Shown: positions 1-64,000 of the stretch, piece by piece
Position numbering within the stretch: position 1 is the first letter of the stretch
Layout of the letters: each line of letters starts with the position of its first letter
Assembly: GCF_003815715.1 (NCBI RefSeq)
Contig: NZ_CP033922.1
Coordinates: forward strand, 2,324,001-2,388,000
Reading direction: 5' to 3'
From: Chryseobacterium sp. G0162
Lineage (GTDB): Bacteria > Bacteroidota > Bacteroidia > Flavobacteriales > Weeksellaceae
DNA: 64,000 nt
Position numbers and translations under genes: made by a program
Notes under the pieces: model-generated
Told to the model about the DNA's origin: nothing
Database searches by the model: none
What the model saw: the letters and a program-made list of their open reading frames with translations, nothing else

Positions 1-158
1 ATAAAATAATTCTTTCTTAAAATCACCAATATTGGATATTTTATTATATTTGAAAGAATAAAACATTAACCAAAATCAAAAAATTCAAGAAGAGAATAAA
101 GAAACTGTAAACGAATGCAGCGCTTATTAACGTATTGAGTTTTATACTTTAAGATATT

Positions 159-1031
159 ATGAATTATTATTCATTTTTAAATAAGAGGATGGTGTTCATC
201 CTCTTATTTTTATTTTCAGGAGTGGGAGCCCAGAAACTTACCATCATTAATAACTCAGGTAACCTTATCATTATAAAAAATGGCAAAAAGGAAGTTACTC
301 TCAACAACCGTGATAAAAAAGAGTTTACAGAAACTAATAACGTTTCCATAAATATCCTCAATGAATTTGTTCAAAATATTACTCTGTTTCTTGAGCCCAA
401 AGAAAAATTAAATATCACCATAGAAAAGGATAACAAATTTGTTTATACAGGAGATCAGGCTGAACGCCATGAATATCTTATCCAACAATTAAATGTAGAT
501 ACTTTTGGAAAAATAAGTACTTACGAACAAATAGGTCAGAGAAGAAATAACGGTGAATTAAAAAATGTCTCAGAATTGCTGCTTGTAGACATTTTAAGGA
601 AAACCCAATTACCTAATATTATTATTTCTCCGGAGGATACAACCTCCATAAGAAGATTAAAAAATTATATTAAATATAATTGGCTTTATACCTTATTTAC
701 AACGATCAATCATCAGGATAAACACTTCAAAAAAGAAGCGCTTAATTATTATTACAAAAAATATATAGAAACAGATATCCCAAAATTCAGCTGTGCGACA
801 TCTTTACAATATCGTGTCATTGAGGTTATAGCAAAAAATAAATCTCTATTGCCGGCAGAACTCCCTACTTACCCTATTGTTGAGCATACTGATGATGACA
901 CAATTAACCAGTATCTGCCACAAAACTGTCAAAAACAATATTTTCAGGAGAAATATAACTACCTTAATCATATTGAGGGACACAATAAAGAATATTACAA
1001 AAGAATCCTGAGGGAAAAATTCAATGAATAA
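159..1031 (+). CDS. Secreted hypothetical protein, 290 aa
   Basis: The function is not recognised. Residues 11-24 form a hydrophobic signal segment ending in GVGAQ, so export to the periplasm or outer membrane is likely. The first ~90 residues are rich in short beta-type stretches (KLTIINNSG, KKEVTLNN), which resembles the N-terminal Ig-like part of Bacteroidota thiol-disulfide or DUF4369-type envelope proteins. The rest is helical and charged, and no thioredoxin CxxC is visible. The ATG is chosen because the signal peptide starts right after it. It appears monocistronic, and the next gene starts 77 bp downstream on the same strand. Confidence 0.7.
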   Translation: MNYYSFLNKRMVFILLFLFSGVGAQKLTIINNSGNLIIIKNGKKEVTLNNRDKKEFTETNNVSINILNEFVQNITLFLEPKEKLNITIEKDNKFVYTGDQAERHEYLIQQLNVDTFGKISTYEQIGQRRNNGELKNVSELLLVDILRKTQLPNIIISPEDTTSIRRLKNYIKYNWLYTLFTTINHQDKHFKKEALNYYYKKYIETDIPKFSCATSLQYRVIEVIAKNKSLLPAELPTYPIVEHTDDDTINQYLPQNCQKQYFQEKYNYLNHIEGHNKEYYKRILREKFNE

Positions 1032-1108
1032 TAAATAGAAGCATTCACAACTTAATAAACGGTTGTAAACTTTAATTTTATAAATTTACGACACAAAAAC
1101 ATATTATT

Positions 1109-1972
1109 ATGAGATGGACAGACGACAGAGGCGGCAACGTTGAGGATCGCCGTGGCTCCGGAGGCGGAGGTGGCGGTATGATTGTAGGTGGCGGACTCGG
1201 AACTTTAATTATAGCAGCCATTGTTTTCTTTTTGGGAGGTGACCCTTCTGGGATATTGAATTCCGGGAGCATACAATCTTCAGGAAATACAGGAGAAAGA
1301 AGAGAACTTTCTGTACAGGAAAAAAAGATCGGGGAAATGGTTGATATGATGGCCGGATGGAACTCCCAAACCTGGAGCCAGATTTTTAAAGAAAATGGAA
1401 TGAACTATACTGATCCTAAAATTGTTCTTTTCGAAAGTACAACGAATTCCGGATGTGGTACAGCGCAGTCTGCCATGGGACCATTTTATTGCCCTGCTGA
1501 CCAGAAAATCTATATGGACATGGAATTTTTCGGAGAACTCCAACAAAGATTTGGAGCTAAAGTCACTGAGTTTACTGTAGCCTATGTTCTTGCTCATGAG
1601 ATGGGACATCATATACAAACGCTTTTAGGGACTACACAAAAAGTAGATGCCTTAAGAAGAAGCGGAAGATATTCTGAAGCTGAAATGAACAGGGTATCTG
1701 TAGCTACGGAGCTACAGGCAGATTTTTATGCCGGAGTTTGGGCTAAACGTACTGATGATACTAAAAAAATTCTGGAACCAGGAGATATTCAGTCTGCTAT
1801 AGATGCTGCAGAAGCTGTAGGTGATGACAATATCCAAAGAAGAGGACAGGGATATGTCAATCAGGAAAGCTTTACCCACGGGTCATCTGCTCAGCGTAAA
1901 GAATGGTTTATGAAAGGGTATAATACCGGAGATATCAGACAAGGGGATACTTTCAATCAACTTTTAAAATAG
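1109..1972 (+). CDS. Neutral zinc metallopeptidase, YpfJ/KPN_02809 family
   Basis: Predicted membrane-anchored zinc protein of the YpfJ family (Pfam Zn_peptidase_2). A charged Gly-rich N-terminus (residues 1-27) is followed by one membrane segment (about 28-43) and then the soluble domain. The zinc site is clear: HEMGHH at residues 163-168 supplies two histidines and the catalytic Glu, and ELQADFYAG from residue 201 supplies the probable third ligand. The length of 287 aa is usual for the family. Substrates of this family are unknown. It is a single gene, closed by a hairpin shared with the convergent GLPGLI gene. Confidence 0.88.
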   Translation: MRWTDDRGGNVEDRRGSGGGGGGMIVGGGLGTLIIAAIVFFLGGDPSGILNSGSIQSSGNTGERRELSVQEKKIGEMVDMMAGWNSQTWSQIFKENGMNYTDPKIVLFESTTNSGCGTAQSAMGPFYCPADQKIYMDMEFFGELQQRFGAKVTEFTVAYVLAHEMGHHIQTLLGTTQKVDALRRSGRYSEAEMNRVSVATELQADFYAGVWAKRTDDTKKILEPGDIQSAIDAAEAVGDDNIQRRGQGYVNQESFTHGSSAQRKEWFMKGYNTGDIRQGDTFNQLLK

Positions 1973-1995
1973 TCAATAGACTTACATTATAAAAT

Positions 1996-2025
1996 AATCG
2001 CCAGCGAATGATTTCACTGGCGATT
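1996..2025. terminator. Bidirectional terminator
   Basis: Inverted repeat AATCGCCAG / CTGGCGATT with a 12-nt loop. It has T-rich flanks on both sides and lies between the convergent metallopeptidase and GLPGLI genes. Confidence 0.8.
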
Positions 2026-2029
2026 TTAT

Positions 2030-2881
2030 TTATTGCAATTCGATTGGATTTGTATTTTTCTTAGCTTCTTCTTTTACCCTTTCTTCCATTCGTTTTCTCA
2101 TCTCAGCAGGATCCTGATTACCTCCCCCTTGACCTCTTCCACCACCGCCAATTCGCATTGGAGAAGAAATTCCTCCAGATCCCTGAGTCATAAAAGACAT
2201 CGGATCTGTTTTAAACTTTTGCTGTTGTTTTATAAAATCACTTCTTTTTACTTTTAAGGTATTTCCAAACTGGTTTAAGGAAGGAAGTTCAGCAATCTTG
2301 TAATTCTTCATCAGATCAAAGGAATAATCTCCTTTATCATCCTCAACTTTTACAATCAGTCCCGGAAGTCCGCCAAATTTATAAGGTCCATCTTGATAGG
2401 GTAGATCTGTAGTAAACCAGGCAGTCCATTTTCTTCCTGCAAAATCTGCTTCTGCCTTCTGAACCTTATACTCTCCTATTTTTCTGGTTTCTGAGGAAAT
2501 TTTCCAATTTAAAGGTCTGTCTTCTTCATAAGAATAAATATCCCTTCCTATTCTGTCTTTAAAATAAGTTTTTTGGTTAGCTTTATCTTTTTCTACAGAA
2601 TAATTGATATTGGACCTCAGACCTTCCATCTGATCCCTGTTAATACTTCCTCTTCCACCGCCGCCTTGAAAGGCTTTCTGCATAATGGAATCTCTTTTAA
2701 TTCTGTTTTCAGAGTAAAAAACAGATTTATCCTGAGAAATATCAAGATATGCATTTTCAGTTTTTATATCTGCTTTATTTTCAGCATCCGGCTTCATCGT
2801 TACCTGATACACAAATCGGTTGGCTTGTGCAGAAACCTGTTGTATAAACAATGCCAGAGCAATAATACTTAATTTTTTCAT
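2030..2881 (-). CDS. GLPGLI family protein
   Basis: Exported flavobacterial protein of the GLPGLI family. It has an N-terminal signal peptide (residues 1-18, ending VSAQA) and the diagnostic string YKFGGLPGLIVKVED near residues 167-181. The C-terminal third is Gly/Arg/Gln rich, and the protein ends in NPIELQ. The role of the family is unknown; members are periplasmic or surface proteins often found in tandem. It is paralogous to the gene 13 bp upstream, which has the same motif and nearly the same last residues. The two probably form one transcription unit made by local duplication. Confidence 0.88.
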   Translation of the reverse strand: MKKLSIIALALFIQQVSAQANRFVYQVTMKPDAENKADIKTENAYLDISQDKSVFYSENRIKRDSIMQKAFQGGGGRGSINRDQMEGLRSNINYSVEKDKANQKTYFKDRIGRDIYSYEEDRPLNWKISSETRKIGEYKVQKAEADFAGRKWTAWFTTDLPYQDGPYKFGGLPGLIVKVEDDKGDYSFDLMKNYKIAELPSLNQFGNTLKVKRSDFIKQQQKFKTDPMSFMTQGSGGISSPMRIGGGGRGQGGGNQDPAEMRKRMEERVKEEAKKNTNPIELQ

Positions 2882-2894
2882 TTATATTTTTTAT

Positions 2895-3848
2895 TTAATT
2901 CAACTCAATCGGGTTTTGGTTCTGCCCTATCCCGTTTTTAAAAGAAAGATCACTCATATTGGCAGTTGACATCGGAAAATCCTGTCCATTATTGCCCATT
3001 CCCCGGTGCATTCCTCCGCCTGAATGACCGCCACCTCTCATGCCACCTCCATTCATTCCGCCTCCGTGTCTTCCACCTCCATTAAAATCCGCAGGCTTTT
3101 CCCCAGTATTCATATTCCCGGCCATTATTTTACGGTTTTTTCCAAATTCCAATTCTAATGCCGCTTTATCTCCATGAAAATTTACTCTTGTACTTTGCTT
3201 CGCCTCTGTACTGATTGATTCCTCAAATGCATTATTAATGGTTACTTTTTGGACCAGATCAAACTTATAATCTCCCTTATCGTCTTCCAGTTTCACAATC
3301 AGTCCCGGTAATCCTGAAAACTTATAAGGTCCATCAGAAACAGGAATATCTTTTGTAAACCAGGCAGTCCAGATTCTGCCTCCAAAATTAACCTCCGCTT
3401 TTTGCACTGTATATCCGTTTTGTTTTTCTACAATATTGGAAACAGTCCATTTTACAGGTCTGTCTTCCTGATAATAAATTTGTTTCCCGACTACTTTATC
3501 ATAATAGTACACTTTTTGTTCCGGAACATTCTTAATAATAAAATATTCAAAAAAAGTAGGTTCAGCAGATCTTCTTCCCTCCAGTTTTGAAAAATCTTTT
3601 TCTTCTTTTTTATGAGTTTCTTTTACCTGCGATTTAAAAGAAGCCAAAAGAGAATCCCGTATTAATTTATTTTCACTGATAAACAAAGACCTATTGTTTT
3701 TAATATCCAGAAAAGTTCTTTCACTTTTCATACTTACCAGATTAATGGAGTCTGGATTCACCAGTGTTGCATATACGTATCTTATGGTTTGTCCATTAGA
3801 CATTATGGCCGAAAACAATACACAAAAGACCAGCAGTTTTTGTTTCAT
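2895..3848 (-). CDS. GLPGLI family protein
   Basis: Second GLPGLI-family protein, 317 aa. The signal peptide is in residues 1-19, YKFSGLPGLIVKLEDDKGDYKFDL marks the family core, and the protein ends NPIELN. A Gly/Met/His-rich stretch (repeated GGGM/GGGH units, about residues 255-290) is longer than in its downstream paralogue. It could bind metal, but that is only inference. It is first in the two-gene unit, with its own upstream region of ~215 bp before the divergent suf operon. Confidence 0.88.
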   Translation of the reverse strand: MKQKLLVFCVLFSAIMSNGQTIRYVYATLVNPDSINLVSMKSERTFLDIKNNRSLFISENKLIRDSLLASFKSQVKETHKKEEKDFSKLEGRRSAEPTFFEYFIIKNVPEQKVYYYDKVVGKQIYYQEDRPVKWTVSNIVEKQNGYTVQKAEVNFGGRIWTAWFTKDIPVSDGPYKFSGLPGLIVKLEDDKGDYKFDLVQKVTINNAFEESISTEAKQSTRVNFHGDKAALELEFGKNRKIMAGNMNTGEKPADFNGGGRHGGGMNGGGMRGGGHSGGGMHRGMGNNGQDFPMSTANMSDLSFKNGIGQNQNPIELN

Positions 3849-4003
3849 GATTCATTTTCTTTATAGATAAAAAATAGAATTCAAGGTTAAAATCAAAAAG
3901 CAGATCCTTAGGTTTAAAGGAGAAAATTATGGAACTTTAACATAAATCACGAGACATTAAAATTGTCTATGAAGATCAGAATCATTAAAATAGATATCTT
4001 CGA

Positions 4004-4035
4004 TTTGAGATTGCGGAAATTAGTTCGTATTTTTG
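4004..4035 (+). promoter_or_regulatory. Predicted suf operon promoter
   Basis: TTTG at 4004-4007, a 20-nt spacer and TATTTTTG at 4028-4035. This fits the Bacteroidota -33/-7 pattern TTTG-N19-21-TAnnTTTG. The start of sufA lies 28 nt downstream of the -7 box. Confidence 0.6.
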
Positions 4036-4063
4036 CATCATTAAATCATTCTAAATAAATACA

Positions 4064-4393
4064 ATGATAAAGGTATCAGACTATGCAAAGGAGAAAGCCA
4101 TCCAGTTAATGACGGAAGATGGTTTTAACCCTGCTGAAGATTATATAAGAGTTGGGGTAAAAAGCGGCGGATGCTCTGGTTTAGAGTATGTTTTAAAGTT
4201 TGACAACCAAAAAACAGACACAGATCAGATTTTTGAAGATAATAACATTAAAATTATTATAGACAAAAAATCCATCCTTTATTTAGCAGGAACAACTCTT
4301 GAATATTCAGGAGGATTGAACGGAAAAGGGTTTGTTTTCAACAACCCGAACGCATCCAGAACATGTGGATGTGGAGAATCATTTAGTCTTTAG
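4064..4393 (+). CDS. sufA: Iron-sulfur cluster assembly scaffold/carrier SufA (HesB/IscA family)
   Basis: A-type Fe-S carrier of 109 aa. The three conserved ligand cysteines are present: C37 in SGGCSGLEY, and C101 and C103 in TCGCGESF near the C-terminus. It accepts clusters from the SufBCD scaffold and passes them to apo-proteins in the cytoplasm. It is the first gene of the suf operon, 68 bp upstream of sufB, behind a good TTTG/TAnnTTTG promoter. The family also includes IscA and ErpA; the suf neighbourhood decides the name. Confidence 0.92.
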   Translation: MIKVSDYAKEKAIQLMTEDGFNPAEDYIRVGVKSGGCSGLEYVLKFDNQKTDTDQIFEDNNIKIIIDKKSILYLAGTTLEYSGGLNGKGFVFNNPNASRTCGCGESFSL

Positions 4394-4461
4394 AGAAAAG
4401 ACATAAGATACTAGGCCTCAAGCAAAATTGAAGCCTAAAATCTGAAATCTAAAAAATTATA

Positions 4462-5910
4462 ATGAGTAAATATACTGAAGACGATTTAAGAGTCGATCTA
4501 GAAAATAAAAAATATGAATTCGGTTGGGAAACCAAAATTGATTATGAAGATTTCCCGATTGGTTTAAATGAGGATATCGTCCGTGCCATCTCCGCCAAAA
4601 AAGAGGAGCCGGAATGGATGACTGAATGGCGTTTGGAATCTTTCAAAATCTGGTTAAAAATGGTGGAACCTACCTGGGCCAACATCAAATATGAAAAACC
4701 TGATTTTCAAGCGATCCGTTACTACGCAGCTCCAAAAGCAAAACCTGAATTGGAAAGCCTTGATCAGGTAGATCCTGAATTATTGAAAACTTTCGAAAAG
4801 CTAGGGATTAATATTGAGGAGCAAAAAAGACTTTCAGGAGTTGCTGTAGATATTGTAATAGACTCTGTTTCTGTGAAAACAACATTCCAGGAGACCTTGG
4901 CAGAAAAAGGAATTATTTTCTGTTCTATTTCTGAGGCTATTAAAAACCATCCTGATTTAGTAAGAAAATATCTTGGAAAAGTAGTTCCTAGAGGAGATAA
5001 CTTCTATGCAGCATTGAATTCCGCAGTATTCTCTGACGGAAGTTTCTGCTATATTCCTAAAGGGGTAAAATGTCCAATGGAGCTTTCCACTTACTTCCGT
5101 ATCAACCAGGCAGGAACAGGACAGTTTGAAAGAACGCTTGTTATTGCTGATGAAGGAAGTTATGTTTCTTATCTTGAAGGATGTACAGCTCCGTCAAGAG
5201 ATGAAAACCAGCTTCACGCAGCGGTTGTAGAATTGATTGCGTTAGACAATGCTGAAATTAAATATTCAACGGTACAGAACTGGTACCCTGGTAATGAAGA
5301 AGGAAAAGGAGGGGTATTCAACTTTGTAACGAAAAGAGGTCTTTGTGAAAGAAATGCAAAAATCTCTTGGACGCAGGTTGAAACAGGTTCTGCTGTAACA
5401 TGGAAATATCCTTCTTGTATTCTGAAAGGTGACAACTCCATCGGAGAGTTCTACTCTATCGCTGTAACCAACAATCACCAATATGCAGATACAGGAACAA
5501 AAATGATCCACATTGGGAAAAATACCAAGTCAACGATCATTTCTAAAGGGATTTCTGCAGGAAAATCTCAAAACTCATACAGAGGACAGGTAAAAGTAAT
5601 GCCTTCTGCAAAAGGAGCAAGAAACTTCTCTCAGTGTGACTCTTTATTGATGGGTAATGAATGTGGAGCACACACATTCCCTTATATTGAAATTAAAGAT
5701 CCTACTGCACAGTTGGAACACGAAGCAACCACTTCGAAAATTGGAGAAGATCAGATTTTCTACTGTAACCAGAGAGGTATTGATACAGAAAGAGCGATTG
5801 CGTTGATCGTAAACGGATTCAGTAAAGAAGTTTTAAATAAGCTTCCAATGGAATTTGCTATTGAAGCGCAAAAACTACTTGAAATTTCACTAGAAGGATC
5901 AGTAGGATAA
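4462..5910 (+). CDS. sufB: Fe-S cluster assembly protein SufB
   Basis: Core scaffold subunit of the SufBC2D complex, 482 aa, the usual length for SufB. Characteristic stretches include [39 protein letters not shown] and the C-terminal beta-helix region with NSYRGQVKV and [12 protein letters not shown]. The protein builds [4Fe-4S] clusters with SufC and SufD, using sulfur from a SufS/SufE pair that is not encoded in this window. The downstream GNAT gene starts only 6 bp after the stop, so the two are co-transcribed. Confidence 0.95.
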
Positions 5911-5916
5911 CAAAAC

Positions 5917-6423
5917 ATGGTAGCTACAGAAAGATTAATTTTAAGAAAACCTGCAAAAGAAGATTTTGAAAGATTCTTCGAAATTAATCATGACCCTGAA
6001 ACCAATATTCATAACCCAGGCGGACCGATGAGTTTTGAAAAAGCAGAAAGTACATTTACCAGAATGCTTGATCATTGGGAAAACCATCGTTTTGGAAGCT
6101 GGGCAATTGTTGAAAAGGATAATCCTGAAAATATAATTGGTTTTGGCGGACTGAGCTACAGACTCTACGGAGAACAAGAAAAATTGAATTTAGGCTATCG
6201 TTTTGCTTCCCAGGCATGGGGGAAAGGATATGCTACAGAATTCACAAAGAAAGCTATAGATTTTGGATTGAATGAAGACAATAAAGAAGAAATATTTGCC
6301 ATTGTCCGTCCCAGTAATCTAGCTTCTGTTAAAGTTTTGGAAAAGGCAGGTATGATCAAAATCGGGACTCTAAATGATGTTCCTGGTCAACCTGAAAGTT
6401 TAGTATATAGAATTCAAAAATAA
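5917..6423 (+). CDS. GNAT family N-acetyltransferase (RimJ-like)
   Basis: Acetyl-CoA-dependent N-acetyltransferase of the Acetyltransf_3/RimJ type, 168 aa. The start TERLILRKPAKEDFERFF is typical, and the acetyl-CoA loop is YRFASQAWGKGYATEFTKKAIDF. It ends with the usual FEKAGM-like segment (VLEKAGMIKIG). The acceptor substrate cannot be read from sequence. It sits between sufB (6 bp) and sufC (18 bp) inside the suf operon, so it is transcribed with Fe-S assembly genes. No functional link is established; a passenger gene is the simplest view. Confidence 0.85.
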   Translation: MVATERLILRKPAKEDFERFFEINHDPETNIHNPGGPMSFEKAESTFTRMLDHWENHRFGSWAIVEKDNPENIIGFGGLSYRLYGEQEKLNLGYRFASQAWGKGYATEFTKKAIDFGLNEDNKEEIFAIVRPSNLASVKVLEKAGMIKIGTLNDVPGQPESLVYRIQK

Positions 6424-6441
6424 TTTGTTTAAGCAAATAAA

Positions 6442-7185
6442 ATGTTAGAAATTAAAAACCTTCACGCCAAAATTGAAGATGGCGCAGAAATATTAAAAGG
6501 GATTAACCTTGAAATAAAACCAGGAGAAGTTCACGCTATTATGGGGCCAAACGGAGCTGGTAAGTCTACCCTTTCTTCTGTAATCGCAGGAAAAGAGGAT
6601 TACGAAGTGACAGGTGGAGAAATCTTGTTCCAGGGAGAAGATATCATCGAAGATGCTCCGGAAGACAGAGCACACAAAGGAATCTTCCTATCTTTCCAAT
6701 ATCCAGTGGAAATTCCGGGAGTTTCTGTAACGAACTTCATCAAAGCTGCTTTAAACGAAACAAGAAAAGCAAATGGATTGGAAGAAATGCCGGCAAAAGA
6801 AATGCTTGCATTAATCCGTGAAAAATCTGAAAAATTAGGCATCAAAAAAGACTTCCTTTCAAGATCATTGAACGAAGGATTCTCCGGAGGGGAGAAGAAA
6901 AGAAATGAGATCTTCCAGATGATGATGCTGAACCCTAAATTGGCTATCCTTGATGAAACGGATTCAGGATTAGACATCGATGCATTAAGAATTGTAGCGG
7001 ATGGGGTAAACCACTTTAAAAATGAAGGAAACGCAGTCCTTTTGATTACTCACTATCAAAGATTGCTTAACTATATTCAACCTGATTTCGTTCACGTTTT
7101 AGCTAATGGAAAAATCATCAAAACAGGTGATAAGTCTTTAGCATTAGAGCTTGAAGAAAAAGGGTACGACTGGCTTCTTAACTAA
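6442..7185 (+). CDS. sufC: Fe-S cluster assembly ATPase SufC
   Basis: ABC-type ATPase subunit of SufBC2D, 247 aa. Walker A is GPNGAGKST (residues 35-43), the signature is FSGGEKKR (147-154) and Walker B is [12 protein letters not shown] (168-178), with the TDSGLD wording specific to SufC. ATP binding drives the conformational change of SufB-SufD during cluster assembly. It follows the GNAT gene by 18 bp and precedes sufD by 137 bp. Confidence 0.96.
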
Positions 7186-7322
7186 GAAGAAACATTATTT
7201 CAGAGATTAAAAACTTTCGCGGTCATTCATAAATGTAGCAAAAAAAGAATCTCTAATATTAAAAATTGGATTTCACTGTTTCTCGGAACAGCAATATTTT
7301 TAGTTCAAAATAAAAAGAAAAA

Positions 7323-8657
7323 ATGGTGCAAACCACAGATATACCAGTAATGGCATTAAAAGAACAAATCATCGAAAACCATCATGAGTTTTTGGAGAGT
7401 CTTCGTCACAGATTTCTGGATGACAATAGAAAAGCTGCTCTTCAAAAGTTTGAAAACATGGGTTTTCCGACAAAAAAAGACGAAGAATATAAATATACCA
7501 ATCTAAAGGAGATCACGGAAAAAAGCTACAACTTCTTCCCGAAAGAAAGCCACAATATCACTAAAGAGCAGTTTGATGAATTGCATCTTGGAGAAGAAAA
7601 TTTTGATTGGATTGTTTTTGTAAACGGTAAACTTCACAAAGAACTTTCAAAAGTTTCTATTGAAAATGTAGAATTTCTGTCATTCAATTATGCATTGAAT
7701 GATGACAAACATAAAGAGGTATTTGAAAAATATTTCAATACAATTGCTTCCAAAGATTTAGCTTTCACCAACTTAAATCTTGCGTACTGCAAGTATGGTT
7801 TCTTCCTGAAGGTGCCTAAAAATGTAGTGATTGAAAAGCCTATTCATGTTTTCTATATTTCTCAAAATCAAGAAGAAAACACATTCTACAATACAAGAAA
7901 CTTACTAATTGTAGAAGATGGAGCGAAAGTTGAAGTTATTGAAAGTCACCACAATTTTGATGACACTTATGTCTTAACGAACTCTGTGACGGAAATCTTC
8001 ACTTATCCAAATGCAAAAGCAGACTGGCACAAACTTCAGAACGACAATAATACTTCTTACCTTGTAGATCATACCTTCGCAAAACAGGAGAAAGACAGCT
8101 TAACCACTGTGAATACATTCTCTTTTGGAGGAAAATTGGTAAGAAATAACCTCGATTTTATTCATAATGGATCAAATATCAATTCATTCATGAACGGAAT
8201 CACAATTATCGGAAAAGATCAGTTGGTAGATCATCATACTGCTGTTCACCACAATTTCCCGAACTGTGAAAGTTACCAGAACTACAAAGGAATCTTCGAT
8301 GGTAATGCCCACGGAGTTTTCAACGGAAAAGTTTTTGTTGATAAAATCGCTCAGAAAACCAATGCTTATCAACAGAATAATAACGTATTGCTAAGCGAGG
8401 GAGCAAGTATTGATACCAAACCTCAATTGGAGATCTTTGCGGATGATGTAAAATGTTCTCACGGATGTACAGTAGGTCAGCTTAATGAAGATGCCCTATT
8501 TTATCTGAGAGCGAGAGGAATCTCTAAAAAAGAAGCACAGGCACTACTTTTATATGCCTTTGCCAATGATGCCATGCAAAATATCGATATTGAACCTCTA
8601 AAAGAGAAAATTTCAAAGCTTTTAGCTGAGAAATTGGAAGTAGATATAGAATTTTAA
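7323..8657 (+). CDS. sufD: Fe-S cluster assembly protein SufD
   Basis: Second scaffold subunit of SufBC2D, 444 aa. The C-terminal half has the SufB/D beta-helix core (HHNFPNCESYQNYKGIFDG, KTNAYQQNNNVLLSEGASIDTKPQLEI, CSHGCTVGQLNEDALFYLRARGIS). The chosen ATG gives the usual N-terminal length; MALKEQIIENH ten codons in is an alternative start. It is the last gene of the operon, followed within 20 bp by a strong terminator. sufS and sufE are therefore encoded elsewhere. Confidence 0.94.
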   Translation: MVQTTDIPVMALKEQIIENHHEFLESLRHRFLDDNRKAALQKFENMGFPTKKDEEYKYTNLKEITEKSYNFFPKESHNITKEQFDELHLGEENFDWIVFVNGKLHKELSKVSIENVEFLSFNYALNDDKHKEVFEKYFNTIASKDLAFTNLNLAYCKYGFFLKVPKNVVIEKPIHVFYISQNQEENTFYNTRNLLIVEDGAKVEVIESHHNFDDTYVLTNSVTEIFTYPNAKADWHKLQNDNNTSYLVDHTFAKQEKDSLTTVNTFSFGGKLVRNNLDFIHNGSNINSFMNGITIIGKDQLVDHHTAVHHNFPNCESYQNYKGIFDGNAHGVFNGKVFVDKIAQKTNAYQQNNNVLLSEGASIDTKPQLEIFADDVKCSHGCTVGQLNEDALFYLRARGISKKEAQALLLYAFANDAMQNIDIEPLKEKISKLLAEKLEVDIEF

Positions 8658-8677
8658 TTCTTATATAATTGACAATA

Positions 8678-8705
8678 AAAAAGCACTTCTTACGAAGTGC
8701 TTTTT
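8678..8705. terminator. Bidirectional terminator after sufD
   Basis: Perfect 12-bp stem AAAAAGCACTTC / GAAGTGCTTTTT with a 4-nt loop. It serves sufD and the convergent DUF3078 gene. Confidence 0.85.
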
Positions 8706-8724
8706 ATATTTATACCCTTTTGGG

Positions 8725-9648
8725 CTATTTCTTTAACCAGCTTTGGTTATCCTTATTTTCTGAGCGTTTCTTTCCGTTATCAAAATTATAAGCTAAACCT
8801 ACTCCTAACGTTTGTTTCAACTGGGTTTTCCATATCTGGTTATGGTCATACAACAGATCCAGTGTCACATTCGTAGAGATATATTTATTGATCTTCATAC
8901 TTAAAATTCCGCTATATCCAAGCACTAACCTTTCCGGGTGGTCCAGGTAGTTTGAAAATACGGAAGCTGTGTTAAGCAAAGTGATGTTCTCCATAATTTT
9001 CAGCTTATACATGGCTGTTCCCAAGAAACCGAACTGGAAAAGAGAAGAATCACCATCATTTTTAAGTCCATAAGTTCCTGCTTTTTGAAGATCTTTATCC
9101 AAAACAAAGGTCCATCTGGCATTTGCAGGACGTAGTGTCACGGTAAGATTATCATCCGGACGATAAGTAACCCCTGCCCCAACGCTCAAGTAACCAGGTG
9201 CCATAAAGTTTGAAATTTTCTTTGCATCAGGATTGTTACCATCTTCATAACCTGGAGCAAATTGGGTCTGAATACCCATACCTCCGGAAATATACCAATG
9301 TTTGGCAAACTCTCTACCATAGTTTGTAGATAAGTTAATAACATCCTGAGTTTTTCTTACTCCGGTACCTTGTGTGTTGTTTTGTCCGTAACCAAGAATA
9401 ATGATGTTTTCCCAAAGGTCTTTGCCTTTTTCATAAGTAAGATTGTAATTGACACCGGCAAGCCATCCTACGTTGTTGGCTCCACCACCTACCCAGTTTG
9501 AAAAGGCAGCCTGGTTAAGCATTAAAGTATTTTGTCCCTGAATAGACCAGGCCTTAACAGTGTCTGCTGCAGGAGCATCGGTTTTTGTTTCCTGAGCCAT
9601 GGCCATAGCTCCAAAAGAAACGGAAGCGATCAATAAAACTTTTTTCAT
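8725..9648 (-). CDS. DUF3078 domain-containing outer-membrane protein
   Basis: Exported beta-rich protein of the DUF3078 family, 307 aa. The signal peptide is in residues 1-18 (ending AMAQE). The conserved NQAAFSNWVGGGANNVGWLAG, APGYEDGNNPDAKKISNFMAPGY and LLYDHNQIWKTQLKQTLGVGLAYNFDNG strings are all visible. Alternating aromatic strands and the terminal strand fit an outer-membrane barrel. It is closely paralogous to the next upstream gene, differing mainly in conservative positions. The function of the family is unknown. Confidence 0.85.
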   Translation of the reverse strand: MKKVLLIASVSFGAMAMAQETKTDAPAADTVKAWSIQGQNTLMLNQAAFSNWVGGGANNVGWLAGVNYNLTYEKGKDLWENIIILGYGQNNTQGTGVRKTQDVINLSTNYGREFAKHWYISGGMGIQTQFAPGYEDGNNPDAKKISNFMAPGYLSVGAGVTYRPDDNLTVTLRPANARWTFVLDKDLQKAGTYGLKNDGDSSLFQFGFLGTAMYKLKIMENITLLNTASVFSNYLDHPERLVLGYSGILSMKINKYISTNVTLDLLYDHNQIWKTQLKQTLGVGLAYNFDNGKKRSENKDNQSWLKK

Positions 9649-9826
9649 AATTAACGATTTCCTACAAATGTATAAATAATAATTTACGCCAAGATAAAAC
9701 TCACATTAAAATGAATTGCTCTTAATTAAAAACACGGTGATAACAAAATGAAAATAAACCACTTAAATAATCATCCCACACACAGCAAACTTAAAACAAC
9801 TTAAAATCTTAACATTTAAACAAGAA

Positions 9827-9854
9827 AAAAGCACCTCGTTGCTGAAGTGCTTTT
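9827..9854 (-). terminator. Terminator of the upstream DUF3078 gene
   Basis: Imperfect hairpin AAAAGCACTTC...GAGGTGCTTTT read on the minus strand, followed by a T-run. It separates the two DUF3078 paralogues, so they have separate transcripts. Confidence 0.7.
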
Positions 9855-9877
9855 ATGATTGAATTCTGATTGTTGAT

Positions 9878-10804
9878 TTATTTTTTAATCCACCATTGGC
9901 TGTCTTTACGATCAGAACGTTTTACCCCATTATCCAATGTATAGGCAAATCCAATTCCCAGCGTCTGCTTTAACTGTGTTTTTTCAATCTGATTATGGTC
10001 ATACAGTAAATCTAATGAGATATTGGATGAGATATATTTGTTAACTTTTAGATTCAGAAGCGCTCCATAAGCCAACACCAGTCTATCCGGTCGATCCAGG
10101 TAATTGGAAAAGATTGAAGCTGTATTTGTTAAATGAACATCTTCCATGATTTTCAGCTTATACATTGCTGTTCCCAGGAAACCGAACTGGAAAAGAGAAG
10201 AATCACCGTCACTTTTCAAACCATAACTGCCTGCAAACTGAAGTTCTTTATCCAAGACAAACGTCCATCTGGCGTTGGTAGGACGTAGAGTGACCGTAAG
10301 ATTGTCATTAGGCCTGTAAGTGATACCCATCCCGAGGTTCATATAGCCCGGAGCCATAAAGTTTGAAATTTTCTTTGCTTCCGGATTATTTCCATCCTCA
10401 TATCCCGGAGCAAATTGAGACTGAAAGCCTGCTCCTAAAGAAAAGTACCAACTCTTGGAAAACTTTCGCCCGTAGTTTGTAGAAACGTTGATGACGTCTT
10501 GGGTTTTTCTTATTCCCAGCCCTTTAGTATCATTCTGTCCATATCCTAGGACAATAATATTTTCCCAAAGATCATTGTCTTTTTCATAGGTAATATTATA
10601 ATTAGCACCAGCCAACCAACCAACGTTATTGGCTCCTCCTCCTACCCAATTTGAAAAGGCTGCCTGATTAATCATTACAGTGTTTTTTCCTAATACTGAC
10701 CAGTATTTTACTGTATCTACCTTCACGGAATCTTTTTTCAACTCTTCTTGTGCACTTGCATAAACCCCCATAAATATGGAAAGAATCAATAAAAACTTCT
10801 TCAT
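9878..10804 (-). CDS. DUF3078 domain-containing outer-membrane protein
   Basis: Paralogue of the preceding gene, 308 aa, with a signal peptide (ending YASAQE). It has the same family strings (INQAAFSNWVGGGANNVGWLAG, GDSSLFQFGFLGTAMYKLKIMED, LLYDHNQIEKTQLKQTLGIGF). A terminator and a ~229-bp gap separate the copies, so they are regulated independently although they clearly arose by tandem duplication. The ~250 bp upstream, before the divergent rhomboid gene, is AT-rich without a convincing gene. Confidence 0.85.
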   Translation of the reverse strand: MKKFLLILSIFMGVYASAQEELKKDSVKVDTVKYWSVLGKNTVMINQAAFSNWVGGGANNVGWLAGANYNITYEKDNDLWENIIVLGYGQNDTKGLGIRKTQDVINVSTNYGRKFSKSWYFSLGAGFQSQFAPGYEDGNNPEAKKISNFMAPGYMNLGMGITYRPNDNLTVTLRPTNARWTFVLDKELQFAGSYGLKSDGDSSLFQFGFLGTAMYKLKIMEDVHLTNTASIFSNYLDRPDRLVLAYGALLNLKVNKYISSNISLDLLYDHNQIEKTQLKQTLGIGFAYTLDNGVKRSDRKDSQWWIKK

Positions 10805-11052
10805 TACTCTAATAATTTCAATGCAAAAGTATTAATATAATTTTTTTTAAAGGTAAATTTAGCCTTAAACAATATACTTTTTCTAATTTTCAACCCATTG
10901 ACAACAAAATACTTCAATGAAACAAATGCCAAAATAAAAGGTTTAAAAGGTAAATTTAATACCTTTTGTCTTAAAATCAGGGAAGTATAAATAATTTCAT
11001 CGACAAATTTTCCGAAATTTATCATTGGCTTTTGATTTGACATACAATCTCC

Positions 11053-11820
11053 ATGTTTAAAAATGTAATTTCCAAAAAAGCGATTATATACCCTTTGCTG
11101 ATGCTCTCTGCAATGTGGTTCGGATATTTTTTACAAATGCATGGCTTTTTTGGAAGTTGCTTCGGAGCCATTATTCCATTGGTACCGGAAGGGCTGCTGG
11201 GAATCCTAACCTCTCCTCTATTACATGGAAATATAGACCATATTATTGGAAACTCTATCCCCATAGCAGCATTGATGTTTCTGTTGTATCAATTCTATCC
11301 CCTAGTGGCCAATAAAGTATTCTTTATCGGATGGATTGCAACAGGACTTTTGGTATGGCTGCTCCCTCCTATTGACATCATGACTGGTGAATATATGTAT
11401 ACCTGTACCATCGGAGCCAGTGGTGTAGTATATGTATTAGCCTTTTTCCTCTTCTTCAGTGGGGTTTTTAAATGGAATATGAAATTTCTGACTATTTCCT
11501 TACTGGTTGTTTTATATTATGGAAGTTTAGTATGGGGAATGCTTCCCGAGGAACTGTTCTATAATATGCAGGAACCTAGTAAAATATCATGGCAGGCTCA
11601 CCTTTCCGGAGCGATTGTAGGAAGTATCATCGCTTTTGCTTTTAAAAATGTAGGGGAGAAAAAGAAAAAATTCATCTGGGAATATCCTAATTATTACAGT
11701 GAAAAAGATGATAAACTTTGGCAGGAATATAAAGAAAACCACCCGGAAGATTTCATGGAACTCCCGTATAAAAAAAGAGATGATATATGGGATCATTTGG
11801 ATGAATTAAGAGGAAAATAA
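11053..11820 (+). CDS. Rhomboid family intramembrane serine protease
   Basis: Six-helix membrane serine protease, 255 aa. The nucleophile motif GASGVVY has S123 (residues 121-127), the second catalytic residue is H183 in AHLSGAIVG, and the family HGNIDHIIGN motif lies at 58-67. It cleaves transmembrane proteins within the bilayer; substrates are unknown. A charged ~45-residue cytoplasmic tail follows the last helix. dprA starts 33 bp downstream on the same strand and may be co-transcribed, though TACATTTG at 11833-11840 could give dprA its own -7 box. Confidence 0.92.
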   Translation: MFKNVISKKAIIYPLLMLSAMWFGYFLQMHGFFGSCFGAIIPLVPEGLLGILTSPLLHGNIDHIIGNSIPIAALMFLLYQFYPLVANKVFFIGWIATGLLVWLLPPIDIMTGEYMYTCTIGASGVVYVLAFFLFFSGVFKWNMKFLTISLLVVLYYGSLVWGMLPEELFYNMQEPSKISWQAHLSGAIVGSIIAFAFKNVGEKKKKFIWEYPNYYSEKDDKLWQEYKENHPEDFMELPYKKRDDIWDHLDELRGK

Positions 11821-11853
11821 AACTTATTTCATTACATTTGATAAAAAACACAC

Positions 11854-12963
11854 ATGATCTCCGAAGAATATTTATATGCCATCGCCTTGCGCGAAAGCAG
11901 TCAGATTGGCGACATCAATTTCCATAAACTTGTAAAAACCTTTGGTAGTGCAGAAAATGCATGGAAAAAAGCAAAAAGAGAATACAAAAAGCTTGAAGGT
12001 ATAGGACAAAAAACAGTTGCTGATATTGGGAATGAAACCCATCTGAAATTTGCAGAAAAAGAACTGTTATTTTGCGAAAAAAATAGTATCCAGGTCAGAT
12101 TAAGGCATCTGGATGAAGCTCCCTCCCTTCTTAATGAATGCATAGACGCTCCTGCTATTCTCTACCAAAAAGGAAACATTGATGAATCCCTTCAAAAGAT
12201 TAGCTTGGTCGGAACCCGCAATATGACTTCTTATGGAAAACAGTTTATCATAGATTTTTTTGAAGCCACCCAATCTTCAAAATATGTTTCTGTGAGTGGT
12301 CTTGCTTTAGGAGTAGACAAAGAGGTTCATGAGCAGTCTATCTGTAGTCAGAAACCAACCATCGCAGTTCTTGCCCATGGTTTTGAGTTTTTATATCCTG
12401 CCAAAAACAGAAAACTTTCAGAAAAAATTCTCCAGGAAGGGGGTGTTTTATTAACAGAATTTTGTTCGGCAAGAAAGCCGGACCGTGAAAACTTTATTCA
12501 GAGGAACAGAATTGTGGCAGGACTTTCTCCTGCAACCATTGTAGTTGAAACGGGATTTGGTGGCGGATCTGTAAGTACAGCAACTTTCGCCAATGATTAT
12601 AACAGAGAGGTCTTTGCTCTTCCGGGAAAGATTACCGATGTTCATAGCCAAGGCTGTAATCAATTGATTTTACACAATAAAGCCACTGCTATTTCTACCC
12701 TCAAAGATCTTATCAGTATGCTTGGCCTCCATAATCCAAAAGAAAAAATTGCTGAGCTTTTTCCTTATAGCGAAACAACAATACAATTAACTGACAATCA
12801 GAAAAATGTCTATCAATTTATTAAACAAAATCCACAGATTTCTCTGGACGATCTTGCACAGGAAATTGACCTTTCTTCGCATAAAATCTTACCGATTATT
12901 TTGGAATTAGAACTTTTAGGGAAAGTAAAATCATTTTCCGGGAGGCAATTTATAGCAAATTAA
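11854..12963 (+). CDS. dprA: DNA-processing protein DprA
   Basis: Single-stranded-DNA-binding RecA loader used in natural transformation, 369 aa. The Rossmann-like core is visible: SLVGTRNMTSYGK, SGLALGVDKEVHEQSI, IAVLAHGFEFLYPAKNR, LLTEFCSARKPDRENFIQRNRIVAGLS. A C-terminal winged-helix region (about 300-369) follows. It acts in the cytoplasm on incoming ssDNA. Together with comM further along the window it suggests the organism retains a competence gene set. Confidence 0.93.
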   Translation: MISEEYLYAIALRESSQIGDINFHKLVKTFGSAENAWKKAKREYKKLEGIGQKTVADIGNETHLKFAEKELLFCEKNSIQVRLRHLDEAPSLLNECIDAPAILYQKGNIDESLQKISLVGTRNMTSYGKQFIIDFFEATQSSKYVSVSGLALGVDKEVHEQSICSQKPTIAVLAHGFEFLYPAKNRKLSEKILQEGGVLLTEFCSARKPDRENFIQRNRIVAGLSPATIVVETGFGGGSVSTATFANDYNREVFALPGKITDVHSQGCNQLILHNKATAISTLKDLISMLGLHNPKEKIAELFPYSETTIQLTDNQKNVYQFIKQNPQISLDDLAQEIDLSSHKILPIILELELLGKVKSFSGRQFIAN

Positions 12964-13097
12964 GAATTAACGATTTCTTAATACTGCATTATTTCACACA
13001 TAACATTTCATTTTTAATAAATTTTAATCATAAATTATTAATTTAATAATATTTCCAAACATTATTATTTAATTTTTAACAATCTTAAAATAGAGTG

Positions 13098-13127
13098 TTG
13101 TGAATCTTGAAAAAAAAATTAAATTTG
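13098..13127 (+). promoter_or_regulatory. Predicted gdhA promoter
   Basis: TTG at 13098-13100, a 19-nt spacer and TAAATTTG at 13120-13127. The match to the Bacteroidota consensus is very good, with gdhA starting 27 nt further on. Confidence 0.65.
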
Positions 13128-13153
13128 TTGACAATAATATTCAACCTTAATAT

Positions 13154-14512
13154 ATGGAACAATATAATATTGACCAGAAAATCCAAGAGTTTATTGCAAA
13201 AATTGAAGCAAAAAATCCTAACGAACCGGAATTCTTACAGGCTGTAAAAGAAGTTGCCGTAACTGTAATTCCATTCATTGCTACGAGAAAAGAATATACC
13301 GGAATGAAGCTGCTTGAAAGAATGGCTGAAGCTGAAAGAATTATTATCTTCAGAGTTCCATGGGTTGACGATAAAGGAGAAATTCAGGTTAACAGAGGTT
13401 TCAGAATCCAAATGAACTCTGCTATTGGACCATACAAAGGAGGAATCCGTTTCCACCCTACTGTAAACTTATCAGTTCTTAAATTCTTAGCTTTCGAACA
13501 AGTGTTTAAAAACTCTTTAACGACTCTTCCAATGGGTGGAGGTAAAGGAGGTTCAGATTTTGATCCACAAGGAAAATCTGATATGGAAGTGATGCGTTTC
13601 TGCCAGGCTTTCATGACGGAATTATGTAAGCACATTGGTCCTGAAACAGATGTACCTGCAGGAGATATTGGTGTAGGAGCAAGAGAAATCGGTTACTTAT
13701 TCGGACAATACAAGAAAATCAGAAACGAATTTACCGGAGTTCTTACAGGAAAAGGTCTTGCTTACGGAGGTTCATTAATCCGTCCTGAAGCTACAGGATA
13801 CGGAGTGGTATACTTCGCTGAGCAAATGCTTAAAACGATCGGACAGAATTTCCAAGGAAAAATAGTAACTGTTTCAGGTTTCGGAAACGTAGCTTGGGGA
13901 GTTATCAAAAAAGCAACTGAGCTTGGAGCAAAAGTTGTAACACTTTCTGGTCCTGATGGATATATCTATGATAAAGATGGTATCAGCGGAGAAAAAATTG
14001 ACTATTTATTAGAACTTAGAGCTTCTGGAAACAACAGAGCTGAGGACTATGCTAAAAAATATCCATCTGCTGAATTCCACGCTGGAAAACGTCCTTGGGA
14101 AGTGAAGTGTGACGTAGCATTCCCTTCTGCAACTCAAAACGAATTAGATTTAGATGATGCAAGAAAATTAGTTGAAAACGGATGTCTTTGTGTAACTGAA
14201 GCGGCTAACATGCCTTCTACACTTGACGCAATCAACTATTTCTTAGACAATAAAGTATTATTCTCTCCTGGTAAAGCTTCCAACGCTGGAGGTGTTGCTA
14301 CATCAGGATTAGAAATGACTCAGAACTCTATCCGTCTTAACTGGACTTCTGAAGAAGTTGACGCAAGATTAAAGGAAATCATGATCGGTATCCACAAAGC
14401 TTGTAGAGACTACGGAAAAGACGAAGACGGTTATGTAAACTACGTAAAAGGTGCCAATATTGCCGGCTTCGTAAAAGTAGCAGAAGCAATGTTAGCTCAA
14501 GGAGTTGTGTAG
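13154..14512 (+). CDS. gdhA: NADP-specific glutamate dehydrogenase
   Basis: Catalyses reductive amination of 2-oxoglutarate to glutamate; hexameric cytoplasmic enzyme of the ~450-residue class, which is typically NADP-dependent. The catalytic lysine K131 lies in PMGGGKGGSDFDP. The glutamate-binding stretch GPYKGGIRFHP and the nucleotide-binding region VSGFGNVAWGVIKKATELGAKVV are present. It is a single gene with a strong promoter and a hairpin terminator. Cofactor preference is inferred from length and family, not tested. Confidence 0.94.
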   Translation: MEQYNIDQKIQEFIAKIEAKNPNEPEFLQAVKEVAVTVIPFIATRKEYTGMKLLERMAEAERIIIFRVPWVDDKGEIQVNRGFRIQMNSAIGPYKGGIRFHPTVNLSVLKFLAFEQVFKNSLTTLPMGGGKGGSDFDPQGKSDMEVMRFCQAFMTELCKHIGPETDVPAGDIGVGAREIGYLFGQYKKIRNEFTGVLTGKGLAYGGSLIRPEATGYGVVYFAEQMLKTIGQNFQGKIVTVSGFGNVAWGVIKKATELGAKVVTLSGPDGYIYDKDGISGEKIDYLLELRASGNNRAEDYAKKYPSAEFHAGKRPWEVKCDVAFPSATQNELDLDDARKLVENGCLCVTEAANMPSTLDAINYFLDNKVLFSPGKASNAGGVATSGLEMTQNSIRLNWTSEEVDARLKEIMIGIHKACRDYGKDEDGYVNYVKGANIAGFVKVAEAMLAQGVV

Positions 14513-14523
14513 CATAAAAAGAT

Positions 14524-14553
14524 AAAGGTTGGGAAAAACTCCCGACCTTTTTT
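14524..14553 (+). terminator. gdhA terminator
   Basis: Stem AAAGGTTGGG / CCCGACCTTT (one G-T pair) followed by a T-run, 11 nt after the gdhA stop. Confidence 0.85.
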
Positions 14554-14603
14554 GATATAGCCTGTTCCCGGGATAATGGGAAAAAAGTAAAAAGTGAAAG
14601 GAG

Positions 14604-14632
14604 AAAGCGCTGCTATATGCAGCGCTTTTTTT
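14604..14632 (+). terminator. Second hairpin, in the leader of the DUF1801 gene
   Basis: Perfect 10-bp stem AAAGCGCTGC / GCAGCGCTTT followed by TTTTATTTTTAT, ending 12 nt before the ATG at 14645. It is either a back-up terminator for gdhA or an attenuator of the following gene. Confidence 0.6.
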
Positions 14633-14644
14633 ATTTTTATAAGT

Positions 14645-15013
14645 ATGAAAAGCACCTTTAAAAATATTGATGATTACATCCTCTTTTTTCCTATTAATGT
14701 TCAGGAGAAACTTCTTGAACTGAGAAAGTCCATTCATTCAGAGGTTTCCGATCTTGAAGAATATATTGGCTATCAGATGCCAGCTTTTAAATATAAAGGA
14801 AAACCTTTAGTTTATTTTGCAGGATATAAAAAACACATCGGGTTCTATCCCGGTGCTGAAGGAATCAAAAATTTTGAAAAAGATTTTGAAGAAATGAATT
14901 ACAAGTTCTCTAAAGGAGCAGTACAGTTTCCGATAGATGAAGATACCCCACGGGATCTGATTAACCGGATTGTAGCATTCAAAATCAGAGAAATTGATCA
15001 AAAAAAATCCTGA
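14645..15013 (+). CDS. DUF1801 domain-containing protein (YdhG-like)
   Basis: Small cytoplasmic protein of the DUF1801/YdhG family. It reads MKSTFKNIDDYILFFP, then the conserved EYIGYQMPAFKYKGKPLVYFAGYKKHIGFYPG core, and ends FKIREIDQKKS. The function is unknown. The ATG at 14645 is preferred over an in-frame ATG 51 bp upstream. The upstream extension would be translated from a terminator hairpin, and the family begins at the chosen Met. Confidence 0.82.
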   Translation: MKSTFKNIDDYILFFPINVQEKLLELRKSIHSEVSDLEEYIGYQMPAFKYKGKPLVYFAGYKKHIGFYPGAEGIKNFEKDFEEMNYKFSKGAVQFPIDEDTPRDLINRIVAFKIREIDQKKS

Positions 15014-15057
15014 AATACAAGATTCCAGGATTCAGACTAGTGTTTGCTAAAATACTA

Positions 15058-15372
15058 TCACTTTTTCTTTTTAGATTTCTTTTCTTCTTTTGTTGCTTCC
15101 GCAGGCTTTGTAGCTTCCATCGTAGTTCCTGTACTAACAGTGGCTTCAGCGACAGGTGTTGCTGTTGAAGCTTCCGTTGTAGTGGTACTTTGATTCTTCC
15201 CATTAGTAGTGGTAGAACTCCAATCTGTTTTGGTTTCCGATGTCTGTGGTTGAGTTTGCGTTGTTGTTTGGGTATTAGTCGTGCTTTCAGCTGGCTTCTG
15301 AGTTTGTGTTTGAGCCGATACTGCGGTGACTCCGACTAATGCAAATGCTGCCGTTAAAAATAACTTTTTCAT
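15058..15372 (-). CDS. Thr/Gln-rich secreted low-complexity protein
   Basis: 104-aa protein with a clear signal peptide (MKKLFLTAAFALVGVTAVSAQ). The rest is almost entirely Thr, Gln, Ser, Ala and Glu, with a lysine-rich tail EEKKSKKKK. It is probably an intrinsically disordered envelope protein. No family is recognised. It is a single gene with ~240 bp of A/T-rich, gene-free DNA upstream. Confidence 0.65.
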   Translation of the reverse strand: MKKLFLTAAFALVGVTAVSAQTQTQKPAESTTNTQTTTQTQPQTSETKTDWSSTTTNGKNQSTTTTEASTATPVAEATVSTGTTMEATKPAEATKEEKKSKKKK

Positions 15373-15612
15373 AATGTAATATTTAAATGATTGTTTAAAC
15401 TAAACGAGACATCATTTATAAAAATTATATGTAAGTTACTTATTTAACGTACTTTATCATTTTTTAAGAAGAATTTACAAAAATATTTCAGTTGAAATTT
15501 TAAGGAAAACCGAAGCTGGATATGAAAATATGTCTTAGTTATAGGAGGCTTTTTTTCTTCATCCTTGACAAGGTTTAAAATCTTAACAAAGATTCCCGTT
15601 CTCCCTTCAAAA

Positions 15613-16101
15613 TCACTTCGTTATATTCTTCATCATCTTTTCTACAAACTCAAAAGCGGCAGGACAAATCACTGTATTTTTCAGCATCAGATTATTGATC
15701 TGGTAGATCTTTTTACGGTCAGTATGAGGATATTCTCTGCAGGCTTTTGGTCTTACTTCATAGATGGAACAAGTATTGTCACCATTCAGAAAAAAGCACG
15801 GAAGGTTCTGTAACACCTTATCATTATCTTCGTCCACTCTCAGGAATTTAGCTTCAAAATCAGCTGATTTCATACGGAGGTGTTTGGCAATACGCTCAAT
15901 ATCCTTCTCAGTATATAACGGGCCTGTGGTTTTACAGCAATTGGCACACTGTAAACAATCTATTTCGTCAAAAACTTCATCATGGGTTTCCTGTACGATA
16001 TAATCAAGATTTTTGGGCGGCTTTTTCTTTAATCCGTCCAGAAATTTTTTATGTTCTTTCTGCTTTTGTAAAGCTTGCTTTTTATAAAAATCTAAATTCA
16101 T
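15613..16101 (-). CDS. YkgJ family cysteine cluster protein
   Basis: Zinc- or iron-sulfur-binding cytoplasmic protein of the YkgJ family, 162 aa. The cysteine pattern is CLQCANCCKTTG, then CFFLNGDNTCSIYEVRPKACREYP; these Cys residues form the family metal site. The molecular role is not established. It directly abuts the stop codon of the upstream channel gene, so translation is probably coupled. Confidence 0.85.
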   Translation of the reverse strand: MNLDFYKKQALQKQKEHKKFLDGLKKKPPKNLDYIVQETHDEVFDEIDCLQCANCCKTTGPLYTEKDIERIAKHLRMKSADFEAKFLRVDEDNDKVLQNLPCFFLNGDNTCSIYEVRPKACREYPHTDRKKIYQINNLMLKNTVICPAAFEFVEKMMKNITK

Positions 16102-17073
16102 TTATTCTTTATTTCCTACCTGCACCGGGAGATCAGCTCTTTGATATTCATTGATCTTATCCAGATCTAAAATGGTAGCAAGATTCTTTTTATCAGGATA
16201 ATACATAGGAACAAATTTCGCCCCGTATACAATCTCACCCGTCACATACGAAGATCGCTGAACAACAGTATTTGAAAACACTTCATCAAATGCCCGTACC
16301 TGAACAATGATCTCGATATCTGTGCTTTTAAAATCGTCCTCAGAGAAACCGAAAAACGGTGAACTTTCATTTATTTTATGAACAACCGTCCAATTCAGAG
16401 CCAGCGTATTGATTTTACTTAAATGTGTTTCCAACCTGTAAAAATTACTTTTAGGAACATCGTTCTCAATCACTTCGATAGCTGTAGACACAATCACATC
16501 AGCATCTGTCAGTGCATTGTTTTTATAAGGAGCTAATCTGAACATGAGAGCCGTACTTTCTTCAAAAGGTGCAATTACTGCAATATCTGAGAACCTTAAA
16601 TAAGCTCTCGGCCTTGAAAATCTCCCATAGAAGAGTCCCGTTGCAATGGCAAAGGTAAGCAATCCCAGAAAAGCTTCAAAAGTGGCCACTAAACTCGCCA
16701 AAAAACCAACAGGAGCAATTCTTCCATATCCTACAGTAGTAAAGGTCTGTGAACTGAAAAAGAAAACGTCAATAAACTCATTCAATGGGTCACTTTTATC
16801 TATTCCTGTAAGATGCTCTACTCCAATCAGGTAATATATCATGGCAAATATGAGGTTAATCACAATATATGCTACGACGAGATACGAAATAAAACGAAAT
16901 GAGGACAAATTCAGCATGGTATGATACCAACTAAGACTGTTGAAAACATTCACCCCTGTTCTCTTCACATTCGGGAGACCATCTTTATTGATGAATCTTC
17001 CTGAGGCATTGCTTCCGAAACCACTATTCTCAGTGTTTTTCTGGCGGATCTTTTTTCTGAATCCTCTTGTCAT
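16102..17073 (-). CDS. KirBac-type inward-rectifier potassium channel
   Basis: Two-helix K+ channel with a large cytoplasmic C-terminal domain, 323 aa. TM1 is about residues 61-83, the pore helix and selectivity filter TTVGYG are at 112-117, and TM2 is about 122-147. An immunoglobulin-like Kir domain follows (YLRFSDIAVIAPFE onwards). The filter continues RIAP, in place of the acidic residue often seen after GYG. It forms a two-gene unit with the YkgJ-type gene, whose ATG follows immediately. Confidence 0.87.
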   Translation of the reverse strand: MTRGFRKKIRQKNTENSGFGSNASGRFINKDGLPNVKRTGVNVFNSLSWYHTMLNLSSFRFISYLVVAYIVINLIFAMIYYLIGVEHLTGIDKSDPLNEFIDVFFFSSQTFTTVGYGRIAPVGFLASLVATFEAFLGLLTFAIATGLFYGRFSRPRAYLRFSDIAVIAPFEESTALMFRLAPYKNNALTDADVIVSTAIEVIENDVPKSNFYRLETHLSKINTLALNWTVVHKINESSPFFGFSEDDFKSTDIEIIVQVRAFDEVFSNTVVQRSSYVTGEIVYGAKFVPMYYPDKKNLATILDLDKINEYQRADLPVQVGNKE

Positions 17074-17217
17074 CTTATATTATTTGTTTTTCAATAACTT
17101 AATTACTTATCATTCACCTTATCGCGTTTCCGGATACAAAGATAAAATATTGTTTTCATGAATTTTATCAATTGAAACCTTTACTCATTCAATTTGATTT
17201 TACAGTAAATTTGGAAT

Positions 17218-17598
17218 ATGAAAAAGCTTGAATCAAGAGAAGATATTGAACATCTGGTGAACGCATTTTATGCCAAAGTAATAAAGGATGAAACCATTAG
17301 TTTCTTCTTCAATGATATTGCTAAAGTTGACTGGGATAAACACCTTCCAAAAATGTATTCGTTTTGGGAATCTATTCTTTTTGGACAGATGACCTACAAA
17401 GGAAATCCGATGGGCGTCCATTTTCCGATTAATGAAATACAGGCTATGGAGCAAAAGCACTTCGACAAATGGCTTGAGCTATGGAGAACAACTATTGAAG
17501 AGAACTTCGTAGGTGAAAACGCTGATATGGCGATATACAAATCCGAGAATATTGCCAAACTGATGGCTTTTAAAATGGAATTGGCGAGAAGACTTTAG
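17218..17598 (+). CDS. Group III truncated haemoglobin
   Basis: Haem protein of the trHbIII class, 126 aa, cytoplasmic. The N-terminus MKKLESREDIEHLVNAFYAKV and the FYAKV...FFFNDI segment are typical, and the probable proximal haem ligand is H81 in MEQKHFDKWLELW. Roles in O2/NO/sulfide binding are known only for the family in general. TAAATTTG at 17206-17213 looks like a -7 box only 4 nt before the ATG, so the transcript may be leaderless. Confidence 0.87.
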   Translation: MKKLESREDIEHLVNAFYAKVIKDETISFFFNDIAKVDWDKHLPKMYSFWESILFGQMTYKGNPMGVHFPINEIQAMEQKHFDKWLELWRTTIEENFVGENADMAIYKSENIAKLMAFKMELARRL

Positions 17599-17663
17599 TA
17601 AGTTCCGGGCTTTTCGGAGTTCGGGTTCCGGGAGATGAAATTCATACTACGAGGCAGCTCTCT

Positions 17664-18734
17664 TTAAGGAACAATTACCGTAAAGATATAGGCAGCCAGA
17701 TTCACTAATAGTACAGTTCCATACAGGATATTTGTTTTTCCCCGGCTTAATGAAAGCATTACGATAAATACCGATAAAGAAAGTAAAATAATATCTTTTT
17801 TATCCAATCCCAGAACTAACGGAATATCATAGGTAATACACACTACAGAAACTGCAGGAATCGTCAATCCGATACTTGCCAGCGCTGAACCTAGTGCAAG
17901 ATTTAAACTGGATTGGATTTGATTGGCTCTCGCGGCACGTATTGCTGCAACACCTTCGGGAAGAAGAACAACAGCAGCAATGATTACTCCTACTAAAGAT
18001 TTAGGAGCCCCTACACTCTGTACCATTCCTTCAATGGTATCAGATAGACCTTTAGCCATCAAAACAACGATAACCAGACAAACGACTAAAAAGCCAAAAC
18101 TGATCAGTGTTTTAGTTAATGTAGGAATATAATGTTCTTCAGGATGTTCATCGGGAACAATAAAATAGCTTCTGTGTCTCACGGTCTGTACCATCAGGAA
18201 AACACCATAGATGATCAGACAGGCAATCGATACAAAAATAAGCTGTGCCTGGTTGTAAAACGGTCCGTTAACGCTTGATGTAAAGTTAGGAAGAACCAGG
18301 GTAAGAATAAGAATTGAAACCGTACTCACCAAATAGGTTGTAGCGGAAGTTCTGGCAAAAAACTGTTCATGATATTTAACACCACCCACCAATATACAGA
18401 TTCCCAAAATACCATTAAGAATAAGCATAACAGCAGCAAAAACGGTATCTCTGGCCAGCGTGATCGCCTGATCCCCGCCGGCAATCATCAGTGAGATGAT
18501 TAGCGCTACTTCAATAATCGTAATACAAAGGGCAAGGATAATTGTTCCAAAGGGTTCTCCTACTTTATGAGCCACCATTTCTGCATGATGTACTGCAGAT
18601 AAAACACTTCCAATAAGTAAAATACCGGCAATAACATCATAAATAACACCACTTCCCATTAGTCCGGAAAAGTAGTAACCTACCGCAAGGACAGGAAAAA
18701 TATAAGTGTAGTGTAAAAATTCTTTTGGTCTCAT
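17664..18734 (-). CDS. ChaA-type calcium/cation:proton antiporter
   Basis: Inner-membrane antiporter of the CaCA superfamily, 356 aa with about 10-11 hydrophobic segments. The conserved acidic helix motifs of both repeats are visible: VAHKVGEPFGTIILALCITIIEVALI in the first half, and GVIIAAVVLLPEGVAAIRAARANQIQSSLNLALGSALASIGLTIP in the second. It exchanges Ca2+ (and possibly Na+/K+) for H+. Single gene. Confidence 0.86.
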   Translation of the reverse strand: MRPKEFLHYTYIFPVLAVGYYFSGLMGSGVIYDVIAGILLIGSVLSAVHHAEMVAHKVGEPFGTIILALCITIIEVALIISLMIAGGDQAITLARDTVFAAVMLILNGILGICILVGGVKYHEQFFARTSATTYLVSTVSILILTLVLPNFTSSVNGPFYNQAQLIFVSIACLIIYGVFLMVQTVRHRSYFIVPDEHPEEHYIPTLTKTLISFGFLVVCLVIVVLMAKGLSDTIEGMVQSVGAPKSLVGVIIAAVVLLPEGVAAIRAARANQIQSSLNLALGSALASIGLTIPAVSVVCITYDIPLVLGLDKKDIILLSLSVFIVMLSLSRGKTNILYGTVLLVNLAAYIFTVIVP

Positions 18735-18800
18735 AAAGTGACTACAAAATACAAAAAATCTATAATATTTTAAATATCAAAAGAAAATATTAATAATATT

Positions 18801-19139
18801 TTAATGAGGCCAGAAGTTAAAGTCCTGATAATCCGTCAACATATGAAATAATAATCCAATTCCTATAATTCTGACATTTCCTCTAAAAAATAACATCAAA
18901 AAATACACCGCAATGGCATAATAGGAATGTAAAAAGTGAAAACCTATACTTTCCCGTGACGGATCAAAAATGGGATTGGCAAAAAGGTGGTCCAGATCTA
19001 CCAGCATGGTCGCCAATAAAATAAGATATACCTTCTTCCAGTTTTTAGGATAAAAGACCAGTGCTATAAAGACTGGAAATACAAAATGTAAAAAATAATG
19101 TGTACAGGTTTTGAGCAAAGCAATTTCTGACGGAGCCAT
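18801..19139 (-). CDS. DUF6122 family small membrane protein
   Basis: Protein of 112 aa starting MAPSEIALLKTCTHYFLHFVFP. It has about four hydrophobic segments and a polar DLDHLFANPIFDP loop, and ends HMLTDYQDFNFWPH. The His/Asp pattern recalls membrane-bound metal-dependent hydrolases of the YdjM kind in miniature, but the function is unknown. An upstream in-frame ATG at 19211 would overlap the neighbouring gene and lacks membrane character, so the start at 19139 is chosen. That leaves a 17-bp gap from the upstream gene. Confidence 0.75.
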   Translation of the reverse strand: MAPSEIALLKTCTHYFLHFVFPVFIALVFYPKNWKKVYLILLATMLVDLDHLFANPIFDPSRESIGFHFLHSYYAIAVYFLMLFFRGNVRIIGIGLLFHMLTDYQDFNFWPH

Positions 19140-19156
19140 TAATGGATATTTTTCAG

Positions 19157-20392
19157 TTACCACCGTAAAATTAAGGGTAAATCTCCTTTCTTCGCTTTTA
19201 TTTTCACCCAATAATTCTGTGATTTATTTCCATACAGCACATAATCGATGTCAGAAATAATCCTTTTCTCCGTGTTGCTCAATGCTTTCAAAGATGAATA
19301 CAACAAAGCATTGTTTCTGATCAGGATGTAATTTTCTTTTAATTGAGGGGATAATATTACAGGTTTTCTGGTCGATTTTATGATAACCCCATTATTATTT
19401 CGGGTGATCTCATTGGGCTGAAAAGGAATTGCTGTGAATTGGCTTTCTCCATTAATCCACTTTTTAGATTGGAAATACCCCCATGTTTTCTCAGGATTTT
19501 TACTTTGAATATCAATGATATAATTAGGTTGTGTAATCTTTTGGAAGCTCTTTTTTTCAACCTCATTAAAATTATCATCATATTCATAACTGATAATGGT
19601 ATCATTGACCTGTTCAATATTTGCAGTAGCCTTTAAAGAAGTTGCCTGCGAGGAATCTACGATACTCTTATGGAAAAAAAGGCTGAAATTTCTGAGGTTC
19701 TCTTTATCTAATTCAAGTTCCAGAAACTGATTTCTTTTCTCAAGTTTTGAAGCGATGGAGTGAAAAGCTTCAGGGTTTGAATTATTTTTTATTTCAATTT
19801 CATCATCATGTAATTCGATAGAAAAGTTTTGAATTTTCTGTCCTGAAATAACAGAAATACTCCCCAATGTATTTTGAATAAACTGATCTGCCTCCCAAAC
19901 CGGATTTGCAGGAGATTGGAGAAGTCCCTTCTTAATTGTTTCAAAAGCAAGATCAGAAGTTCCTACAATGCAATGACTACCTTCTATCATTAAGAAAATC
20001 TGGTCCTTTTGAAAGTGATTATTCCCTTTAACAGTAAACTTTTGCTTTTTTAAAAAGGCAATAAGCCTTTGTGGATCTTTAAGTTCTAAAACACTGTACC
20101 ACTCGGAGAATTTGGTATCTTTAATATGAAAAATCTGCAAAAAATCCGGAATTTTGATTCCCGAATCTCTCACCGAACCGGTTTTGTTTTTTGTTTTATT
20201 TCCAGACCACTTTGAAGGGTGCGTTACAAAACTGAAGAGATATTGTCCCGTTAATTTCTTAGTATCAATTAAAACAACTGCATCTGCATGTTCAGGAATA
20301 TATTTAAGGTTTTTGTCTTTATAGAAACCTACAAAATACACAGCAACAGCAAGCAACAAAAGCAACGGGACAATAATCTTCTTTTTTTTCAT
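19157..20392 (-). CDS. Membrane-anchored envelope protein, 411 aa
   Basis: The specific function is not recognised. One N-terminal membrane anchor (residues 5-22) is followed by a mostly beta extracytoplasmic part that begins YIPEHADAVVLIDTKKLTGQYLF. This resembles the opening of DUF3352/DUF4836-type proteins (PxDAxxVxxID). No catalytic motif is visible. Its ATG follows directly on the stop of the 677-aa upstream gene, which opens with a related pattern (MKIPSDAVFYMEVNGKQL). The two are probably distant paralogues acting together at the envelope. Confidence 0.7.
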   Translation of the reverse strand: MKKKKIIVPLLLLLAVAVYFVGFYKDKNLKYIPEHADAVVLIDTKKLTGQYLFSFVTHPSKWSGNKTKNKTGSVRDSGIKIPDFLQIFHIKDTKFSEWYSVLELKDPQRLIAFLKKQKFTVKGNNHFQKDQIFLMIEGSHCIVGTSDLAFETIKKGLLQSPANPVWEADQFIQNTLGSISVISGQKIQNFSIELHDDEIEIKNNSNPEAFHSIASKLEKRNQFLELELDKENLRNFSLFFHKSIVDSSQATSLKATANIEQVNDTIISYEYDDNFNEVEKKSFQKITQPNYIIDIQSKNPEKTWGYFQSKKWINGESQFTAIPFQPNEITRNNNGVIIKSTRKPVILSPQLKENYILIRNNALLYSSLKALSNTEKRIISDIDYVLYGNKSQNYWVKIKAKKGDLPLILRW

Positions 20393-22426
20393 CTATAAGA
20401 TTTGTGGTTTCTTTTCTATTTCTTTTGTTTTAAAAACCTGATCGAACACATCAAAGAAATACATTAAGCTATTCTCCGAAGAACCTTTGATATTATAATT
20501 CATTTCTGTCTGGATACTTTCTCCTTTAACTTCAGTTTTATAATACAATTCTCCTACACTTTTTCTGATCGCATCCAATGCTTTTCTTTCTTTAGGACTT
20601 TTGAATTCTTTATCTAAACCGGTTAAAAGTTTTTGGATATCCAATCTTCCGGATAAAGGATATTTGGCAGAATCTTTCGCCCATTTTCTGGAAATATCAG
20701 ACTGATTAACAGGTAAGATATTGTCTGCAGAGCTCATCAGATAGACAATTCCATCTTTTACAGTAAAGAACAGCTGGTCAATATACCCTCCATTTTTATC
20801 TTCTTTAAAAGTGTATAGGTTTCCTTTTTTAGAAAATCTTTTAGACAGTTTCTTATTGGTAGTCAGCAAATCAAAAATACGGGTCCAATATCCTTCGTTC
20901 TCCGTTGCAAAGGCAAAAGTGAAATTCGGAACAGCGATCTCCTTAGTTTTCTTTACCTCTTTTTCATTGAAATCAGCATCATATTCATAATCAGTGTACT
21001 CTACTTTTTTGGATTTCAATTCATTCAAAACAAAAATTCCGTTTCCTGGAGCGATTTTCGTAATGGCTTCTTCATCCAGAACAATTTTCATGGTTTCCAT
21101 AATAAGCTCCATTTCTTTTTTGTACTCATTTTCTCCTGAATTCTGAAGTAAGCTGTACATCATGTCAAAACATTTCGCTCCATTTACGTTCATCGCATAG
21201 TAACCAACACTTTTTTCATTGATAAGCTGTAGAAGTTTTTTGTTTTTCTTTCCTTTATAAATGGCAGAAATATTCTTCTGAATCTCAGTATTTTTGTGCT
21301 GATAATTATTAACCAGCCTTACTTTGTCTTTATCAAAATACAGGTTGTATGCATAGTTAGAATTGTACATATTTTTGAAGAATTGCCCGTAGGTATAATA
21401 CTTCGTCATTTTACCATAGATGCCCTCATTTACAATTCTTCCGTAATCTGTGTAAACAAAAACATCAGAATTAGCATCTCTGAATGAAAGCATTTCTTTA
21501 GGAACTTCAATCTCTAAATTTGAATTGAAATATAGATCAAACCTGTCCTCAGCATTCTTTTGAACAACTTTGAAGTTTTCTTTGCGGATAGAATCCTGTT
21601 CTTTCTGGTAGGCTTTTTCATATTCCTCATCATAAGCTTCGTTAGGCATCTCCTCTCCGTTTTCAGGATTCTCTGCACTTTCTTTTTCTTTAGGATATTG
21701 ATGATGCTTTTGCAGGTATTTAATATCTTTCTGAATTCTTGCGATCTCGTTGTTATTGTCTTTAATACTTTCTTTCAGATACTTAATATCTTCCTTCAGA
21801 CTTTTAATTTCCTCTTTATAATTAAAAGGTTTTTCCGGTTCATCAGTATAAACACCATCTGTGGTGGCATCTACTGCAACAGAATCAACCGCAACAGCAT
21901 CAACGGCAACTGCCGTACTGTCTGCAACGGCTTCTGCAGCCCACAAATCTTTGTAAGGTTTGGTATAACTTATCATGCTCAGAACGGCTCTACTTCCATT
22001 CCAGGCAACAAAGATATCATCATCAATATCTACATAAGAATAGTTCTTTTTCTTGAAAACTTCCTGTCCCTTTTTCTTCATAGAATTGACAAAATCCTGG
22101 AATTTCTCGTTATTATCAATGATAAAATGAGTATTGTAAGTCTTAATAGAATCATTAAAACTTGCATAGTGATACTGAACAGCATCGTATTTGATTCCTG
22201 TTTTGGAATAATCTGTCCATGAAGGTTTTTCTTTACTCTTCTTGCTCAGTTCATGCAGCAAAGGATTCAGTTTATCCCAGTTTATTTTATTATTAAGCTG
22301 TTTTCCATTGACTTCCATATAAAATACAGCATCAGACGGAATTTTCATGCTGTTTTGAGCAAAAATCAATGTAAAGCCAAAAAGTATGAAAATAATTTTT
22401 TGCGTTTTTAATAAGATAGATTTCAT
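20393..22426 (-). CDS. Exported coiled-coil protein (DUF4836-like), 677 aa
   Basis: Signal peptide at residues 7-24, then a DUF4836-like opening (MKIPSDAVFYMEVNGKQLNN). An Ala/Val/Asp repeat (AVAVDAVAVDSVAVDA, about 172-187) precedes a Lys/Glu-rich coiled coil (about 204-242). The second half is again beta-rich. The coiled coil inserted within the domain is unusual. No catalytic residues can be proposed. It lies between a 222-aa lipoprotein gene (17 bp upstream) and the 411-aa relative, in one operon. Confidence 0.72.
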   Translation of the reverse strand: MKSILLKTQKIIFILFGFTLIFAQNSMKIPSDAVFYMEVNGKQLNNKINWDKLNPLLHELSKKSKEKPSWTDYSKTGIKYDAVQYHYASFNDSIKTYNTHFIIDNNEKFQDFVNSMKKKGQEVFKKKNYSYVDIDDDIFVAWNGSRAVLSMISYTKPYKDLWAAEAVADSTAVAVDAVAVDSVAVDATTDGVYTDEPEKPFNYKEEIKSLKEDIKYLKESIKDNNNEIARIQKDIKYLQKHHQYPKEKESAENPENGEEMPNEAYDEEYEKAYQKEQDSIRKENFKVVQKNAEDRFDLYFNSNLEIEVPKEMLSFRDANSDVFVYTDYGRIVNEGIYGKMTKYYTYGQFFKNMYNSNYAYNLYFDKDKVRLVNNYQHKNTEIQKNISAIYKGKKNKKLLQLINEKSVGYYAMNVNGAKCFDMMYSLLQNSGENEYKKEMELIMETMKIVLDEEAITKIAPGNGIFVLNELKSKKVEYTDYEYDADFNEKEVKKTKEIAVPNFTFAFATENEGYWTRIFDLLTTNKKLSKRFSKKGNLYTFKEDKNGGYIDQLFFTVKDGIVYLMSSADNILPVNQSDISRKWAKDSAKYPLSGRLDIQKLLTGLDKEFKSPKERKALDAIRKSVGELYYKTEVKGESIQTEMNYNIKGSSENSLMYFFDVFDQVFKTKEIEKKPQIL

Positions 22427-22443
22427 GACTATAGTTTAGAAAT

Positions 22444-23112
22444 TTATTGAAAAAGAATTGTGTTTTGTATTTGTTTTTTCTGAAGAATCAAATCCAGGAT
22501 ATCAGCATCCAGTTTAAGTGCTTTTTTGTTAGGAGAAAGCACATAAGTATTGTTTGTTTGTGATTTCACGGCATTTTCGAATTGCATGATGGAAGTGTAT
22601 CGCGCATCATTAAAAACTTCTTTATCTGCCTTACTCATCTTATCATAATCTTCTTTGAAGGTATTGACTTTATTTCTTGTCAATGTCTTTTTCTCAAGAT
22701 TCTGGCTGTAGACTTGTGTTGGAATCATTTTGCCCAATATTTTCTGAGCTTTTAGTTTTTCCAGCCCTGCATTGATGTTTTCAATTTTTTTGAAATTACA
22801 GCTCAGTTTGATGATATAATTATCAAAATCCAGGGACGTTTTTACATTGCTGATTCCCGGAGTTCCTTTAAAAATCTTAGCCGCTTCATTGATTTTGTTT
22901 TCAATTTCAGCTTTTTTGGGAACTTTTTTCCCATTGATGGTTTCCATCTTGGAGATTGAAGCTAATCTTGTCTTGCTCTTGCTGGCATTAAGAATGATGG
23001 TGTATTCTCCTGTACCATCTGCTTTTACATTCACTTTATCAAGAATATCAAAACAACTTGTCAGGAATAGCAAGGGGAAAAATAGAAGAAATAATTTAAG
23101 GAAATTTTTCAT
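22444..23112 (-). CDS. Lipoprotein, 222 aa
   Basis: Predicted lipoprotein: the signal segment ends LFLTSCFD, with the lipobox Cys at residue 20. The mature part starts LDKVNVKADGTGEYTIILNASKSK, which resembles the opening of bacterial LppM/DUF3153-type lipoproteins (VxxDGSGxxxxxx). No catalytic motif is seen. It is first gene of a three- or four-gene envelope operon with the 677- and 411-aa proteins. Confidence 0.7.
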   Translation of the reverse strand: MKNFLKLFLLFFPLLFLTSCFDILDKVNVKADGTGEYTIILNASKSKTRLASISKMETINGKKVPKKAEIENKINEAAKIFKGTPGISNVKTSLDFDNYIIKLSCNFKKIENINAGLEKLKAQKILGKMIPTQVYSQNLEKKTLTRNKVNTFKEDYDKMSKADKEVFNDARYTSIMQFENAVKSQTNNTYVLSPNKKALKLDADILDLILQKKQIQNTILFQ

Positions 23113-23236
23113 GATTGGTTTAAAACCACAAAATTACTTAATTCTGGCCTTAAATCCTTACAATCTTTATTTTTTTGAGCATAAATAGCTGTTTTCCGGT
23201 ACTTTTTAAGACCGGAAACTCTACTACTTTTTATTT

Positions 23237-23959
23237 TTAAATACGTCCTTTCAAATAATCCTGGCGAAGATCCTCGTCCAGTTTTTCGATAGCATAGCGC
23301 AGACAGGTTCTTGGCATTTCTTTATAGAACTCATTCAGATAGCCAATGAGTTCCTGTTCATTTTTATTTCCCATTTCCCGCAACAGCCAGCCATTGGCTT
23401 TGTGCATCAGATCATGGGGATGCTTTAGATTTCTTGTAACAAATTCTTTGGTGAGGTCAAAAGATCCCTTTTTAATGTAATGCATGGTTCCCACAACCGC
23501 AATTCTCTTATGCCACATCTCATCCGCCTTAGAAAGATCTCTCAATAGGATTTCTTTCTTATTTTCATAAGCATATCTGCCAAGAATCTTATAACAGCTG
23601 GAATCTACCAGATCCCAATTATTAACATACTGAAGATGTTTAAGATAAAACTCCACGATTTCATCTTTTACGACTATGTCTTTTGCCTTTTCAAACTTTG
23701 AAATCAGCATAAAAAGAGCTGTTAACCGGTGTTCATGATATGCTGAAGAAAGTACTTCACTCAATTCTTTCAAACTGATTTTTGAGTAATATTCTTTAGC
23801 AACAGTTCTCTGATCAGGAACTTTTACCCCTAAAAACAGATCTCCCTCACCGTATTCTCCCTTTCCTGTTTTGAAAAATCTTGGAAAGAATTCAGCTTTT
23901 TCAGGAATGGATAAAACTGCAAGAGCCACCTGTATTTCTTTAACAATACCCGTATGCAT
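23237..23959 (-). CDS. DNA alkylation repair protein (AlkD-like HEAT-repeat glycosylase)
   Basis: All-helical protein of the AlkC/AlkD family, 240 aa. Family wording is clear: LFLGVKVPDQRTVAKEYY near the N-terminus, YVNNWDLVDSSCYKILG (W115, D119) and DEMWHKRIAVVGTMHYI. These HEAT-like repeats bind DNA, and AlkD members excise alkylated purines. Activity here is inferred from family. It lies 20 bp downstream of the antiporter gene on the same strand. Confidence 0.86.
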   Translation of the reverse strand: MHTGIVKEIQVALAVLSIPEKAEFFPRFFKTGKGEYGEGDLFLGVKVPDQRTVAKEYYSKISLKELSEVLSSAYHEHRLTALFMLISKFEKAKDIVVKDEIVEFYLKHLQYVNNWDLVDSSCYKILGRYAYENKKEILLRDLSKADEMWHKRIAVVGTMHYIKKGSFDLTKEFVTRNLKHPHDLMHKANGWLLREMGNKNEQELIGYLNEFYKEMPRTCLRYAIEKLDEDLRQDYLKGRI

Positions 23960-23979
23960 GGATCATCTAATTTTAAAAA

Positions 23980-25266
23980 CTAAGCATTCTTCTCTAAAAC
24001 ACTATTTTCCTGCTCCTCTTCTTCTTTTACAATCTGTTTAGGATTGGCAACCTTCGCTATGGTAAGCCCCTGAACAATAATAGAAAATACCACTACACAA
24101 TACGTAATACTTAAGATTGTCTCACTATATTCACTTTTAGGAATAGACATCGCCAATGCAATGGAAACACCACCACGAATTCCTCCCCAAACTAAAACTT
24201 TTACCGTTTGTGGGCTAAAACTCCTTCTCAGAGAAGTAAACTTCGTAGGTCCCCAGATGGAAATAAACCTTGCAAACAGAACTACAAAAATGGCCAATAA
24301 GCCTGGGATCATGAAGTGTTTCAAATCTTTAATCATTAGAAGTTCAAATCCAATGAATAAGAATAATACTGCATTCAGAATTTCATCAATAAGCTCCCAA
24401 AATTTGATTAAGTAATCCTGAGTAACAGATTTCATTTTAAAGTTCCTATTAAAGTTCCCCATAAATAACCCTGCAGCTACCATCGTTAATGGTCCTGAAA
24501 TATGCATCTGTCTTGCAATAAGATAACCTCCCATCACAACAGAAAGTGTTACCAGTACGGAAATAATATAATCATCCACTTCACGCATTAATCTGGAAGT
24601 AACCCATCCTAATAAAACACCCAATAAAAGACCACCACCGGCTTCATGAAGCAATAGCAGTCCAATACTTTCTACTCCAAGATCTACTTCTTTACCAACA
24701 GCAAGCTGTAATACAACTGTAAAGACCACAACGGCCATACCATCATTGAAAAGAGATTCACCGGCAACCTTTGTTTCCAGCGATTTGGAAACTTTCGCCT
24801 GTTTCAGTACACTCAGAACTGCCACCGGATCGGTAGGTGAAATCAGTGCTCCAAAAACAAGACAGTAGATAAATGGAAGCTGAATACCTACATATGGGAG
24901 TAAATAGAACATCCCAAAACCTACTACAAATGTAGAAATCACAACGCCTACAGTAGAAAATATCAGTACAGGCCTGAATTGTTCTTTAAGATCGTTGATA
25001 TTAATGTGAATTCCTCCTGCAAAAAGAAGAAAATTAAGCATCGCTCCCATCAGAACCTCCGTAAAGTCGATGCTGTTCATCAGATTATGAAGATGTCCAA
25101 AAGTTCTTGGAAGTATCGTTTCTCCAAATAATACCAGAAAAATGGAAACCACAATGGCAATTACCATAATCCCGATGGTACTCGGAAGTTTTAAGAATCT
25201 GTAATTAAGATAGGCAAATATGGATGCTAATACGATTAATGCTGAAAATGAATAATATAATTCCAC
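23980..25266 (-). CDS. Na+/H+ antiporter, CPA1/NhaP type
   Basis: Inner-membrane antiporter with about 12 hydrophobic helices, 428 aa. The CPA1 signatures are present: GALISPTDPVAVLSVLK (helix 5/6 region), ESLFNDGMAVVVF with the ND pair, and VLVWGGIRGGVSIALAM. It exchanges Na+ or K+ for H+. A short charged cytoplasmic tail rich in Glu ends the protein. It precedes the AlkD-like gene on the same strand and may be co-transcribed. Confidence 0.9.
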   Translation of the reverse strand: MELYYSFSALIVLASIFAYLNYRFLKLPSTIGIMVIAIVVSIFLVLFGETILPRTFGHLHNLMNSIDFTEVLMGAMLNFLLFAGGIHININDLKEQFRPVLIFSTVGVVISTFVVGFGMFYLLPYVGIQLPFIYCLVFGALISPTDPVAVLSVLKQAKVSKSLETKVAGESLFNDGMAVVVFTVVLQLAVGKEVDLGVESIGLLLLHEAGGGLLLGVLLGWVTSRLMREVDDYIISVLVTLSVVMGGYLIARQMHISGPLTMVAAGLFMGNFNRNFKMKSVTQDYLIKFWELIDEILNAVLFLFIGFELLMIKDLKHFMIPGLLAIFVVLFARFISIWGPTKFTSLRRSFSPQTVKVLVWGGIRGGVSIALAMSIPKSEYSETILSITYCVVVFSIIVQGLTIAKVANPKQIVKEEEEQENSVLEKNA

Positions 25267-25289
25267 TCAGTGTTCTTTTTAAAATTAAT

Positions 25290-25919
25290 TTATAAGTCTA
25301 AGTAAAGGACCTTGATGTATATCTTCTGACCGCCTTTTTCCCAGATATCAAACATGCCATCCTTCGATGGCTTTGATCCTCTGGTGTAATCATTTCCTAT
25401 ATTCAGAATATTCAGCAGAATGTATTCGTCTCCCACCGAATTCACCAGGTAAGCCGTTTTCTCAGACTTTCCGTCTCCGGAACTTTTTATTCCATCTGCC
25501 AAAGCCCGAAACTGACTCAGGTGATGTATAAAATTATTCCCATCCTTTAGAGAATCATATGCTCTGAGCAAGATTAGCAAAATGTCCAGATTGGTAGGGT
25601 CTTTCTCATACAAAGCCTTTCCCTGTTTGATACATTCTTCAAAATTATTTTGCTTAAAAGCTTCTGCCAGATTTTTGAAACCTTCGTCTGAAGTACTTAT
25701 CTTATCTTCTCTAAAACTCCTTCCATAGTAAAGATATTGTGCTTCTATACTATCCAGAGATTTCGGATATCCTTTGTACTTAAAAATAAGTTTCTCGTAA
25801 TTATATGGAGAATCAGAACTTTTAAGGCTCTTTTCAATGGCTTTAAAGTCTACTTTTGATTTCTGGCTGAACCCAAAAACCGAAAGCAGAATGAATAAAA
25901 GGAAAAAATGATATTTCAT
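25290..25919 (-). CDS. DUF4919 domain-containing secreted protein
   Basis: 209-aa protein with a signal peptide (residues 1-18, ending FGFSQ). The body is TPR-like (ECIKQGKALYEKDPTNLDILLILLRAYDSL), and a conserved C-terminal GDEYILLNILNIG...FDIWEKGGQKIYIKVLYLDL typifies DUF4919. The function is unknown. Its ATG overlaps the hflX stop by one base (TAATG), so translation is coupled to hflX. Confidence 0.8.
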   Translation of the reverse strand: MKYHFFLLFILLSVFGFSQKSKVDFKAIEKSLKSSDSPYNYEKLIFKYKGYPKSLDSIEAQYLYYGRSFREDKISTSDEGFKNLAEAFKQNNFEECIKQGKALYEKDPTNLDILLILLRAYDSLKDGNNFIHHLSQFRALADGIKSSGDGKSEKTAYLVNSVGDEYILLNILNIGNDYTRGSKPSKDGMFDIWEKGGQKIYIKVLYLDL

Positions 25920-27142
25920 TAATTGTTGTTTTCTTCCTCTTCGTCATCAAAGTATTCGAAAAGGAAATCATTGTATGGGAATCTGGAGATATGAATTTTC
26001 ATAACCTCATCGTAGATCATTTTTTTCATTTCAGGGAAGTTCTCCTTGGTCAAAGCAGAAATGAAAACGGTGGGGTGCTTTGATTTGGCCATCCACGTTT
26101 TTTTCCATTCATCAAGAGAAATATTCTTCTTTGTACCAGGGGTCAGATCATCTTCATCTTTTTTCTCATAGCTAAAGCCATCAATTTTGTTGAACACCAT
26201 AATCATTGGCTTCTGATGAGCATTAATATCCATTAATATCTGATTAACAGAGTCAATGTGATCTTCAAAACTTTCGTGAGAAATATCAACCACATGAATC
26301 AAAAGATCTGCTTCACGAACCTCATCCAACGTAGATTTAAATGACTCTACCAGCTGAGTAGGCAATTTTCTGATAAAACCTACAGTATCCGTAAGCAGAA
26401 ACGGAAGATTTCCGATTACAACTTTTCGTACTGTGGTATCCAGGGTCGCAAATAATTTATTTTCAGCAAATACCTCAGATTTTGAAATAGAATTCATCAA
26501 GGTAGATTTTCCAACGTTCGTGTATCCTACCAAAGCTGCTCGCACCACTTTTCCGCGATTGTTACGCTGAGTAGCCATTTGCTTATCGATGATTTTCAGT
26601 TTATCCTTCAATAAAGTAATTCTGTCACGAATGATACGACGGTCAGTTTCAATCTCCGTTTCACCGGGACCTCTCATCCCGATACCTCCCTTCTGACGTT
26701 CCAAGTGAGTCCACATTCTGGTCAATCGAGGTAAAAGATATTGGTATTGAGCCAATTCTACCTGAGTTCTTGCATAAGAAGTCTGTGCTCTTTGGGCAAA
26801 AATATCGAGAATAAGATTGGTACGGTCTAAGATTTTAACCTCCATTTCTCTTTCCAGATTTTTAAGCTGTGAAGGAGAAAGTTCGTCGTCAAAAATTACT
26901 GTTCCGATTTCGTTTTCCTTTACATATTCTTTTATTTCGAGTGCTTTTCCGCTTCCAATAAAGGTTTTGGAGTCAGGCTGTGTTAATTTTTGAGTGAACC
27001 GCTTTTGTACGGTTGCCCCAGCTGTGAAAGCCAAAAACTCCAGTTCATCCATATATTCCACCAGTTTTTCTTCATCCTGATTTTGAGTAATAATACCCAC
27101 CAGGACTGCCTTCTCATAATTATGTTCTTTCTTTTCTAACAT
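25919..27142 (-). CDS. hflX: Ribosome-associated GTPase HflX
   Basis: Cytoplasmic GTPase that splits or rescues ribosomes under stress, 407 aa. The N-terminal HflX domain includes FIGSGKALEIKEYV and FDDELSPSQLKNLE, followed by the linker motif KGGIGMRGPGETEIETDRR. The G domain has Walker A GYTNVGKST (206-214), DTVGFIRKLP and NKID. The C-terminus is acidic (FDDEEEENNN). It is the first gene of the unit with the DUF4919 gene. Confidence 0.93.
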   Translation of the reverse strand: MLEKKEHNYEKAVLVGIITQNQDEEKLVEYMDELEFLAFTAGATVQKRFTQKLTQPDSKTFIGSGKALEIKEYVKENEIGTVIFDDELSPSQLKNLEREMEVKILDRTNLILDIFAQRAQTSYARTQVELAQYQYLLPRLTRMWTHLERQKGGIGMRGPGETEIETDRRIIRDRITLLKDKLKIIDKQMATQRNNRGKVVRAALVGYTNVGKSTLMNSISKSEVFAENKLFATLDTTVRKVVIGNLPFLLTDTVGFIRKLPTQLVESFKSTLDEVREADLLIHVVDISHESFEDHIDSVNQILMDINAHQKPMIMVFNKIDGFSYEKKDEDDLTPGTKKNISLDEWKKTWMAKSKHPTVFISALTKENFPEMKKMIYDEVMKIHISRFPYNDFLFEYFDDEEEENNN

Positions 27143-27337
27143 TAAAGTTCTGTCTATGTTTATGATTTTTACAAGATAATATTTTTCAGAAAAAAAACAA
27201 AATCAATTTTTCGTTAATAACATTTTTTAATATAAATTTAATCTCAATTATTTATTATTTTATAAAAAATCAATAACTTTATATAATAATTTTCTGATTT
27301 TTAAACGTTTAACTTAAAAATTAATTTCCAGAAAATC

Positions 27338-28045
27338 ATGATTACCCATATTAAATGTATGATTATTGATGATGATGAACTGGACAGGCTGGTTCTTCAG
27401 CATTATATTAAACAGTATGAGAATATAGAAATTGTCGCTTCTTTTGATTCGGCTGAAAAAGCAATTCCTTATCTCGAACTTCCCATTGATCTTCTGATCG
27501 CCGAAACCAATTTAAAAGGGATGAGCGGCCTGGAGTTTCGCAAACTAGCGCATCGAATTCCTGCTTGTATCTTTGTAAGCTCCCATCCGGAAGTGGCCGC
27601 CTGTGTTTTTGAGATCAACACCCTGGATTTTATCACCAAACCCCTCACTTCAGAACGTTTTCATTACTCCATGCAGAGGCTCTTCGAGTTTTTCAAGGTA
27701 AAAGAAAAATGTGAACACTATGATGCTATATTGGGGCATGATTTTATTAAAATTAAGGAAAGTGGAAACATCTTTCAGATCAGAAAGACGGATATTCTTT
27801 ACCTGGAGGCACTCAAAGATTACACCCGAATCATTACACTTGAAAAAAAACACTGTATTCTTGATTCTCTGGGAAACCTTTTACATAAAAGTTTTTTCGA
27901 TTCTTTTGTGAGGATACACAGAAGCTATGCGGTACCCAAACATCTCATCCGTGGGAAAAGCTGTCATGAAATAGAGTTAATTCATCATATCAAGCTTCCT
28001 ATCGGCAGAACGTATAAAAATAACCTGTCTTTCTTTGAGCCTTAA
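27338..28045 (+). CDS. LytTR-family response regulator with Glu at the phospho-acceptor position
   Basis: Receiver domain (residues 1-120) plus LytTR DNA-binding domain (about 135-235; DFIKIKESGNIFQIRKTDILYLEALKDYTRI, then FVRIHRSYAV). The acidic pair DDDE (11-14) and the conserved lysine in FITKPL are present. The residue aligning with the phospho-accepting Asp is E56 in LLIAETNLKGMSG, where the family has LxxLDxxMPxMxG. Glu can mimic a phospho-Asp, so the protein may be constitutively active. No histidine kinase lies next to it. Confidence 0.87.
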   Translation: MITHIKCMIIDDDELDRLVLQHYIKQYENIEIVASFDSAEKAIPYLELPIDLLIAETNLKGMSGLEFRKLAHRIPACIFVSSHPEVAACVFEINTLDFITKPLTSERFHYSMQRLFEFFKVKEKCEHYDAILGHDFIKIKESGNIFQIRKTDILYLEALKDYTRIITLEKKHCILDSLGNLLHKSFFDSFVRIHRSYAVPKHLIRGKSCHEIELIHHIKLPIGRTYKNNLSFFEP

Positions 28046-28462
28046 AAATCGATTACAAATCAACAATAATTATCAAAATGCCATTGGTCGATTATTTTTG
28101 CAGTTGGTCTATTTTCCAGCAATCTGGTTATGATAGGTAGTAATTTAGTCTTCCCAATTTTCTTATGGAAAAAAAATTGAATTCATCATCTTAAAACAGT
28201 TACCCATGAAAAAACATTTATTTCAGGAGATTACAAAACAATTCCCAACAGACAGGCAAATCATAATACAATAAATTCTAGGAACACAAAAACAATGATC
28301 GGGCTATCCACTACTGCCTCTTTGGCAGAAATAAAAAAACAATTTCTAAAAACTAATGACCCTTAAAAACTAATAGCCCAGAAAAGCTGATAACCAAACT
28401 AGATTTTTCAAACAAAAGAAGTCCGCTCATTAGCGGACTTTTATATGTAAGCATTGAGATTA
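28046..28462. other. Gene-free stretch with a terminator
   Basis: 417 bp between the LytTR gene and the convergent META-domain gene. I see no credible gene. The only start-like ORF is 22 codons (28206-28274, MKKHLFQEITKQF...). TATTTTTG at 28093-28100 resembles a -7 box without a partner -33 box. The end holds the hairpin at 28419-28440. Confidence 0.5.
28419..28440. terminator. Terminator of the META-domain gene
   Basis: Perfect 9-bp stem AAGTCCGCT / AGCGGACTT with a 4-nt loop. The stretch on its far side is T-rich when read on the minus strand. Confidence 0.8.
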
Positions 28463-28897
28463 TCAATCCCAATCAGCTGCTACAAATTTCATAGTATTCC
28501 CTTGGTTGTCAGACAACGTAAGAAAATGTCCTTCAACAGAATACCTTGTCATAGTCTCAAGCTTCTTCTGAAAAGAGCTTTCCAGATTCATATCCTGACA
28601 GGCTTTCATCGTACTTACTCCTTGGGAAATCTTCACAGCTCCGCCTTTTTTAAATTCGGAAGTAAAAGACATCTGATTACAACCCATATATGCAGTTCCA
28701 TAAATCTTATCTTTTTCCATCTTTCCGGTCAGGTTCATCTCTGCTTTATGAGCGATCAACTGATCTTTAGAAAAACCATCGAAAGAAACCAACATCCATT
28801 GTCTTTGTAAATAAGGATTTTTATCCGGGACAACGGAACAATTGAACATAAGTCCTAAGAATAAGACAGCCAAAAGGGAGAATAATATTTTTTTCAT
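28463..28897 (-). CDS. META domain lipoprotein (HslJ-like)
   Basis: Envelope lipoprotein with a META domain, 144 aa from the chosen start MKKILFSLLAVLF. The lipobox is MFNC near residue 20. The META core is WMLVSFDGFSKDQLIAHKAEMNLTG, then YMGCNQMSFTSEF and MKACQDMNLESSFQKKLETMTRYSVEGHFLTL. HslJ-type proteins are linked to stress or antibiotic tolerance in other bacteria; the role here is unknown. The upstream in-frame Met (28909) is less likely because the signal peptide starts with MKK. Confidence 0.84.
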   Translation of the reverse strand: MKKILFSLLAVLFLGLMFNCSVVPDKNPYLQRQWMLVSFDGFSKDQLIAHKAEMNLTGKMEKDKIYGTAYMGCNQMSFTSEFKKGGAVKISQGVSTMKACQDMNLESSFQKKLETMTRYSVEGHFLTLSDNQGNTMKFVAADWD

Positions 28898-28983
28898 GCT
28901 GATTATCATCCCATTTTCGTACCAATCCGGGGCAGAATCTCATAAAAATTAGTAAATTAGCGACACAAAAATTATTTTATAAA

Positions 28984-31188
28984 ATGAAAAGACTATTTCT
29001 ACTATTCACTTTCTTGCTGAGTTTTGCTCAGATGAGGGCGGATGAGGGGATGTGGCTTCTTATGCTTGTCAAAAGACTTAACGGTGTTGATATGCAAAAA
29101 GAAGGTTTACATCTGACGCCTGAAGAAATTTATTCAGTTAACAATTCCAGCTTAAAAGACGCTATTGTAAGTTTTGGCGGATTCTGTACTGGAGAGATTG
29201 TTTCTGATAAAGGACTTTTATTCACAAACCACCACTGTGGTTACGGAGCTGTAGCTGCGGCTTCTACTCCTGAAAAAGATTATCTGAAGAATGGTTTCTG
29301 GGCCATGAAACAGAAGGATGAATTCAATGCAAAGGATCTTTACGTAAGATTTTTAGTAAGAATGGATGATGCTACCCAAAGAATCACATCCAAGCTAAAC
29401 AACAACATGACCGGAGCAGAGAGAAAAGCTGTAATTGATGCTGAAACTAAAGCCATCCAAACAGAAAACTCTGAAAACGGAAAATATACTGTAGTGGTAA
29501 AAGATTTCTTCAACGGAAATGAATTCTACTATTTTGTATATCAAGACTATAAAGATGTTAGATTAGTAGGTGCACCTCCTTCATCATTAGGAAAATTCGG
29601 TGGTGATACGGATAACTGGGAGTGGCCAAGACACACTGCGGACTTTACTGTTTTCAGAGTGTATGCTGATGCTGCTGGAAATCCTGCTGAATATTCTCCT
29701 AGCAACGTTCCTATGAAGCCTAAGCATTTCTTACCGGTTTCTCTTAAAGGAATTAAGCCTGGTGATTTCTCTATGATTCTTGGATATCCTGGCAGAACAA
29801 ACCGTTACCTTACTTCTTACGGAATTCAGCAGATGGTAAACAAAGACTATCCGGCTTGGGTTGAAGCTTCTAAAACGGCAATGGACGTAATGAAGAAGTA
29901 CATGGATAAAGATAAAGCGACTCAGCTTAACTATGCTTCTCAATATGCTTCTGTTGCTAACTATTGGAAAAACAGACAGGGAACCATTGATGCCGTGATG
30001 AAAAACGGAACGATCACTGATAAGATAGGTATTGAGGACAAGTTCAAAACATGGGCGGCTCAACCAGGAAATACTATGTATGATGGTATTTTAGATGATA
30101 TCAGTATCTATTACAAACAAACTTCTGACAGAAGTGTTGAAAGAAACTATGCTGCTCAGTTCACTAGAAATGCTAAATATATTTCCCTTGCGTTACAGGT
30201 AGGTTCTGCTTTAAAAGCTTATGCTGCTCAAGATATGCAAGGAAGATTGGCTATGAAGGCTAAAACTGAAGCTGCAATTAAAGCTGCTTATGAAAACTTC
30301 AGCACTCCACTAGAAGGAGAAATGCTTGCTGCAATGACCAGCCTTTATCAGGCAAGAGTAAATAAAGATGTTGCTTCTGCTACCATCTTAGCATTAGATG
30401 CTAAAACAGTTTCTAACTTAGCTTACTCTTCTATTTTTGCAAACAAAACTTCTGTTACAAACTTCTTATTAAATCCTGATGCTTTAAAACTTGATGCTGA
30501 TCCACTTTGGAAAGCAGCAAACGGTATCGTTGCAGATCAGAAAATGAATAATGAAAGATTTGTTAAAATAGATGATAATTTCGCTAAAAACAGCCGTCTA
30601 TTCTTAGCTGGGTTAGTAAAAGCTATGCCTGAGAAGAAATTCTATCCGGATGCGAACTCTACGATGAGATTAACTTATGGTACTGTAGATAAACTTCCTA
30701 TCAGAGAAGACAGAAACTATTTTGGTGTTACAGATAACTACTATACAGACATGTCTGGTCTTGTTGGAAAATACAAGAAAGGTGATGAAGAATTCGACCT
30801 TCCTCAAAGAGTAATCGATCTTTATAACCTTAAAGATTTTGGACAGTATGCTGACGCAAAAGGTTATATGCCTGTAAATTTCCTTTCTAACAATGACATT
30901 ACAGGAGGTAACTCTGGTTCTCCGGTAATTGATGGAGACGGAAACCTTATCGGTATTGCATTTGACGGAAACAGCGAAGCATTAAGCGGAGATATCGTAT
31001 TCGAGCCTGAATGGCAGAAAACAATCAACGTAGATGTTCGTTTCGTTCTTTGGACGATTGATAAATTTGCTGGGGCAAGAAGATTAGTTGATGAATTAAA
31101 GCTTGTGAGAGATGCAAACACTCCGGCTGATACAAAAACTAAAAACTCAGGTACTACAACAATGCCTAAGAAAACAAAGAAAAAATAA
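28984..31188 (+). CDS. S46 family dipeptidyl-peptidase, DPP7-type
   Basis: Periplasmic serine exopeptidase of family S46, 734 aa, with a signal peptide (residues 1-19). The catalytic region is visible: TNHHCGYGAV (H83/H84) near the N-terminus and GGNSGSPV with nucleophile S644. The residue 18 positions after the nucleophile is Gly (IAFDGNSEA). In S46 enzymes Gly here goes with hydrophobic P1 preference (DPP7) and Arg with Asp/Glu preference (DPP11). A disordered Lys/Thr tail ends the protein. It supplies dipeptides from oligopeptides for uptake. Confidence 0.93.
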   Translation: MKRLFLLFTFLLSFAQMRADEGMWLLMLVKRLNGVDMQKEGLHLTPEEIYSVNNSSLKDAIVSFGGFCTGEIVSDKGLLFTNHHCGYGAVAAASTPEKDYLKNGFWAMKQKDEFNAKDLYVRFLVRMDDATQRITSKLNNNMTGAERKAVIDAETKAIQTENSENGKYTVVVKDFFNGNEFYYFVYQDYKDVRLVGAPPSSLGKFGGDTDNWEWPRHTADFTVFRVYADAAGNPAEYSPSNVPMKPKHFLPVSLKGIKPGDFSMILGYPGRTNRYLTSYGIQQMVNKDYPAWVEASKTAMDVMKKYMDKDKATQLNYASQYASVANYWKNRQGTIDAVMKNGTITDKIGIEDKFKTWAAQPGNTMYDGILDDISIYYKQTSDRSVERNYAAQFTRNAKYISLALQVGSALKAYAAQDMQGRLAMKAKTEAAIKAAYENFSTPLEGEMLAAMTSLYQARVNKDVASATILALDAKTVSNLAYSSIFANKTSVTNFLLNPDALKLDADPLWKAANGIVADQKMNNERFVKIDDNFAKNSRLFLAGLVKAMPEKKFYPDANSTMRLTYGTVDKLPIREDRNYFGVTDNYYTDMSGLVGKYKKGDEEFDLPQRVIDLYNLKDFGQYADAKGYMPVNFLSNNDITGGNSGSPVIDGDGNLIGIAFDGNSEALSGDIVFEPEWQKTINVDVRFVLWTIDKFAGARRLVDELKLVRDANTPADTKTKNSGTTTMPKKTKKK

Positions 31189-31207
31189 TCTTATCTGATA
31201 TATTTTT

Positions 31208-31240
31208 AAAACCGTGGAAGTAATTTTCACGGTTTTTTTA
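31208..31240 (+). terminator. Terminator after the S46 peptidase gene
   Basis: Stem AAAACCGTG / CACGGTTTT extended by A-T pairs, followed by a T-run, 20 nt after the stop. Confidence 0.8.
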
Positions 31241-31264
31241 TTTTTGAATATTAAAATACTGATC

Positions 31265-31741
31265 ATGAGTTCTCAACCTATATTATTCAATGCTATCATT
31301 AAACAAAACGGAACAATGAATGCTGCTTTTGTAGAGTTTCCTTTTTCAACAGAAGAGCTATTCAACAAAAAAGGCCAGATAAAAATTAAAGCCACATTAG
31401 ATGGGAAGGTTGAATATCGCGGAAGTCTAGCTAAAATGAAATCCGATTGCCCTATATTAGGGCTGACTCAGGAAATCAGAAAACAGCTTGGAAAAACATT
31501 TGGAGATGAAATTTCCGTTTCTCTTATTGAAGATAAGGAAGAACGAATTGTTGAGATTGCCAATGATATTGCTTTTATATTTAATGAAAATCTGGATGCA
31601 AAAGTATTATTTGATAAGATGAGTTATACTCATAAAAAAGAATATATCCGCTGGATTGAAGAGGCTAAGAAGCCTGAAACAAGAGAAAACAGAAAGATAA
31701 AAATGATTCAGATGATTCTTGAAGGAAAAAAGGGGATATAG
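31265..31741 (+). CDS. YdeI/OmpD-associated, DUF1905-containing protein
   Basis: 158-aa cytoplasmic protein. The N-terminal DUF1905 domain reads FNAIIKQNGTMNAAFVEFPFSTEELFNKKGQIKIKATLDG, and the C-terminal YdeI-type segment reads FDKMSYTHKKEYIRWIEEAKKPETRENRKIKMIQMILEGKK. The function is unknown. The ATG at 31265 (MSSQPILFNAI) is preferred to one 51 bp upstream, which would start inside the terminator hairpin. Confidence 0.85.
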   Translation: MSSQPILFNAIIKQNGTMNAAFVEFPFSTEELFNKKGQIKIKATLDGKVEYRGSLAKMKSDCPILGLTQEIRKQLGKTFGDEISVSLIEDKEERIVEIANDIAFIFNENLDAKVLFDKMSYTHKKEYIRWIEEAKKPETRENRKIKMIQMILEGKKGI

Positions 31742-31758
31742 ACTCCTTTCTTTACCTA

Positions 31759-32040
31759 TTACATTTTCACTTCTGCTTCTAAATATTGTTGCCCACCGCC
31801 GTTGGTAACTGTTAGAAATCCGTCATAATGAGCAATCTTCACACCAAGATCGTTTATCACCTCTTTAAAATATCCTCTCTTTTGTATATTATCAGGTTGC
31901 CATAAAAACTGTGCAGATTTTCCTCTTTGGTTCTTAAAGATCAATGAATTGAGCCTGCTTGCAACGCCAGATGATTTAAGATCTATCACTACACTTTCAT
32001 AGGCTACAAATTCCTTAGCTATTACCATACAATTATTCAT
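31759..32040 (-). CDS. Hypothetical protein, 93 aa, in an accessory block
   Basis: The function is not recognised. It is a small soluble protein without signal peptide or membrane segment. It is predicted mixed alpha/beta (FVAYESVVIDLKSSG, FLWQPDNIQKRGYFKEVINDLGVKIAHYDGFLTVTNGGGQQYLEAEVKM). The gene deserves notice because its promoter region carries the same ~24-bp element, at the same distance from the -7 position, as the beta-helix gene upstream and the first island operon. Co-regulation with the beta-helix protein is likely, and a partner or chaperone role is possible. Confidence 0.6.
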   Translation of the reverse strand: MNNCMVIAKEFVAYESVVIDLKSSGVASRLNSLIFKNQRGKSAQFLWQPDNIQKRGYFKEVINDLGVKIAHYDGFLTVTNGGGQQYLEAEVKM

Positions 32041-32076
32041 TTTCTATTATTTTTGATTATATTTTTTATCCTGAAA

Positions 32077-32118
32077 CAAAAATCTTGATCTGTAGCGACA
32101 GAACTCGACGTATTATTT
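32077..32118 (-). promoter_or_regulatory. Shared accessory-gene promoter element, copy b
   Basis: On the minus strand, AAATAATACGTCGAGTTCTG (start of element at 32118) continues TCGC, and GATTTTTG (32084-32077) occupies the -7 position. It aligns without gaps with the element at 34353-34394 and closely with the one at 54741-54780. It lies 37 bp upstream of the 93-aa gene start. Confidence 0.6.
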
Positions 32119-32186
32119 ATTAAAAATGAGCTATCAAAAATAACCTGACAGATAATCAACTTATTTAAAAAAAAGGAATATATAAA

Positions 32187-32216
32187 AAGGTTGCCCGAAA
32201 AATTCCGGGCAGCCTT
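32187..32216 (-). terminator. Terminator of the beta-helix gene
   Basis: Stem AAGGCTGCCCG / CGGGCAACCTT (one G-T pair) on the minus strand, followed by TTTTT, 29 nt past the stop. Confidence 0.85.
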
Positions 32217-32244
32217 TATCTCATTTGGATCATTTAGATCTATT

Positions 32245-34281
32245 TTATACAAATGGAGCCTTTAAATCATTTACAATATTTGTTGGCAACCCTGAAACAT
32301 TGGCATGTTTTACATTATTTACAAAAGACACACTGTCTGCTGAAGGAAATGTATAATCTCCGGTAAAGACACAGTTTTGAAAAAGAGCATGACTCAACAT
32401 GTCAATAACTCCGCCTTTCCATTCTACATTTTTAAACTGGATATTAGAAGTAGAAAACGATGCACTTGCGTAATCGGTATTGAAACTATTAATCGATCCT
32501 CCATCCATAATCAGTTCTCCTAAATTTGCGCCACTAAACACAATTCTACCATACCCAAAACAGTCAGTTAAATATATATTAGCTCGGCGGCTATTAACTT
32601 TGTGATCTATAGAATTTAAATAGACACATGTTGTATCAAGTGCATTTGTTGTCAACCTCCCGCTAATTTCTATATTTGTATCGTAGATCAACTGTTTGAT
32701 ATCATCTTTAATAATTTGTACAGCAGCATAACTTGTCGTAGACTTCGCATTGAGAATCGTATCTGTAATTCTCAGGTGTTTAATGTTAACATACTCCCTA
32801 TTCAACACACCTAAAAAAAATCCATATACTTTACCTGCATCTGTATTAATAATTGGATTGATTATATGAAGACTTTCAGGAAGTTTTGGAGTTACCTTAT
32901 ATTTATCCAGCATTTTATCTCCAACATTACCCCCAGGAGTAGTATACGAGAACATATAGATATCTCTTTTGCCTGATTGGTCATTAGGATTTTCGCTATT
33001 AAAAACAGGGGTATTTATCTTTACAATTCCTCCTAAGCTGGGAGTATCCAATCTGATTCCAAAGAATATAGTAGCACTCCCATTTACTACGGGAGAATTT
33101 AGAGTAATATCATTGCCTGCAAATTGAAATGCCGCCGCCCCTAGACCTGTTTTTACTATAGTATGATTAGCTATAAATCTATCTGTCCAATGGTCATCTA
33201 TCCCATCTTCCCAAACACCTCTGTTGATCGTAACATCTACACTATTTCTACCGGTATAACCATGTCTGCATTCTATTACGTTTCCATCATTAATAACAAG
33301 TCCTATTGAATAATAATTTGCAATACCATAACCACTACCATCTTTCCTGAATCCATGTATAAAAGGACTATTTATGATAACATCAGCGCAAGCATTCACT
33401 TCCAGTGCTACGGCACCAAAATTATTAAGCTTATTAAGAATTTGTGGACTATTAAGAGTAACATTATCCCTATATACAAATAAATATGCTTCTTTATTTA
33501 AAGACTCTGCTATTTCAATTGTTAGATTATCTATAGTGATATGTTCCTCCGGAACAAATTTCTTCACATTTAGCGGGGGTGAATTAGCTTCTTGCAGATA
33601 AGAACAAACTAAAGGCGTTGTCAATCTACCATCTAAACTTCTAATAAACTCACTCTTTTTATAAGCTGTTTCTAAAGAATTATCACGATCAGTTAAAATC
33701 TCCTCAGATTGAAAGAATAAGTTAACAGCTCCAATATTACTAAAGCCTACATCAACACTTCCTCTTTTCATTTTTCCAGGAATCCATGAACTTATATCCA
33801 CTATTTCCTCATTAAATTTTCGGGTAATCTTTATGGCAACCTCTGTATTTTCATTAATCAGGATAAATTTCCCATCACATCTCCCACTTGTTTTAATTTC
33901 AAAAGACTGCTTTACAACCACTTTACATTTTCCCGGAATCACCCAAAAGAGGTTATTAGCATTTACATACTTAAAATAGGATATTACAGATTGAGAATCA
34001 TCATACATTCCATTCCCTTTTACCCCAAAGTATCTGATATCCAAATCATGGGCAAAATTATGTTCCAGCTTGATCCCTCCGGTCTCAACGATACTCCCAG
34101 CATCATCTGCATCTAGTGTGGCAGACAAGTGATAAACAATAGGGTTGGGAGTATCTCTTTTTTCATAATATCCTAAAAGACAGACTCCCTTATAAACACC
34201 ATTTTGAAGATCTGTTACTTCTGAAGCCGATAGGTTTTTCATCTCAGCCATAGTGTTCTTTACAATACATGGAAAACTCAT
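32245..34281 (-). CDS. Right-handed beta-helix (pectate-lyase/tailspike-like) protein, 678 aa
   Basis: After an N-terminal ~95-residue head (LSASEVTDLQNGVYKGVCLLGYYEKRDTPNPI) comes the pectate-lyase superfamily opening DIRYFGVKGNGMYDDSQSV. A long region of short beta rungs with Asn/Gly turns (NDITLNSPVVNGSATIF, VNSRRANIYLTDCFGYG) then runs to the end. This is the layout of phage tailspikes and surface-glycan enzymes. There is no signal peptide, which is unusual for a polysaccharide-acting protein here. No catalytic residues can be assigned. It has its own promoter element and terminator. Confidence 0.75.
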   Translation of the reverse strand: MSFPCIVKNTMAEMKNLSASEVTDLQNGVYKGVCLLGYYEKRDTPNPIVYHLSATLDADDAGSIVETGGIKLEHNFAHDLDIRYFGVKGNGMYDDSQSVISYFKYVNANNLFWVIPGKCKVVVKQSFEIKTSGRCDGKFILINENTEVAIKITRKFNEEIVDISSWIPGKMKRGSVDVGFSNIGAVNLFFQSEEILTDRDNSLETAYKKSEFIRSLDGRLTTPLVCSYLQEANSPPLNVKKFVPEEHITIDNLTIEIAESLNKEAYLFVYRDNVTLNSPQILNKLNNFGAVALEVNACADVIINSPFIHGFRKDGSGYGIANYYSIGLVINDGNVIECRHGYTGRNSVDVTINRGVWEDGIDDHWTDRFIANHTIVKTGLGAAAFQFAGNDITLNSPVVNGSATIFFGIRLDTPSLGGIVKINTPVFNSENPNDQSGKRDIYMFSYTTPGGNVGDKMLDKYKVTPKLPESLHIINPIINTDAGKVYGFFLGVLNREYVNIKHLRITDTILNAKSTTSYAAVQIIKDDIKQLIYDTNIEISGRLTTNALDTTCVYLNSIDHKVNSRRANIYLTDCFGYGRIVFSGANLGELIMDGGSINSFNTDYASASFSTSNIQFKNVEWKGGVIDMLSHALFQNCVFTGDYTFPSADSVSFVNNVKHANVSGLPTNIVNDLKAPFV

Positions 34282-34352
34282 AAAAATATTTTTTGTTGGT
34301 TAGTTTTGAAACAAAGATTATCTTAGGTAACTATTCATCTTTTGTTCTCAAG

Positions 34353-34394
34353 CAAATTTAGTCCTACCCAACGCCAAAACTTGACGTATTATTT
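34353..34394 (-). promoter_or_regulatory. Shared accessory-gene promoter element, copy a
   Basis: On the minus strand, AAATAATACGTCAAGTTTTG continues GCGTT, with -7 box TAAATTTG (34360-34353) 30 nt after the start of AATACGTC. The TSS would fall near 34346, ~65 nt before the beta-helix start. Same design as the copies at 32077-32118 and 54741-54780. Confidence 0.65.
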
Positions 34395-34505
34395 CTAAAA
34401 AAATCCTCCTACCCCCCTTTATTTCCATTATTAAAAAATTTTTTTGTCAGGATTAGAAAAAGTCCCCGACTATCCTTTTAAATACAACTTAAAAAAATCA
34501 CTATT

Positions 34506-35728
34506 ATGAAAAGGACCTTTTTAAAAATTACGGTGGCTGTAGCAGGAATTATGACAGCATTTACTCTTTCTTCCTGCAATGATTCAGACAATAATATGAT
34601 GGATTTATCTTCTCAAAGAACCATCATTTTTGAAAATGTCATTACCCCAAAAGATTTTGTAGAAAGTGGGAGCTTTCAGGGAACCGGAGCCGTTCCTGTC
34701 ATTTTACCCGGACAATCCGTATCCGTCAAGTTCAGTGCGGGGAAAACACAGGCATTGATGTTCGCAACGATGTATGGCGCTTCAAAAGATTGGTTCTTTG
34801 CTTCTCAACAGCCAGGCATCAAATTGTTTGACACCAACGGGAAAGCCATTACCGGCGATGTTTCTTCCAGCGTATTGCTGTGGGACAACGGAACGAAGGA
34901 TAATATGACCGGACAAGTGGAAAGCAAGCCTATTGCTCAGGTTCCTAATGTGAATGCCTCACAGCTGATGAAACTTAATCTTGACTACAATGAGATGACG
35001 TCGGAATTCACATTAACAATTACCAATACTTCTGGTGGAACAGCCAATGAAACGCCTTTTTCACCTGGAGTCTGGGCTGTTTCTAATTACAACGGCTCTC
35101 AGCTGCTAAACAACGCACCGTTCTTTACTCCGAATGCTTTATCTAATCCCGAAATTACGGACATAGCCCAGATGGGAAGTATTGGTAAGATGACAGCAAA
35201 GCTTAGCGCCAATACTGGGATTATAACAGGCCTTTCCCCTGCTTTGGTTGTAATTTATCGCGGAGATAAAAATCCAATCTATGAATTGGGAAAAATGGAT
35301 AATGGAATGGGATTAAAGGAGATTGCCCAATTTGGAAATGTAAGTAAACTTCAAAGCAGCTTACAATCTTTACCAGGGATTAAAGGAATCTATGTTGCCG
35401 GAAATGCTCCTGTTCCACCGGGAAATAAAATTATGACTAATTTCAAAGCAGATCCGGGGGATAAAATTGCTTACGTTACCATGTTTGGTTTTTCCAATGA
35501 TTGGTTCTATGCAAATGAAGTAAGTATTGACGCAACAGTAAAGGGTGAGCTGAGCTCCAAAACAGCTTTATTTGATTCCGGTACTGGAGTAGATCAATAC
35601 CCTGGAGCTGGAAACCGCCAGGCGTTATTTGGAGGAACCCACAAAGTGAATCCATGGTTATTTCAAAAGTTGGAAACCAGTATCCTGTTCCTGCTGTACA
35701 AAATGTAATTAAGGTCACGGTGAACTAA
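34506..35728 (+). pseudogene. Spondin-domain lipoprotein, 3' end frameshifted
   Basis: Exported lipoprotein (FTLSSCND lipobox near residue 24) with two Spondin_N-like repeats: FENVITPKDF...MFATMYGASKDWFFASQ, then FKADPGDKIAYVTMFGFSNDWFYANEV. The reading frame as given stops at 35708 after an atypical tail (NPWLFQKLETSILFLLYKM). Shifting one frame after GGT at about 35640 gives QSESMVISKVGNQYPVPAVQ followed by NVIKVTVN and a stop at 35726-35728, as expected for the family. One missing C in the CCC run at 35638-35640 would explain it. It is either a real mutation altering the last ~20 residues or a sequencing error. Confidence 0.78.
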
Positions 35729-35747
35729 ATTCATATGATGAAATAAA

Positions 35748-35777
35748 AAATACCAGGCAGCTTTCTGTCTGGTATTT
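35748..35777. terminator. Bidirectional terminator
   Basis: Stem AAATACCAGGCAG / CTGTCTGGTATTT with a CTTT loop. It lies between the convergent spondin and comM genes, 20 bp after the restored spondin stop. That spacing supports the restored reading frame. Confidence 0.85.
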
Positions 35778-35821
35778 TTATGTTAGGAGGTTAAATTACA
35801 AAGACAACATTCTAATTGTCA

Positions 35822-37357
35822 CTAAGCATTCCAAAATTCCCGGTCTAAACTCCTGTACTGTATGGCTTCAGAAATATGATGGGAGAGTATTTTTTCGGAT
35901 GCTTCAAGATCAGCAATGGTACGGGCAACCTTAAGGATCCTGTCATATGCTCTGGCGGAAAGGTTCAGTTTTTCCATAGCCAACTTAATAAGTTTGAAAG
36001 ACGCTTCATCCAATTCACAGAATGCTTCAATTTCCTTTGGACCAATCTGGGCATTGCTGCTGATATTAAGATTTTTATATCGTTCATTCTGAATCTCTCT
36101 TGCTTTCAGAACCCTTTCCCGGATATCTTTACTTTTCTCTCCTTTTCTCTTTTCTGAAAGCTGTTCAAATTCTACTTTCTGAACTTCAATATGGATATCA
36201 ATCCTGTCTAAAAGCGGTCCGGAAAGCTTATTCATATACCGCTGCATTTCATATACAGATGAGGTATTATTGGGGTCATCCGGAAAAAAGCCACTTGGAC
36301 TGGGGTTCATTGAAGCGACCAGCATAAAACTTGCAGGATAATTGACAGTAAACCTAGCTCTTGAAATGGTCACTTCCCGATCTTCTAAAGGTTGCCTCAT
36401 CACTTCCAGCACTGTCCGTTTAAATTCTGGCATTTCATCCAGAAACAGAACTCCATTATGAGCCAGTGAAATTTCTCCTGGCTGAGGGTAACTCCCTCCA
36501 CCTACAAGGGCAACATCTGAAATCGTGTGGTGGGGAGATCTAAAAGGGCGAACCGTCATTAATGAAGCTTCTGTTCCTATTTTCCCTGCCACGGAATGTA
36601 TTTTTGTAGTTTCCAGAGCCTCTTTTAATGTTAAGGGAGGTAAAATACTCGGAACTCTTTTGGCCAACATTGTTTTTCCACTTCCTGGAGGGCCGATCAG
36701 AATGATATTATGACCACCGGCAGCAGCCACTTCCATGGCTCTTTTTGCCGTTTCCTGGCCCTTAACTTCTGAGAAATCAAATGGAAAATTATTAATTCTT
36801 TCATGAAATTCTTTTTGGGTATCCAGTATCACCTTCTCAATAGGTTTTCCTTCATTAAAAAAATCAATAACTGTCTTTATATTTTCTACCCCATAAACCT
36901 CAAGATCGTTAACAATCGCCGCCTCCCTTGCATTTTGTATGGGAAGAATAATTCCTTTAAAACCCTCTTCCCTAGCCTGAATTGCGATTGGTAAAACTCC
37001 TTTGATAGGCTGTAGGCTTCCGTCCAGCGAAAGCTCACCCATAATGATATAGTTTTGAATTTCTTCGGCCAGAATCTGATCTGATGCGGCTAAAATGCCA
37101 ATAGCTATACTTAGATCATAAGCGGAACCTTCTTTTCTCAGATCAGCCGGAGCCATATTAATTGTAATTTTTTTTCCGGGAATTTTATACCCTACATTTT
37201 TCAATGCAGCAGAAATCCTGTAACTGCTTTCTTTGATGGCATTATCAGGAAGCCCTACCAGATGGTATCCTACTCCACCAGTATCTACATTTACTTCAAT
37301 CGTTATCGTCTGGGCCGCAACGCCATGAATAGCACTGCCATAAATTTTGATCAGCAT
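35822..37357 (-). CDS. comM: ComM/YifB family Mg-chelatase-like AAA+ ATPase
   Basis: 511-aa protein. The N-terminal Lon-protease-like S5 fold (residues 1-165, VDTGGVGYHLVGLPDNAIKES) is followed by the AAA+ Mg-chelatase domain with Walker A GPPGSGKTMLAKR. GEISLAHNGVLFLDEMPEF and the VKLNLSARAYDRILKVARTIADLE-type C-terminus complete it. In transformable bacteria ComM is a hexameric helicase promoting branch migration during integration of donor DNA. It pairs logically with dprA in this window. Single gene. Confidence 0.92.
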   Translation of the reverse strand: MLIKIYGSAIHGVAAQTITIEVNVDTGGVGYHLVGLPDNAIKESSYRISAALKNVGYKIPGKKITINMAPADLRKEGSAYDLSIAIGILAASDQILAEEIQNYIIMGELSLDGSLQPIKGVLPIAIQAREEGFKGIILPIQNAREAAIVNDLEVYGVENIKTVIDFFNEGKPIEKVILDTQKEFHERINNFPFDFSEVKGQETAKRAMEVAAAGGHNIILIGPPGSGKTMLAKRVPSILPPLTLKEALETTKIHSVAGKIGTEASLMTVRPFRSPHHTISDVALVGGGSYPQPGEISLAHNGVLFLDEMPEFKRTVLEVMRQPLEDREVTISRARFTVNYPASFMLVASMNPSPSGFFPDDPNNTSSVYEMQRYMNKLSGPLLDRIDIHIEVQKVEFEQLSEKRKGEKSKDIRERVLKAREIQNERYKNLNISSNAQIGPKEIEAFCELDEASFKLIKLAMEKLNLSARAYDRILKVARTIADLEASEKILSHHISEAIQYRSLDREFWNA

Positions 37358-37489
37358 AATGTGTTTTTGAAGTAAATGTAATTAATATACTATTTTAAAA
37401 ATCTGATAGTTATACTGATAATTTTCTATAGAAAATAAAATTTTGAAAATGATTTTAAGAAAAGTGAATGTTTAAAATCTATTTAATTC

Positions 37490-38457
37490 TTAGTTATTAC
37501 AATTGGCAACAAACAGAGGTTTCCCTAACTTTTTTACAGCAACCCGAGGCTGTGAAGTGCCCGTAATTCTATCAAATTTCATCAATACATCATTATAATG
37601 ATAGTCTTTACTTTTAAAATTCAGTTGTTTGACTGGTACAGCAGGATTTACATATACATTCCTTAATTTGTCATATTTATAGTCATCAAATCTATTGTGC
37701 CGTTCATATCATCATTTGTATTATAGGAATTGTTCACCAACTTATAATCTGCGGCAAAAGCCATATTGAAAGATTGATTCAAAAATTCTAATTCTTTTTC
37801 ATTGGAAAACACCTCTTTAACAGAATGTTTTTTAATAACTTCATCTGAATCTCTATTCACATCTGACAACCCTTTTTTTGTAATTTTAAAAATAAAATCA
37901 TGGTGATATAAGCTATCCTGCATATGCTGAACAATAAAATCATTATAATCACCGGTTGAAAATTGATACATCAATTTTGGAATATCTGCCTCTATCCTAT
38001 TTTCAGAGTTTTTTTCTTCCAATAAGGTAATAGCAGAAAATTTTTCTTTGAAAATATGGACATTGGGATAATCCAGGCAGTTAGCTCCATTGTTGAAAAG
38101 AGATTGCATTTTGTTTGGAAATTCACCCACTACAATATTGCTATTTCCTATACCATCACCAGTAAAATTGACTCTCATTCCTTCTTTTATGTCAGGGTTT
38201 TTGCGGGCATACATATAAAATTTAGCTTCTGGATTTATAGGCTTCAGATAGAGAAGATCTTTTTCAACAGTCCATGTTCCTTTTATCAAGGTTGCATAGG
38301 CAATGATCACAAATGTTTTATTTTTATTAATAACGAAGGCCGCGCCCTTTGCTTTATACACCCCATCGATGTTTTCTTCATTTTTTTGAGCATATACCAA
38401 CACGGTACAGAATACCATCAAAGGCAAAAGCAGTTTATTAAGATTCAATTCCATCAT
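37490..38457 (-). pseudogene. Secreted hypothetical gene with a 3' frameshift
   Basis: Unknown exported protein. The preferred start MMELNLNKLLLPLMVFCTVLVYAQ gives a signal peptide, and the mature part begins NIDGVYKAKGAAFVINKNKTFVI. As given, the frame stops at 37663 after NTNDDMNGTIDLMTINMTN. One extra base near 37706-37712 (GATGATATG to GATGATTATG) would instead continue as DDYERHNRFDDYKYDKLRN, YVNPAVPVKQLNFKSKDYHY and on to VANCNN, stopping at 37490-37492. That adds ~70 coherent residues. It is the second single-base frameshift within 3 kb. Confidence 0.7.
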
Positions 38458-38837
38458 TAAACATTTTGATAAATATCGTAAAAATCTCACGGCAGAACTC
38501 TAAAAAATTTTCATAAAGGTGAATTTTCACTTGAATTGATCTAAAAAAATGATTGTAAACTAGACTTTTATAACCATACAAAGTATCATGAAATACATGG
38601 ATCTGATTCGTTTGGAAAGGGTAAAGCCTATGGTAGTTTTATGTGAATGATGAATAATGGCAGAACAATCTCCGGATTCTTGCAAATTTTAGTTGTTGGA
38701 TAAAGTATTATTTGATGATTTTTGCTTTATTCATAGAAGATATTATCAAACACGGCAAAAACACACTTCGGATAACTTATTAAAATAAAATACCTTACAA
38801 TAAAAAATGATTCATAATAACAAAAAAACATACTCAT

Positions 38838-38853
38838 TGTTTCATGTGAAACA
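38838..38853. promoter_or_regulatory. Candidate parS (ParB-binding) site
   Basis: TGTTTCATGTGAAACA matches the broadly conserved bacterial parS consensus TGTTTCACGTGAAACA at 15 of 16 positions; the mismatch is in the centre. A 16-mer this close is not expected by chance in 64 kb. It sits in gene-free DNA. Confidence 0.55.
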
Positions 38854-39059
38854 TAAAAAGTCTATTATTTCTCATTTCATCAGGCCATATTTCAATATCA
38901 TTGATAATCAAACAGAAACACAATATTATATAAAATCAAGTTCAAATAACAAAGTCTTTATCCCTACATACAAAGCAGATATATAGATAAATCTTTCAAT
39001 TTATAGCTGTTTTTTATAAGATACTCATCACAGAATTATAGATAATCTGTATCAAAATA

Positions 39060-39087
39060 AAATCGGCACAAATACATGTACCGATTT
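39060..39087 (-). terminator. Terminator of the T9SS cargo gene
   Basis: Stem AAATCGGTAC / GTGCCGATTT (one mismatch) on the minus strand, followed by TATTTTG, 39 nt past the stop. Confidence 0.75.
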
Positions 39088-39126
39088 AACCACTATTAAA
39101 AACTAACGAAAAGATTATTTAATCCT

Positions 39127-40089
39127 TTATTTTTTTATGAATTTATTTCTATAGACTTCTCCTTTACTACTTTTAGAAACGATGATATAATTTCCGGGAA
39201 CCAAATGGCTTACATCAATGGCTTGTCTGTATTGATGGTCATTTTTCTTCAAAATCAGTTTCCCGGACATATCCATAATGTTAATCTCTTTATATTCTTC
39301 TGATTCTTTGCCAATATAAAGGAACTGTGCTGTAGGATTGGGGTATATATTTAATTTATTTTCTTTAGGTTTTACTTCTCCTGTTCCTAATTTTCCACAG
39401 AACTCCCAATTACCATATTCTAATTTTACAAAGGCAAAAGGATCTAACATTTGGCATTGATTGGGACAATATTCTGTACAGGCATAGAAACCATATTCTC
39501 CAGGTTCAGAAGTGGTATAGCTATCCCCGGTCTGATTAGGAATTGCACAAGGATCTCCGGTAAATGGGGCCGTAGTTGTCGGAACACATTTGAACCATGT
39601 ATGAGGGCCATACACTACAGGAAATACATCATCAAACTTTACAGGAGCCTCATTGCATACATGGGCTATTCCACCATCTACAATCTCATAAGTTCCGGGA
39701 ACAAAGGTAGACATCATGGCAGGAAGACCATAAACATACCCATCTGCCATTACTGCAGGGCTTTCTTCAATACAATCTCCTTGTGTAACTTTTACTTTGA
39801 AATAATACAATTGATCATTCCCATTGATGGTTAACTGCTGTGATGTGGCTCCGGGAATGACTTCCCAAGGATTATTATTAGGACTTTGCCAGGTCCATTC
39901 CTGTTTGTACCACTGATAAGAAGAGTACGTCTGTGTAGTAGAAAGAATTTCATCTTCACTTTCACAAAACAGGATCTTATCTGCAAAGATAGCCCCCAGC
40001 CTTGGACTGGTAATGGTAGGGTTACACTGCGCCTTTACAATCAGAAGGTTAAATAATAAAAATGTTAAAAAAATCAGTTTTGTTTTCAT
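39127..40089 (-). CDS. Secreted protein with type IX secretion C-terminal sorting domain
   Basis: 320-aa protein with a signal peptide (MKTKLIFLTFLLFNLLIVKAQ). The Cys-rich body has Ig-like features (YSSYQWYKQEWTW...GATSQQLTINGNDQLYYFKVKVTQGDC). A typical T9SS type A sorting domain closes it: LNIYPNPTAQFLYIG, INIMDMSGKLILKK, VSHLVPGNYIIVSKSSKGEVYRNKFIKK. It is exported through the outer membrane and surface-attached or released. The start at 40089 is chosen because the signal peptide begins there; an extra MSIY lies upstream. Confidence 0.87.
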   Translation of the reverse strand: MKTKLIFLTFLLFNLLIVKAQCNPTITSPRLGAIFADKILFCESEDEILSTTQTYSSYQWYKQEWTWQSPNNNPWEVIPGATSQQLTINGNDQLYYFKVKVTQGDCIEESPAVMADGYVYGLPAMMSTFVPGTYEIVDGGIAHVCNEAPVKFDDVFPVVYGPHTWFKCVPTTTAPFTGDPCAIPNQTGDSYTTSEPGEYGFYACTEYCPNQCQMLDPFAFVKLEYGNWEFCGKLGTGEVKPKENKLNIYPNPTAQFLYIGKESEEYKEINIMDMSGKLILKKNDHQYRQAIDVSHLVPGNYIIVSKSSKGEVYRNKFIKK

Positions 40090-40134
40090 ATATATTGACA
40101 TTTAAGTTGATTTCTGTTTTAAAAGTCATCATCA

Positions 40135-41532
40135 TTAATCAATCAACAATCTGATCCCGAATTTCACATTAAAATGCAGGGGTTTTTCTTTATAAATGGT
40201 GTTGGGAGAATTCTCATCTTTGAAATGATAACCAATCCCCGGCTCCGCATAAATTCCTAGTCTATTAACCACTTTCACCTGGAGCCCTACTGCCGTATTC
40301 ACTGAAAATGACAGCGGTTTATGATCCAGATTTTCCTTAGAAGTCTCCTTTACTTCATCATGTACTACATAACTTGTTGTAATACTCCCTGCTATTGGTT
40401 TCTCTACCAGTGCACCTCCTGTAATATACCCTGTAAACCTTCCTTTCTGAATAACATTATAATTAACCTGAACAGGAATTCCGAGATAGTGAACTTTCTG
40501 CTCTCCTTTAATATAATTATCATTGCTTCCTGAATGAAGTTCTGAAGCCAGTTTGGTATAATTCAAACCTGTCCCAATTCCCCATCTTTTTCCCAGATTA
40601 TAATACACCGATAGCCCGAATGTTACCGGAACTTTATGTCTGATCCTGGCTTCTATCGGCTTACTTTGGTTGGCCAATAGTATTTGTGTCAAAGGATCAT
40701 CTACATACTCGGAAGCGCTCCATACCTGCTCAAAATTCATTGGTTTTCCGCTGACAGAAGCATAACCATGAAACTGCTGCTCTGCAGAATTGGAGGAGGC
40801 ATTCCCTGTAAGCATACTGAGCATCCATTTCCTCTCAGAACGAGCCTTTATATTCTTCACTTTAGCATTATCTGCATATTTTTCAGACAGCTCATTTTCC
40901 ACCTTATTTATTTCTTTTTCAGCCTCTTTATACTCTAGTTTATCATTCGCCAGAGGCATTTCCTGCGGTTTATTATCATAAATGGATACTGATTCCTTTG
41001 TTACAGGTATTTTGATAATAACCTGATTATTTCCTTGATTTTCAGCGCCTCTTTTCCCTTTCTCTTCAGCCTTTGTGTATTTTATATTTTTGACAGGAGA
41101 ATCTATTGTATTAAAATCATTTTGTGCTAAAGAAAAATCCGCCTTTGATTTCTCCTCAATCTTTATATTCTCCTGCTGTTGTTCATTTTTCAAAGGCAGC
41201 TTTCTATCTGTTTCTTTATGAGGATCTGACAAATTTTGTGTAAGTTTTTTTTGATTTTCTTCCGGCCACATCTTTATCATCATAAAAATCAGAACAGCTG
41301 CTGCAGCTACACTTCCGATATGATAAAGCCAGATTGTACTTCCAACACCTCCTCTATCGGTCTTCTTTTCTTCATTTTCAGTGTCGGTTGCAGGAATAAT
41401 TCCTGTCACCAGCTTATTTTCCTCTTCTCCTGAGAACAATTCATCCTTGATGTCATCCCACAATCCTTCCGGAACCTCTTCTTCATGGTTCTCCATTCTG
41501 CTTCGCAGGTTATTGAGCCATTCGTTATTCAT
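40135..41532 (-). CDS. Membrane-anchored beta-barrel-like protein partnered with an ECF sigma factor
   Basis: 465 aa in three parts. A cytoplasmic N-terminus resembles anti-sigma regions (MNNEWLNNLRSRMENHEEEVPEGLWDDIKDELF). One membrane helix follows (about 66-89), then a Lys/Glu-rich linker (about 90-240). The C-terminal domain (about 290-465) has the alternating strands of PorT/outer-membrane barrels and ends FNVKFGIRLLID. Its start overlaps the sigma factor gene by 8 bp. It is probably an anti-sigma or trans-envelope regulator, an inference from context. Confidence 0.72.
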   Translation of the reverse strand: MNNEWLNNLRSRMENHEEEVPEGLWDDIKDELFSGEEENKLVTGIIPATDTENEEKKTDRGGVGSTIWLYHIGSVAAAAVLIFMMIKMWPEENQKKLTQNLSDPHKETDRKLPLKNEQQQENIKIEEKSKADFSLAQNDFNTIDSPVKNIKYTKAEEKGKRGAENQGNNQVIIKIPVTKESVSIYDNKPQEMPLANDKLEYKEAEKEINKVENELSEKYADNAKVKNIKARSERKWMLSMLTGNASSNSAEQQFHGYASVSGKPMNFEQVWSASEYVDDPLTQILLANQSKPIEARIRHKVPVTFGLSVYYNLGKRWGIGTGLNYTKLASELHSGSNDNYIKGEQKVHYLGIPVQVNYNVIQKGRFTGYITGGALVEKPIAGSITTSYVVHDEVKETSKENLDHKPLSFSVNTAVGLQVKVVNRLGIYAEPGIGYHFKDENSPNTIYKEKPLHFNVKFGIRLLID

Positions 41533-42091
41533 ATTGTGCTTTTTTTGACATTTTAAATTCCTTTACTTTCTGAACCAACAGCCCTTTTGCACGGTGAAAC
41601 TGTGATGCTGAAGAATTTTCTGCAATTCCCAGCAACAATGCAATTTCTTTATGACTTTTCTTTTCAAACACGTATAGGTTGAAAACAGTTCTATATCCAT
41701 CTGGAAGAGAATGAATTAACTTCATAATGTCTTCTTTCGGAATTTCCTCAAAATCAGGTTCTTCTTCATTGGGAAGATCAGGAAGCTCCTCTACTTCAAC
41801 GGAAGATTTAAAGTCTCCTTTCTGCCTGATATGCTTCAGAGATTCATTTACGGTAATACGGGTAGTCCATGCTCTAAGAGAACCATCACCTCTATATTCA
41901 AATGATTCTATGGAGCGAAACATTTTGATAAAACTGTTCTGAAGGACATCATGCACATCTTCTTTTTCTGTTATATACCGGGAGCACACATAGGACAGAT
42001 TACCTGAATAAGCTCCAAAAAGCTCCTTCCAGGCGGTTTCCTCCTTCTGCAGAAGGCGGTTTACCAACATCTGTTCTTTACTTTCTCCCAT
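41525..42091 (-). CDS. ECF-type RNA polymerase sigma factor
   Basis: 188-aa sigma-70 family protein with region 2 (CSRYITEKEDVHDVLQNSFIKMFRSIESFEY...LRAWTTRITVNESLKHIRQK) and region 4 (IMKLIHSLPDGYRTVFNLYVFEKKSHKEIALLLGIAENSSASQFHRAKGLL). It redirects RNA polymerase to a small regulon, and its activity is probably controlled by the overlapping downstream membrane protein. The ~95 bp upstream separates it from a DUF4840-like lipoprotein gene in the same orientation. Confidence 0.9.
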   Translation of the reverse strand: MGESKEQMLVNRLLQKEETAWKELFGAYSGNLSYVCSRYITEKEDVHDVLQNSFIKMFRSIESFEYRGDGSLRAWTTRITVNESLKHIRQKGDFKSSVEVEELPDLPNEEEPDFEEIPKEDIMKLIHSLPDGYRTVFNLYVFEKKSHKEIALLLGIAENSSASQFHRAKGLLVQKVKEFKMSKKAQYE

Positions 42092-42185
42092 GTACTGCTC
42101 CAGTATACGATATTTTGATTAAAATTTTAAAGCTAAAATAGATTGCATCGTATAAATACAATCTATTTATAGTAATAACCGTTAA

Positions 42186-42779
42186 TTAATATTTTACACA
42201 GAACGGAAAATTATAATTAATAGCTTCATAAGGGGCAAGTACTGTACCGTCTACGGTAATTTTCTCTGCTGTTAAAGCAAATCGCAGTGAGCCATCCATT
42301 CCCACATAAAACCCTTTCTGCTTTGCATTCAATACCACTTCTGTCTTTTTGTTCACACCATCTACAGGAATCAGAATCATCAATGGTTTAGGGCTCAAGG
42401 ATAATTCAATCACATTATTGCCTGCATTTATAGACGCTGTATATTTAATATCATATTTTACCTTTCCTACTGCTTTAATCGCTGCTTCTGCTTTTAACGG
42501 ATCTTTCACCACTGTTTTCACAATTTCATCCACCGGAAATTCTGAAAACATAATCGTATCTTTTTTTGCTTTAAAATTTTTTATTTTTTCTGACTTGCTA
42601 TCTCCTTGTATGGTAATAAGTCTTCCTTTATAATTTCCATTCACATCTTCCAGTTTTACGGGTCTTATTTCCGGACCATCAACACTGCATGAATACAAAG
42701 AAAATCCTGTTAATACGATTAAAATAGCTGTTAAAAATTGAGTTACTGTAAATTTTTTCATTCCATTATTTTTTTTCAT
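42186..42779 (-). CDS. DUF4840-like lipoprotein
   Basis: 197-aa predicted lipoprotein with lipobox LYSC near residue 31. The body opens EIRPVKLEDVNGNYKGRLITIQG and ends with beta segments (VVLNAKQKGFYVGMDGSLRFALTAEKITVDG). The pattern fits DUF4840, of unknown function. MKKFTVTQF at residue 7 is an alternative start. It may be a target of the sigma factor encoded next, but no promoter evidence was seen. Confidence 0.68.
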   Translation of the reverse strand: MKKNNGMKKFTVTQFLTAILIVLTGFSLYSCSVDGPEIRPVKLEDVNGNYKGRLITIQGDSKSEKIKNFKAKKDTIMFSEFPVDEIVKTVVKDPLKAEAAIKAVGKVKYDIKYTASINAGNNVIELSLSPKPLMILIPVDGVNKKTEVVLNAKQKGFYVGMDGSLRFALTAEKITVDGTVLAPYEAINYNFPFCVKY

Positions 42780-43010
42780 TAAACATTAATTATTTTGAGT
42801 ACTCATTGATATAAATCTCATTTCCCGGAAATCTTGCATGTTTTTTTCAAAAACTATCAAATTTTTACGTAACTCATTGATTTCATGAATAAAAAAAATC
42901 AATTCAAATGATTAGTTTTTCAATAAAAAATGATAATTATTCTGGAATTCATATTGTCATGTTTAGGTTTTCGATCCACTTATCCCTTTAGTATATGATC
43001 TCTGTAATCA

Positions 43011-43044
43011 AAAAAGGAAGCTACATTGTGTAACTTCCTTTCCT
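43011..43044 (-). terminator. Terminator of the RND efflux operon
   Basis: Stem AAGGAAGTTAC / GTAGCTTCCTT (one mismatch) followed by a T-run on the minus strand, ~20 nt past the last gene. Confidence 0.75.
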
Positions 43045-43061
43045 ATGTTTTCATCTGCATT

Positions 43062-44477
43062 TTACTCTACACCACCACCTAGGGCACGGTATAGATCTAC
43101 CTCAGCATTTAATCTTTCCAACGTTACGTTGATCGCTTCCAGATCGTTCTGAAGCTTATTATTCTGAGCTGTAATCACTTCAAGATAGGTTGCCATTCCG
43201 CTTTTATACAGCTTCAGCGCATCGCCGATTCCTTTATCTAAAATGGCTGTTCTCTGTTCTAAAAGCTGTAATCTTTCTGAAGTGCCCTGGGATTTCGCCA
43301 TGGCATCAGAAACTTCTCCAACAGCCGTCATTACTGACTGTTTAAAGTTGATTGCTGCTTTTTCCTGTTCAATTAATGCCGTTTCATAAGCTGTTTTCAG
43401 TTGTTTTTTCTGAAAAATTGGTGCTGCCAGGTTCGCCGCAATTGCTTTAGTAATAGAACCCGGAATATCAAACCATGAACTGAATTTATTTGAATTTACC
43501 CCAATCTGCGGACTCAAACTAATGCTTGGGTACATCGCTGCTTTTGCCAATCCTGTTTTTGAATTCAGGCTTATCACATTAAATTCAGCCATCTTAAGAT
43601 CCGGTCTGCGGCTTAATAATTGTGCAGGAAGTCCTTCTGAAAGCTTATTTCCCGGGATCATCATTTTCAAATCTCCTGATCTTTCAATCTTCGCTGGATA
43701 CTCTCCACAAAGAATACTCAAAGCATTCTCCTGAATGGATATATTCTGTTTGGCTAAAGGAATCAAAAGTTCTGCTGTTTTCTTCTGCGCTTCTGATTGC
43801 TGTACCGCTAATGAGTTGATCTGTCCTGCCTTAAACTGAAGATCCATCATTTTCAGGGTATTATTACTTAATTCAATATTCTGCTCCGCGATTTTCATCT
43901 GCTCATCTAAACTTATCAGATTATAATACGCCTGGGCCACCTGAACAATAATTCTGCTTTTTACAGCATTTAAATTTTCTTTTTGAGCAAAGTATTCCGC
44001 TGCCGCCGATTCTTTCTGCATTTTCGCTTTTCCCCAGATATCAACCTCCCATGAAAGTCTCAGATTGGCACTGAAATCATCCATGTGCGTTGTTCCTACA
44101 AACTGCTCATTAAGCGATCCGTTAAGTGTATTTTTAGAAGCCCAGCTTCTGTTGGCTCCGGCATTGAGATCCAATGTTGGAAGAAGAGATAACTTCGCTT
44201 GCTTATACATCAGATCAAGCTGTTCTATATTTTTCAGCGCAACGTTTACTTCATTATTTCTTGTTAAAGCTTTATCTATTAAACCAATCAGTTTAGGATC
44301 TTTGAAGAACGTTTTCCACGGTAGCACTACAGTATCTCCTGTTACCTGCATAGATTCTTTGTAGGATTCCGGCACCTGAAGCTCTGTTCTTGCATAAGGT
44401 TTCCCTACAGTGCAGGACACCAGTATCGCTGCCATTGCCCCTGAAATAAGGAAATTCTTTATATTAAATATTCTCAT
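43062..44477 (-). CDS. Outer-membrane factor of RND efflux system (TolC/OprM family)
   Basis: 471-aa outer-membrane channel lipoprotein (ILVSCTVG lipobox near residue 22). It has two OEP repeats of long amphipathic helices; RPDLKMAEFNVISLNSKTGLAKAAMYPSISLSPQIG is the family marker. The C-terminus NNKLQNDLEAINVTLERLNAEVDLYRALGGG is standard. It docks to the adaptor/pump to export drugs or other substrates across the outer membrane. It is the last gene of the operon and overlaps the pump gene by 14 bp. Confidence 0.92.
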   Translation of the reverse strand: MRIFNIKNFLISGAMAAILVSCTVGKPYARTELQVPESYKESMQVTGDTVVLPWKTFFKDPKLIGLIDKALTRNNEVNVALKNIEQLDLMYKQAKLSLLPTLDLNAGANRSWASKNTLNGSLNEQFVGTTHMDDFSANLRLSWEVDIWGKAKMQKESAAAEYFAQKENLNAVKSRIIVQVAQAYYNLISLDEQMKIAEQNIELSNNTLKMMDLQFKAGQINSLAVQQSEAQKKTAELLIPLAKQNISIQENALSILCGEYPAKIERSGDLKMMIPGNKLSEGLPAQLLSRRPDLKMAEFNVISLNSKTGLAKAAMYPSISLSPQIGVNSNKFSSWFDIPGSITKAIAANLAAPIFQKKQLKTAYETALIEQEKAAINFKQSVMTAVGEVSDAMAKSQGTSERLQLLEQRTAILDKGIGDALKLYKSGMATYLEVITAQNNKLQNDLEAINVTLERLNAEVDLYRALGGGVE

Positions 44478-47400
44478 TTGTCAATTGATTTTGGATTATG
44501 GGATACTTCTTTTTAGATGAAAATTTCTCATCCAGATATTGGAAAAACATATACAGGATAGGAATTACAAATACCCCTAACACCACTCCACTCAGCATTC
44601 CTATGGCCGCACTCACACTGATAGATTTATTTCCTGAAGCCATTCCTCCTGTAGAGATCATTAATGGAATCATCCCCACAATAAAGGCTAATGATGTCAT
44701 AATGATCGGACGTAATCTTGCCTTCGCTCCTTCCAATGCAGAATCCAGAATGGAAAGCCCCGTTTTTCTCCTCTGGACAGCAAACTCCACAATAAGAATT
44801 GCATTTTTAGCCAGCAATCCGATAAGCATAATCAATCCTACCTGTACATAGATATTATTATCCAATCCAATAGCTTTGATTCCAAGGAATGCTCCTACAA
44901 TTCCCGTTGGGATAGAAAGCATTACTGCCAATGGAAGGATGTAACTTTCATATTGTGCTGCAAGAAGCAGATATACGAACAGTAAACATAATCCGAGGAT
45001 TACAGCCGTCTGGTTTCCTGCTGATTTTTCTTCTAAACTTAATCCGGTCCATTCATAACTATAATCAGAAGGAAGTTTATTCAAGGTTGGTTCAATTTTA
45101 TCCATCAAAGCTCCGTTACTGATCCCTGGTTTTGGTACCACATTAATGTTCAATGAATTATATAGGTTATAACGTTGAACGGATTCCGGACCATAGACTT
45201 TTTTCAAGGTGATTAAGGTATTGGCAGGAACCATTTCTCCTTTATTATTTTTCACGAAAATATCATTAAACGCCTGTTCATCCATTCTAAAAACACCATC
45301 AGCCTTGATATTTACTCTGTAAAATTTTCCAAATCTTGAGAAGTTCTGAGACTGATCTCCTGAGAAATACGTCTGAATAGATCCTAATAAATTAGCGATA
45401 CTTACTCCTAACTGTTTGGCTTTATCTTCGTTTACTTCAAGTTCAAGCTGTGGATAATCTGCTCTGAACATCGTGTAGGCATAAGCTACTTCCGGTACCT
45501 GCATCAATTGTCCGATCACATCATCTGCTTTTGCCTTAAGAACCTGTGGATCTCTACCCATACGGTCCTGAAGAACGATCTCTGCATCATTCGTTACTCC
45601 ATATCCTTCAACCGGAGGCATTCTGAAGCTCATTACACTTCCTTCTTTGATAACAGACAGCTTATCATTAACGATATTCATGATTTCATCAATATCCTGA
45701 ACGGCTCCCCTTTCTTTCTTAGGTTTTAATTTCACAAACCCCATGGCATAAGCTGGTCCGGCACTGTTACTTAACAAGTTAAATCCTGTAATGGAAGTAT
45801 TCTCCTGAACAGCATCTACCGTTTTTAAAATGGAATTGATCTTATTGGAAACTTCTGTAGTTTTTGTCAATCCGGTTCCCGGAGGCATGCTCAATGAATA
45901 AATAAAGAATCCGTCATCTTCCATTGGAACAAAACTCTTGGTAGTACTTGTCATCAACCATGCCGAAAGTCCTATAATTCCGGCTACTAATCCTGCTGCA
46001 ATCCATTTACGACCAATTAAAAATCTTACACCTTTTGCATAACGTTCTGTCATATTATTGAAGCCTGCATTAAAAGCAACGGCGAATCTTTGTCCGAAGC
46101 CTTTTTTCTTTCCGCCTTCTTCTGCATGGTGGTTTTTCAAAAATACCGCACATAAGGCTGGTGTTAAAGTAAGAGCGTTTACCGCCGAGATAATAATCGC
46201 AATCGCTAAAGTATAGGCAAACTGCTTATAGAATAACCCGGCAGAACCTGACATAAACCCAATGGGAATAAACACCGCAGACATCACCAATGTAATGGAA
46301 ATAACAGCCCCTGTAATTTCACCCATCGCTTTGTGTGTAGCATCTCTTCCTGAAAGGTCTGTCCCTTCCATATTACTGTGAACCGCCTCTACAACGACAA
46401 TTGCATCATCTACGACAATACCGATCGCCAGTACAAGAGCGAACAATGTCAATACGTTAATTGTAAATCCTAATACCAAGAGGAAGAAAAAAGTACCGAT
46501 AATGGCTACCGGAACCGCAATCGCCGGAATAATGGTAGACCTGAAATCCTGTAAGAAAATAAATACAACAATAAACACAAGGATAAATGCTTCTATCAGG
46601 GTAGATTTCACCTGTCCTGTTGCTTCATCCAATCTTTCCTTGGTACTCATTACCTTGGTATATTTAATACCTGGAGGGAAGGATTTTGAAAGCTGGTCAA
46701 TCGCTTTATTGACTCCTATTTCAATTTCATTGGCATTAGACCCTGTGGTCTGCATAATGGCTACGGTAACCGCATTTTTACCATTGGAAAGGTTATCTCC
46801 ACTGTTATTAATGGAACCAAATTCTACCCTGGCAACATCTTTAAGCCTGATTACATTGGTTCCATCATTTTTAACCACGATATTTTCGTATTGTTCCGGC
46901 TTATTCTTCTTTCCTTTGTATCGGATCACATATTCCAATGCAGCATCTGATTCTTCCCCCAATTTACCAGGAGCAGATTCTAAACTGTGATCGGCAATTG
47001 CATTCGAAACATCCGTTGGTTCCAATCCATAAGATGCCATTTTCTGAGGGTTCAGCCAGATTCTCATGGAATAATCTTTAATTCCAAAAATCTGTGCTTG
47101 TCCTACTCCTTTTACCCTTTTAATTTGTGGGATAAGGTTGATGTTGGCAAAGTTCTGCAGGAAAGTTTCATCATATTGTTTATTATCTTCAGTATAAATA
47201 TTGAAAATCAATACCATACTATTCTGTTGCTTTGAGGTCGTTAATCCCATTCTTACCACTTCCTGAGGTAATATCGGTGTGGCCTGCTGTACTCTGTTCT
47301 GTACATTTACCGCCGCCTGGTCGGCATTTACTCCCTGCTTAAATATTACAGAAATGGTAAATGTTCCGTCATTACTTGCCGTAGACTTCATGTAGCTCAT

Positions 47401-47622
47401 GTCTTCTACCCCGTTGATCTGCTCTTCCAAAGGGGTTACCACAGAACGGATTACCGTTTCACTGTTTCCTCCTGGGTACGAACCTGAAACGGTAATGGTG
47501 GGTGGAGAAATGTCCGGGAACCTGGTCACTGCCAGCTGGTTTAACCCGATGATCCCTAAAATGACAATGATAAGGGATATTACCGTCGCCAGTACCGGAC
47601 GGTCTATTATCTTTTTTAACAT
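44464..47622 (-). CDS. RND efflux pump inner-membrane transporter (AcrB/HAE1 type)
   Basis: 1052-aa proton-driven exporter with 12 membrane helices and two large periplasmic loops. The proton-relay motif VLAIGIVVDDAIVVVEAV has the paired Asp in helix 4. PDISPPTITVSGSYPGG, NVQNRVQQATPILPQEV and GLIMLIGLLAKNAILIVEFA are all HAE1-type. Substrates cannot be predicted. It lies between adaptor (29 bp) and channel genes. Confidence 0.95.
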   Translation of the reverse strand: MLKKIIDRPVLATVISLIIVILGIIGLNQLAVTRFPDISPPTITVSGSYPGGNSETVIRSVVTPLEEQINGVEDMSYMKSTASNDGTFTISVIFKQGVNADQAAVNVQNRVQQATPILPQEVVRMGLTTSKQQNSMVLIFNIYTEDNKQYDETFLQNFANINLIPQIKRVKGVGQAQIFGIKDYSMRIWLNPQKMASYGLEPTDVSNAIADHSLESAPGKLGEESDAALEYVIRYKGKKNKPEQYENIVVKNDGTNVIRLKDVARVEFGSINNSGDNLSNGKNAVTVAIMQTTGSNANEIEIGVNKAIDQLSKSFPPGIKYTKVMSTKERLDEATGQVKSTLIEAFILVFIVVFIFLQDFRSTIIPAIAVPVAIIGTFFFLLVLGFTINVLTLFALVLAIGIVVDDAIVVVEAVHSNMEGTDLSGRDATHKAMGEITGAVISITLVMSAVFIPIGFMSGSAGLFYKQFAYTLAIAIIISAVNALTLTPALCAVFLKNHHAEEGGKKKGFGQRFAVAFNAGFNNMTERYAKGVRFLIGRKWIAAGLVAGIIGLSAWLMTSTTKSFVPMEDDGFFIYSLSMPPGTGLTKTTEVSNKINSILKTVDAVQENTSITGFNLLSNSAGPAYAMGFVKLKPKKERGAVQDIDEIMNIVNDKLSVIKEGSVMSFRMPPVEGYGVTNDAEIVLQDRMGRDPQVLKAKADDVIGQLMQVPEVAYAYTMFRADYPQLELEVNEDKAKQLGVSIANLLGSIQTYFSGDQSQNFSRFGKFYRVNIKADGVFRMDEQAFNDIFVKNNKGEMVPANTLITLKKVYGPESVQRYNLYNSLNINVVPKPGISNGALMDKIEPTLNKLPSDYSYEWTGLSLEEKSAGNQTAVILGLCLLFVYLLLAAQYESYILPLAVMLSIPTGIVGAFLGIKAIGLDNNIYVQVGLIMLIGLLAKNAILIVEFAVQRRKTGLSILDSALEGAKARLRPIIMTSLAFIVGMIPLMISTGGMASGNKSISVSAAIGMLSGVVLGVFVIPILYMFFQYLDEKFSSKKKYPIIQNQLTNENI

Positions 47623-47651
47623 TTTCGAATTTTCTAAGAATGATTATAAAA

Positions 47652-48770
47652 TTATTTTGAAGGAGATACTTTTGCCACAACCTGTGCCCCATCTGCAAGG
47701 GCATCTATTCTGTTGATGGCGATTTTGTCTCCTGCATTCACTCCATTTTTCACAAAGTAATCTTGAGAAGTGCTTCCAGATACTTCAATCTGCATCATTT
47801 TCACTTTATCTTTTCCTTCTAATTTATAGACGAAGAACTTATCCTGAATATCTTTTACAGACGTTTTCGGAAGCTTTACTACACCATCTAATGCATTGTG
47901 TATCATCACACGTCCTGTTCCTCCGGATCTTAGAAGTTTATCCGGATTCTGGAACACAGCTTTCATCTGGATACTTCCTGTATTTCTGTCAAAGTTCCCA
48001 CTGGCATTTTCCAACCTTCCTTTAAAACCATAGGTAGAACCGTCTGCTAAAATAAGCTCTACATTCTCTGTGTTTTCACCTGAAGCAGCAGCTCTGCTAT
48101 GAGCAATAAAGTCTGCCTCATTCATTGAGAAATAGACATTTACACTGCTTATATTAGAAAGTGTTGTTAATGGTGATGCATCAGACGGGCTGATGAGGTT
48201 TCCTACCCTGTTTGGGATTCTTCCTATATAACCGCTCACCGGTGCCTTAATGTATGCGAAATTAGCATTGATCTTTGAAGAACCTAAAGAAGATTGTGCC
48301 TGAGCCACTTGTGCTGATGCTGCCTTTAAACTTGCCTGTGCTGTTTTCAGCTGCATATCAGAAACTACTTTTCCTTCTACAAGAGGTTTCAGCTTTTCAA
48401 CTTCCAGTTTTGCCGATTCCTGAGCTGCTAAAGCGGATTTCAAAGCGGCTGCATTGGTATTTACCTGTTCATTGTATACCGATGGATTAATTCTAAACAA
48501 TGTTTGCCCTTTGCTCACATATTGTCCTTCTTTTATGTATACAGCTTCCAGGTATCCTGTTACCTGAGCTTTTATTTCTACATTGTCCTGCCCTTCTATA
48601 CTTCCGGGATACCCCGTTGCAACGTCTTCATTTCCTGACTTCACCTGGATAAAGTCAGTAGGAAGTGCCTGTACCTGCTGCGCATTTTCCTGCGCGTTTC
48701 CCGAACCGCAGGAGTACAATATTGCTGCAGTTATAAGTGAAAGTGCCAGATATCCTTTTCTGTAGTTCAT
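47652..48770 (-). CDS. RND efflux periplasmic adaptor (AcrA/MexA family)
   Basis: 372-aa membrane-fusion lipoprotein (LYSCGSG lipobox, Cys near 21). The lipoyl half-motif is VEIKAQVTGYLEAVYIKEGQYVSKGQTLFRI, the alpha-hairpin is about residues 95-160, and the second lipoyl half is YIKAPVSGYIGRI. It connects pump and channel. First gene of the operon; its upstream region carries two GGTGAAACGTA repeats 21 bp apart. Confidence 0.93.
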   Translation of the reverse strand: MNYRKGYLALSLITAAILYSCGSGNAQENAQQVQALPTDFIQVKSGNEDVATGYPGSIEGQDNVEIKAQVTGYLEAVYIKEGQYVSKGQTLFRINPSVYNEQVNTNAAALKSALAAQESAKLEVEKLKPLVEGKVVSDMQLKTAQASLKAASAQVAQAQSSLGSSKINANFAYIKAPVSGYIGRIPNRVGNLISPSDASPLTTLSNISSVNVYFSMNEADFIAHSRAAASGENTENVELILADGSTYGFKGRLENASGNFDRNTGSIQMKAVFQNPDKLLRSGGTGRVMIHNALDGVVKLPKTSVKDIQDKFFVYKLEGKDKVKMMQIEVSGSTSQDYFVKNGVNAGDKIAINRIDALADGAQVVAKVSPSK

Positions 48771-48838
48771 AACATTTGTTTTTAAATTTTACAACAGCAA
48801 AATAAGTTCATATAATAAGGATGTGCATGTAAAAATCC

Positions 48839-48870
48839 GGTGAAACGTAGTTAATCGCAGGTGAAACGTA
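48839..48870 (-). promoter_or_regulatory. LytTR-type direct repeats upstream of the efflux operon
   Basis: GGTGAAACGTA occurs at 48839-48849 and again at 48860-48870, an exact 21-bp period (two helical turns). In the reverse direction the unit reads TACGTTTCA. This fits the AgrA/LytTR half-site pattern [TA][AC][CA]GTTN with 12-bp spacing. The repeats end ~70 bp upstream of the adaptor gene start. Confidence 0.6.
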
Positions 48871-48954
48871 TGATACCAAAAATGAAAGGAAAAGTGGTTA
48901 TTTCTACCATTCAGATCGATAAAAAACGGCTTTATCACTTTAGTATTTCAAAAA

Positions 48955-48985
48955 TACGGTTGAGGTTTCAATTTATACGTTTCAC
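48955..48985 (+). promoter_or_regulatory. LytTR-type direct repeats upstream of the outer-membrane protein gene
   Basis: TACGGTTGAG (48955-48964) and TACGTTTCAC (48976-48985), again with a 21-bp period. They are the same unit as at 48839-48870 but facing the plus-strand gene, ~91 bp before its ATG. Confidence 0.5.
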
Positions 48986-49075
48986 TTTTAAAACTCATCG
49001 TTCAGGTTATTTTCCCTTCTAATTTCGCAGTATCAAAACATCAAAAAATAAGTCAATAATTTAAATTTTTATCAA

Positions 49076-49666
49076 ATGAAAAAGTTTTTAGCAATCACAG
49101 CGATCGTATTAGGAGTAGGAGTACAGGCTCAAACTACAACACCGAAAAAGGAATCAGGGATAGAATTAATTCCAAAGGCCGGAATCAATATTGCCAATCA
49201 ATCTATTAAAAATGTAAATGGTGAGAAATCAAAAACATCCTTTCAGGCCGGCTTAGGGGTAAATATTCAAACAGGAATAAAAAACTTTTCTGTACAGCCT
49301 GAAGTTAACTTTATCAGCAAGGGAACAAAGTTTAAAAACAGCTTTGGAAGTGAAACATACAACTTTAATTATTTAGAAGTTCCGGTGTTAGCCAAATACA
49401 GCTTTGGTCCGGTGTATGTAAATGCAGGACCTTCTATAGGCTTCCTGATGGGAAAGAATGATAAGGTAAAAGCAGCATATGGTAAAACCAAATCCATAGA
49501 TTTTGGATTACAGATGGGAGCAGGTGTAGCCATTCCTGCAGGACCCGGAAAAGTAATTGTAGATGGCAGATATAATTTAGGATTAAATAATATCTCCGAT
49601 GAGAAAGGAGTAGATGTAAAAAACAGAGGTTTTGCGATCTCTCTAGGATATGCTATTCCATTGTAA
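49076..49666 (+). CDS. PorT-like outer-membrane beta-barrel protein
   Basis: 196-aa outer-membrane protein with a signal peptide (residues 1-18, ending GVQAQ). Its eight or so amphipathic strands are typical of the outer_membrane beta-barrel family: IELIPKAGINIANQSI, SFQAGLGVNIQTGIKNFSVQPEVNFISKGTKF, YLEVPVLAKYSFGPVYVNAGPSIGFLMG. It ends RGFAISLGYAIPL. Predicted target of the neighbouring LytTR regulator through the upstream repeats. Confidence 0.83.
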   Translation: MKKFLAITAIVLGVGVQAQTTTPKKESGIELIPKAGINIANQSIKNVNGEKSKTSFQAGLGVNIQTGIKNFSVQPEVNFISKGTKFKNSFGSETYNFNYLEVPVLAKYSFGPVYVNAGPSIGFLMGKNDKVKAAYGKTKSIDFGLQMGAGVAIPAGPGKVIVDGRYNLGLNNISDEKGVDVKNRGFAISLGYAIPL

Positions 49667-49871
49667 TCTTTAATTCATAGCTTTTTCTTCATATGATCCC
49701 TTCATGAGCAATTCTTGGGGGGATTTTTATTTATAAGATTGGAAGCTGGAAGTTACTATTGTGCAGACAAAATCTAATAGCTACAGAAAGGTTTGAGGCT
49801 CTCTGAAAAGCGTTAATTAAATTGATTTTTCTTTTGTTTTTCAGTCTTCAATAACCTCCAGCATCCTACCA

Positions 49872-50636
49872 TTAATAATCCATCCAGGATTTAAAAATTG
49901 ATGCCTTTTCCCGGCTTACGATCACTTCCATCTCAGGTTGTTTTCTCAGCTCCAGTTTCAGTTTTCCATTGAAATGATTGAAAATCTGCTTTACAGAATC
50001 AATATGAATGATAAACTGTCTATTGGCCCGGAAGAAGAACTTCGGATCCAATTGTTTTTCAAGCTCCTCCAATGTTTGAGGAATATTTTCTACTACACCA
50101 GTGTTCAGCATGGCCTTACTGATTCCCAATTCTGTATAAAAGTATAAAATGTCTTCTGCCAATACTGTTTTATATCCATCACGATGAACGATAAGGAATC
50201 GTTTTCTATAGTCTTTGGGCTGGATATAATTGAGAAGCCCCTCAATGGCTGATCCTACAACAGGAACTGCTTCCATAAAGGTCTCATAGCGCTTCAATGC
50301 GGCATCCAGTTCTTCCTCTTCTATGGGTTTCAGAAGGTAATCTATGCTATTGTATTTAAAAGCCTGTACGGCATATTCATCATACGCTGTTGTAAAGATT
50401 ACGGCGCTTTTGACCTCATGTTTATTAAAAATTTCAAAGCTTAAACCATCTGCCAGGCGAATATCCATCATAATGACATCCGGAACAACATTGTTTTCCA
50501 GCCAATTAACAGTAGAGGTTATGGAATCTTCTACGGAAAGAATTTCAATATGGGGTCTTAACTTTAGCAACAGCCTTTTTAACCGGTCTGCATTGGGTCT
50601 TTCATCCTCAACTATTAAAATTTTATTAATCTTCAT
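49872..50636 (-). CDS. LytTR-family response regulator
   Basis: 254-aa two-component regulator. The receiver domain has phospho-acceptor D58 (DVIMMDIRLADGLSFEIF), the acidic DE pair at 11-12 and a conserved lysine in YLLKPIEEEE. The LytTR domain covers about 150-254 (RKRFLIVHRDGYKTVLAEDILYFYTE, FFRANRQFIIHIDSVKQIFN). It overlaps its kinase gene by 4 bp (ATGA). Direct repeats with 21-bp period around the neighbouring promoters are its likely binding sites. Confidence 0.92.
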   Translation of the reverse strand: MKINKILIVEDERPNADRLKRLLLKLRPHIEILSVEDSITSTVNWLENNVVPDVIMMDIRLADGLSFEIFNKHEVKSAVIFTTAYDEYAVQAFKYNSIDYLLKPIEEEELDAALKRYETFMEAVPVVGSAIEGLLNYIQPKDYRKRFLIVHRDGYKTVLAEDILYFYTELGISKAMLNTGVVENIPQTLEELEKQLDPKFFFRANRQFIIHIDSVKQIFNHFNGKLKLELRKQPEMEVIVSREKASIFKSWMDY

Positions 50637-51751
50637 ATCAACGGGAGTTTTACAATAAATTTATCTTCAGTTTTTTCTATAATCGGTTTTGTATAGCCCA
50701 GAATCTCATACCTTGCAATGATATTGGTAAGCCCAACTCCTGAAGAATCCGGCTTATTGAGTAATGGCAAAAAGGTATTAGCAACTACCAGCTCTTTTTC
50801 TGAGTTTGTATACACATGAATTTCCAGTGGGTTCGCCTTTGAGGTCTGATTATGCTTAATAGCATTTTCAACCAACAGCTGCAGGGATAATGGAAGCGTA
50901 TACATAGATCTGTATTCTTCTTGGATGTCAATTTTAAATAATACTCCCTCGCCAATTCTTTTTTCAATCAGGAAAATATAGGAATCTAAAAATTTCAGTT
51001 CTTCTTCTACGGCTATGATATCTTTTTTAGAGTTCACCAACAAATACCGGTATACACGGGCAAATTTTTCTGAATATTCATATCCTAACTGTTGATCTTC
51101 CAGAATTAGTTCGGAAAGAACACTCAGGTTGTTAAAGATAAAATGGGGATCTATTTGTAATTTAAGAACCTGAAGTTCAGCGGCCATAGCTGCCTGTTTA
51201 TGCTTGGAGGCTCTAAGTTTATGCTGAGCTGCTTCTACAGCGGTCCTTTTCCAATTTTGAAGCAGATAATCCACTGTATTAAAACCACTTATAATCAACG
51301 AAATCACAATATTCGTAGCAACCCATTGTCCTAATAGTGTATATTCTTTTCGGGAATCCATTTCCGGTAAATTATCAGAGGTACAGTCTACAATGGCATT
51401 AATAATCATTACAATCAAAACACTTCCTACAATCTGAAGAAATCCCTGGATGAGTAATCGCTTAACCGTCCTATCTTTCCACGGAAGCAGCTTATTGAGA
51501 GTAGAATCTATAAAAATACTAACCTCTGAAATGATGATTGAAAAAAAGAATACCCACAAAGCATCTTCAATAAACATTTTCAATGGAGTTTCCCAATACC
51601 TTTGCCAAACCGGATCAAAAGGATCAATAAGATAGGAAAATCCGCAGAAAGCAATTACTGCTACGGCCCAAATTACCAGCCTCCTTTTCATAGCGGAAAG
51701 GATCTTTTTACTTCGTACTAAATTTTTTCTAATCGTAGAAACCCTATTCAT
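50633..51751 (-). CDS. LytS/YehU-type sensor histidine kinase
   Basis: 372-aa membrane kinase from start MNRVSTIRKNLVRSKK. It has four membrane helices (about 26-43, 64-84, 101-121, 143-160), then the His_kinase domain with H203 in LQIDPHFIFNNLSVLSEL, the N-box LLVENAIKHN and the G-box SGVGLTNIIARYEILG. It phosphorylates the overlapping LytTR regulator. An upstream in-frame Met at 51859 would add 36 residues through the regulatory repeats and is judged less likely. Confidence 0.9.
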   Translation of the reverse strand: MNRVSTIRKNLVRSKKILSAMKRRLVIWAVAVIAFCGFSYLIDPFDPVWQRYWETPLKMFIEDALWVFFFSIIISEVSIFIDSTLNKLLPWKDRTVKRLLIQGFLQIVGSVLIVMIINAIVDCTSDNLPEMDSRKEYTLLGQWVATNIVISLIISGFNTVDYLLQNWKRTAVEAAQHKLRASKHKQAAMAAELQVLKLQIDPHFIFNNLSVLSELILEDQQLGYEYSEKFARVYRYLLVNSKKDIIAVEEELKFLDSYIFLIEKRIGEGVLFKIDIQEEYRSMYTLPLSLQLLVENAIKHNQTSKANPLEIHVYTNSEKELVVANTFLPLLNKPDSSGVGLTNIIARYEILGYTKPIIEKTEDKFIVKLPLI

Positions 51752-51834
51752 ATCCGGGACTTTGTGAATGTAAATATAAAAATAGATTTTAGAAGCCCAT
51801 GCCCTATTTTTAACGAGACCGCCAAAACCGTCCC

Positions 51835-51898
51835 TGAAACGTAAAATAAACAAGTTCAAATGAAACCTGACGTTTCATCACCTGAAAAATACATTTCA
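51835..51898 (+). promoter_or_regulatory. LytTR-type repeats between the kinase and universal stress protein genes
   Basis: TGAAACGTA at 51835-51843, plus the opposite-orientation direct repeats GACGTTTCATCA (from 51869) and TACATTTCATCA (from 51890), 21 bp apart. It lies in the 230-bp divergent region and could serve either flanking gene. Confidence 0.5.
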
Positions 51899-51954
51899 TC
51901 ATCATTTTATGCAACATCACCATATTTTTAATAAAAGGCCACGGGCTTCTACCC

Positions 51955-51962
51955 TAGTTTTG
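51955..51962 (+). promoter_or_regulatory. Predicted -7 box of the universal stress protein gene
   Basis: TAGTTTTG matches TAnnTTTG, 20 nt before the ATG. No clear -33 TTTG is present, which suits activation by a factor bound at the repeats upstream (51869-51898). Confidence 0.5.
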
Positions 51963-51981
51963 CAGTATTAAAATCGGTACA

Positions 51982-52809
51982 ATGAAAACAATAATTGTCT
52001 GCACAGATTTTTCCCAGGAAGCTGAAAATGCAATTCATTATGCAGCTTCTATGGCTAAAGAAAACCAATATCATATTATTATACTGTTCAATTTACAGAG
52101 CATTTCTATCCATGCCCTGAATGCTCAGATTTCTGCTGATTTTTTCTATGAACAGACCCTTAAAAACCAACAAAAGCTTACTGATAAATCCATGGAGATA
52201 AATCTTTTATATGCTGTAAAAACAGAGTATTATCTAGCTTCAGGAAATTTTATTGATGAGCTGAATAACTGTATACAAGCCACAAATGGGGATTTTGTTG
52301 TGATGGGGATGGGAGAAAAAACGCTTGAACAGAGGCTTTTAGGGAACAATGTGATCAAGGCTATTCACAGGATCAAAAAACCGATATTAATTATTCCGGG
52401 ACATATAGAATATACAGGAATCCAAAAGGTTCTCTTTGCCTATGATACTCATAAATCCATTACCTGGTCTGCCATGAATGACATTTATTCTTTCATTAAT
52501 GAGTTCAATGCAGAAATTGAAGTATTTAATGTAAGTGAGGGTGTAGAGGATTTTACGGAAGTCATTCATGATATCGATCTGAATTCCGGTTATGATCTTG
52601 ATGATATTAAATACAGCTTTAAGATGATAAAATCTATTGAAATCATCAAAGCGATTGAGGAGGAAGTAAAATTAGCCAATGCAGATCTCCTGACAATGGT
52701 TCCTTACCGGTATAATCTTGTAGAATCTCTTTTCCATCGAAGCAAAACAGCCATCATGGCCTATAAAAATAAAGTTCCATTACTATCAATCCCCCTAAAC
52801 ATAGATTAA
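51982..52809 (+). CDS. Universal stress protein with two Usp domains
   Basis: 275-aa cytoplasmic protein made of tandem Usp folds. The first (1-143) begins KTIIVCTDFSQEAENAIHYAASMAKE and ends KPILIIPGH with FVVMGMGEKT before it. The second (150-275) begins KVLFAYDTHKSI and ends KVPLLSIPLNID with LLTMVPYRYNLVESLFHRS before it. Usp proteins bind ATP/AMP or act in stress adaptation. Repeats in its upstream region suggest control by the LytTR pair. Confidence 0.88.
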   Translation: MKTIIVCTDFSQEAENAIHYAASMAKENQYHIIILFNLQSISIHALNAQISADFFYEQTLKNQQKLTDKSMEINLLYAVKTEYYLASGNFIDELNNCIQATNGDFVVMGMGEKTLEQRLLGNNVIKAIHRIKKPILIIPGHIEYTGIQKVLFAYDTHKSITWSAMNDIYSFINEFNAEIEVFNVSEGVEDFTEVIHDIDLNSGYDLDDIKYSFKMIKSIEIIKAIEEEVKLANADLLTMVPYRYNLVESLFHRSKTAIMAYKNKVPLLSIPLNID

Positions 52810-52886
52810 GACTCAATCAATAAAAATCATATTTGAATTATCCTTTTTTGCCTTTTTAAGGTTAAATTTTACACTTAATCTTGTTT

Positions 52887-52916
52887 AATAAGACCGGAGT
52901 TTTCTTCGGTCTTATT
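52887..52916 (+). terminator. Terminator after the universal stress protein gene
   Basis: Perfect 10-bp stem AATAAGACCG / CGGTCTTATT with a 10-nt loop, followed by TTGATTTT. Confidence 0.8.
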
Positions 52917-52981
52917 TTGATTTTAACCTCACTCGCTGTAAATTATTTACTGTTCAAGATCATAAAGCTCTAATAATAAAA

Positions 52982-53008
52982 ATCTTCTACGCTATCAACG
53001 TAGAAGAT
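52982..53008 (-). terminator. Terminator of the ATP-grasp gene
   Basis: Perfect 10-bp stem ATCTTCTACG / CGTAGAAGAT. On the minus strand it is followed by TTTTTATTATT, 28 nt past the stop. Confidence 0.8.
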
Positions 53009-53035
53009 CATCCTTAATATAATAATATAAAATTA

Positions 53036-53905
53036 TCAGGAAATCAAAGTCATTAATGTCTGATAATAATTTTCTTGCAATTCACTGCTGCCATTAAGGA
53101 ACAAATAAGGCTCAATAAGCTCCAGTTCCATTAAGTGAAATGAATTATTGATTAATACACCATCTACCCTCGCATACAATGTTGATTGGGGTAAAGTTTT
53201 TAAATACGTCCCAGCCTGTTCTATATGCACCGGATCCGGGGTTGGATAACTAATACTTCCGCCATGATAATGCTGCACTCTGAAATCACCTTGTTTAGGC
53301 GTTTTTAATGAACAATGGCTATATTTTCCGTTGAAAAACAGGAATGACCATTCTCCATTTTTAATTTCCTCTACAAAAGGCTGTACCATATAATCCTGTT
53401 CTTTCAGAAACTCATTAATTTCTTTAGATCGTTTATCAAAATTATCTCGGTTTATGGTTACCGTATTTTGAGCTCCAGCACTCACACAAGGCTTTACAAC
53501 CAATTGATCAGCTCCAAAAACTTCAAAAAAATGTTTACCAAAAGAAGATCCTTTTTCCACATATTCTGAGGCAATGACCGGAAGTTGCTTGTCCGCAATA
53601 TCTTTCAGGTAATGTTTATCTGAATTCCATTTGATGATTTCCACTGGATTTAACACTTTAATTCCTAATCTTTCAAGATGATCCAGCCAGTTCAGAAATT
53701 CATGCAAATGATTATGATAATCCCACGGAGACTTGATAATAGCCACATCAAACTGACTCCAGTCCACATTTTCATCATTCCAAATGGTGGGAACAATATC
53801 CACACCTTTGTTGTTCAGAAAATTAATCAATTCCGTATCTTCATCATTGGTTACTCCCACCGAAAAACGGTCTTCTTTTTTAAAGCCTACTAGTGTAATT
53901 TTCAT
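53036..53905 (-). CDS. ATP-grasp family protein (RimK/glutathione-synthetase-like ligase)
   Basis: 289-aa cytoplasmic protein with an ATP-grasp layout. The N-terminal alpha/beta domain contains FDVAIIKSPWDYHNHLHEFLNWLDHLE. The ATP-binding part has VEKGSSFGKHFFEVFGADQLVVKPCVSAGAQNTV and EQDYMVQPFVEEIKNGEWSFLFF, and the metal-ligand end is ARVDGVLINNSFHLMELELIEPYLF. It should ligate a carboxylate to an amine using ATP; substrates are unknown. Similar proteins occur in natural-product or cycloserine-type pathways, but no partner genes lie nearby. Single gene at the left edge of the island. Confidence 0.82.
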   Translation of the reverse strand: MKITLVGFKKEDRFSVGVTNDEDTELINFLNNKGVDIVPTIWNDENVDWSQFDVAIIKSPWDYHNHLHEFLNWLDHLERLGIKVLNPVEIIKWNSDKHYLKDIADKQLPVIASEYVEKGSSFGKHFFEVFGADQLVVKPCVSAGAQNTVTINRDNFDKRSKEINEFLKEQDYMVQPFVEEIKNGEWSFLFFNGKYSHCSLKTPKQGDFRVQHYHGGSISYPTPDPVHIEQAGTYLKTLPQSTLYARVDGVLINNSFHLMELELIEPYLFLNGSSELQENYYQTLMTLIS

Positions 53906-54104
53906 GCGTCTGTTATTATACGTTTTTCTTGGTGTAAAGTTGCAAAGAACTTATGAATGAACACAGACACAGATTTTTATATTTGGAAGGGTACAATTGA
54001 AAATGATAAAATATTGACACCAATTATTTTCCTTTAAATAGTGAACAACAAACAAAAAAGCATTTATTTGTAATACAATTATATTAGACGGAAAATAAAA
54101 TTGA

Positions 54105-54136
54105 TTTTGGATGGACTAATTAAATTTTTATATTGC
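54105..54136 (+). promoter_or_regulatory. Possible recombinase promoter
   Basis: TTTTG at 54105-54109, 19 nt, then TATATTGC at 54129-54136. This is a degenerate match to the -33/-7 pattern, upstream of the serine recombinase gene. Confidence 0.35.
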
Positions 54137-54141
54137 ATAGT

Positions 54142-54155
54142 AAAACGATCGTTTT
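54142..54155. promoter_or_regulatory. 14-bp palindrome upstream of the recombinase
   Basis: AAAACGATCGTTTT, a perfect palindrome ending 13 bp before the recombinase ATG and just after its predicted -7 box. It is a candidate autoregulatory operator or recombination half-site pair. Confidence 0.5.
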
Positions 54156-54168
54156 TTAAAACCAAATT

Positions 54169-54738
54169 ATGACTGTAGGTTACGCCAGAGTATCGACTCC
54201 CGAACAAAATATTTCTACTCAAGTTGAAATGTTAAAAGATAATGGATGTGAAAAAATATTCACCGACATTGCAAGTGGTGTTCGAGAAGATAGATTAGGA
54301 TTAAATGAAATGCTCTCCTATTTGCGAAAGGATGATATCATACTAGTATATAAAACAGATCGAATTTTTAGATCACTAAAAAACATGATTGAACTTATCG
54401 ATAAATTCAATGAAAAGGGCATTCTTTTTAAAAGCATTACCGAACCAGCCTTTGATACAACTTCAGCCAATGGAAAGTTTATTATTCAAATTTTTGGAGC
54501 TGTAGCCGAGTTTGAAAGAAGCCTAATTAGTGAAAGAACAAAATCTGGATTAGAAGGTGCTCGAAAAAGAAAAAAACTTTTAGGCAGACCCAAAGGATCA
54601 AGCCAAAAAAGTATAGAAAAATATCAATATGCTAAACATCTGTATGATAATAAAAATATTCCCATTAATAAAGCTTGTCAGCAAGCAGCAATAAGCAAAG
54701 CAACATTCTATCGTATTGATAAAATAAAAACAACTTAA
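54169..54738 (+). CDS. Small serine recombinase (resolvase/invertase family)
   Basis: 189-aa site-specific recombinase. The catalytic Ser is S9 in GYARVSTPEQN, with the family stretches KTDRIFRSLKNMIELIDKFNEKGI, FIIQIFGAVAEFERSLISERTKSGLEGARKR and GRPKG. The C-terminal helix-turn-helix covers about 150-189 (NKACQQAAISKATFYRI). It forms a DNA-Ser intermediate to invert or resolve DNA. It stands at the left border of the AT-rich island. No transposase accompanies it. Confidence 0.92.
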   Translation: MTVGYARVSTPEQNISTQVEMLKDNGCEKIFTDIASGVREDRLGLNEMLSYLRKDDIILVYKTDRIFRSLKNMIELIDKFNEKGILFKSITEPAFDTTSANGKFIIQIFGAVAEFERSLISERTKSGLEGARKRKKLLGRPKGSSQKSIEKYQYAKHLYDNKNIPINKACQQAAISKATFYRIDKIKTT

Positions 54739-54740
54739 TA

Positions 54741-54780
54741 TTTAATACGTCACATTTTGTCGTATTAAAATATATTTTTG
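54741..54780 (+). promoter_or_regulatory. Inverted repeat and shared accessory-gene promoter element, copy c
   Basis: TTTAATACG (54741-54749) and CGTATTAAA (54761-54769) are a perfect 9-bp inverted repeat with 11-bp spacer. The same bases form the motif AATACGTCACATTTTGTCG. It matches the elements upstream of the beta-helix and 93-aa genes, with TATTTTTG (54773-54780) as the -7 box 29 nt after its start. It lies 71 bp before the first island operon. Confidence 0.6.
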
Positions 54781-54851
54781 CAAAAAATAGTAATAAATCA
54801 TTCTACCAATTTTGTTTAAGAAGTAATTGTATATTCATAACAGGTAAAATC

Positions 54852-55385
54852 ATGTCAGGTAAAATATTTTTTATAGGAGGAATCCATGGAGTTGGCAAAA
54901 GTACTATATGTAAAAGCATCTGCAAGGATTTAAATCTAAAATACTTATCAGCAAGTCAACTTTTGAAATGGGATGAATCTGAGGACCCAAAAAACAAAAA
55001 GGTTAGTAACATTTTACAAATGCAAAATAAATTAATAATTGGTTTGAAACTTAATACTGATGTTAATAAAAATTATCTTTTAGATGGGCATTATTGTTTA
55101 TTGAATAAAAAAAATAAAGTGCAACCCGTTCCACATGACACATTTATTCAAATTAATCCTATAAACTTAAACATTATTCTAGGTAATGTATCAGAAATTA
55201 GTACTAGACTTCAAAATAGAGATAACATAGTTTATTCAATAGAGCTTCTAAAAAAATTTCAAAATTACGAACTATCATATGCACAAGAACTATCAAAAAA
55301 ATTAAACATAGATCTTAATATAGGAACACAAGATAATTATTCTGAAATATTAGAAAAAATTTATAAGAAACTAAATACACCATGA
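54852..55385 (+). CDS. P-loop ATPase, adenylate/nucleotide-kinase-like (AAA_17/18 type)
   Basis: 177-aa cytoplasmic protein. Walker A is GIHGVGKST (residues 10-18) at the very N-terminus. LLDGHYCLL is a Walker B/substrate-like strand, as in small nucleotide or RNA-associated kinases (AAA_17/18, KTI12-like). The short length and lack of AAA+ sensor motifs argue for a kinase-type P-loop over a remodelling ATPase. Its stop overlaps the next ATG (ATGA), so it is translationally coupled to the PIN-GNAT-PUA protein and probably acts with it as sensor or regulator. Confidence 0.75.
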   Translation: MSGKIFFIGGIHGVGKSTICKSICKDLNLKYLSASQLLKWDESEDPKNKKVSNILQMQNKLIIGLKLNTDVNKNYLLDGHYCLLNKKNKVQPVPHDTFIQINPINLNIILGNVSEISTRLQNRDNIVYSIELLKKFQNYELSYAQELSKKLNIDLNIGTQDNYSEILEKIYKKLNTP

Positions 55386-56884
55386 AAGCATTATTAGATA
55401 CAAACATTATTATACATAGAGAGGCCTCTCGGGTAATTAATCAAGATGTTGGAATTCTTTATCGATGGTTGGAACGAGCCAAGTATACGAAATGCGTACA
55501 TTCTCTTTCAATTGTTGAAATTGAGAAATATAAGGATAAGACAGCTGTTAATAGTTTTCATATAAAGTTAGACAGTTATGAACAAATCGAGTTACCATCT
55601 CCCTTACAAAAGGAAGTTATAGAGTTATCTTCTATAATAGATGCTAATGACAATGATAGAAATGACACTCAACTTTTAAATGAAGTTTATATTGGCAGAG
55701 TGGATATATTAATTACAGAAGATAAAAAAATGCATCGCAAAGCGCTTGAATTGAAAATTCAAGATAAAGTCTTTACTATAGATTCTTTTCTGGAAAAAAC
55801 ATTTGCAGAACATCCAGATCTTGTCAATTATAAAGTTCTTAATGTTCAAAAGCTTAAGTTCGGTAGAATTAATTTAGATGATAATTTTTTCGAAAGTCTT
55901 AAAGAAGATTATAATGGATTTGATAAGTGGTTTATAAAGAAATTTGATGAAGAAGCATATATTACTGTAAACTCAAATAATGGTTTACTATTATCCTTCC
56001 TATATTTAAAGATTGAAGATAGTGATGAAAATTATAAAGATATTATCCCTTTATTTACTCCTAAGAAAAGACTAAAAATTGGAACTTTCAAGGTAATTAA
56101 TAATGGATTTCGTCTTGGGGAAAGATTTATGAAAATTATTTTTGATAATGCTTTAAAAAATAAAGTTGATGAGATATATGTTACTATATTTGACAAAAGA
56201 GATGAACAAAAAAGACTCATCGACCTGTTGGAGCAATGGGGATTTATTTTCTGGGGGAAGAAAAATGAGGAGTTAATATATGTAAGAGACTTTACTAAAG
56301 CTTTTAACAAAGAGAATCTAAAAGCACATTATCCCTATATTTCACGATCACAAAATTGCTACATAGTACCAATTTACCCAGATTATCATACTAACCTATT
56401 ACCCGATTCAATTTTAAACACAGAATCTCCAGAGGAGTTTATCGAAGACTTTCCGCACAGAAATGGTATTAATAAAGTATATGTGTCACGAGCTTATGAA
56501 CCACACCCTGAACGTGGAGATATTCTTATTTTTTATAGGACAGGGGGGTATTACAAGAGTGTAGTTTCCACAATAGGAATAGTACAAGAAGTTAAATATG
56601 ATTTTAAAGACGAAGACGACTTCGTTTTATACTGTAGAAAAAGTACAGTATTTCCTGAATATGACCTACGGAAAATGTGGAATCATTCTCATGATAAGCC
56701 TTTTGTTGTTAATTTTTTATATATCTATTCTTTTCCACACAGAATTAATATGAAGGAATTAATTGATTTAAAAGTTCTTAACGGCATAAATGATTCGCCA
56801 AGAGGATTTAAACATATCAGCGAAAAAAAATTCAACGATATTTTAAAAAATACAAAAAGTGATGAGAGCTTTATTCTTGATTAA
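55382..56884 (+). CDS. PIN - GNAT - PUA/ASCH-like fusion protein, 500 aa
   Basis: Three domains in one chain. Residues 1-140 are a PIN nuclease fold with the acidic set D6 (LLDTNIII), E46 (SIVEIEKYK), D95 (NDRNDTQLL) and D114 (LITEDKKM). Residues about 155-305 resemble a GNAT acetyltransferase, with acetyl-CoA-type loop NNGFRLGERFMKIIFDNAL and LLEQWGFIFWGKKNEELIYVR. Residues about 318-500 look PUA-like (EVE/ASCH): VYVSRAYEPHPERGDILIFYRTGG, TIGIVQEV, ending GFKHISEKKFNDIL. PIN domains usually cut RNA, and PUA-like domains bind modified nucleotides. Central protein of the operon; likely effector. Confidence 0.72.
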   Translation: MKALLDTNIIIHREASRVINQDVGILYRWLERAKYTKCVHSLSIVEIEKYKDKTAVNSFHIKLDSYEQIELPSPLQKEVIELSSIIDANDNDRNDTQLLNEVYIGRVDILITEDKKMHRKALELKIQDKVFTIDSFLEKTFAEHPDLVNYKVLNVQKLKFGRINLDDNFFESLKEDYNGFDKWFIKKFDEEAYITVNSNNGLLLSFLYLKIEDSDENYKDIIPLFTPKKRLKIGTFKVINNGFRLGERFMKIIFDNALKNKVDEIYVTIFDKRDEQKRLIDLLEQWGFIFWGKKNEELIYVRDFTKAFNKENLKAHYPYISRSQNCYIVPIYPDYHTNLLPDSILNTESPEEFIEDFPHRNGINKVYVSRAYEPHPERGDILIFYRTGGYYKSVVSTIGIVQEVKYDFKDEDDFVLYCRKSTVFPEYDLRKMWNHSHDKPFVVNFLYIYSFPHRINMKELIDLKVLNGINDSPRGFKHISEKKFNDILKNTKSDESFILD

Positions 56885-56900
56885 TAGTTAATTTAAAAAA

Positions 56901-57821
56901 ATGAAAAGTATAGCTATTTGGGAGTCAAGGAATGATAAGCAGCCCTTTCAAGAAATAGAATTACATTTTAATTATTGGAAAATACCTAATAACGATAAAA
57001 ATTTTCACAAGTTTTTAGATGTTGGCCTTAAATTAAAATCGACTCAGAATACGGAGTATATCAATTTCTATTTTCCAGCCAAGATAGAAAAAAAAGACTT
57101 TTGTGATATAGTTTCCAAATTTATAAAGAAACCTGATTTAGTTAGTGCAATATTTAATGAAAACTACAAAGTTGTCATTGAAGGAAGTAAACAGCATAAA
57201 ATTCTCAGTGATCAAGATGATGAAGTTTTTACTGTTTATGAATTTTCTGATAATGACATCAGCTTTGAAAATAAATATGGAGGGACAATAGTGAGTTTAA
57301 AAGTACCGAAAATAAACAAAAAATTATATATTAGACTTAGAATTTCAGGCCCTTTTTTAAATCAACTCTCTACAATCACGAGCCCGTCTAACTCAATTTT
57401 CGAAAGTGCATTTTCTGAACTAGAAATGATTGATTTTAGAGTTAATGAAATAAGGGATCTAAACAAAGATCTTATGGAATATTGTGGCAAAATGTGTCAC
57501 ATCGAAAAACAACATTTCTTTTACATTTGCAGCAATAGTGAAGATGTTATAGGATATCATACACCTTATTTAAGTTGCCGTAATTTGGAAAATTATAGAT
57601 GGAATGGTTATGTCGATTTACCCGATATAGAGAATGCTATTTTCCTAGCCTATCATTGGAAATGGACAAATCAAGAAAACAGTTCCCTTTTGATTAAATC
57701 TAAGTATGAGAAAAATAATTGGAAAACGATTGCAAAATATTTAGGAGTTGTGGTAAGTATATCATTAGTGGGATGCTTTTTGTATGATATATTTAAGTTT
57801 TTACTATTAAAGTTATTATAA
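56901..57821 (+). CDS. Unknown protein with C-terminal membrane helix, 306 aa
   Basis: No family is recognised. Residues 1-275 look soluble and mixed alpha/beta, with several aromatic-rich segments (IELHFNYWKIPNN, FLAYHWKWTNQENSS). One hydrophobic helix near the end (about 282-303, YLGVVVSISLVGCFLYDIFKFLLLKLL) would tail-anchor it in the inner membrane with the bulk in the cytoplasm. It lies 16 bp after the PIN fusion and 14 bp before the ASCH gene, so it belongs to the same operon. A membrane effector or anchor is possible but unproven. Confidence 0.6.
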   Translation: MKSIAIWESRNDKQPFQEIELHFNYWKIPNNDKNFHKFLDVGLKLKSTQNTEYINFYFPAKIEKKDFCDIVSKFIKKPDLVSAIFNENYKVVIEGSKQHKILSDQDDEVFTVYEFSDNDISFENKYGGTIVSLKVPKINKKLYIRLRISGPFLNQLSTITSPSNSIFESAFSELEMIDFRVNEIRDLNKDLMEYCGKMCHIEKQHFFYICSNSEDVIGYHTPYLSCRNLENYRWNGYVDLPDIENAIFLAYHWKWTNQENSSLLIKSKYEKNNWKTIAKYLGVVVSISLVGCFLYDIFKFLLLKLL

Positions 57822-57835
57822 CGAATTAAATTATA

Positions 57836-58213
57836 ATGAGAGTTTTATTATCTATCAAACCAGAGTTTGCCTTTAAAATATTTGAGGGTAAAAAAAAGTT
57901 TGAATTCAGAAAAGTTATTTTTAAAAAAATGGATGTAACAACAGTTGTTGTTTATGCATCATCACCTGTACAAAAGGTTATTGGAGAATTTGAAATTGAT
58001 ACTATTTTAACATCTGCCCCTGAAGATATATGGGAAAAGACAAAAAAGCAATCGGGAATTACTGAAAAATATTTTTATGAATATTTTGGAGAGAGAGAGG
58101 TCGCTCATGCTATAAAAATCAAAGATGTTAAAAAGTATTCAGAACCTTTATCGTTAAAAGATGATTTTAAAGTTTCTCCTCCTCAATCTTATATGTATTT
58201 AGATACTGTATAA
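57836..58213 (+). CDS. ASCH domain protein
   Basis: 125-aa protein with the ASCH/PUA-like pattern. It opens VLLSIKPEFAFKIFEGKKKFEFRKVIFKK and continues TTVVVYASSPVQKVIGEFEIDTI and EREVAHAIKIKDVKKYSEPLSL, ending FKVSPPQSYMYLD. ASCH proteins bind nucleic acid or modified nucleosides, and some are nucleases or amidohydrolases on modified cytidine. It is last in the four-gene operon and the second PUA-like unit in it, suggesting recognition of a modified base or RNA. The terminator follows within 10 bp. Confidence 0.82.
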   Translation: MRVLLSIKPEFAFKIFEGKKKFEFRKVIFKKMDVTTVVVYASSPVQKVIGEFEIDTILTSAPEDIWEKTKKQSGITEKYFYEYFGEREVAHAIKIKDVKKYSEPLSLKDDFKVSPPQSYMYLDTV

Positions 58214-58219
58214 ATGAAA

Positions 58220-58272
58220 TTTGAAATAATGAAAAAACCTGTGAGAGACACAGGTTTTTTCATTATTTCAAA
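58220..58272. terminator. 24-bp perfect inverted repeat, bidirectional terminator
   Basis: The two 24-nt arms (58220-58243 and 58249-58272) are perfectly complementary around a 5-nt AGAGA loop. The core is AACCTGTG / CACAGGTT flanked by A- and T-runs. It separates the convergent ASCH and STAND genes. Confidence 0.85.
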
Positions 58273-58320
58273 AACAATCGTAGCTATTACAATTAAAGAA
58301 TAAAGCTTAAAATTTTTAGT

Positions 58321-61300
58321 TTAAATCCATTGCTCGTCATCTAGTTTTTCTCTTTTAATATCAAGAGCATTATATTCTAACATTTGAACAGCCCAATCTT
58401 TAACTTGCTGAATTGGATGATCAATTAATTCTTCCAAAAGCAATTTAATAGTTTCAAAATATGGAACTCGAGATCCAATAGTTCCAAAGGTTCCAATATT
58501 TGCTGATAATTCTGAAAGCACTTTTTCGTCATACCCAAATTCATCTAAAATAGCTTTGGAAAAAGGGTGCCATACTACTTCTTCATTTCTCAGAATACTT
58601 AGAGGCATTAATCGCGCTAGTCTTTTAGGTGCAATATCTGGATAATGTCTACACCATCCTAAAATAAAATCATAATTTTGGGGATTTAAAAATAACATTC
58701 CCTCTCTTCCTGCTAATGATCCATTTTTAGACCCTACCAAACTTTCTAAGTGAAAATAAGTAGTGTAATCCCCTATAATACCATTACCAATATAATCCCA
58801 TACATCTTTAAAATATTTCTCGAATAATAAACTTAATACATTTGAAATATAAGAGTCAAATGAATAATTAAAATTTCTTTGAGAACAAAAATCAATAATT
58901 TGCTTTGTAATAACTACTGCAAATTCTTTTACTTTATTCTCAGACAATATTCTACGTACGGTTTCTGACCAATAATACCCCTCTAATTGACCAGTAGAAT
59001 CATTATCTATTGTCATATTTCCACTTGAAATTAGATCTTTTAAAAAAGATTTACAATTATCCCATCTTTGATTGTCTCCACGACAATACATATAAACGAG
59101 AGACAAAGCTGTCCATTTACCTGCATTTGCATATAGACTTATCTTTTTACACAACCTCAACATCTCATCGACATTGAGATGATCTAATATCATTCCATAT
59201 TGAAAATTTTTAAACTGATATATTGAAAAGTTATGATTATCAACCAAAATAAAAAGCTTTTCAATATCAATCAAAGAAGGATTTATTACTCTAGTAAGAT
59301 AGAAAGCATGACGCATCATATTCGAGTCTAAAAGAAAATCATCAATAATACTTTCTGCAAGACGCTTATCCTCAGGATTAGAGAGAATTCCTGCTAAAAG
59401 GTCTAAGTTTTGTGATTCTTGTGGTATTTCTTTTAACCTTTCAAGGATATTAATAATTAAATTTTTCTTATCTACTGTTAATTCACCAATTTTTTGACCA
59501 AAATTAAATGTTTGTCTTTGATCTCCTTGTAGTAAATCATCTAAATATAATTCCCATTTCAGATTATTATTGATAATTTCTAACGCCAAATTTTGGGCGT
59601 TTAGCTTAGGTTTATCAAGGTATTCATCTTCTTCGTCTCTTTCAAATGGCTCCCATTCAGGTTTTATGACTTTTATTAACAACTGATTTTTTAAATCTCT
59701 AGGAGAAAGATCATCAATCAATGAATTTATTTGTTCTTTGTCCATATGAGATAGATGCGTTTCATAAGACAAAGTCATTTTTAAGTTATTTAAGGCTTCA
59801 GACCATATTTCATCTTTAAATTCTATAATTTCTCTAATAGAATTAATTATTAATGTTAATTCTCCTATTCTCGACAGCCCCCTAATTGATTTAGCAATTT
59901 TATCTTTTGCTAAATTGGCATTTATATTATTTGAACAAGCAACACTTGTGAGCATTTCCATAATTTGTATCCAATAAATATGAATTTCTTCCTGTGATGG
60001 ATGATAATCTTGTAAGGGAGCATTATTACCTTGTTTTTCTGATCCCCCTAATCTTATGAAATTATCTACTATCAATGCCCGTCCCATAGCTTCTATTGCA
60101 ATTTTAGTATAATCATCATCATTTTTTTCAAGCCCCCACTTTAAAATTTTCAATCTATTATTTAATGAAACTTCTGTTCCTGAAAGAAACAATTGAAAAA
60201 GTTGTTTAAATTGACTTATTGAATTATTTCCCCATGTTTCATTTTCTGATACGGCGAATGAGTATAAGATTTTTACAGCAGTATCAAATGATTCTTTTCT
60301 GAAACACAGTTTTTCTAATGACCAAACTAAATTCCTTCTCCCAATATCTATAGAGTAAATTTCTTGCTTAGACATCTTACCAAATGAAGATTCTAAAGCC
60401 TTAGCCGTTATTATCGGGTTCACTTCTACAACATAGCGGAAGAGTTGTGAACCCCAAGAAGTATTAAGAACCTCCGCTGAACCAAAAGGGCTATTCGGGC
60501 CCCATAACTCGGCAACAATATCTTTAGCTTTATCAATTTGATCAAGATCTTTTAACCTATCTACAAATTTTTCATCAAGCCCAACATTTTTGAGTTCCTT
60601 AATAATTATAATAATTTGGTCTGCATCTGTATGCAATAACCAATCAGCAGCTAAATTAATCGCTAATAAAGTAGGTTTTACAACATAATAGATTCCTCTT
60701 CTCTCAATAATATCAAGTTTTAGAAATTTGGTACATATTTCTCTAAATTTCGTAGATGTAATATCTCCATCATATATTCTTGTCCTAATAAAGTCCATCT
60801 GTGCTCTTAGTGATTCTTTAACTTCAGTATTTATTACTTCTCTAAAACTATCATCTAAAAATCCAAACGAGGAAAAGACAGAACATGCCCTAACTACACC
60901 ATATTCTATATCATTTTCAACTCCATTACCAAATATTAATTTTCTAGTGAACTCATCAAGCGGAATTTTATGTAATTCTGACATTCCATCCTTAAGAACT
61001 ATATCACAAAATTTGATCGCCATAGAAGGATAACCTTCTGATATAGTATTTATATATTCTATATCTGAGACATTATGAGTGTATCCAATTTTGTTTTGTA
61101 CAATTTCTCTTACAAGATCACGTTGTTTATCCCTTTCTATTTTAATTTTTAAATCCTCAATCGAATTATTATCGTCTAGGCCTATAGTAATAATCTTAAT
61201 TTTACTTGTTGGGCTAATTGTATTAGACAAAATATTATGGCTTCTGGCATCACAATTATCAATTACTATAATTCCATTCTGACTATCTTGATGTGATATA

Positions 61301-62115
61301 ATATAGTTTTTAATTACAGCAATATTTTCATTTCCTTCCAAATCATAATAAACTACAGCTTTCTGTGTTAAAGATTCTCTAAATGCTTCTAAAGCTAATC
61401 TTGTTTTACCAAGACCAGAGTGTCCTGTTATACGAATAGATTTTTTTTCATCGATTAGATTTATAAGTGAAATATTATTCCTTACTATATCATCTAATTT
61501 AAATGTATTCTGATTTGCCCTTGAAAAAATTTCCCATTCCTCCCAGGTTCTAAAGCCATCCGGTCTATGTATTCCATTAAATCCTTGTACTAAAGTTACT
61601 GCTGATATATATTCATTAACCCAGTCCTTAATCGAGTTAGCATCATATACTTCTATATGAAACGTAGCATAATTTGCTTCTCCGGCAATCTTGATTGCAT
61701 CTCTAAAACCTTTTATTCTATTATCCTTACCATTGTCAACAATAGGCTTATTAGTAAATAAAATATAACACCCATTTGACTTAACTAGCTTTTCAATCTG
61801 TTCCTTCAGCTTTCTTTTAACATTTTTCTTTTCAGGTTCTAAAATTTCATCTGCACATAGAGATGGCATAAGATCTGTTGCTTTATTTTGAAAGATTGTA
61901 AATTTATTTTTGAGCCATCGTGTTGTTTCAGGATTACCATTCCAAATAGCTCTTCCATCAGATCCTCCATCAGCAGATGTAATGTTAAAGGGAACGGATC
62001 TTTCAAATTCTTGAAGTTGATATTTATCAGCTTCTAATCCAATTAAATGGTGTAATAGTTGTGACAACTGTAGATCTTTAAGTCTTTTTATATCTTCAAT
62101 ATTTATCTCATTCAT
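58321..62115 (-). CDS. STAND NTPase with Mrr-like nuclease N-terminus (Avs-like), 1264 aa
   Basis: Large single-chain protein. Residues about 1-170 look like a PD-(D/E)xK restriction-type fold: SADGGSDGRAIW with D53, then FTIFQNKA with Q76/K78, the D...QxK set of Mrr-like nucleases. A P-loop NTPase follows with Walker A GHSGLGKT (231-238) and Walker B IIVIDNCD (282-289). The remaining ~850 residues appear to be helical repeats, likely the sensor. The nuclease-STAND-repeat layout is that of antiviral STAND (Avs) proteins, which detect phage proteins and then cut DNA. Assignment to a known Avs type was not possible. Divergent from the operon at 62299. Confidence 0.78.
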   Translation of the reverse strand: MNEINIEDIKRLKDLQLSQLLHHLIGLEADKYQLQEFERSVPFNITSADGGSDGRAIWNGNPETTRWLKNKFTIFQNKATDLMPSLCADEILEPEKKNVKRKLKEQIEKLVKSNGCYILFTNKPIVDNGKDNRIKGFRDAIKIAGEANYATFHIEVYDANSIKDWVNEYISAVTLVQGFNGIHRPDGFRTWEEWEIFSRANQNTFKLDDIVRNNISLINLIDEKKSIRITGHSGLGKTRLALEAFRESLTQKAVVYYDLEGNENIAVIKNYIISHQDSQNGIIVIDNCDARSHNILSNTISPTSKIKIITIGLDDNNSIEDLKIKIERDKQRDLVREIVQNKIGYTHNVSDIEYINTISEGYPSMAIKFCDIVLKDGMSELHKIPLDEFTRKLIFGNGVENDIEYGVVRACSVFSSFGFLDDSFREVINTEVKESLRAQMDFIRTRIYDGDITSTKFREICTKFLKLDIIERRGIYYVVKPTLLAINLAADWLLHTDADQIIIIIKELKNVGLDEKFVDRLKDLDQIDKAKDIVAELWGPNSPFGSAEVLNTSWGSQLFRYVVEVNPIITAKALESSFGKMSKQEIYSIDIGRRNLVWSLEKLCFRKESFDTAVKILYSFAVSENETWGNNSISQFKQLFQLFLSGTEVSLNNRLKILKWGLEKNDDDYTKIAIEAMGRALIVDNFIRLGGSEKQGNNAPLQDYHPSQEEIHIYWIQIMEMLTSVACSNNINANLAKDKIAKSIRGLSRIGELTLIINSIREIIEFKDEIWSEALNNLKMTLSYETHLSHMDKEQINSLIDDLSPRDLKNQLLIKVIKPEWEPFERDEEDEYLDKPKLNAQNLALEIINNNLKWELYLDDLLQGDQRQTFNFGQKIGELTVDKKNLIINILERLKEIPQESQNLDLLAGILSNPEDKRLAESIIDDFLLDSNMMRHAFYLTRVINPSLIDIEKLFILVDNHNFSIYQFKNFQYGMILDHLNVDEMLRLCKKISLYANAGKWTALSLVYMYCRGDNQRWDNCKSFLKDLISSGNMTIDNDSTGQLEGYYWSETVRRILSENKVKEFAVVITKQIIDFCSQRNFNYSFDSYISNVLSLLFEKYFKDVWDYIGNGIIGDYTTYFHLESLVGSKNGSLAGREGMLFLNPQNYDFILGWCRHYPDIAPKRLARLMPLSILRNEEVVWHPFSKAILDEFGYDEKVLSELSANIGTFGTIGSRVPYFETIKLLLEELIDHPIQQVKDWAVQMLEYNALDIKREKLDDEQWI

Positions 62116-62298
62116 TATTTTTCTATAATATATTTATGGTGTTTTATTTTTTAAATTAATTTACAATTGTTTTTTTATTAGTTTAATGAGGTCATCTATA
62201 AAATATGAAATTTACTAATACTATTCGAAACTAAGAGTCTTGTGTGTGTGTAAAATACCGATTATTTATAATAACTTTGTTATACAGATATATACCAA

Positions 62299-63129
62299 AT
62301 GAATAAAGACCAGATTCAGCGTGAAGATTTAAAAAAGAATATGATGAAAAATATCATATTCCGCGTATATTATCAAGGAATTCTTGATTCTGAAGACATT
62401 ATTAGAGGGTTTTATGAAAGATTCAAAGAATATTTTAAATCATTTGAAACAACTTTCTATAATAGATTAGAACTAGACTTTAATAATATTGATGATCTTA
62501 TTGATACTTTGTTAATACCTCGTACCGAAATACAGTCCCAAGAAATTTTCAGATTTACAGAAAATACTTTTGGAACAGATAAACTAACATTTGACATTAA
62601 TAAATATTTTTCTTCTTTAACAATTGAATGTACGGATTATATAAATATAGATCCATATCTAAATTTTTTTACTAATTATTTGGAGTTTTTATATTCTGAA
62701 AATGAATTTCTAAAGATCAAAAAAATTGCATTGCGTAAACTAGGTGGTAATATATATTTCGATATTAAAAGTATTTATGATGATTTTGAGCCCAATCTTT
62801 TTAAATCAGGCTTTAAAGATCATGGTTATCATTCAATTCAAAACAGATACGAAGATACTTTACAAAGCGGTTCCGATGAACCAATTATTAATATAATCCG
62901 TTCTTTTGAATATGGGGCCTACAAAAATGAAAAATCGGAGGACATTCCAGCATTTCAGATTCTTTTAGATCTTGAAGGATACTACCCAGAATATATTCTG
63001 AATAAAATTAACTTTGATAAGACACAAGTCGAAACAATTTTAAAAAATATTAATCACAATCACTTATTTAACATTTTTAAATTAAGCGTAACAGAAAATT
63101 ATTTGAAAAATCATTCACAAAATGAATAA
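62299..63129 (+). CDS. Hypothetical protein, TIGR04255-like, 276 aa
   Basis: No signal or membrane segment. The pattern FRFTENTFGTDKLTFDINKYFSSLTIECTDYINIDPYLNFFTNYLEFLY...IKKIALRKLGG recalls TIGR04255, a sporadically distributed family of unknown role. The match is weak. It is the first gene of an operon running off the window, starting ~180 bp from the divergent STAND gene. TAACTTTG at 62272-62279 is a possible -7 box, 19 nt before the ATG, and an 11-nt TG repeat sits upstream of it. Its stop overlaps the next small gene by 8 bp. Confidence 0.6.
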   Translation: MNKDQIQREDLKKNMMKNIIFRVYYQGILDSEDIIRGFYERFKEYFKSFETTFYNRLELDFNNIDDLIDTLLIPRTEIQSQEIFRFTENTFGTDKLTFDINKYFSSLTIECTDYINIDPYLNFFTNYLEFLYSENEFLKIKKIALRKLGGNIYFDIKSIYDDFEPNLFKSGFKDHGYHSIQNRYEDTLQSGSDEPIINIIRSFEYGAYKNEKSEDIPAFQILLDLEGYYPEYILNKINFDKTQVETILKNINHNHLFNIFKLSVTENYLKNHSQNE

Positions 63130-63283
63130 AATATCTATTGATAAAAATTTCATCCCTTTAAAAGATGGCAAACCTAAGAAACTTGAATTTAAACCATCTG
63201 TTAGGAAAAGTGCAATATCCAAAGAGGTAAATGTCTCTCATTTTCTCCGCACTAGTAAACCTATAATTAGAAAAGAAAAGTGA
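63122..63283 (+). CDS. Small basic protein, 53 aa, between two defence-type genes
   Basis: Reads MNKISIDKNFIPLKDGKPKK, then a Lys/Arg-rich stretch ending RTSKPIIRKEK. It is strongly basic, without membrane segment or known family. It starts 8 bp inside the upstream gene, and its stop forms GTGA with the start of the metallo-beta-lactamase gene, so translation is tightly coupled on both sides. This packing is the main evidence that it is real. A role as linker or nucleic-acid-binding accessory is inference. Confidence 0.6.
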   Translation: MNKISIDKNFIPLKDGKPKKLEFKPSVRKSAISKEVNVSHFLRTSKPIIRKEK

Positions 63284-64000
63284 CTTATTATGTTGAGGAT
63301 ATTAATGAGATAACTCTTGACGTTTTTACTATCGGTTATTCCGAAAAAGGAGAAAGTCAAGTTATCTTGCTTTATGATAATGTTAAAGATCAGGTCTTAT
63401 TCAGTTTTGTTATTGACTGTTATTCTACTGCAACGCTTCATAAAACAAAAGACATTCTAGATTATTACAAAATTTCAAATATTGATTATTTCATTTGGAC
63501 ACACACTGATGAAGACCATTCTGTTGGAATTGATATATTAGTTGACAATTATTGTTCAGCCAAGACAAATTTTTACCTTCCAGAAGGAATTGATGGAACT
63601 GAATTAGATATTTTCAGCTATAATCAAGATGTTAAAAATTGTTTTGAAAAAATTAATTCTTTAAATAAGCAGCAAAATTACAACGTTCATACTTTAACAC
63701 TACCTGTTGATGGAAACCTAGAGATTGTACGAAGGATCATCAAAGAAGAAAAAACAACAAAACAATTTAATTTTCAGGTTTTTTGCATAGCTCCTTTATC
63801 TGCTATTATTAAAAGAAGGAAACAGGCTAAAATAGCAGGAGCAACTCATGTGAACGCAAACGACTTTTCAATAGCAACTGTTTTCAAAGTTGGAGAATTA
63901 AGTCTATTATTTAGTGGAGACATTGAAAACCAAACAATAAATTTAATTCCAGACTATCACTTTGAAGGATTATCCTATGTAAAGACCCCACATCATACTT
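63280..64000 (+). CDS. ComEC/Rec2-like metallo-beta-lactamase fold protein, partial (cut by window end)
   Basis: The first 240 residues are visible, starting at GTG 63280 (an in-frame TAG four codons upstream excludes an earlier start). The metal motif is THTDEDHSVG (H75, D77, D79, H80), the HxDxDH form seen in ComEC-type hydrolase domains, not classical HxHxDH. Further ligands are likely D214 in FSGDIENQ and the HH pair in VKTPHHT at the edge. It is third in the operon. MBL proteins accompany the STAND protein in type 1 AVAST systems, so the pair is worth comparing. Confidence 0.78.
   Translation, partial: MTYYVEDINEITLDVFTIGYSEKGESQVILLYDNVKDQVLFSFVIDCYSTATLHKTKDILDYYKISNIDYFIWTHTDEDHSVGIDILVDNYCSAKTNFYLPEGIDGTELDIFSYNQDVKNCFEKINSLNKQQNYNVHTLTLPVDGNLEIVRRIIKEEKTTKQFNFQVFCIAPLSAIIKRRKQAKIAGATHVNANDFSIATVFKVGELSLLFSGDIENQTINLIPDYHFEGLSYVKTPHHT

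Follow-up and report, generated by a model that had tools for sequence, protein, structure and literature searches.

Operons around a (PIN)-GNAT-EVE protein, with an ASCH gene and often an AAA_17 gene, had already been described by Bell et al. (2020; PMC7641849), who credit Iyer et al. (2013) and predicted a role in toxin–antitoxin function or virus–host conflict. According to the main text of that paper, the form with the PIN domain is frequently found near type I restriction–modification and other defence genes, and none of these modules had been experimentally characterised at that time. The part of PMC12839542 that was covered contains nothing on the (PIN)-GNAT-EVE system. In PADLOC, the two models PDC-M11A and PDC-M11B make up the system PDC-M11, on which no literature was found by name. 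PDC presumably stands for 'phage defence candidate'. In the lambda-like Escherichia phage PhiR47_2 (GenBank PV340567) a GNAT-EVE/ASCH pair between cI and kil is labelled GevT toxin/GevA antitoxin. These names are record labels alone; no GevT paper was among the matches listed, and a description may exist in bioRxiv or in subscription journals. Finally, ZmASCH has been reported (PMC5615036) to bind nucleic acids and to cleave single-stranded RNA, with three residues implicated.

We analysed a stretch of 64,000 nt (the window) from the 5.28-Mb single-contig genome of Chryseobacterium sp. G0162. Four genes on the plus strand span 54852-58213 in the order kinase-like protein, fusion, tail-anchored protein (TAP) and ASCH protein (Table 1). 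The first two overlap by ATGA, and gaps of 16 and 14 bp follow. This tight packing on one strand behind a serine recombinase was seen just as the sequence-only reading of the locus had stated it. The three genes that Bell et al. (2020) name for their operon are present, namely the one-chain PIN, GNAT-like and EVE protein, the ASCH gene and AAA_17; in addition, the TAP gene is situated between fusion and ASCH. Neither 'transmembrane' nor 'tail-anchored' occurs in the main text of that paper. Both PDC-M11 models were matched, PDC-M11A over fusion residues 1-499 and PDC-M11B by the ASCH protein, whereas the TAP has no counterpart there and the kinase has just weak matches elsewhere in PADLOC (VakA and PDC-M51B). 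The phage GNAT-EVE protein is 38.9% identical to fusion residues 159-499 and is likewise followed by ASCH, the two genes overlapping, but it lacks the PIN domain, and no TAP- or kinase-like gene is annotated beside the pair. With the VapC toxins of type II toxin–antitoxin systems the fusion shares the PIN fold and the conserved acidic residues; here, however, PIN is one of three domains and the partner is an ASCH protein instead of a VapB-like protein. Type II toxin and antitoxin genes are moreover directly adjacent, whereas the putative pair is split here by the TAP gene.

Table 1. Features of the module and its borders (positions in the window)
Feature	Size or residues	Position	Strand	Evidence
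Serine resolvase/invertase	189 aa	54169..54738	+	Pfam Resolvase 4.7e-40
P-loop NMP-kinase-like protein (AAA_17)	177 aa	54852..55385	+	AAA_17 4.3e-11
PIN-GNAT-EVE fusion, putative effector	500 aa	55382..56884	+	PADLOC PDC-M11A 3.1e-214; model
PIN domain of fusion	1-134	55382..55783	+	D6, E46, D95, D114
GNAT domain of fusion	151-306	55832..56299	+	CoA loop N-G-F-R-L-G-E
PUA-like (EVE/ASCH-type) domain of fusion	321-494	56342..56863	+	
TAP, tail-anchored membrane protein	306 aa	56901..57821	+	family without model in the libraries searched
C-terminal helix of TAP, probably membrane-spanning	274-305	57720..57815	+	model; hydropathy
ASCH protein, putative antitoxin/partner	125 aa	57836..58213	+	PADLOC PDC-M11B 3.6e-52
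Intrinsic terminator		58223..58269	.	20-pair stem; between module and convergent PD-Lambda-4-like gene

The proposal of an undescribed four-gene combination had to be given up, since three of the genes correspond to the operons that Bell et al. (2020) describe, and fusion and ASCH also to PDC-M11A/B and, in PIN-less form, to GevT/GevA. The locus appears to be an already predicted system with a previously unlisted component, the TAP, which is missing from the text of Bell et al., from PADLOC and from the GevT/GevA record; a description of it, too, may exist in bioRxiv or in subscription journals.

Structures were modelled for the fusion and the TAP and compared by VIA-align against the top chains of Foldseek. 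For the fusion (AlphaFold pLDDT 89.9, pTM 0.79) the comparison with the PDB confirmed all three folds that had been claimed for this one chain, PIN, GNAT and PUA-like. The PIN domain has the VapC fold; the four acidic residues ascribed to it are present, and the PIN residues are conserved. Structural neighbours of the GNAT domain include several N-terminal or ribosomal-protein acetyltransferases. The CoA-loop motif of GNAT proteins is (R/Q)xxGxG, of which the middle glycine is replaced in the fusion; GNAT catalysis is uncertain because the loop lacks this canonical glycine. Among 8000 candidates scored, 5817 were relatives of the fusion at E up to 0.001, and the best 120 of the 5817 are at least 78% identical and spread across several families. 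The fusion is unusually conserved for a defence effector, which counts against the reading preferred below.

The P-loop protein gave weak PDB matches to UMP/CMP and adenylate kinases (0.003-0.01). The ASCH protein matched ZmASCH at 1.6e-10; Tyr47 and Ser128 of ZmASCH are kept as Y40 and S118, and Lys53 aligns to Q46. Three genomes, all belonging to the same genus, encode ASCH and kinase as a single protein beside the fusion.

The model of the TAP consists of a confident beta-sandwich head and one C-terminal helix, and the relatives have hydrophobic C-termini too, as judged by hydropathy. The head resembles the N-terminal domain of M1 aminopeptidases and also one chain of the oligosaccharyltransferase complex, which we take to be Ost1/ribophorin I, at 5-12% identity; the TAP is without a peptidase domain and has only the fold in common with these proteins. 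The zinc-peptidase domain of M1 aminopeptidases carries HExxH. An assignment of the TAP as an M1 aminopeptidase was rejected, its sequence being devoid of HExxH and its 306 residues comprising beta-sandwich and C-terminal helix only. There was no match in PADLOC and no significant one in Pfam. We found 525 relatives, and 12 residues besides the start are invariant among 24 diverse members. A longer related form, TAP2, sits upstream of the fusion elsewhere; once the relatives and TAP2 had been found, the idea of a two-species oddity was ruled out.

To see how constantly the genes occur together, 29 genome loci with a fusion were collected by exact peptide patterns of the query, which therefore favour close relatives; the window was counted separately. 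ASCH lies near the fusion in all 29, on the opposite strand in one (L030, with a truncated fusion); ASCH-kinase fusions matching the ASCH profile were excluded from this count. The neighbourhood search for the P-loop gene and the fusion that had been suggested from the sequence gave a kinase in 9 of the 29 loci (truncated in one by the end of the contig and encoded on the opposite strand in another), and the TAP is near the fusion in 13, including one fragment and one broken copy. All four genes are found together in seven loci (L005, L008, L010, L011, L019, L021, and L022). The unity of the four genes, claimed from the sequence, is supported. The association of kinase and TAP is weak (counts 7, 2, 6 and 14; Fisher p 0.04, the loci being mutually related). 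In 16 of the 29 loci the TAP was not found; in at least L006, L016 and L024 the sequence breaks off just upstream. The position of the TAP varies: it is encoded before or after the fusion and in some cases runs in the opposite direction. Most of the relatives listed have overlapping fusion and ASCH genes, and thus it is this pair that the TAP interrupts in the window.

In a sample of the phylum the fusion is patchy (13 of 395 genomes, own included; one is a 49-residue fragment). The 12 other fusion-bearing genomes gave no convincing copy of the TAP, the flanks of their loci being about 1.5 kb or less. A weak TAP match in genome G084 was put down to chance (32% over 67 residues, E 4e-4, six in-frame stops, contig different from that of the fusion). 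The TAP2 profile found nothing in the 395 genomes and missed the window's own TAP, too; it is therefore insensitive to the short form. With the TAP profile, 2 of 173 genomes of the genus were found, own included, and in the order the own genome alone out of 376.

In 33 of 72,556 plasmid records relatives of (PIN)-GNAT-EVE were present. The TAP was found in seven records, all among the 33, at 0.4-1.7 kb from the fusion by match coordinates; two distant TAP queries gave nothing beyond these seven and a TAP2 query gave none. Kinase relatives (tblastn) were found in six plasmid records, again all among the 33. The seven plasmid TAP loci contain the fusion or its PIN-less form in 7/7, ASCH in 7/7 (six by search, one, L052, by annotation) and the kinase in 6/7. 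The overlap of TAP and fusion has a hypergeometric probability of 2e-24 if the records are independent, an assumption that is generous. Hosts of these plasmids are Bacillota (Paenibacillus), Campylobacterota (Nitrosophilus), and Alpha- and Gammaproteobacteria, so that, counting Bacteroidota, the TAP is situated beside (PIN)-GNAT-EVE in four phyla. The gene order varies: Paracoccus sp. AK26 has HTH-ASCH, PIN-GNAT-EVE, kinase, TAP, and in Rhizobium anhuiense a single TAP and a single kinase accompany two adjacent fusion-ASCH pairs. Sixteen phage records contained a relative of the fusion, 14 of them without the PIN part; the TAP was found in none of the phage records. In viral contigs 9 stretches matched the fusion, 50 the TAP and 60 TAP2, and none was confirmed. 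Searches with few or zero matches to TAP or fusion show rarity, not absence. The TAP is a membrane component that is rare yet widely scattered and has no entry in the libraries searched. It is an optional one: it was not found in 16 of the 29 loci, in phages or in viral contigs, nor convincingly in the 12 other fusion-bearing genomes.

The left-side chromosomal synteny stops at about 54001 in four of five relatives compared and at 52918 in the fifth; the island therefore starts at about 54001. Positions 54053-58260, including the resolvase, align at 81.6% with Chryseobacterium vrystaatense (L019), where the resolvase adjoins the module as well; in the other four-gene loci just a weak match was seen (L008, 1e-4). 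The resolvase is probably a mobility gene outside the system proper. On the other side the module is adjoined by a PD-Lambda-4_A-like gene (PADLOC match 2.8e-54 over residues 457-1057), and an MBL-fold gene is also among the neighbours. Of the single promoter and single terminator that had been postulated, the terminator was found and is a strong one (three terminator-like sites in 54000-58400 versus 1.1 expected). The promoter was dropped: in a sigma-70 scan the real sequence scored no better than shuffles, and a regular-expression search yielded no -33/-7 pair, only single -7-like motifs upstream at 53978 and 54773.

Comparison with L019 gave dN/dS values of 0.029 for ASCH, 0.041 for the fusion, 0.050 for the resolvase, 0.095 for the TAP and 0.109 for the kinase, which are rough, since dS is 0.9-1.7 and a single pair was used. 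Judged by these ratios, all four genes are maintained as proteins. TAP and kinase are the fastest changing, which fits a sensing role without proving it.

We considered how such a module could work. The reading to which we give about an even chance is that of a mobile (PIN)-GNAT-EVE module acting as a toxin–antitoxin-like effector system, probably against phages, with a membrane-tethered sensor or scaffold. The fusion would be the toxic effector: its PUA-like domain may pick a perhaps modified RNA, which PIN would cut, and the GNAT domain may bind or modify the substrate. The ASCH protein would keep the fusion inactive, and the TAP, an inner-membrane anchor with a cytoplasmic head, would tether the complex. 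On infection, sensed by TAP and P-loop protein, the effector would be freed and RNA cut, so that phage growth would be halted. The sequence-only reading, too, had suggested a toxin or immunity module directed at RNA or its modification, and that suggestion is kept here. The gating of the nuclease by the P-loop protein and its localisation by the TAP, both proposed there, are inferences, as is immunity itself. More tentatively, and with considerable doubt, the TAP may define a membrane-tethered class of (PIN)-GNAT-EVE immunity in which a conserved site of its cytoplasmic beta-sandwich (H22, W26, N86, R145, N182, R185, R227) would sense an infection signal that the P-loop kinase makes or processes, whereupon the TAP, from the membrane, would free the three-domain RNase from its ASCH inhibitor.

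The module could instead be a selfish addiction module without any role in phage defence, in which fusion toxin and ASCH antitoxin stabilise a mobile element and TAP and kinase are regulators. The adjoining resolvase, which travels along in a second species, points in this direction, as do the PIN-less relative labelled toxin/antitoxin in a lambda-like phage, the overlapping fusion and ASCH genes of most relatives and the occurrence on plasmids. However, four components including a membrane protein would exceed what addiction needs, the neighbours are defence-like, and the PIN form is often accompanied by type I restriction–modification and other defence genes (Bell et al. 2020). We regard addiction as possible, though on the improbable side.

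Cellular RNA surveillance or repair is unlikely. Here the PUA-like domain would recognise RNA that is damaged or mis-modified and PIN would trim it, with help from kinase and ASCH, and the TAP would tie the process to the membrane. Both the strong conservation of the fusion (at least 78% identity in the best 120 relatives; dN/dS 0.041) and the acetyltransferases among the GNAT neighbours would suit this reading, but a fusion present in just 13 of 395 genomes, located on an island and found on plasmids and in phages argues against it. It is very improbable that the TAP gene is a passenger, inserted independently between those of fusion and ASCH: the interrupted gene pair, the varying position and strand and the 16 loci without it would fit, but all seven plasmid records with a TAP carry (PIN)-GNAT-EVE (2e-24 if independent), fusion and TAP are neighbours in 13 of 29 genome loci, a related longer form is found upstream of the fusion elsewhere, and the TAP is under purifying selection.

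The module is real and conserved; the mechanism proposed for the membrane-tethered effector system is the best fit and not a result. The fusion has many relatives (5817 of the 8000 candidates scored), and according to Bell et al. (2020) the modules were uncharacterised. Judging by the TAP, annotations of just two genes, as in PDC-M11, may omit working parts. Since the TAP is a dedicated membrane subunit whose fold is predicted well, it is a concrete handle on the system and hints at where in the cell the system works.

The four-gene module, which is read from the forward strand, is followed on its right by a convergent gene on the opposite strand, whose product matches the PADLOC model PD-Lambda-4_A over residues 457-1057 (2.8e-54). 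At the related locus of Chryseobacterium vrystaatense the module is separated by about 50 bp from the sequence that forms the right flank here (from window 61963 on). Because of this short gap, the sequence comparison indicates that the PD-Lambda-4_A-like gene is a cassette, either gained or lost.

Perhaps another defence pair is situated at the end of the window. For the 276-aa protein encoded there no family match was found, and the gene 3' of it, which continues beyond the window end, encodes a metallo-beta-lactamase-like protein that resembles RTasMBL (4.7e-8) and LmuA (6.5e-6) weakly.

Features near the module and at loci with its relatives in other genomes (L numbers)
Feature	Location	Strand	Position	Basis
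PD-Lambda-4_A-like gene, 1264-aa product	window 58321-62115	(-)		PADLOC match
276-aa protein, then metallo-beta-lactamase-like protein	window 62299-64000	(+)		weak matches of the second protein
Small ...PFI-tail gene	L008 7564-8004			
Small ...PFI-tail gene	L013 6529-6981			
HNH_5 nuclease gene	L010 7165-8004		between TAP2 (longer tail-anchored protein) and fusion	Pfam 2.7e-13
HNH_5 nuclease gene	L011 about 7166-7996		between TAP2 and fusion	by eye
HNH_5 nuclease gene	L026 9892-10629		3' of ASCH	Pfam 1.6e-10
HNH_5 nuclease gene, short stretch	L035 about 1254-1532			by eye
GNAT-EVE/ASCH pair, labelled GevT/GevA	L048 (Escherichia phage PhiR47_2) 5968-7396			record labels

Small genes (142-150 aa) with a similar ...PFI tail are found in the same neighbourhood in L003, L008, L013, and L020, the copy in L020 being called longer. 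The proteins of L008 and L013 gave weak matches only (HEPN, 0.066; DUF4145, 0.024). Their site is possibly an exchangeable accessory slot.

In the lambda-like phage PhiR47_2 the GevT/GevA pair is located directly after cI. Seven further Escherichia phage records with a relative of the fusion protein score the same as PhiR47_2, with one phage counted twice.

The best 120 of the 5817 relatives of the PIN-GNAT-EVE fusion (P0001-P0120) are all 500-501 aa long, share at least 78% identity with the protein of the window and are spread across several Bacteroidota families. In these sequences the fusion is strikingly uniform for a gene of patchy occurrence. In four loci (L018, L021, L024, and L025) it is broken by a stop or into two reading frames, as might be expected of costly or dispensable genes.
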